A stretch of DNA of 20,209 nucleotides. Source: a virus. Under the pieces are notes generated by a model. That model searched no databases. It saw nothing but the letters and a program-made list of their open reading frames with translations, and was not told the DNA's origin. Below, in pieces: positions 1 through 20,209 of this stretch. Both the position numbers and the translations under genes were made by a program. Numbering within the stretch: position 1 is the stretch's first letter; every line of letters begins with the position of its first letter. The stretch is from the IMG/VR virus record IMGVR_UViG_3300020200_000236, positions 1 to 20,209 of that record; one strand, 5' to 3'.

Positions 1-28
1 TCAAACAATCAGAGACAAAAAATTGTAA
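1..28 (+). CDS. 3' end of an upstream gene (partial)
   Basis: The first bases encode QTIRDKKL followed by a stop at 26-28, in the frame whose TAA overlaps the next ATG as TAATG. The same eight residues and stop occur again at the end of the next gene (to 420). The gene cut off at the window edge is therefore probably a tandem paralogue of the gene at 28-420, or shares its 3' end through a duplication. Nothing can be said about its function. Confidence 0.5.
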
Positions 29-38
29 TGAATAAAAA
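1..38 (+). repeat. 38-bp direct repeat, copy 1 (may extend beyond the window)
   Basis: Bases 1-38 are identical to 393-430. The repeat spans the end of one gene, the TAATG junction and the first codons of the next. Copy 1 touches the window edge, so its true length is unknown. Confidence 0.9.
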
Positions 39-420
39 AATGAATAAGCAACAATTGACCGACGCCGCCGACATCGATGTTGAGCGGGATTGGAACTACG
101 TATTGAGCGACGGCAGCTTGTCGTCAGAAGGCTCTAATTTAATATCAGACTCAGAGTGGCGAGCGCGAGCCTTTGAAAGGTTCGGCATTGTTGATCTTCT
201 AGGAGACGATAGCTATGGTCTCACCGCAGGATGCAAAGAATTTAATAAATTAATATCCATTCGATCTATGATTTGGTTGCACTTAAATGGATTGGTTGAT
301 AATAACATAAAACATAAAATAGTCAATGAATATTTTTATGATAATAATATTTTAATTGACAATATTAAACATTTTGTACATAATCATATGCATCAAACAA
401 TCAGAGACAAAAAATTGTAA
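28..420 (+). CDS. unknown protein, 130 aa, probable tandem paralogue
   Basis: I do not recognise this protein. The N-terminal third is acidic and its DNA is relatively GC-rich. The C-terminal half (from about residue 75) is AT-rich and rich in Asn, Ile, Lys and His. That change in composition within one gene suggests joined segments. The start overlaps the stop of the preceding partial gene (TAATG), and its own stop overlaps the uvsY start the same way, so it is probably co-translated with uvsY. A second in-frame ATG lies at 40. Its last eight residues repeat the end of the upstream gene. Confidence 0.6.
   Translation: MNKKMNKQQLTDAADIDVERDWNYVLSDGSLSSEGSNLISDSEWRARAFERFGIVDLLGDDSYGLTAGCKEFNKLISIRSMIWLHLNGLVDNNIKHKIVNEYFYDNNILIDNIKHFVHNHMHQTIRDKKL
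356..384 (+). promoter_or_regulatory. putative sigma70 promoter for uvsY/uvsW
   Basis: TTGACA at 356-361 and CATAAT at 379-384 are separated by 17 nt, 11 of 12 consensus bases. The predicted start is near 391, about 30 nt before the uvsY ATG. It lies within the coding end of the preceding gene, so the match could be chance in AT-rich DNA. Confidence 0.45.
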
Positions 421-430
421 TGAATAAAAA
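393..430 (+). repeat. 38-bp direct repeat, copy 2
   Basis: Identical to 1-38; the match ends at 431 (T against A at 39). It places the same C-terminal codons and TAATG junction before both the 130-aa gene and uvsY. Confidence 0.9.
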
Positions 431-923
431 TATGAAAATTGAAGACAAAATTAAAGAAGTAATTGGTATGTGGCAAGAAGATGTCAAAATTAATGAGACG
501 GAATTGTCACACGAGAGCCTTAAGATACCTATACTTCATGGAAAGTATTTACGATTGTTTTCTGAAGAGCGCTTGAAATTGCGCTTTTTGAAAATTAGAC
601 AAAAACAATTGATGCAGAAACTTACAGAATATTATAATGGAGAGCTAAATAGTAGTCCAGAAGACCTTGCTGAAATAAAACGCGAGCCGTATGGATATAC
701 TAGATCGAAAGGTTCAGTTATTGTATACGTAGAAAACGATAAAGAAATAATTGATCTAAATATACGTATATCATATCAACAAGAACTTGTAGAAGTATTA
801 GAAGAAATAATTAAAGCCATCAACAATCGTGGATTTGTTATCAAAAATAGTCTAGACTTTATAAAGTTTATTAATGGTGAGCGAATTGGTTCAAGTTTGT
901 CAACAACAAAGTCTAGTTTGTAA
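420..923 (+). CDS. uvsY: UvsY-like recombination mediator
   Basis: UvsY loads the UvsX recombinase onto gp32-coated single-stranded DNA during T4 recombination and repair. The 167-aa product matches my memory of phage UvsY throughout. The N-terminal block around residues 17-55 (MWQEDVKINETELSHESLK, then a LHGKYLRLFSEE segment) is typical. So is the C-terminal block with IKAINNRGFVIKNSLDFIKFINGE. T4 UvsY is about 137 aa, so this version is slightly longer, with a Ser/Thr-rich tail. The neighbour downstream is uvsW, the same partnership as in T4. The start overlaps the previous stop (TAATG). Other Met codons at residues 5 and 17 are possible, but the coupled ATG is preferred. Confidence 0.9.
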   Translation: MNKNMKIEDKIKEVIGMWQEDVKINETELSHESLKIPILHGKYLRLFSEERLKLRFLKIRQKQLMQKLTEYYNGELNSSPEDLAEIKREPYGYTRSKGSVIVYVENDKEIIDLNIRISYQQELVEVLEEIIKAINNRGFVIKNSLDFIKFINGERIGSSLSTTKSSL

Positions 924-962
924 ATATTGAATATAAAATGGGGCAAAAAATGAAAAAGAAAA

Positions 963-2450
963 ATGAAATATGCTCCAAATTTCTTTTTAGAAAATAATGT
1001 GAGTCCGGACACTTTGATTATAAGTAAAGTGAATGAAGTGTATATGAAGATAGAGTCGGAAAACTCTATTCGTCAAGAACTTACTGACTATTTTTCGTTT
1101 TATGTTGTAGGCTATAAGTTCATGCCCAAATATAAAAACGGAATGTGGGACGGTAAGATACGTCTTTTTAATCCAAATAACAAATGCTTATATATCGGTC
1201 TGTTTCCATATATTAAAACATTTGCAGAGGAACGAAATTATAAGTTAGAAATAAATGATGATCTGGAATTACATGAGTCTTTTTCTGTTGAAGAGGCAAG
1301 AGAATTTGTAAATAAGCAAGATAGTATGAAAGTTCGTGATTATCAACTTGAATCATTCATTCATTGTATAAGGTCAAATCGTTCTCTTATAGTATCGCCC
1401 ACAGCATCTGGTAAATCATATATTATATGGTTATTAACTCGTTGGTATCAAGACTCAAAAGTACTTATTATTGTTCCTACAATATCACTTGTATATCAAA
1501 TGAAATCAGATTTTATAAGTTATGGCACAAATCAAGATGATATACACGTAATTAAAAGTGGAGAATCTAAACATACTGACAGAAGAATAGTTGTATCAAC
1601 TTGGCAGTCTATATATAAAGAAAATAAATCATATTTTTCTCAATATGACTGTGTAATAGGTGATGAGTGTCATTTATTTAAAGCACAATCGTTAACATCC
1701 ATCATGACTAATTTAATAGACTGTAAATATCGGTTTGGCTTTACTGGCACTCTTGACGGCACGCAAACTCATCAACTTGTTCTCGAAGGTTTATTCGGAA
1801 AAATTAAACAATTTATTACAACAAGCAGACTCATAGAAAAAGAAATACTCTCTAATTTTGAAATAAAATGTCTTATTCTTAAATATCCTAAAGAAAATTG
1901 CAAAATAGTAGCGCGCGCAAGTTATAAAGAAGAAATGGATTATCTTGTTGGTAATCAAAAAAGAAACTTTTTTATAAAAAATCTTGCATTGTCATTACAA
2001 GGCAATACACTTCTTTTATTTCAGTATGTAGAAAATCACGGAAAAATACTTTATGATATAATCTTAAAATCTGCGCGAAATGATCGCAAAATATTTTTTG
2101 TATATGGAGGAACAGATGCAGAGACGAGAGAGTCTATTAGAGCTATTACAGAAAATGAAAATGACGCTATTATCATTGCTTCGTATGGTACTTTCAGTAC
2201 AGGAATTAATATTCGGAATCTTCATAACATCATTTTTGCTTCTCCTTCTAAGTCTAGGATTCGTAATCTTCAGTCTATTGGCAGAGGTTTACGCAAAAGT
2301 GATTCTAAAAATAAAGCAATTCTTTTTGATATTTCGGACGATTTAAGACACGGCGCGCGAGTAAATTTTACATTAAAACATTTTGCAGAAAGAGTTAAAA
2401 TATATAACGAAGAAAAATTTATATACAAAATTTATAATATTAAAATATAA
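963..2450 (+). CDS. uvsW: UvsW-like DNA/RNA helicase
   Basis: UvsW is a superfamily 2 helicase that unwinds R-loops and branched DNA, shifting T4 replication from origin-dependent to recombination-dependent initiation. The 495-aa product has the UvsW N-terminal domain (around residues 50-68, YKFMPKYKNGMWDGKIRLF). A Walker A motif SPTASGKS lies at 145-152, a DECH box at 234-237 and motif III TGT at 261-263. The late motifs are the SYGTFSTGI stretch and QSIGRGLRK near the C-terminus. Length is close to the T4 protein (about 500 aa). The start at 963 has only a poor purine-rich upstream region. Overlapping ATGs at 938 and 950 are in another frame. It follows uvsY as in T4-like phages. Confidence 0.95.
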   Translation: MKYAPNFFLENNVSPDTLIISKVNEVYMKIESENSIRQELTDYFSFYVVGYKFMPKYKNGMWDGKIRLFNPNNKCLYIGLFPYIKTFAEERNYKLEINDDLELHESFSVEEAREFVNKQDSMKVRDYQLESFIHCIRSNRSLIVSPTASGKSYIIWLLTRWYQDSKVLIIVPTISLVYQMKSDFISYGTNQDDIHVIKSGESKHTDRRIVVSTWQSIYKENKSYFSQYDCVIGDECHLFKAQSLTSIMTNLIDCKYRFGFTGTLDGTQTHQLVLEGLFGKIKQFITTSRLIEKEILSNFEIKCLILKYPKENCKIVARASYKEEMDYLVGNQKRNFFIKNLALSLQGNTLLLFQYVENHGKILYDIILKSARNDRKIFFVYGGTDAETRESIRAITENENDAIIIASYGTFSTGINIRNLHNIIFASPSKSRIRNLQSIGRGLRKSDSKNKAILFDISDDLRHGARVNFTLKHFAERVKIYNEEKFIYKIYNIKI

Positions 2451-2463
2451 TGAAAAATATTTC

Positions 2464-2492
2464 TTGACAAGAAAGCAATTTTAATATATATT
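2464..2492 (+). promoter_or_regulatory. sigma70 promoter for the HNH endonuclease gene
   Basis: TTGACA at 2464-2469 and TATATT at 2487-2492 are spaced 17 nt apart. The predicted start is near 2499. The first in-frame ATG (2500) would then be almost leaderless. The ATG at 2530 lies 4 nt after AGGAG (2521-2525), which argues that translation starts at 2530 or 2536. Confidence 0.65.
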
Positions 2493-2529
2493 CTTTACTA
2501 TGAATATGAGTTCATACCTCAGGAGAATA

Positions 2530-3105
2530 ATGATAATGTCTGTATTAGCAAAATCAATGCCATCAAAAGAAGTATTAGAGAAATTGCTTTACTATGATCC
2601 AGAGGCTGGAAAGTTATATTGGAAGATAAACCAAGGTGGTCAAAAAGCAGGTATCGAAGCAGGATGGATACATACTCTTTCTGATGGTCGACAATATAGG
2701 AGAATTCGGATTCAAGGAAAGAAGTATCTTGTACATCGAATTATTCTTGAGATGAATGGCTATAGTTTACGACAAGATCAAGTTATAGATCATGAAAACG
2801 GTGATGGACTTGATAATAGACCCGATAACTTAAGAGCTTGTACACATCAACAAAATACACAAAATAGCCGCGTACCTAAAAATAATAAAACTGGTCATAA
2901 AGGTGTTAGCTTTCGTAAAGACAATCAAAAATATTATGCGCGTATAACGCATAATGGACGCGCCTCGATTTTGCCCGACTCGACTGGTAAAAAGTATTTT
3001 GATACTATCGAAGAGCCTATTAAACTTCGAAAAGCAGCAGAAGAAGAGTATAATGATAAATTTAAAGCTTTCTACAAATGTTCCACAAATGCATGTATGT
3101 TATAA
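2530..3105 (+). CDS. HNH homing endonuclease with C-terminal AP2-like domain
   Basis: This is a free-standing HNH endonuclease of the kind that invades T4-like genomes and cuts DNA at specific sites to spread itself. The N-terminal part has the YDPEAGKLYWK entry motif, then LVHRIILEMNGY, then the HNH core VIDHENGDGLDNRPDNLR. The C-terminal part (NNKTGHKGVSFRKDNQKYYARI onward) resembles an AP2-type DNA-binding domain. I chose 2530 rather than 2500 because AGGAG lies at 2521-2525 and the promoter start is near 2499. It sits between uvsW and the small genes before gene 55, with its own promoter and a long hairpin over its stop codon, so it looks like a self-contained insertion. A close paralogue begins at 19904. 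Confidence 0.9.
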   Translation: MIMSVLAKSMPSKEVLEKLLYYDPEAGKLYWKINQGGQKAGIEAGWIHTLSDGRQYRRIRIQGKKYLVHRIILEMNGYSLRQDQVIDHENGDGLDNRPDNLRACTHQQNTQNSRVPKNNKTGHKGVSFRKDNQKYYARITHNGRASILPDSTGKKYFDTIEEPIKLRKAAEEEYNDKFKAFYKCSTNACML

Positions 3106-3146
3106 AACGGCTGTACCTAGAGACAATTACAGTCGTTTTATAACAT
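3097..3146. terminator. 18-bp stem hairpin over the HNH stop codon
   Basis: Bases 3097-3114 pair with 3129-3146 with one G-U, leaving a 14-nt loop. The HNH stop codon (3103-3105) lies in the 5' arm. There is no terminal U-run outside the stem, although CGTTTT is inside the 3' arm. It could be a terminator in either direction, an mRNA-protecting hairpin, or an insertion boundary. Confidence 0.5.
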
Positions 3147-3169
3147 GATGAAAATGGAATCGCGAAGGT

Positions 3170-3478
3170 ATGAAAAATAATTTTACGTTAGATGTTCATT
3201 CTTCGGAGGACAGTCATACTATTGTAGAAGAATACAAAAATATTTTATTGAATGTAAAAACATACGGTAGACCGTCGCTTGCTTATAAGTATATAATATA
3301 TGAGAAACAAATAGGAGAAGCAAATATTGAATGTTGGAATGTAGTGGATTATGCGATTGTGAAAAACGTTTTAAAATATTTAATAAATGGGAATACGCCC
3401 GCCGTTAGTTTCTTTGAATTTTTTGAATTAAATGCTGTGATTTGGAACGCGGTTCGACAAGAAAAAATTCGAAGTTAA
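3170..3478 (+). CDS. unknown protein, 102 aa
   Basis: I do not recognise this protein. It is acidic to neutral, rich in Asn, Ile, Val and Tyr, with no transmembrane segment and no clear motif. AAGG at 3165-3168 is only one base before the ATG, so translation may be weak. Codon use matches the AT-rich core genes around it. It lies between the HNH gene and the Sm-like/gene 55 cluster, a spot where T4-like phages often carry small variable genes. Confidence 0.6.
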   Translation: MKNNFTLDVHSSEDSHTIVEEYKNILLNVKTYGRPSLAYKYIIYEKQIGEANIECWNVVDYAIVKNVLKYLINGNTPAVSFFEFFELNAVIWNAVRQEKIRS

Positions 3479-3506
3479 CATTATTTAAAATTAAAAAATT
3501 TTAATA

Positions 3507-3514
3507 TATAAATA
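3507..3514 (+). promoter_or_regulatory. possible T4-type late promoter
   Basis: The octamer TATAAATA at 3507-3514 is the sequence that T4 gp55-programmed polymerase recognises at late promoters. It lies ~70 nt upstream of the ATG at 3577 and thus before gene 55 itself. In DNA this AT-rich, several such octamers are expected by chance; I saw one other on the + strand (13294, inside gene 62). Confidence 0.3.
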
Positions 3515-3519
3515 TTTAA

Positions 3520-3548
3520 TTGACTACGTGCATATCATATTATATAAA
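3520..3548 (+). promoter_or_regulatory. sigma70-type promoter before the Sm-like/gene 55/47/46 block
   Basis: TTGACT at 3520-3525 and TATAAA at 3543-3548 are spaced 17 nt apart, with a predicted start near 3555. This explains why the TTG at 3520 is probably not a start codon and why the ATG at 3577 is preferred. It would drive the overlapping run Sm-like, 55, 47, 46. Confidence 0.55.
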
Positions 3549-3576
3549 CGGAGTATGTAAAATAACAAACAATGTA

Positions 3577-3930
3577 ATGTTTTTAAAACTCATAACTGGT
3601 GAAAACATCGTTTCTTTTGTAGAAATGAATGATGAATATCTTATTTTAAAAGAACCACTACAAATATTTGTGCAAAATACTTCAAGAGGCTCTCTAGTAC
3701 GTCTTTCGCAGTGGATTCCGTTTGTTGAAGAAAAAACACATATTATAAAACGTAATTCTGTGTTATTAATTACTAATCCAGAAGAGGAAATGTGCAAGTA
3801 TTATCTCGAAACAATCTCTATAGTATTTCATCAAAGAGTAGATATTGAAAATAATAAAATAAATCAAGATGAAGATGTAGAACAAGCTATGTATGAAAAA
3901 ACTTCCAACACAAACATTAGGATTCATTAA
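3577..3930 (+). CDS. small phage protein with Sm-like appearance
   Basis: The protein is about 117 aa if read from the ATG at 3577. The N-terminal 60 residues (MFLKLITGENIVSFVEMNDE, then a LILKEPLQIFVQ segment) have the short-strand, Gly-Glu turn pattern of an Sm/LSm-like fold. I recall similar proteins in T4-like cyanophages near genes 55 and 47, but no function is established to my knowledge. The C-terminus is acidic and probably disordered. An upstream TTG at 3520 would add 19 residues, but it lies in a likely -35 box and lacks a ribosome binding site. Its stop overlaps the gene 55 start (TAATG), implying coupled translation with the late sigma factor. RNA binding is an inference from shape only. 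Confidence 0.7.
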   Translation: MFLKLITGENIVSFVEMNDEYLILKEPLQIFVQNTSRGSLVRLSQWIPFVEEKTHIIKRNSVLLITNPEEEMCKYYLETISIVFHQRVDIENNKINQDEDVEQAMYEKTSNTNIRIH

Positions 3931-4490
3931 TGAAAAAAAATAAACAACATTATGTAAATAATAAAGACTTTCTTCAAGCAATGATAGAGTATAAAGATGA
4001 GGTAAAAGAAGCAAAAACAAATAAAGAAGAGAGGCCCATAGTTCCTACTTACATAGGTGAATGCCTAATGAAGATAGCAGTACATCTATCTTATAAACCA
4101 TGCTTCACTAATTACACATTTAAAGATGAGATGATAACAGACGGAATTGAAAATTGTTTATTATATATAGATAACTTTGATCCAGATAAATCAAAAAATC
4201 CATTTTCTTATTTTACACAAATAATATATTATGCCTTTTTAAGACGTATAGCAAAAGAAAAGAAATATTTATATACTAAGTTTAAACTTTCTGAAAACAT
4301 AAAACTTCAAAGATTGGTATCTGATATTCAAGAACATGATGATAAAAACTATAATACTTCATCATCAAAAACAAATGAATGGTCTACAGAATATATTGAT
4401 GATTTTATTGAAAATTTTGAAGAAAATAAAAGAAAGCGGGGCAAATTCACAATAATGCCAGTAGATAATATAATTAAAGATGATGATTAA
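3930..4490 (+). CDS. 55: gp55-like late-transcription sigma factor
   Basis: gp55 is the small sigma factor that, with host core RNA polymerase and the gp45 clamp, recognises TATAAATA late promoters. The 186-aa product is the same length as T4 gp55 (185 aa). It keeps the diagnostic pattern: YVNNKDFLQAMIEYKDE near the N-terminus, then FKDEMITDGIENCLLYIDNFDPDKSKNPFSYF split over residues ~64-96, then FLRRIAKEKK. This is the region-2-like core-binding and -10-recognising part. It overlaps both neighbours by TAATG. The sliding clamp it would need (gene 45) is encoded at 10700. Confidence 0.93.
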   Translation: MKKNKQHYVNNKDFLQAMIEYKDEVKEAKTNKEERPIVPTYIGECLMKIAVHLSYKPCFTNYTFKDEMITDGIENCLLYIDNFDPDKSKNPFSYFTQIIYYAFLRRIAKEKKYLYTKFKLSENIKLQRLVSDIQEHDDKNYNTSSSKTNEWSTEYIDDFIENFEENKRKRGKFTIMPVDNIIKDDD

Positions 4491-5569
4491 TGGCAAAAGC
4501 AGCAATTATAACGGACACACATTTTGGTGTTCGTAATGACAGTAAACAGTTTATAGAATACTTCGAAAAATTTTACAGTAATATATTTTTTCCTTATCTT
4601 AAGGAAAACAATATAGATGTTGTTTTTCATCTAGGTGATATAGTTGAGCGTAGAAAATTTATTAATTACGCCACTCTTCATGAATTTAAAAGAATATTCA
4701 TTCAACCTTGTATTGATAACAATATACGCTTATTGGGTATTGTTGGAAATCATGATATACATTATAGAAATACTAATGAAGTAAATGCAATGAATGAATT
4801 ATTTAATCATAGTTCAATTAAGTTTTATTCTGAGCCAGAAGAAATTAATTTTGATGGATGTAAAATTGCATTACTTCCTTGGATAAATAATTCAAATTAT
4901 GAAAAGTCCATGGAGTTTGTACGAACTACTGATGCATCAATTGTTTTTGGTCATCTTGAGTTTAGTGGTTTTGAAATGTATCGAGGTATTAGTAATTTGC
5001 ACGGCATGGAAACAAAGCCATTTGATCGTTTTGAATTTGTATTTTCTGGGCATTATCATACTCGTTCATCGAAAAAAAATATTCACTATCTCGGAAATCC
5101 ATATGAGACCACATGGAATGACTACAATGATTCCCGAGGATTTCATATATTTGATAGTGATACAAGAAGCTTGAATTTTATTCAAAATCCATATAAAATG
5201 TTTCATAAAATATGGTATGATGACTCTGATAAAGATACATACAAAAAAATTATTGAATCATATAATTTTTCTACATATGAAGGCGCATATATAAAAGTAA
5301 TAGTACAGAAAAAGACTAATCCATATTGGTTTGATATGATGCTTGATGCATTGTATAAATCTAATCCAGCAAATGTATCTATTGTTGAAGATAATAAGAA
5401 TGCAGATATGCTAACTGAAGAAGAAATTATTAATGAAGCAGATGATACGCTTACACTTATTACAAAATATGTGGATAGTATTTCTGTTGATGTTGATAAG
5501 AACAATCTAAAAAAACTTCTTGCGGATTTATACGTTGAAGCTCAAAATATGAATCAAGAGACTTTATGA
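4490..5569 (+). CDS. 47: gp47-like recombination nuclease subunit (SbcD/Mre11 type)
   Basis: gp47 is the nuclease subunit of the gp46/gp47 complex that resects DNA ends for recombination-dependent replication, homologous to Mre11/SbcD. The 359-aa product carries all the metallophosphoesterase motifs. These are DTH at 9-11, GD at 49-50, GNHD at 86-89, a GHLEF segment near 155, and GHYHTR near 187-192. T4 gp47 is about 339 aa. Its stop overlaps the gene 46 start (ATGA), as expected for two subunits made in fixed ratio. Confidence 0.95.
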   Translation: MAKAAIITDTHFGVRNDSKQFIEYFEKFYSNIFFPYLKENNIDVVFHLGDIVERRKFINYATLHEFKRIFIQPCIDNNIRLLGIVGNHDIHYRNTNEVNAMNELFNHSSIKFYSEPEEINFDGCKIALLPWINNSNYEKSMEFVRTTDASIVFGHLEFSGFEMYRGISNLHGMETKPFDRFEFVFSGHYHTRSSKKNIHYLGNPYETTWNDYNDSRGFHIFDSDTRSLNFIQNPYKMFHKIWYDDSDKDTYKKIIESYNFSTYEGAYIKVIVQKKTNPYWFDMMLDALYKSNPANVSIVEDNKNADMLTEEEIINEADDTLTLITKYVDSISVDVDKNNLKKLLADLYVEAQNMNQETL

Positions 5570-7278
5570 TAATATTTCACAATGTAAAGTGGATTAATTT
5601 TTTATCCACAGGAAACGTTTGGACAGAAATAAAATTAGACCGAAATCCAACAACTCTTATTGTTGGTGAGAATGGTTCTGGCAAATCGACTCTTTTGGAT
5701 GCTCTTTGTTTTGGTCTTTTTAATCGACCGTTTCGTAAGATAAACAAACCACAACTTATCAATTCAGTAAATGATAAGGGAATGGTAGTAGAGGTGGAGT
5801 TTTCTATTGCTAAGAATAAGTATAAAATTATTCGAGGCATGAAACCCAATTGCTTTGAAATATATCTTAATAATGTTATTATGAATCAGACAGCATCAAT
5901 CAAGGATTATCAAGATCATTTAGAAAAAAACATATTGAAGTTGAACTTTACATCGTTTACGCAAATAGTGATACTTGGTTCATCTACATTTGTACCATTT
6001 ATGCAACTTCCAGCATCTTCAAGAAGAGAAATTATTGAAGATTTACTTGATATTAAAATATTTAGTTTCATGAATGTTCTACTTAAAGAAAAAATAAATA
6101 CGGCGAAAGAAAAGATTAAAGATATACGATATAAGATTTCTTTCGAGCAAGAAAAATTAGAGGTGCATAAAAAGTATATTAAGGATATTCAAACAAAGAA
6201 TAAGGAGCGTATAGATCAGCTTAAACTGGAAATTAGTAAATCAGAAACATCCATTTCTAGACTAAATCTTGAAATAGAAGCAAATCAAAAACTTACTGAT
6301 GAACTTACTGAAAAGGTAAAAGACGAAAAAGATACTCACATTAAAATACAAAAAATCTTAAATGTAGAGAATAAACTATTAGATAAAATTAAAAATGTTA
6401 AACGCGAAATTAAATTTTATGAAGATAATAATACGTGCCCTACATGCACTCAGGAAATAAACGAGACTATTAAATCAAACAAGATTAATAATAGCACGAT
6501 TAAACTTGTTGAAATAGAAAAGGGCATTGATGAACTACAAAAAGAGTTAGTAAAAGAAAATGAACGGATAACTGAAATAAATGAAATTAACAAAAATATA
6601 CAATTATATTTAACACAAATATCATCTTGTAATAATCAAATTTACTCATTAAATAAATATATATTACAACTTAATGTACAAGTGAAGAATGAAATTATAG
6701 AAAATACAGACATCTCGAAAGAGACAAAACTTGTTGACAATATAAGAACTTTGATCTATAATTTGGAAAATGATAGAGAAAAGTATATTAATGAATCTAA
6801 TTTATTTGAGGTAGCAGCCGATTTTCTAAAAGATAAAGGCATAAAAACTCAAATTGTGCGGCAATATGTGCCTGTTATGAATAAGTTAATCAATAAATAT
6901 CTTGCAGCTATGGAGTTTTTTGTAAGTTTTGAGTTAGATGAAAATTTTAATGAAAAAATAAAATCAAGACATCGAGATGAATTTAGTTATGGTTCATTTA
7001 GTGAAGGTGAAAAAATGAGAATTGATCTTGCTTTATTGCTCACTTGGCGAGCTATAGCAAAGATGAAAAACTCAGCGAACACAAATTTATTAATTCTTGA
7101 CGAAGTTTTTGACGCTTCACTCGATGCAAATGGTTGTGATGAATTTTTGAAACTGTTAAATGAACTAGGGAAAGAAACTAACGTATATGTTATTAGTCAT
7201 AAAGGTGATATTCTTCAAGATAAGTTTAGATCAGTAATACGGTTTGAAAAACAAAAAAACTTTAGTAAAATGATATAA
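5566..7278 (+). CDS. 46: gp46-like recombination ATPase subunit (SbcC/Rad50 type)
   Basis: gp46 is the Rad50/SbcC-type ATPase partner of gp47. The 570-aa product (T4: 560 aa) has Walker A GENGSGKS at 34-41. A long coiled coil from about 170 to 430 is broken by the zinc-hook CPTC at 291-294. The ABC signature FSEGEKMR lies near 478-485 and Walker B LLILDEVFD near 507-515. A conserved His follows in VISHKGD. A perfect-consensus sigma70-like sequence lies inside the gene at 6734-6762. Confidence 0.95.
   Translation: MIIFHNVKWINFLSTGNVWTEIKLDRNPTTLIVGENGSGKSTLLDALCFGLFNRPFRKINKPQLINSVNDKGMVVEVEFSIAKNKYKIIRGMKPNCFEIYLNNVIMNQTASIKDYQDHLEKNILKLNFTSFTQIVILGSSTFVPFMQLPASSRREIIEDLLDIKIFSFMNVLLKEKINTAKEKIKDIRYKISFEQEKLEVHKKYIKDIQTKNKERIDQLKLEISKSETSISRLNLEIEANQKLTDELTEKVKDEKDTHIKIQKILNVENKLLDKIKNVKREIKFYEDNNTCPTCTQEINETIKSNKINNSTIKLVEIEKGIDELQKELVKENERITEINEINKNIQLYLTQISSCNNQIYSLNKYILQLNVQVKNEIIENTDISKETKLVDNIRTLIYNLENDREKYINESNLFEVAADFLKDKGIKTQIVRQYVPVMNKLINKYLAAMEFFVSFELDENFNEKIKSRHRDEFSYGSFSEGEKMRIDLALLLTWRAIAKMKNSANTNLLILDEVFDASLDANGCDEFLKLLNELGKETNVYVISHKGDILQDKFRSVIRFEKQKNFSKMI
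6734..6762 (+). promoter_or_regulatory. perfect sigma70 consensus inside gene 46
   Basis: TTGACA at 6734-6739 and TATAAT at 6757-6762 are separated by exactly 17 nt: all 12 consensus bases with ideal spacing. It lies in the coiled-coil coding part of gene 46, about 520 nt before the next gene start. It may drive the downstream genes (62-aa protein, peptide deformylase) independently of the 55-47-46 transcript, or be chance. Confidence 0.45.
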
Positions 7279-7287
7279 GGTGTAGTT

Positions 7288-7476
7288 ATGTACGGCATTA
7301 AATATTCTCTAAGCAGAAAACATTTTGTTTGGTATGTAGATATAGGCCGAGAAAATTCAACTTACTCTCGTGAGCCCAAACTTTTTAATACAAAGCAAGA
7401 GGCCTTTGTATATGCAAAGGCTATGCAATTAAAAAATTTCAAAATTGAAATATATGAAAAGGTCGTTTCTCAATGA
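7288..7476 (+). CDS. unknown small protein, 62 aa
   Basis: I do not recognise a family. The sequence is basic and aromatic, with alternating hydrophobic residues that suggest a small beta-sheet protein (HFVWYVDIG, FKIEIYEKVV). Small genes of this kind commonly follow gene 46 in T4-like phages. Its stop overlaps the start of the deformylase gene (ATGA), so the two are coupled. A start at ATG 7288 follows a GGTGTAG purine-poor leader. Confidence 0.7.
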   Translation: MYGIKYSLSRKHFVWYVDIGRENSTYSREPKLFNTKQEAFVYAKAMQLKNFKIEIYEKVVSQ

Positions 7477-7994
7477 TACTTCCTCTTGTAAAGTCTTATA
7501 ATCCTATGTTAACTGCTCCCACAAAGCCCTTTGATTTCATTTCTAAAGAATATGATTCAAAGAAGCTTTCGGAAGATTTGGCCGAGACTATGATTGCGAA
7601 TAAAGGTGTTGGGCTTTCTGCCTCGCAATGTGGAATTCCCCTCTCTGTTTTTGTCATTGGTGATCCAAACAATAGAGAGTCAATTATGGCATTTTTTAAT
7701 CCAAAAATTGTTGACTCGTTTGGCGAAGAGGTATATTATGAAGAAGGTTGTTTAAGCTTTCCAGGATTATATATTAAAGTTAAAAGACCAAGTCAAATAC
7801 GTTTAAGATTTACAGATGCGAATAACAATATTGCAACTACTAAATACACTGGTTTTACATCGCGTATTATACAGCATGAATTTGATCATCTTCAGGGTAT
7901 TGTATTTACAAATAAAGCTACAACTTATCATTTACAAATAGGTAAAAAAAATCAAAAACTTTTTCTTAGAAGAAATAAAATTTCGGTGACATAA
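7473..7994 (+). CDS. def: peptide deformylase
   Basis: Peptide deformylase removes the N-formyl group from nascent proteins using a metal ion. All three family motifs are present: motif I GVGLSASQ at 45-52, motif II EGCLS at 91-95 (metal-binding Cys93), and motif III HEFDHL at 135-140 (His135, His139 and catalytic Glu136). The 173-aa length is normal for the enzyme. Phage-encoded deformylases are well known in T4-like cyanophages, where they are thought to speed maturation of newly made proteins during infection. The short basic C-terminus (KKNQKLFLRRNK) is like other phage forms. Location between genes 46 and 45 matches an auxiliary gene in a core region. Confidence 0.95.
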   Translation: MILPLVKSYNPMLTAPTKPFDFISKEYDSKKLSEDLAETMIANKGVGLSASQCGIPLSVFVIGDPNNRESIMAFFNPKIVDSFGEEVYYEEGCLSFPGLYIKVKRPSQIRLRFTDANNNIATTKYTGFTSRIIQHEFDHLQGIVFTNKATTYHLQIGKKNQKLFLRRNKISVT

Positions 7995-8014
7995 TTTGTA
8001 TAATTGGAGATTAC

Positions 8015-8353
8015 ATGACTAAGAAACCCCCTATTCAAGAAACTACTCAATATGATAATTTTGTGGGTAAAAAAATTGAACCCGCAAATCTTTTTAATAT
8101 TATGGAAATTGAAGATCCAAACAAAGATAATGATGTTGAATGGAAAAAACATTGGAAAGGTATGCCAGAATTTGAACAGAATGAGAATAAGACGTATAAG
8201 ACAATTTATGTTCATTTTCGTACCAAAAAAGATTATGAAGAGTTCGCCAATATGATTGGACAAAATCTTACTGAAAAGACTAAGAGTATTTGGCATCCAG
8301 CTTTAGATCGATTTGCAAATTCTTTGTTGCGTTGGATTGAAGATGAAGAGTGA
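8015..8353 (+). CDS. conserved phage protein of unknown function, 112 aa
   Basis: The middle of the protein (EWKKHWKGMPEFEQ, then KTIYVHFRTKKDYEEFA, then EKTKSIWHP) matches a pattern I recall from many phage genomes. I cannot attach a function. GGAGA at 8006-8010 is 4 nt before the ATG. It is followed closely by the glycosyltransferase-like gene, which may point to shared work on DNA, but that is only context. Confidence 0.75.
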   Translation: MTKKPPIQETTQYDNFVGKKIEPANLFNIMEIEDPNKDNDVEWKKHWKGMPEFEQNENKTYKTIYVHFRTKKDYEEFANMIGQNLTEKTKSIWHPALDRFANSLLRWIEDEE

Positions 8354-8377
8354 TGAAATTTTTTAAAGGAAAATAGT

Positions 8378-9304
8378 GTGACAAATCCTCAATGGCCAGT
8401 CTACATTGTTTCTAAGGGTCGTGCAGATTCAATGATTACATCAAAGTCTTTGGCTCGAATGAAAGTACCTCATTACATAATTATTGAGCCACAAGATAAA
8501 AAAGAGTATGAGAAAGCACTGGATAACTTCAACATTCGTGACTATGTTACATTGCTGATTGCTCCATTTAGCAATCATGGCGATGGTCCTGGTCGCGCAA
8601 GAAACTGGGCTTGGGATCATTCAATATCGATTGATGCCAAAAAACATTGGGTACTTGACGATAATATTTGTGATTTTTATAGATTGCATCAGAATATAAG
8701 AATTCGTGTAGAATCTGGAGCAATATTTCGTGCTGCTGAAGATTTTATTGATAGATTTGAAAACGTTCCTATTTCTGGATTTCAATATAGATTTTTTGTT
8801 GCACCCAATCAATCATATCCTCCATATGTAAAGAATACAAGAATTTATTCTTGTTTGTTGATTGAGAATAGTTGTAAACATCGATGGAGAGGAAGATATA
8901 ACGAAGATACTGATATTTGCTTGCGCGTTCTAAAAGATGGCGATTGTACGATTCAATTTAATGCCTTTCTACAAGGCAAAGCAGCAACACAAACAGTTAA
9001 AGGCGGTAATACTGCTGAATTCTATCATGCCGAAGGTGAAAAGGATAAATCTAAATGGCGAGATGGTCAGATGAATTCAACGGGTACAATTAACAAATCT
9101 CAAATGCTTTTAGATATGCACCCAGATGTTACTAAAATTGTATGGAGATACGGCAGATGGCATCATCATGTAAATTATGAGCCATTTAAGAAGAATAAAT
9201 TAAGATATAAGAAGAACATTATTATTTCCGAGGGAATAAATAACTATGGTATGCGACTAGTAAGATTGGAAACGCAATTACCCAGCGGTCGTTGGAAATT
9301 TTAA
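8378..9304 (+). CDS. glycosyltransferase-like protein, probable TET-associated (TAGT/GREB1) type
   Basis: The 308-aa protein has a GT-A-like layout: an N-terminal strand PVYIVSKGRAD, PGRARNWAWDH near 71-81, a DD metal-binding pair at 94-95 in WVLDDNI, and RYNEDTD at 173-179. A conserved His follows in FYHAEG. This pattern is what I associate with the TET/JBP-associated glycosyltransferase family found in phages, proposed to add sugars to modified bases in phage DNA. No TET/JBP dioxygenase or cytosine-modifying enzyme is visible in this window. The start is GTG: AAGGA at 8366-8370 fits GTG at 8376 or 8378, and only 8378 is in frame. A role in DNA hypermodification is inference. Confidence 0.7.
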   Translation: MTNPQWPVYIVSKGRADSMITSKSLARMKVPHYIIIEPQDKKEYEKALDNFNIRDYVTLLIAPFSNHGDGPGRARNWAWDHSISIDAKKHWVLDDNICDFYRLHQNIRIRVESGAIFRAAEDFIDRFENVPISGFQYRFFVAPNQSYPPYVKNTRIYSCLLIENSCKHRWRGRYNEDTDICLRVLKDGDCTIQFNAFLQGKAATQTVKGGNTAEFYHAEGEKDKSKWRDGQMNSTGTINKSQMLLDMHPDVTKIVWRYGRWHHHVNYEPFKKNKLRYKKNIIISEGINNYGMRLVRLETQLPSGRWKF

Positions 9305-9374
9305 ATCAAATTAAATTGTAAGATTGATTATTACAAGAAAATAAATTATCAAATATCCAATAAAAGGAGAAAGT

Positions 9375-9704
9375 GTGTTGACTCATTTATATAAGTATAA
9401 TGAAGATAAAATTATTAAAGAACTTAAAGAATATATTGATATGACATACAGTCAACATTATTCACAAAACAAATATCAAGCAACTGAATTTATCATCAGT
9501 GGCGGTCATGGCATTGGATTTTGTATTGGTAATGTTCTTAAATATGCTCAACGATATGGTAGAAAAGGATCGCCAAAAGAATGGCGTAAAGACTTGATGA
9601 AAATTATTCATTATACAATAATCGCCATGTACGATCATGATTTAAAGCATACTCCAATGGAATCAATGGAATCGAAATTTTCTTATCCAAAAGCTGATAT
9701 ATGA
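9375..9704 (+). CDS. DUF3310-like protein
   Basis: The 109-aa product contains HYSQNKYQATEFIISGG, then GIGFCIGNVLKYAQRYGRKG, then WRKDLMKIIHYTI. This is the arrangement of the DUF3310 family, small phage proteins sometimes labelled nucleotide kinase-like without firm evidence. The start codon is GTG at 9375, with AGGAG at 9365-9369; the TTG that follows is codon 2. It sits between two glycosyltransferase-like genes. Confidence 0.75.
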   Translation: MLTHLYKYNEDKIIKELKEYIDMTYSQHYSQNKYQATEFIISGGHGIGFCIGNVLKYAQRYGRKGSPKEWRKDLMKIIHYTIIAMYDHDLKHTPMESMESKFSYPKADI

Positions 9705-9752
9705 TAAAAGGATTCTAGAATATTAATATTTTGTGACTTCACAACATAAGAG

Positions 9753-10610
9753 ATGGAAATGAAAATAGAAATAAATATTAATGAATTAAGAAAAAGAAAG
9801 ATATTTGTTGCAACACCTATGTATGGTGGAATGTGCGCTGGACAATACACAAAGTCAAGCGTAGATTTGGGTAGAATGTGTGCTAGTAAAGACTATCAAA
9901 TTGATGTTAACTTTTTTTATCTTTTTAATGAATCTTTAATTACTCGTGCTAGAAACTATTGTGCGGATCATTTTTTACGAGAAAAAAATTATACACATCT
10001 TATGTTTATAGATTCTGATATAGGTTTTAATCCAAACGATGTTCTTGCTCTTGCTGCAATTGCGGATCCAGATAGTGACAAAGATATAGTTTGTGCACCT
10101 TATCCAAAAAAGTGTATTTCTTGGGAAAAAATTAAACTTGCTGTTGATAAAGGAGTGGCCGACGAAAATCCACACATACTTCAGAATTTTGTTGGCGACT
10201 TTGTTTTTAATCCATCACACGGTCAAACTTCTATTCCATTGGGCGAACCAGTGGAAGTAAATGAGGGCGGCACTGGTTTTATGATGATTCAGCGAAAAAC
10301 ATTTGAAAAGTTTGCTGCTGCATATCCAGAATTAATGTATAAGCCAGATCATGTACGTGATAAACACTTTGATGGTTCTAGAGAAATTATGTGTTACTTT
10401 GATGCATTAATAGATCCTGAATCTAGACGATATTTGTCAGAAGATTATATGTTTTGTGTGTGGGCAAGACGCATTGGTCTAAAAGTTTGGATGTGCCCGT
10501 GGATGAATTTAACTCATTTTGGCACGTATCCATTTAGTGGCAGTCTTGTTGATCTTGCAAGTATTGGCGCAGCAGCAACCGCAGACCCGAGTCAAAAATT
10601 AATGCGTTGA
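9753..10610 (+). CDS. GT-A type glycosyltransferase
   Basis: The 285-aa protein begins with a strand KIFVATPMYGGM typical of nucleotide-sugar-binding Rossmann-like GT-A enzymes. It has a DSD metal/sugar-nucleotide motif at 87-89 in LMFIDSDIGFNP. Next come GGTGFMMIQR (acceptor loop) and SEDYMFCVWARR (catalytic acid region). A C-terminal THFGTY may supply a metal-binding His. It resembles glycosyltransferases seen in marine T4-like phages. The target could be phage DNA, host surface sugars or a virion protein. Adjacent ATGs at 9753 and 9759 are both possible starts. Confidence 0.8.
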   Translation: MEMKIEININELRKRKIFVATPMYGGMCAGQYTKSSVDLGRMCASKDYQIDVNFFYLFNESLITRARNYCADHFLREKNYTHLMFIDSDIGFNPNDVLALAAIADPDSDKDIVCAPYPKKCISWEKIKLAVDKGVADENPHILQNFVGDFVFNPSHGQTSIPLGEPVEVNEGGTGFMMIQRKTFEKFAAAYPELMYKPDHVRDKHFDGSREIMCYFDALIDPESRRYLSEDYMFCVWARRIGLKVWMCPWMNLTHFGTYPFSGSLVDLASIGAAATADPSQKLMR

Positions 10611-10655
10611 CAAAATATAAAATATTGTTGACAAAATATAAAATATGTTTATAAT
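10607..10655 (+). promoter_or_regulatory. strong promoter of gene 45, with duplicated -35 segment
   Basis: TTGACA at 10628-10633 and TATAAT at 10650-10655 are 16 nt apart, matching consensus at all 12 positions. The 19-bp segment starting with TTGACAAAATATAAAATAT is present twice in tandem (10607-10625 and 10628-10646). The predicted start is near 10662, with GGAG at 10691-10694 and ATG at 10700. It would drive genes 45, 44, the inserted gene, 62 and regA. Confidence 0.75.
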
Positions 10656-10699
10656 GTATAGTGTATGAACTTACCTATCAATTTTAAAATGGAGTCATT

Positions 10700-11380
10700 A
10701 TGAAAATTTCTAAGAATACTTTGAATATTTTGAAAAACTTTGCTTCTATAAATCCGTCATTATATGTGAATGAAGGTAATATTATTAAAACAATTTCTGC
10801 TCAAAAAACAATTATCGCTCGTGCTGAAATTAAAGAAACTTTTGAGAACTCATTTGGTATATATGATTTAAATCAATTTTTGAGCGCAACGAATATTTTT
10901 GACTCGCCTATCTTTGACTTTAAAGATAAGTTTGTCAATATCAAAGATGATAATTCTATCATAAGTTATACATACGCAGATCCTAATATGATTTTGCAGG
11001 TGCCTAACAAAGAGCTTAAGCTTCCTGATGTTGTAATTGAGTTTGAATTGAAATGCAATATCTTTAAAAAGACTTTGCTGGCAGCAAATATATTACAGGT
11101 GCCTTACTGGTCTGTAAATGGTGACGGTAAGAAAGTTATTATTGAAGTTAGTAACTCAAAAGATAGTTCATCAAATAAGTTTAAATACGAGGTTGGTGAA
11201 AGTAATCGTGAATTTAATTTGATATTTAAAGTAGAGAATCTTAATCAAAGGCTTATGGATAAAGATGATAAAGATAATGAAATCAATTACACTGTAAAAA
11301 TTTCTTCAAAGGGTATTAGTCACTTTTCAGCTAACAATGGAAAACTTCAGTATTGGATTGCAACAGAAAGTAAAGGCTAA
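10700..11380 (+). CDS. 45: gp45-like sliding clamp
   Basis: gp45 forms the trimeric ring that tethers DNA polymerase to DNA and, in T4, also activates gp55-dependent late transcription. The 226-aa product (T4: 228 aa) opens with MKISKNTLNILKNFASINPS, closely like T4 gp45, and has the FGIYDLNQFL segment near 52-61. GGAG at 10691-10694 gives a 5-nt spacing to the ATG. Its stop overlaps the gene 44 start (TAATG). Confidence 0.92.
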   Translation: MKISKNTLNILKNFASINPSLYVNEGNIIKTISAQKTIIARAEIKETFENSFGIYDLNQFLSATNIFDSPIFDFKDKFVNIKDDNSIISYTYADPNMILQVPNKELKLPDVVIEFELKCNIFKKTLLAANILQVPYWSVNGDGKKVIIEVSNSKDSSSNKFKYEVGESNREFNLIFKVENLNQRLMDKDDKDNEINYTVKISSKGISHFSANNGKLQYWIATESKG

Positions 11381-12336
11381 TGTACAACAATAATGATATG
11401 TTGTGGGTTGAACGCTATCGACCTAAAACTATAAGTGATTGTATACTTTCAAAAGAACTTAAAAAAACTTTTACCAATTTTGTAAAACAAAAAAGCATAC
11501 CTAATCTTATTCTTAGTGGAAGCTCAGGCATTGGCAAAACTACTGTTGCCAGGGCAATGCTTGAAGAATGTGGATTTGACTATATTGTCATGAATGGTTC
11601 AAATGAGGGCCGTCTGATTGAAACTTTTCGTCGTGATATTTTGACTTTTGCTTCTACAGTATCGCTTTATGATGTACGAAAATATATTATACTTGACGAA
11701 GCAGATTATCTAAATAAGGATTCTGTTCAACCAGCATTGCGTAATTTTATGGAAGAGTATTCAAGTAATTGTGGATTTATTTTTACATGTAATTTTAAAA
11801 ATAGAATTATTGACGCGGTACTTTCGCGTTGTTCTGTTATCGAATTTAATATAGAAAATTCAGAAAAACCAGCCCTTGCCAATAGCTTTATGAAAAGTAT
11901 TGAAAAAATTCTATCAGATAACAAAATTGAATACGATAAAAAAGTTATTGAGATGATTATTGTAAAACACTTTCCAGATTGGAGACGTGTAATAAATGAA
12001 TTACAGCGTTATTCCATTTCTGGTAAAATTGATTCTAGTATACTTGTTAATATTGCTAACGATAAATTTGATAAACTCATGGAGTATCTTAAAAATAAAG
12101 ATTTTGCTAAAATGAGAACTTGGGTGGCTGCTTATAATGATACGGGTTGTAGTTATTCACAATTGTTTCGTATGTTATACGATAATGTAGTTGATCATGT
12201 TGAAACAGAATCCATACCGGTATTCATAGTAGATATTGCGGATTATTCATATAAAGCAGCTTTTGTTGCGGATCAAGAAGTTAATTTAGCAGCATGTTTA
12301 ATTGAAATTATGAACGATTGTAAGTTTAAAATATGA
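11380..12336 (+). CDS. 44: gp44-like clamp-loader ATPase subunit
   Basis: gp44 is the AAA+ ATPase subunit that, with gp62, loads the gp45 clamp. The 318-aa product matches T4 gp44 (319 aa). It has WVERYRPKTISDCIL at the N-terminus, Walker A GSSGIGKT at 47-54, Walker B with DEAD at 106-109, and the SRC arginine-finger motif at 149-151. Its stop overlaps the next start (ATGA), but the next gene is not 62 as in T4; a 239-aa unknown protein is inserted between the two subunits. Confidence 0.95.
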   Translation: MYNNNDMLWVERYRPKTISDCILSKELKKTFTNFVKQKSIPNLILSGSSGIGKTTVARAMLEECGFDYIVMNGSNEGRLIETFRRDILTFASTVSLYDVRKYIILDEADYLNKDSVQPALRNFMEEYSSNCGFIFTCNFKNRIIDAVLSRCSVIEFNIENSEKPALANSFMKSIEKILSDNKIEYDKKVIEMIIVKHFPDWRRVINELQRYSISGKIDSSILVNIANDKFDKLMEYLKNKDFAKMRTWVAAYNDTGCSYSQLFRMLYDNVVDHVETESIPVFIVDIADYSYKAAFVADQEVNLAACLIEIMNDCKFKI

Positions 12337-13052
12337 AAACAATTCAAGAAATGAAAAAGGCCATAGTACTAGGTAATGGAATATCTAGACTGCAACTGCA
12401 AGTAAAGTTACCAAAAAATATACGAACATATGGTTGTAACGCCATATATCGAGATAATATAGTAAACGATCTTGTATCTGTAGATCCTGCCATGCAGCAT
12501 GAAATATATGACTCTGGTTATGCACGCTATCATCGATGTTGGTTTTCATCATGGAGTCCTGTTAATTCTGTTCATGATTATAATAATTTTAAAACCATTT
12601 TGCAAGAAAATATTCTTGATGACGCCGTTCATCGTCATCGTTCCGTAAAACGTTTTAAGATTATAGAAAATGATCGAGTATCTGAATCCTGTATTATTGC
12701 AGGGCAAGGCGACATATATTATGTTACTTGGTTATATGATAATGATCTTGTAACGCCTTTGCCTCCTGCAACTAAATCTGCTGGTGAGATAGCATTAGAA
12801 CTTGCTGCCAATCATCATAATATAATCTTTATGATAGGATTTGATGGTGTTGGAAACGTGTATCGTGATACAAAAAACTATTATAGTTATGATGGCCCAT
12901 ATAATGAGTGGTATGATGGGCATGAACAAATTTATAAAAATAATTCAAATATTAGTTTTTACAGAGTTAATTGTAAAATGAAAGAATCTATGATTCCTAA
13001 TTGCATAAACATTACAGAAGAAGTGTTTTTGAGTTTAGCAAATAGCGAATAG
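12333..13052 (+). CDS. unknown Rossmann-like protein inserted between genes 44 and 62
   Basis: The 239-aa product starts with AIVLGNGISRLQL, a glycine-rich strand-turn-helix that looks like a nucleotide-binding Rossmann start. TYGCNAIYRD and LVSVDPAM follow. A second half has KSAGEIALELAANHHNIIFMIGFDGVG. This resembles proteins I have seen in marine T4-like phages, and loosely the DUF115/MptE or sialyltransferase-like fold, but I cannot assign a reaction. It starts within gene 44's stop codon (ATGA), so it is translated with the clamp loader. Confidence 0.75.
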   Translation: MKTIQEMKKAIVLGNGISRLQLQVKLPKNIRTYGCNAIYRDNIVNDLVSVDPAMQHEIYDSGYARYHRCWFSSWSPVNSVHDYNNFKTILQENILDDAVHRHRSVKRFKIIENDRVSESCIIAGQGDIYYVTWLYDNDLVTPLPPATKSAGEIALELAANHHNIIFMIGFDGVGNVYRDTKNYYSYDGPYNEWYDGHEQIYKNNSNISFYRVNCKMKESMIPNCINITEEVFLSLANSE

Positions 13053-13066
13053 TTAGGATATATCAA

Positions 13067-13507
13067 ATGAAAGAGCGTAATCGTCGTACTCGATGCTGGG
13101 ATTATATAAATTCCCTCAGTTATTGTAAAAATATTGTGACTGGAAAAGGAATTGAAGCGCTTCTTGAATTTGAAGATGATTATATACCATGGATAACAAA
13201 TAAGCACATATCTCATTTTGAAGAAGACGTTTTAAAGGCAAACGAAATGAATCTTTACAATCATATTGATAAGAAGTTACAATATGATTTTTATATAAAT
13301 ATATTAAAACCAAGAAAGCGTTATAGTGAATGGTCTAAAAAAATAGAAAATGACGTTTTAGAGGCAATAAAGGAATATTTTGGATATAGTTATGATAAAG
13401 CATACATGATCATGGATATATTGACTCCAGATCAAATAAAAGAAATAAAAAAAAGATTGGAGAGGGGTGGGTTAAAAAATGACATTCGACATAAACAGTT
13501 TGATTGA
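13067..13507 (+). CDS. 62: gp62-like clamp-loader small subunit
   Basis: gp62 is the non-ATPase subunit of the T4 clamp loader, made with four copies of gp44. The 146-aa product is shorter than T4 gp62 (187 aa). It retains the family landmark KPRKRYSEWSKK near residues 83-94, comparable to PRGKRYGKWAK in T4, and a helical C-terminus. The order 45-44-x-62-regA supports the call. Its end overlaps the start of regA by about 29 nt in another frame, so regA translation is probably coupled to gene 62 termination. AGGA near 13055 is the likely ribosome binding site. Confidence 0.85.
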   Translation: MKERNRRTRCWDYINSLSYCKNIVTGKGIEALLEFEDDYIPWITNKHISHFEEDVLKANEMNLYNHIDKKLQYDFYINILKPRKRYSEWSKKIENDVLEAIKEYFGYSYDKAYMIMDILTPDQIKEIKKRLERGGLKNDIRHKQFD

Positions 13508-13886
13508 AATAAAATTAAATGAAGAAGATGATTTTCTTAAAGTAAGAGAGACGCTCACACGTATTGGCGTAGCATCAAAGAAAGAAAAGACCCTATATCA
13601 AAGTTGTCATATATTACATAAACAGGGTCGATATTTTATAGTTCATTTTAAAGAATTATTTGCATTAGATGGAAAACCATCTAATATTTCAGAGCCTGAT
13701 ATTGCTCGTAGAAATATGATAGCTAACTTATTAAAGGAATGGGGGCTTGTAAAAATTATTAACGAGTCTCAAATAGAATATCCAATTGCACCAATCAGTC
13801 AAATAAAAGTTCTTCCTTTTAAAGATAAACAAGAATGGGAATTGGTTGCCAAATACAATATAGGTAAAAAACATAGAGTTAATTAA
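13479..13886 (+). CDS. regA: RegA-like translational repressor
   Basis: RegA binds the start regions of many T4 early mRNAs, including 45 and 44, and blocks translation. The 135-aa product (T4: 122 aa) is strikingly similar: FLKVRETLTRIGVASKKEKT, then YQSCHILHKQGRYFIVHFKE, then RNMIANLLKEWGL, and ends with WELVAKYNIGKK. The ATG lies inside the 3' end of gene 62, preceded by a purine-rich GGAGAGGGG stretch that would serve as ribosome binding site. In T4 the next gene is 43 (DNA polymerase); here it is a secreted binding protein. Confidence 0.95.
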   Translation: MTFDINSLIEIKLNEEDDFLKVRETLTRIGVASKKEKTLYQSCHILHKQGRYFIVHFKELFALDGKPSNISEPDIARRNMIANLLKEWGLVKIINESQIEYPIAPISQIKVLPFKDKQEWELVAKYNIGKKHRVN

Positions 13887-13943
13887 TAATAATTGTAATT
13901 ATGAGTAGTGAATTCGAGGCTTTGATCAAAGGAAAATTCAGTT

Positions 13944-15542
13944 ATGATTAATTTTATATTGAAAATATTAATTGGCTTATGCATTTTGGGATTTCTTTTT
14001 ATATTTTTTATCAGCATAGCTAAATCAAGTGAAGCACGCGACGAAATTCGGATCGTCGGGTCTTCGACGGTGTTTCCCTTCGTGACGGCGGTAGCGGAGG
14101 AGTTTGGCCGCGCCGGTGGGTACAAGACGCCAGTGGTCGAGAGTACTGGCACGGGTGGCGGCTTTAAGTTATTTTGCAGCAATGTCACTGTAGATTCACC
14201 TGATATTGTAAATGCTTCGCGAAGGATCAAGAAGTCTGAAATCGAAATGTGTGCCAAGAACGGCGTCGGCGACATCCACGAGGTGAAGATCGGCTTCGAT
14301 GGCATCGTGCTGGCGCATGCCAAAGGCGCGACGCCGGTCAAGTTCACGCTCGCGCAAATTTGGCAGGCGCTGGCTAAAGATGTAATCGTGGACGGCAAGA
14401 TCGTTCCCAATCCATACAAGATGTGGTCGGAGATCGACGGTTCGCTGCCTGCTACAAAGATAGAAGTGATAGGCCCACCACCAACTTCAGGAACACGTGA
14501 TGCATTTAACGAGTTAGCTATAGAAGGTGGCTGCAAGACCTTTCCCGAAGTCGAAGCGCTCAAGAAGGAGGACGAGAAGAAGTACAAGGCGCTGTGCCAG
14601 TCCGTGCGCGAGGACGGTGCGTACATTGAAGCCGGCGAGAATGACAATTTAATTATACAGAAAATTACGATTAATGAGAATGCATATGGCGTATTTGGCT
14701 ATAGCTTTTTCGATCAAAATCGAGACAAGATAGACACAATTTTGATCGATGACACCGAGCCAAGCTATGAGAACATCTCTTCTGGGGCGTACTCAATCTC
14801 ACGTTCGCTTTATTTCTACGTCAAAAAGGCCCATATCGGTGTCATTCCGGGCTTGAAGGAATATGTCGACCTCTGGACTCTGGAATCAACCTTTGGGCCT
14901 GAGGGCTTTCTTGTTGATAAGGGTCTGATTGTGCTGCCTGATGATCAACGCGAGGCGCAGCGTGCCTCGTCGGCAGTCATGGAGAATATAGCTATGATGA
15001 AAGATACAGATGCAGACACAGACACAGATGCGGCCGCTTTTATCACACGACTTGGCTCAAGGGCAATTGATATCATGAAGAGCGCACAATCTACTACGTT
15101 CGCGCAGCGCGAGGCGGAGTTTCGGATTCTACTTGAAAAGGGCTTTGATCTTAAAATGATCAGTCGCTTTATCATCGGCAAGCACTGGAGAGAGGCTACT
15201 GATGAACAAAAAGAGGCCTATGATGTCGTGTTCGCCGACTTCATCACGCGCGTCTACGCGGCGCGCTTCAACTCATATGGTGGCGAGACTTTTAACGTCA
15301 TACAAGCTGTAAATAATTCAAGCGATGATGTGTGGGTGCGTACTAAGATCAATCGTCTGGATGGCGGTCAGCCGATATCGGTGGATTATCGAGTGCGATT
15401 GATCGATGGCGTTTATAAAGTAGTTGATGTTATAGTCGAAGGCATTTCAATGATCAATACACATAGAATCGAATTTGCTTCGGTGATTAACAAACGCGGT
15501 TTCGATGGTTTGATCTCGGAGCTAAAATCAAGACTCAATTAA
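13944..15542 (+). CDS. secreted fusion: PstS phosphate-binding domain + MlaC phospholipid-binding domain
   Basis: The 532-aa product begins with a signal sequence (hydrophobic 4-27, likely cleavage after SSEA near 31). Residues ~33-335 form a PstS-type periplasmic phosphate-binding protein: GSSTVFPF at 39-46, ESTGTGGGFKLFC at 66-78, SGTRDAF at 182-188, and a SISRSLYFYVKK segment near 284-295. After an acidic linker rich in Asp-Thr and Asp-Ala (353-362), residues ~363-532 match MlaC/Ttg2D: FDLKMISRFIIGKHWREA, then YAARFNSYGGETF, then a VDVIVEGISM segment. PstS captures phosphate for the Pst transporter; MlaC carries phospholipid between outer and inner membranes. Phage PstS genes are known, but I know of no MlaC fusion. 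AAAGGAAA lies upstream of the ATG. Codon use alternates between GC-rich and AT-rich patches. Confidence 0.88.
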   Translation: MINFILKILIGLCILGFLFIFFISIAKSSEARDEIRIVGSSTVFPFVTAVAEEFGRAGGYKTPVVESTGTGGGFKLFCSNVTVDSPDIVNASRRIKKSEIEMCAKNGVGDIHEVKIGFDGIVLAHAKGATPVKFTLAQIWQALAKDVIVDGKIVPNPYKMWSEIDGSLPATKIEVIGPPPTSGTRDAFNELAIEGGCKTFPEVEALKKEDEKKYKALCQSVREDGAYIEAGENDNLIIQKITINENAYGVFGYSFFDQNRDKIDTILIDDTEPSYENISSGAYSISRSLYFYVKKAHIGVIPGLKEYVDLWTLESTFGPEGFLVDKGLIVLPDDQREAQRASSAVMENIAMMKDTDADTDTDAAAFITRLGSRAIDIMKSAQSTTFAQREAEFRILLEKGFDLKMISRFIIGKHWREATDEQKEAYDVVFADFITRVYAARFNSYGGETFNVIQAVNNSSDDVWVRTKINRLDGGQPISVDYRVRLIDGVYKVVDVIVEGISMINTHRIEFASVINKRGFDGLISELKSRLN

Positions 15543-15869
15543 ATGAATCAGTTTATATCTGATTCTTTATTGAAAGAAAGAATAATTTCGGCACTTAAAT
15601 CAGTTTATGATCCTGAAATACCAGTTAACATATACGAACTTGGTCTAATCTATGATATACAGATTAACACCGATAACGATGTATTTGTCAAGATGACATT
15701 GACTACACCTGGTTGTCCTGTTGCGGAACATATGCCTAACATGGTACGCTCGGCAATTCAAGAGCGCGTGGTTGAGGTGCGTACAGTAAATATAGAAATT
15801 GTATGGGAACCTTCTTGGCGACCAGATATGATGAGTGAAGCTGCACGTCTTGAAATTGGAATGTTTTAA
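15543..15869 (+). CDS. sufT: SufT/DUF59 (MIP18-type) Fe-S cluster assembly protein
   Basis: The 108-aa product has the family signature DPEIPVNIYELGLIYDI at 23-39 and TTPGCPVAEHMP near 54-65, with the conserved Cys58. It ends WEPSWRPDMMSEAARLEIGMF, exactly how alphaproteobacterial SufT/YitW/PaaD-like proteins end. These proteins help mature Fe-S proteins; their precise biochemistry is not settled. The ATG follows the stop of the PstS-MlaC gene without a gap, and no good ribosome binding site is seen, so it is likely translated by coupling. Codon use is AT-rich, like the phage core. Confidence 0.88.
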   Translation: MNQFISDSLLKERIISALKSVYDPEIPVNIYELGLIYDIQINTDNDVFVKMTLTTPGCPVAEHMPNMVRSAIQERVVEVRTVNIEIVWEPSWRPDMMSEAARLEIGMF

Positions 15870-15958
15870 TTCTATCTTTCCATGATCAAGACAAGCTTAT
15901 CACTCATTTTACAAATTTCTTTAATCTACAACTTTATAATCTTCCAAGAAAGTATTTT

Positions 15959-16162
15959 TTAATCGAGCAAAAAGATCGCGCGCAACGCGCGACGCTTTAT
16001 ATTGTAAGAGTTTATAGATCGAATAAGATGAGCAATATGAATCTTTTTATATGTGCCCTTGGCAGACCAATTGCGAAAGGCAGAACATTCAAGAGAATTT
16101 TCTTCACATTTATTTATTAGTTCGCAATTCGTACAAGGCAATTCCATGTTAAATGATTTCAT
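15959..16162 (-). CDS. small Cys-rich protein, 67 aa, possible zinc-binding
   Basis: The N-terminal half has four cysteines spaced C-x2-C-x5-C-x6-C (Cys10, 13, 19, 26), then AFRNWSAKG. This looks like a small metal-binding module that I have seen in short phage or proteobacterial proteins, without known function. The basic C-terminus is encoded over the terminator hairpin at 15976-15992. ATGs at 16162 and 16147 are both possible; neither has a clear ribosome binding site. It is convergent with sufT. Confidence 0.6.
   Translation of the reverse strand: MKSFNMELPCTNCELINKCEENSLECSAFRNWSAKGTYKKIHIAHLIRSINSYNIKRRALRAIFLLD
15969..15993 (-). terminator. intrinsic terminator for the minus-strand Cys-rich gene
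   Basis: On the minus strand a GC-only 7-bp stem (15992-15986 with 15982-15976, 3-nt loop) is followed by AT and then five Ts (15973-15969). It overlaps the last codons of the minus ORF, an unusual but workable arrangement. Confidence 0.6.
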
Positions 16163-16194
16163 AATTAATTATTACTAATAGTTAATAAAAAAAG

Positions 16195-16363
16195 AATGGA
16201 ACGAAGTGTTCACTCTGTTCAACAGAGGATTTGCCTTGAGAGGAGATTATGTCGCCAAGGAGTGAGGTCAAAAGCGACATATTAACATCATCAGGCATCT
16301 ATAGCGGCACAAGGAGTTCATAATGCCGCCCTCGGTTTACCAGTACTGAAACTTCGTTCCATT
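16195..16363. ncRNA. candidate structured RNA (or tiny mobile element) closed by a perfect 13-bp inverted repeat
   Basis: Bases 16195-16207 are an exact inverted copy of 16351-16363. Inside are three further perfect stems: 16213-16218/16222-16227, 16248-16255/16274-16281 and 16304-16309/16324-16329. The last two loops each contain CAAGGAG. Such nesting suggests an RNA domain. The 13-bp ends and a matching AAG just outside each end would also fit a MITE-like element. The fold is symmetrical in DNA, so the strand is not decided, though the + strand has ribosome-binding-like sequences and two tiny overlapping ORFs. Confidence 0.5.
16249..16323 (+). CDS. possible 24-aa ORF inside the structured region
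   Basis: ATG at 16249 follows AGAGGAG (16239-16245) and encodes 24 residues beginning MSPRSEVKSDILTSSG. Its stop overlaps a second ATG (TAATG at 16321-16325). The second ORF, preceded by AAGGAG at 16312-16316, encodes only MPPSVYQY. The pair might be one small gene split by a frameshift, a leader arrangement, or incidental. There is no family recognition. Confidence 0.3.
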   Translation: MSPRSEVKSDILTSSGIYSGTRSS

Positions 16364-16365
16364 AA

Positions 16366-16500
16366 GGTAGGTGGTTAATCACTAGACACACAAAAATGAC
16401 TAACCAATAGTGCCCCACCATCGAGTGACTAATGATGAGCCCTTAAGGGCACCTACCCTGGGTAGGCACTGTAGTGGTATACCCAGGGTAGATACTGAAA
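16366..16500. repeat. palindrome-rich non-coding segment
   Basis: This stretch contains a 12-bp palindrome GCCCTTAAGGGC (16439-16450). Two near-identical dyads follow: CCTACC/GGTAGG at 16452-16466 and TACCC/GGGTA at 16480-16490. GGTAGGTG (16366-16373) is complementary to 16450-16457. TGGTTA (16372-16377) pairs with 16401-16406 while CACTA (16380-16384) pairs with 16408-16412, a possible pseudoknot on the + strand. The motif TACTGAAACT appears at 16344 and 16493. It may be a second RNA domain, the 3' region of the minus-strand regulator mRNA, or operators. No ORF here is credible. Confidence 0.45.
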
Positions 16501-16526
16501 CTACGACTAATAACTTTTGTTACAAG

Positions 16527-16772
16527 TTAGGCCGCAGCAAGAGCACGGTAGCCAGCGGCAATGACCGCCCGAGAGGGCGTACCAAGACGGTAGAACGTCT
16601 TAGTCTGGCCCTTTTCGTTAGTACGCTGATTAGCATAAACGGGATACCCGTTCATACGTAGACTAGACACCAGCGCACGTACATTACCAATATCAAACCT
16701 CGCTTCAATTTGAGCCGCACTAAGCTCCTCACCAGTATTGAGTGCATTTAGAACACGTTCAATCTTAGACAT
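16527..16772 (-). CDS. small winged-helix/HTH-like phage regulator, 81 aa
   Basis: The protein starts MSKIERVLNALNTGEELSA and continues AQIEARFDIGNVRALVSSLRMNGYPVY, a helix-turn-helix pattern. A short wing (ANQRTNEKGQTKTFYRLGTPSR) follows. I recall similar small HTH proteins in many marine and alphaproteobacterial phages. AAGGAAG lies 5 nt upstream of the ATG on the minus strand. Its predicted leader contains a complete hammerhead ribozyme (16858-16806) and begins at a sigma70 promoter (16922-16894). Self-cleavage would leave a ~39-nt leader. Codon use is intermediate and less AT-rich than the core genes. Confidence 0.85.
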   Translation of the reverse strand: MSKIERVLNALNTGEELSAAQIEARFDIGNVRALVSSLRMNGYPVYANQRTNEKGQTKTFYRLGTPSRAVIAAGYRALAAA

Positions 16773-16794
16773 ACTAACTTCCTTATGTTGTTGA

Positions 16795-16811
16795 CAGTAA
16801 CATTACTGCCA
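16795..16811 (-). promoter_or_regulatory. post-cleavage 5' hairpin in the regulator leader
   Basis: On the minus strand CAGTA (16808-16804) can pair with TACTG (16799-16795) around a 4-nt loop. The CAG is also part of hammerhead stem I, so this hairpin and the intact ribozyme exclude each other. It could form only after cleavage or during switching. Confidence 0.4.
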
Positions 16812-16858
16812 TACAAGATTAATATCTTGTTTCGTTCTTCAGAACTCATCAGTGGCAG
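16806..16858 (-). ncRNA. type I hammerhead ribozyme
   Basis: Read on the minus strand from 16858, every element of a hammerhead is present in order. Stem I 5' arm CTGCCA (16858-16853) leads to the core box CTGATGA (16852-16846). Stem II GTTC/GAAC with TGAA loop (16845-16834) and the core box GAAA (16833-16830) follow. Stem III is CAAGAT/ATCTTG with ATTA loop (16829-16814). After the UA of the cleavage triplet GUA (16813-16812) comes the stem I 3' arm TGGCAG (16811-16806). All three stems pair perfectly. Predicted self-cleavage is between 16812 and 16811, 39 nt before the HTH gene ATG. A promoter at 16922-16894 would transcribe it. Confidence 0.93.
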
Positions 16859-16893
16859 AAAAAAGTTAGGCTCATTTAACCAATCATATGGCC

Positions 16894-16922
16894 ACAATAC
16901 CAGGCTTTGAAAATAATGTCAA
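16894..16922 (-). promoter_or_regulatory. sigma70 promoter for the hammerhead leader and HTH gene
   Basis: On the minus strand TTGACA (16922-16917) and TATTGT (16899-16894) are 17 nt apart. The predicted start is near 16887, placing the hammerhead about 30 nt into the transcript. The block around the -35 (16909-16924) is identical to 17409-17424, before the next minus-strand gene. Confidence 0.65.
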
Positions 16923-17048
16923 GACAATTATAATACAATTTTTAAAAAAAAGTTGTTTAAATAGGTCATGCTATCGTTAAATGGTTCTAAATGGTTGTAT
17001 AAATGGGTGCCATTTCTCATGAGAAACAGATAGTCGGAGGATGGGGCG
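16923..17048. other. AT-rich intergenic stretch, no gene seen
   Basis: This gap between the HTH promoter and the next minus-strand gene holds AT-rich self-complementary DNA at 16935-16960. A loose repeat of AAATGGTT-like units occurs around 16978-17008, and a 14-bp palindrome TTTCTCATGAGAAA near 17015-17030 follows the stop of the minus gene. I see no ORF. The palindrome lacks a U-run and so is a weak terminator candidate. Confidence 0.4.
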
Positions 17049-17387
17049 TTAGTAGTCATCGAGCGCGCGCACGTCGGCAAACACCCAGACTTGCTGGCCC
17101 TTGTCAAGGCCGCCGTTAATGAGTTTCCCCGACCACCCCATCTTGTTGCATAGGGCTTCAACGGCGCGAAAATGCCTCTCGTCGTTGAGCGCTCGCCGTC
17201 CTGCCGGCCACGTCCCCAGGCCTGTAACGTCATCGGGATAGGGGATCGAAACCTTGATGCCGCACCCGCTGGTGGCGCTTATTCGTGCGCCTCGAGTGTT
17301 CGTCGGCCCATGATAACGTGTGATGATGGCCTGCCTGTAACCACCAAGGTTTTCTACAGTTGAGGAAGTCTTCGTTCTATTTACCAT
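17049..17387 (-). CDS. small conserved phage/alphaproteobacterial protein, 112 aa
   Basis: The product has GGYRQAIITRYHGPTNTRG near the N-terminus and RHFRAVEALCNKMGW in the second half. This resembles small proteins common in phages of GC-rich bacteria (YRQAI-TRY-GPTN-RG type) with no known function. The open frame extends to 17525, but those codons are AT-rich and lie upstream of a likely promoter. I place the start at ATG 17387, close to the predicted transcription start, so it may be leaderless; 17393 is another option. Codon use is GC-rich, unlike its flanks. Confidence 0.75.
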   Translation of the reverse strand: MVNRTKTSSTVENLGGYRQAIITRYHGPTNTRGARISATSGCGIKVSIPYPDDVTGLGTWPAGRRALNDERHFRAVEALCNKMGWSGKLINGGLDKGQQVWVFADVRALDDY

Positions 17388-17393
17388 AATCAT

Positions 17394-17422
17394 ATGGTAT
17401 AAAAAATGGAAAATAATGTCAA
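17394..17422 (-). promoter_or_regulatory. sigma70 promoter for the minus-strand 112-aa gene
   Basis: On the minus strand TTGACA (17422-17417) and TACCAT (17399-17394) are 17 nt apart. The expected start is near 17387, which is itself an ATG, suggesting a leaderless mRNA. It shares a 16-bp block over the -35 and a 10-bp AATCATATGG block with the promoter at 16894-16922. Confidence 0.55.
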
Positions 17423-17463
17423 GAAAAAAATGCGGTTTTAAGTTAAAATTATTTCTCTGTATT

Positions 17464-17490
17464 ATCAATGACTTATCATAAGTCATTGAT
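17464..17490. repeat. 27-bp perfect palindrome (13-bp arms, 1-nt centre)
   Basis: Bases 17464-17476 are the exact inverse of 17478-17490 around C17477. It lies between divergent genes and overlaps the first 31-bp direct repeat. Candidate roles are an operator for a dimeric regulator, a replication-initiator site, or a strong hairpin. Confidence 0.8.
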
Positions 17491-17509
17491 TTTATTGATA
17501 AAAATAAAT
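17479..17509. repeat. 31-bp direct repeat, copy 1
   Basis: Identical over 31 bp to 17548-17578, with 69-bp periodicity. Starts TAAGTCATTGATTTTATTG. Part of it (17485-17496) is also the inverse of 17515-17526. Confidence 0.9.
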
Positions 17510-17547
17510 TACTTAATAAAATCAATCACTTAGCAAAACTCAAATCG

Positions 17548-17578
17548 TAAGTCATTGATTTTATTGATAAAAATAAAT
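17548..17578. repeat. 31-bp direct repeat, copy 2
   Basis: Second exact copy of 17479-17509, ending 22 bp before the -35 of the promoter at 17601. That location suits an operator or an iteron. Confidence 0.9.
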
Positions 17579-17600
17579 CAAAAAAAACCAAAAAAAACAC

Positions 17601-17639
17601 TTTACAAAATAAAAAATAAAGAGTAGGATATACCTACAA
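17601..17639 (+). promoter_or_regulatory. promoter cassette, copy 1
   Basis: TTTACA (17601-17606), 17-nt spacer, TAGGAT (17624-17629), then an ATG at 17639, 9 nt after the -10. From 17603 to 17623 it is identical to the cassettes at 19182 and 19548. It drives the GC-rich small gene cluster. The predicted start near 17636 implies an almost leaderless first ORF. Confidence 0.75.
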
Positions 17640-17992
17640 TGAATGATGAATGGAAACACACTATGGCAAATTTTCGCGATACCGTACGCTTGCAAGCCCG
17701 CGCTCGCGCCGCACGCTCGCAAGCAATCGCTGCGCGCTGCTACAAGCTGCGTGCTCAGCACGCGCGCCTGCGCTACAAGCTTGACTCAGACGTCCTGAAA
17801 GACGCCGCTCCTGATCTATACTTCGCCCTTGCGCAAATCATCGAAGCTTGCCACACGACCGAATATCGCGATCCCTTGACCCATGCGCAAATCTCCGACA
17901 TTGCAAACTTCGCTCTTCTCAAGGCGCGCGGCTTTGATCATTATGCCAACTTGGCAGATGGCGCGCCATTTGCCGACCCGGAAGTGGAGTGA
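17639..17992 (+). CDS. unknown phage protein, 117 aa
   Basis: The N-terminal half is Arg/Ala-rich and helical (VRLQARARAARSQAIAARC, then KLRAQHARLRYKL). The C-terminal half, with DAAPDLYFALAQIIEAC and ISDIANFALLKARG, resembles a short domain common in small phage proteins of unknown function. An alternative start is ATG 17663. The DNA is GC-rich, unlike the phage core, suggesting acquisition from another phage or host. It is the first gene after the promoter cassette. Confidence 0.75.
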   Translation: MNDEWKHTMANFRDTVRLQARARAARSQAIAARCYKLRAQHARLRYKLDSDVLKDAAPDLYFALAQIIEACHTTEYRDPLTHAQISDIANFALLKARGFDHYANLADGAPFADPEVE

Positions 17993-17998
17993 CCACCA

Positions 17999-18262
17999 AT
18001 GTTCTACAGCGAAGATGAGGACTGCACGTGCAGTCGGTGCACCGCTTTGCGATTTTTCCTAGGCGACGCCTGCCCAGTCTGCGACGAACAACACATTGAG
18101 CACAACCAGCTACCCCTCACACGAGGTCGCGCCTACCTGTGCCACGATTGTGGACACCAGTGGAACGCGGACAATTACGCCTTCGAGACCAAGGTGCGCG
18201 CCTGGCAGGCGGTGGACACCAGTGGGACGCGGACAATTACCGCTAGGAGCACACTCTCATGA
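17999..18262 (+). CDS. zinc-ribbon protein, 87 aa, with probably altered C-terminus
   Basis: Cysteine pairs CTCSRC (residues 9-14), CPVC and CHDCGHQW suggest one or two zinc-binding knuckles, a zinc ribbon that might bind nucleic acid. A 29-bp segment at 18150-18178, encoding CGHQWNADNY, recurs at 18212-18240 with one mismatch. The 62-bp offset means the second copy is read in another frame, giving the tail VDTSGTRTIT. The original C-terminus was therefore probably different. Its stop overlaps the next start (ATGA). Confidence 0.75.
   Translation: MFYSEDEDCTCSRCTALRFFLGDACPVCDEQHIEHNQLPLTRGRAYLCHDCGHQWNADNYAFETKVRAWQAVDTSGTRTITARSTLS
18150..18240 (+). repeat. 29-bp direct repeat pair, 62 bp apart, out of frame
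   Basis: 18150-18178 and 18212-18240 differ at one base. The offset is not a multiple of three, so the duplication changed the reading frame of the zinc-ribbon gene's end. Confidence 0.85.
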
Positions 18263-18663
18263 TCGCACAGACGAAACTCAACTCAGACACAACAAAGACC
18301 AAGGAGCGCCTGCGCCCGATCCAGCGCGAGGATGTCGAGCGCTGGGCCGCCGACCGCGTTGCTATGTTAAAAAAGCATCGTGAGCATCTACGGGGATGGC
18401 GTCGGCAGGAAGCCGGTCGACTTCAAGTGAAGCTGCGGCTGCTCGATGGCATTGATTTGCAAATCAATACAAGCTTGTCGCCGTACATGGAATTTTACAA
18501 GCAAGCTGAGCAGTATGCCGCCAAGCGCGGTGATGATATGACCTTTGTGCATTGGTATAAGCGATATCGCGAATTGTACAGTGTCGAAGAAAGTACTTGG
18601 TATGCTCTTTCTTTTTTATACAATGACGATATAGCCAACGCTCTGGCCTCGGGCCAACAATGA
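18259..18663 (+). CDS. unknown protein, 134 aa
   Basis: I do not recognise this protein. It is largely helical and basic in the first half (REDVERWAADRVAMLKKHRE, then HLRGWRRQEAGRLQVKLR) and aromatic in the second (MTFVHWYKRYRELYSVEE, then STWYALSFLYNDD). The ATG overlaps the previous stop (ATGA). Composition shifts from GC-rich at the start to more AT-rich after about 18450. Confidence 0.7.
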   Translation: MIAQTKLNSDTTKTKERLRPIQREDVERWAADRVAMLKKHREHLRGWRRQEAGRLQVKLRLLDGIDLQINTSLSPYMEFYKQAEQYAAKRGDDMTFVHWYKRYRELYSVEESTWYALSFLYNDDIANALASGQQ

Positions 18664-18708
18664 CAATGATCAAGCAAGGCGATATGTCCTATCGTAAGGA
18701 AGTGTAAA

Positions 18709-18837
18709 ATGAGAAATCTAATTATTGGTTTTGTTTTGGGGTTGATTGTAGCTACGGTGGGCTTCTCGGGCATTGCCCGAATGGTGGATCGTGGTGTGAA
18801 CGCCATACAAGAACAAAGCCGAGAATTGGCCCAGTAA
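18709..18837 (+). CDS. small membrane protein, 42 aa
   Basis: The ATG at 18709 follows AAGGAA (18696-18701) at good spacing and encodes 42 residues. MRNLIIGFVLGLIVATVGF is a single membrane segment, followed by SGIARMVDRGVNAIQEQSR and a short tail. I recall very similar tiny proteins in T4-like cyanophages, function unknown. The N-terminus is probably cytoplasmic, with a short amphipathic helix after the membrane segment. Confidence 0.75.
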   Translation: MRNLIIGFVLGLIVATVGFSGIARMVDRGVNAIQEQSRELAQ

Positions 18838-18854
18838 AACGGTCACAATTTATT

Positions 18855-19103
18855 ATGAATAACTATCAATTCAACCGAACGGCGCCAACGCCGGTATGGT
18901 CACGTAGTGATACTAAAGCTGTTATTATGTATCGCAATTTTCAATGCTATCGTGATTCACATGGTTTCTATTGGGAAGGAGGAGCTCCAAATGATGGTAG
19001 CATTTGGTATGCGACGCTGGACGAAGTAAAAAAGGATATTGATCTATACCATGATGAACGCGCAAACTGGGACATGGAAAGAGCGATTGAAGACGCCAGA
19101 TGA
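18855..19103 (+). CDS. unknown phage protein, 82 aa
   Basis: The core MYRNFQCYRDSHGFYWEGG, then WYATLDEVKKDIDLYHD looks like a small alpha/beta protein of a type common in phage genomes, with no known role. No ribosome binding site precedes ATG 18855; a start at 18927 (MYRNF) is possible but equally unsupported. It lies just after the small membrane protein. Confidence 0.65.
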   Translation: MNNYQFNRTAPTPVWSRSDTKAVIMYRNFQCYRDSHGFYWEGGAPNDGSIWYATLDEVKKDIDLYHDERANWDMERAIEDAR

Positions 19104-19151
19104 TCTTAATCTCCCTGCCTCCGGGCTCGGAGCACGGAGTCAAGAAATATC

Positions 19152-19222
19152 TTGATCGTTCGCGCCTTGATAAAAAAATGCTTGACAAAATAAAAAATAA
19201 AGAGTAGAATGTGTCTACAATG
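19152..19222 (+). promoter_or_regulatory. promoter cassette, copy 2
   Basis: TTGACA (19182-19187), 17-nt spacer, TAGAAT (19205-19210), then ATG at 19220. The whole 71-bp block matches 19517-19588 with one indel and a few substitutions, including 30 bp upstream of the -35. It drives the 15-codon ORF and the hairpin-rich segment. Confidence 0.8.
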
Positions 19223-19267
19223 AATGAAATTCAATATGCACTTAGTAGATATACGATTTATGGGTGA
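19220..19267 (+). CDS. possible leaderless 15-aa ORF
   Basis: The ATG lies 9 nt after the -10 box and encodes MNEIQYALSRYTIYG before a stop. It may be a leader peptide, or an accidental ORF at the start of an RNA gene. The third cassette is also followed by a 15-codon ORF from the same position. Confidence 0.3.
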   Translation: MNEIQYALSRYTIYG

Positions 19268-19368
19268 GCAGTTCGGAAGGACGAACTTGAAATATTAACG
19301 GTCTTTGAAACCGTATGGCACGAGCCTATATAAGCGACGAAGTGGTCTCGCGATGAAGATATATAGGT
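19265..19368 (+). ncRNA. candidate small RNA with three hairpins
   Basis: Three perfect stems follow each other. GTTCG/CGAAC (19271-19275/19282-19286) has loop GAAGGA. ACGGT/ACCGT is at 19298-19302/19310-19314. CCTATATA/TATATAGG (19325-19332/19360-19367) encloses GCGA/TCGC (19334-19337/19348-19351). They lie directly downstream of a strong promoter and no long ORF covers them convincingly. The loop GGA could attract a CsrA-type protein or the ribosome's anti-Shine-Dalgarno; this is speculation. No terminator is obvious. Confidence 0.45.
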
Positions 19369-19384
19369 AATGCTCAGTATTTCA

Positions 19385-19573
19385 ATGATGAAGAAAGCGC
19401 TGGTTGCCGCAGTGCTGATAGAAGATCCGCTATGGCAGCCGTGGCCACAGACTGATGCGCTGGTTCGTCATCAAAGCAGGTATCAAGCCCTGCCTCACCC
19501 GCCACAAAAAATTTTTTTGATCGTTCGCGCCTTGATAAAGAAAATGCTTGACAAAATAAAAAATAAAGAGTAG
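19385..19573 (+). CDS. doubtful ORF, about 62 aa
   Basis: An open frame (MMKKALVAAVLIEDPLWQPW onward) without a ribosome binding site. Its last ~20 codons are the promoter repeat at 19517-19576 read as protein, so it is probably a remnant or not a gene. The GC-rich part (19400-19500) may be a fragment brought in with the repeat. Confidence 0.2.
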   Translation: MMKKALVAAVLIEDPLWQPWPQTDALVRHQSRYQALPHPPQKIFLIVRALIKKMLDKIKNKE

Positions 19574-19588
19574 AATATGTTTACAATG
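19517..19588 (+). promoter_or_regulatory. promoter cassette, copy 3
   Basis: TTGACA (19548-19553), 17-nt spacer, TAGAAT (19571-19576), then ATG at 19586. Near-identical to 19152-19222. It probably drives the small ORFs from 19586, the gene at 19659 and perhaps the HNH gene at 19904. Confidence 0.8.
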
Positions 19589-19633
19589 CACGTCCTGACC
19601 GAATGCAACAAAAACTTTAATGGTTCATTATGA
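19586..19633 (+). CDS. possible leaderless 15-aa ORF, copy after cassette 3
   Basis: Encodes MHVLTECNKNFNGSL from the ATG in the cassette. Its stop overlaps a further ATG (19630) opening a 10-codon frame, which in turn overlaps the start at 19659. The chain of overlaps could pass ribosomes to the 77-aa gene. Confidence 0.3.
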   Translation: MHVLTECNKNFNGSL

Positions 19634-19658
19634 ATTGTAAATTAAGAAAGATAGCGAT

Positions 19659-19892
19659 ATGAGATTTAGAAAATTAACAACCGATCCATTTACGAAAATC
19701 ATGACCTCCGGCACATCGGCGATTTCCATGAATTCGAATGTTTCTCACATTTTATCACCAATGAAAAATACCGATATTAATCGGTATATCAAAACTGGCG
19801 ATTGGTCTGAATTGTTGGAAAAAGCAAAACTTCAAACCAATCGTTTTCGTCGTGAATTTTATAAAAATGACCGTCATCATCATTATCTTTAA
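19659..19892 (+). CDS. unknown protein, 77 aa
   Basis: I do not recognise it. It is basic, with MRFRKLTTDPFTKIM at the start and a His-rich end (KNDRHHHYL). The central part NTDINRYIKTGDWSELLEKA suggests two short helices. It lacks its own ribosome binding site; the ATG overlaps the stop of a 10-codon ORF. AT-rich codon use matches the phage core. Confidence 0.55.
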   Translation: MRFRKLTTDPFTKIMTSGTSAISMNSNVSHILSPMKNTDINRYIKTGDWSELLEKAKLQTNRFRREFYKNDRHHHYL

Positions 19893-19903
19893 TGGAGTTT
19901 AAT

Positions 19904-20209
19904 ATGTTTATAAAATCAATACCACCAAAAGAAGTATTGGAGAAATTGTTTTACTATGATCCAAAGACTGGAAAGTTGTATTGGAAGATAAGCCGAGGTA
20001 ATCGAAAAGCAGGCACCGAAGCAGGACACATATGTACTTATCCTAATGGTCGACAATATAGGAAAATTCGAATTCAAGGAAAGTTTTATTCTGCACATCG
20101 ACTTATTTATCATATGATGAACGGCTATAGTTTACGCCAAGATCAACAAATAGATCATAAAAACGGTGATGGACTTGATAATAGACTCGATAACTTAAGA
20201 GTTTGTACA
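19904..20209 (+). CDS. HNH homing endonuclease (partial, cut by window end)
   Basis: From ATG 19904 (GGAG at 19894-19897) the frame stays open for 102 codons to the window edge. It encodes MFIKSIPPKEVLEKLFYYDP, then KTGKLYWKISRG, then IDHKNGDGLDNRLDNLRVCT. It is clearly a paralogue of the protein at 2530-3105, with the same entry motif and HNH core in the same order; most DNA positions also match. Differences include THRLIYHMMNGY-like changes around the first His. The AP2-like C-terminal part, if present, lies beyond the window. Confidence 0.92.
   Translation, partial: MFIKSIPPKEVLEKLFYYDPKTGKLYWKISRGNRKAGTEAGHICTYPNGRQYRKIRIQGKFYSAHRLIYHMMNGYSLRQDQQIDHKNGDGLDNRLDNLRVCT

Follow-up and report, generated by a model that had tools for sequence, protein, structure and literature searches.

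A type I hammerhead in the leader of a phage winged-helix gene, with a stem I strand that also serves a hairpin opening the predicted 3' cleavage product

The hammerhead class, hammerheads in phage leaders and hammerheads placed before start codons are already known. The nearest natural precedents are HHphage of the haloviruses HF1 and HF2, for which a transcript 5' end was mapped within 3 nt of a cut that lies 13 nt before the start codon, and the clustered prophage hammerheads; in both, a phage gene begins a short way downstream of the hammerhead (PMC3088659). The nearest engineered precedent is RiboJ, an insulator composed of a hammerhead and a hairpin that raises transcript levels about 2-fold and protein levels 2- to 10-fold in E. 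coli; the raised output may, in the view of its authors, come from the terminal hairpin (PMC6206723). Hairpins of this kind have natural parallels, since 5'-terminal stem-loops stabilise mRNAs such as those of ompA and papA (work cited in PMC3997798). A 2017 review treats the roles of prokaryotic hammerheads as an open question and points to their persistent link with phages (PMC6155905).

Here we describe a hammerhead in a virus record with T4-like replication genes; the whole stretch analysed, 20,209 bases, is referred to as the window. With other type I hammerheads (Rfam clan CL00010, best family RF02275) the element shares the full core, three stems in type I order, a GUA cleavage site and perfect pairing. 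Its stem sequences and outer flanks are its own, and its score lies below the RF02275 gathering cut-off. The features of the locus are collected in Table 1.

Table 1. Features of the hammerhead leader and its gene in the window, in minus-strand order
Feature	Position	Strand	Details
Promoter -35 hexamer TTGACA	16917..16922	(-)	block from 16929 to the hammerhead identical in L103
Promoter -10 hexamer TATTGT	16894..16899	(-)	spacer 17; predicted transcription start near 16887-16889
5' segment CCUAACUUUUUU (anti-SD)	16859..16870	(-)	complementary to the Shine-Dalgarno region over 11 positions
Type I hammerhead ribozyme	16806..16858	(-)	core and stem reading, Rfam, shuffles; predicted cut 16812/16811
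Stem I 5' strand CUGCCA	16853..16858	(-)	pairs with UGGCAG 16811-16806, 6 bp
Core CUGAUGA (16852-16846) and stem II GUUC-UGAA-GAAC (16845-16834)	16834..16852	(-)	stem II 4 bp
Core GAA (16833-16831) and stem III ACAAGAU-AUUA-AUCUUGU (16830-16813)	16813..16833	(-)	stem III 7 bp
Cleavage-site A17 (16812) and stem I 3' strand UGGCAG (16811-16806)	16806..16812	(-)	
Predicted product hairpin UGGCAGUA-AUGU-UACUGUCA	16792..16811	(-)	8 bp; re-uses stem I 3' strand
Shine-Dalgarno region AAGGAAGUUAG	16774..16784	(-)	
81-aa winged-helix protein, phrog_4973, Pfam HTH_39	16527..16772	(-)	profile match and structure model

According to the initial annotation, the minus strand has every core base and, arranged as in type I, three perfectly paired stems, and this reading was borne out base by base. 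The invariant core CUGANGA...GAA is complete together with the A15.1-U16.1 pair (A16830-U16813, counted within stem III), and every pair of the three surrounding helices is canonical. Stem I contains both ends of the chain, which makes this a type I hammerhead. Position H17, which must not be G, is A, giving the cleavage triplet GUA (NUH). Matches to the core pattern overlap and are confined to this single site in the window, while shuffled sequences gave 0.12 matches on average and none reached three; when 200 Markov copies of the window were scanned for the full structure, motif and stems together, none contained such a hammerhead. The core, the stems and the simulated-window statistics confirm the hammerhead as real. 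A covariance search, which the initial annotation had proposed as a check, found the element at a score under the curated cut-off: among all 4227 Rfam families the best non-chance match in the window was RF02275 (Hammerhead_HH9), with an E-value of 1.5e-4, at 31.8 bits against a curated gathering score of 52. That cut-off is a database threshold for a narrow subfamily and no mechanistic feature, and we therefore call the element a hammerhead rather than an HH9. The choice of HH9, an amniote family, as the best match reflects layout and not descent.

The setting is that of a short leader with its own promoter. TTGACA-17-TATTGT at 16922-16894 agrees with the consensus at ten of 12 positions, and the start codon (16772) lies 39 nt 3' of the predicted cut 16812|16811, so that the upstream sigma70 promoter and the HTH gene 39 nt past the cut, both claimed from the initial inspection, were recovered. 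The encoded protein matches phrog_4973 (E 9.5e-14) and just exceeds the HTH_39 cut-off (22.6 bits versus 21.3). An AlphaFold model predicts a confident winged helix (pLDDT 91), and winged-helix transcription factors are among its top PDB matches, the strongest of which has an E-value of 2.4e-3. The 14-nt TTGACATTATTTTC with which the HTH promoter starts has a second copy at 17409-17422 (-), upstream of a phrog_3199 gene (about 17049-17382, -), and might represent a shared promoter module.

We gathered viral contigs carrying relatives of the HTH protein with three single-protein queries and one alignment. Two of these queries were proteins already known to stand behind hammerheads, and the hammerhead-bearing share of the collection is therefore a biased frequency; with the window's own protein as query, 10 of 80 loci had a leader hammerhead. 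The family yielded 44 hammerhead matches among 191 distinct upstream stretches. Across the 284 HTH-selected loci (1.05 Mb), scans requiring an intact core detected 33 distinct type I hammerheads within 400 nt before the HTH gene and none away from its leader. Most HTH leaders in the family have no hammerhead, and the ribozyme is accordingly dispensable for the gene. Named relatives of the protein occur in Pelagibacter, Methylophilales and Stenotrophomonas phages, and the stretches upstream of them contained no hammerhead. A blastn search of the window region and two further leaders against named phages returned short weak matches or none, and a search of genome contigs found neither relatives with the protein alignment nor the DNA pattern.

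The hammerheads divide into three lineages, mutually unlike in sequence. Lineage a consists of the window and contig L103, whose leader is 99% identical with one difference, in the stem II loop; no further members were found. Its covariation sample is thus a single change in one other member, and its stems are not varied because L103, in which the HTH ORF is broken after about codon 9, is the sole companion. Lineage b (L005/L270/L274/L281/L284/L354) has CUGUCU or CUGCCU in stem I and GUCC-GUAG-GGAC as stem II, and lineage c (L020/L081/L211 and others) has UGUCA in stem I and a 5-bp stem II. The stems of lineages b and c consist entirely of canonical pairs (100%), with compensatory changes in stems I and III of lineage b and in stem II of lineage c; we count these two lineages as few independent events. 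With few columns behind the protein tree and many of its forks unresolved, we take gains and losses no further than three sequence-unlike lineages. The comparisons support the earlier proposal of a leader-processing type I hammerhead of a small HTH gene: within these loci, hammerheads whose stems differ turn up repeatedly before the same gene family and at no other place. In L103 (838-978), the HTH ORF retains the promoter, the hammerhead leader and its first nine codons, followed by sequence similar to the HNH endonuclease gene of the window (2500-3105); a mobile endonuclease has likely disrupted the ORF, by insertion or by replacement.

Three further features are absent from the initial annotation: the product hairpin, the stem I strand it shares, and a 5' segment that can pair with the Shine-Dalgarno (SD) region. 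For lineages a, b and c alike, the RNA immediately 3' of the cut can form a hairpin in which the 3' strand of stem I pairs with a copy, further downstream, of the 5' strand: UGGCAGUAAUGUUACUGUCA in the window, GACAGCAAGACUGUC in lineage b and UGACAAUAUUGUCA in lineage c. Defined by a stem of at least 5 bp and a loop of at most 8 nt, such a hairpin is present in 11 of 12 distinct HTH-linked hammerheads versus 15 of 135 other viral hammerheads (L103, whose truncated ORF escapes the profile, was entered by hand as HTH-linked), an enrichment that is strong and not conclusive, because three lineages are few independent events. Three loci (L005, L286 and L485) have no short-loop product hairpin and carry inserted RNA between hammerhead and gene. 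A per-sequence shuffle test with long loops allowed gave a weak result, and the argument is carried by the short-loop version (at most 8 nt) together with the comparison with other hammerheads. Covariation of the hairpin is uninformative alone, as only one side varies.

Based on these observations, we read the element, with a probability of about two in three, as a cis-acting co-transcriptional leader trimmer, in which the cut is followed by closure of a hairpin at the new 5' end and, in this phage, also licenses translation. An unlikely alternative, though the one that keeps most weight, is that an active hammerhead, in the way suggested for the clustered prophage hammerheads, merely separates the HTH mRNA from upstream read-through, the hairpin being incidental and no translational switch existing. 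Many other viral hammerheads do lie shortly before start codons, often several per phage and mostly without a hairpin; several HTH genes directly follow tRNA or tmRNA genes, and Perreault et al. propose that long phage transcripts are processed to gene-length mRNAs (PMC3088659). However, in many HTH leaders a promoter of the gene's own stands immediately ahead of the hammerhead, which leaves little read-through RNA to trim. The enrichment of the product hairpin at the HTH gene and the 5' hairpin retained by hammerhead-free relatives also speak for the trimmer over simple separation.

These hammerhead-free leaders offer a second line of comparison. Where they have a consensus promoter, a hairpin lies at about the predicted start site, with at least 5 bp in 47 of 59 distinct leaders. 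For the 46 with good promoters, the mean stem was 6.7 bp versus 4.7 +/- 0.2 bp in shuffled sequences, and stems of at least 6 bp occurred in 32 versus 11.6 expected (maximum of 500 shuffles, 19). Hammerhead-free homologues thus appear to use a 5' stem-loop of the ompA/papA kind directly. Two pairs of loci (L236/L238 and L254/L246) have identical HTH protein stretches, one leader of each pair bearing a hammerhead and the other the plain hairpin ACAATGTCAATAATGATATTGT, so the hammerhead has been lost or gained between near-identical HTH genes. The initial annotation had named uncompensated core substitutions in homologous phages as evidence that would speak against it; no such pattern emerged, with the caveat that hammerheads were located by scans demanding an intact core, and the hammerhead-free relatives mostly show a plain 5' hairpin instead of a decayed core. 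The exceptions are L042-L043, L215 and L221, in which only CTGATGA remains, inside a hairpin loop; for L042 and L221 this arrangement may date from after loss of the ribozyme or from before its gain.

The same leaders bear on a reading that we consider very improbable, in which the inverted repeat at the cut is a DNA operator through which the winged-helix protein regulates its own gene and the RNA hairpin is a by-product. The predicted fold and the transcription factors among its structural matches would suit such a role, inverted repeats close to a start site are typical operators, and a TGTC/GACA-like half-site is common to the three hammerhead lineages. Yet the repeats of hammerhead-free leaders differ in sequence between groups while holding their position and pairing, despite an HTH core that is well conserved among relatives, a pattern better explained by RNA structure than by a conserved DNA operator. 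Moreover, the repeat of the hammerhead leaders coincides with the cleavage site, at a good distance 3' of the promoter. Lastly, that the element is a hammerhead-shaped relic or chance motif which no longer cuts or matters is scarcely credible: the score under the Rfam threshold, the L103 leader kept ahead of a broken gene and the many hammerhead-less leaders would fit it, but not the perfect core and stems unmatched in simulated windows, the strict recurrence at one gene or the compensatory changes in sister lineages.

Returning to the co-transcriptional trimmer, we computed how the two structures would succeed each other. For partial transcripts of the window, stem I is predicted with a probability of 0.94-0.95 as long as no more than 16 nt follow the cut; the value falls to 0.82 with 18 nt and to 0.03 with 20 nt, at which length the product hairpin is predicted at 0.91. 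Constrained energies for representatives of lineages a, b and c place the events in the same order, the alternative fold being favoured by a calculated 1-6 kcal/mol once the downstream strand has been made; these energies describe secondary structure only, without tertiary contacts. The downstream strand of the product hairpin competes with stem I and could for that reason reduce cleavage.

A second computed effect concerns the ribosome-binding site. The lowest-energy fold of the window leader pairs CUAACUUUUUU of the 5' segment with AAGGAAGUUAG, and the predicted mean unpaired probability of the SD region rises from 0.06 for the precursor to 0.66 for the product. Only one of 300 shuffled 5' segments (0.3%) buried the SD region as deeply in the model. 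By run length alone, the 11-position complementarity is weakly unusual (p = 0.035), and three representatives of other lineages showed no change in SD exposure on cleavage. We therefore propose masking for the window lineage alone, with moderate confidence that the SD region of this phage would stay covered until cleavage. Anti-SD pairing as a general mechanism was rejected, as representatives of lineages b and c are without it.

Under the trimmer model, RNA polymerase would initiate at the TTGACA/TATTGT promoter, and the hammerhead would fold once stem I has been transcribed and cut ahead of the start codon, leaving the downstream RNA with a 5'-OH end. When transcription has moved some 18-20 nt past the cut, the freed stem I 3' strand would find a new partner in the downstream repeat and close a hairpin at the freshly made 5' end, which would release the ribozyme fragment, make the cut irreversible and shield the tip of the mRNA. 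Cleavage would also strip off the SD-pairing 5' segment, licensing translation in this phage, whereas RNA that misses its interval for cleavage would refold into the covered form. Sequence and statistics establish that the hammerhead exists, that it recurs before this gene and that its product begins with a hairpin, and the handover between folds and the exposure of the SD region come from computation; cleavage in the cell, protection of the mRNA and translational licensing are what we infer. More tentatively, at somewhat less than even odds, phages may have repeatedly put hammerheads of unlike sequence into the leader of one regulator family, each with one strand in common with a 5'-terminal hairpin. 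Cutting and capping would then be one timed event and a natural counterpart of RiboJ, with the cut here also uncovering the ribosome-binding site and licensing only RNA cleaved in a short co-transcriptional interval.

The comparison with described systems follows from this layout. RiboJ has the same order of promoter, self-cleaving hammerhead, hairpin at the new 5' end and ribosome-binding site (PMC6206723, PMC6993053), and in the window the hammerhead likewise stands between promoter and ribosome-binding site, its 3' product beginning with a hairpin. In contrast, RiboJ joins the sTRSV ribozyme to a separate 23-nt hairpin, while the window hairpin re-uses a stem I strand and the 5' segment removed is predicted to cover the SD region as well. 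HHphage differs in preceding a helicase gene and in its salt-tuned core variant; neither recurrence at one gene family nor a product hairpin is described in the accessible text of PMC3088659. The ompA and papA stem-loops share a paired 5' end shortly before the ribosome-binding site, but here the hairpin would be exposed by predicted RNA self-cleavage and bear a 5'-OH. Our literature search, mostly of freely accessible papers, turned up neither a hammerhead linked to a single gene family nor a product hairpin sharing a stem I strand, and the gene-linked, strand-sharing design of hammerhead and hairpin appears to be new. It would give phage hammerheads a concrete and testable role, a cut that leaves the messenger with a fresh hairpin at its tip, and it is a natural parallel to a standard insulator of synthetic biology. 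A hairpin that shares a strand implies a mechanism with specific timing, and the identical-protein pairs with and without the ribozyme are natural matched pairs for experiments.

Several other RNAs were observed at related loci. Six contigs (L005:2806, L286:1366, L426(-):2652, L438:634, L485(-):1259 and L094:11769) carry an RNA of about 110-190 nt after a type I hammerhead ending in ..GUCAGACAGCG, with the shared motifs ACCT..GGTGTAG, GCAAAG, GGTTAGA, ATCCGATA, GTGTAGGC.TCC and AAACCA. It has a poly-T end in several cases and is sited in tRNA arrays or between hammerhead and HTH gene; an Rfam search of the copies in L005, L286, L426 and L438 gave no match, and it may be a previously undescribed small RNA that owes its 5' end to hammerhead cleavage. 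Structured-looking inserts in HTH leaders of L271/L279 (CCGAGACGAAG..TCTCGG..CTTACTTC) and L021/L344 (CACGAGCG..AAGCCTGCAACGTG..GCAGG) could be other processing elements. The ideas of a twister ribozyme in L021/L344 and of another ribozyme in L271/L279 were dropped, as neither had a credible Rfam match.

The gene context also varies. Phage permuted tmRNA genes stand directly upstream of the HTH gene in nine contigs (L019, L020, L035, L036, L042, L043, L052, L054 and L081), with the tags ANDNFAPLALAA, ANDNFAPMALAA, ANDNANYGDYALAA and ANDNVSYGDYALAA. In the window itself, a PBP_like_2 (phosphate-binding-type periplasmic) domain fused to MlaC (13944-15542, +) is followed by an FeS_assembly_P (iron-sulphur assembly) protein (15543-15869, +) where GC content jumps from about 30% to 50%, and these may be auxiliary genes picked up by the phage. 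Finally, contigs L111, L123, L148, L400, L404 and L472 hold up to seven type I hammerheads each, many of them shortly before start codons, and look like arrays for gene-by-gene processing of mRNA.
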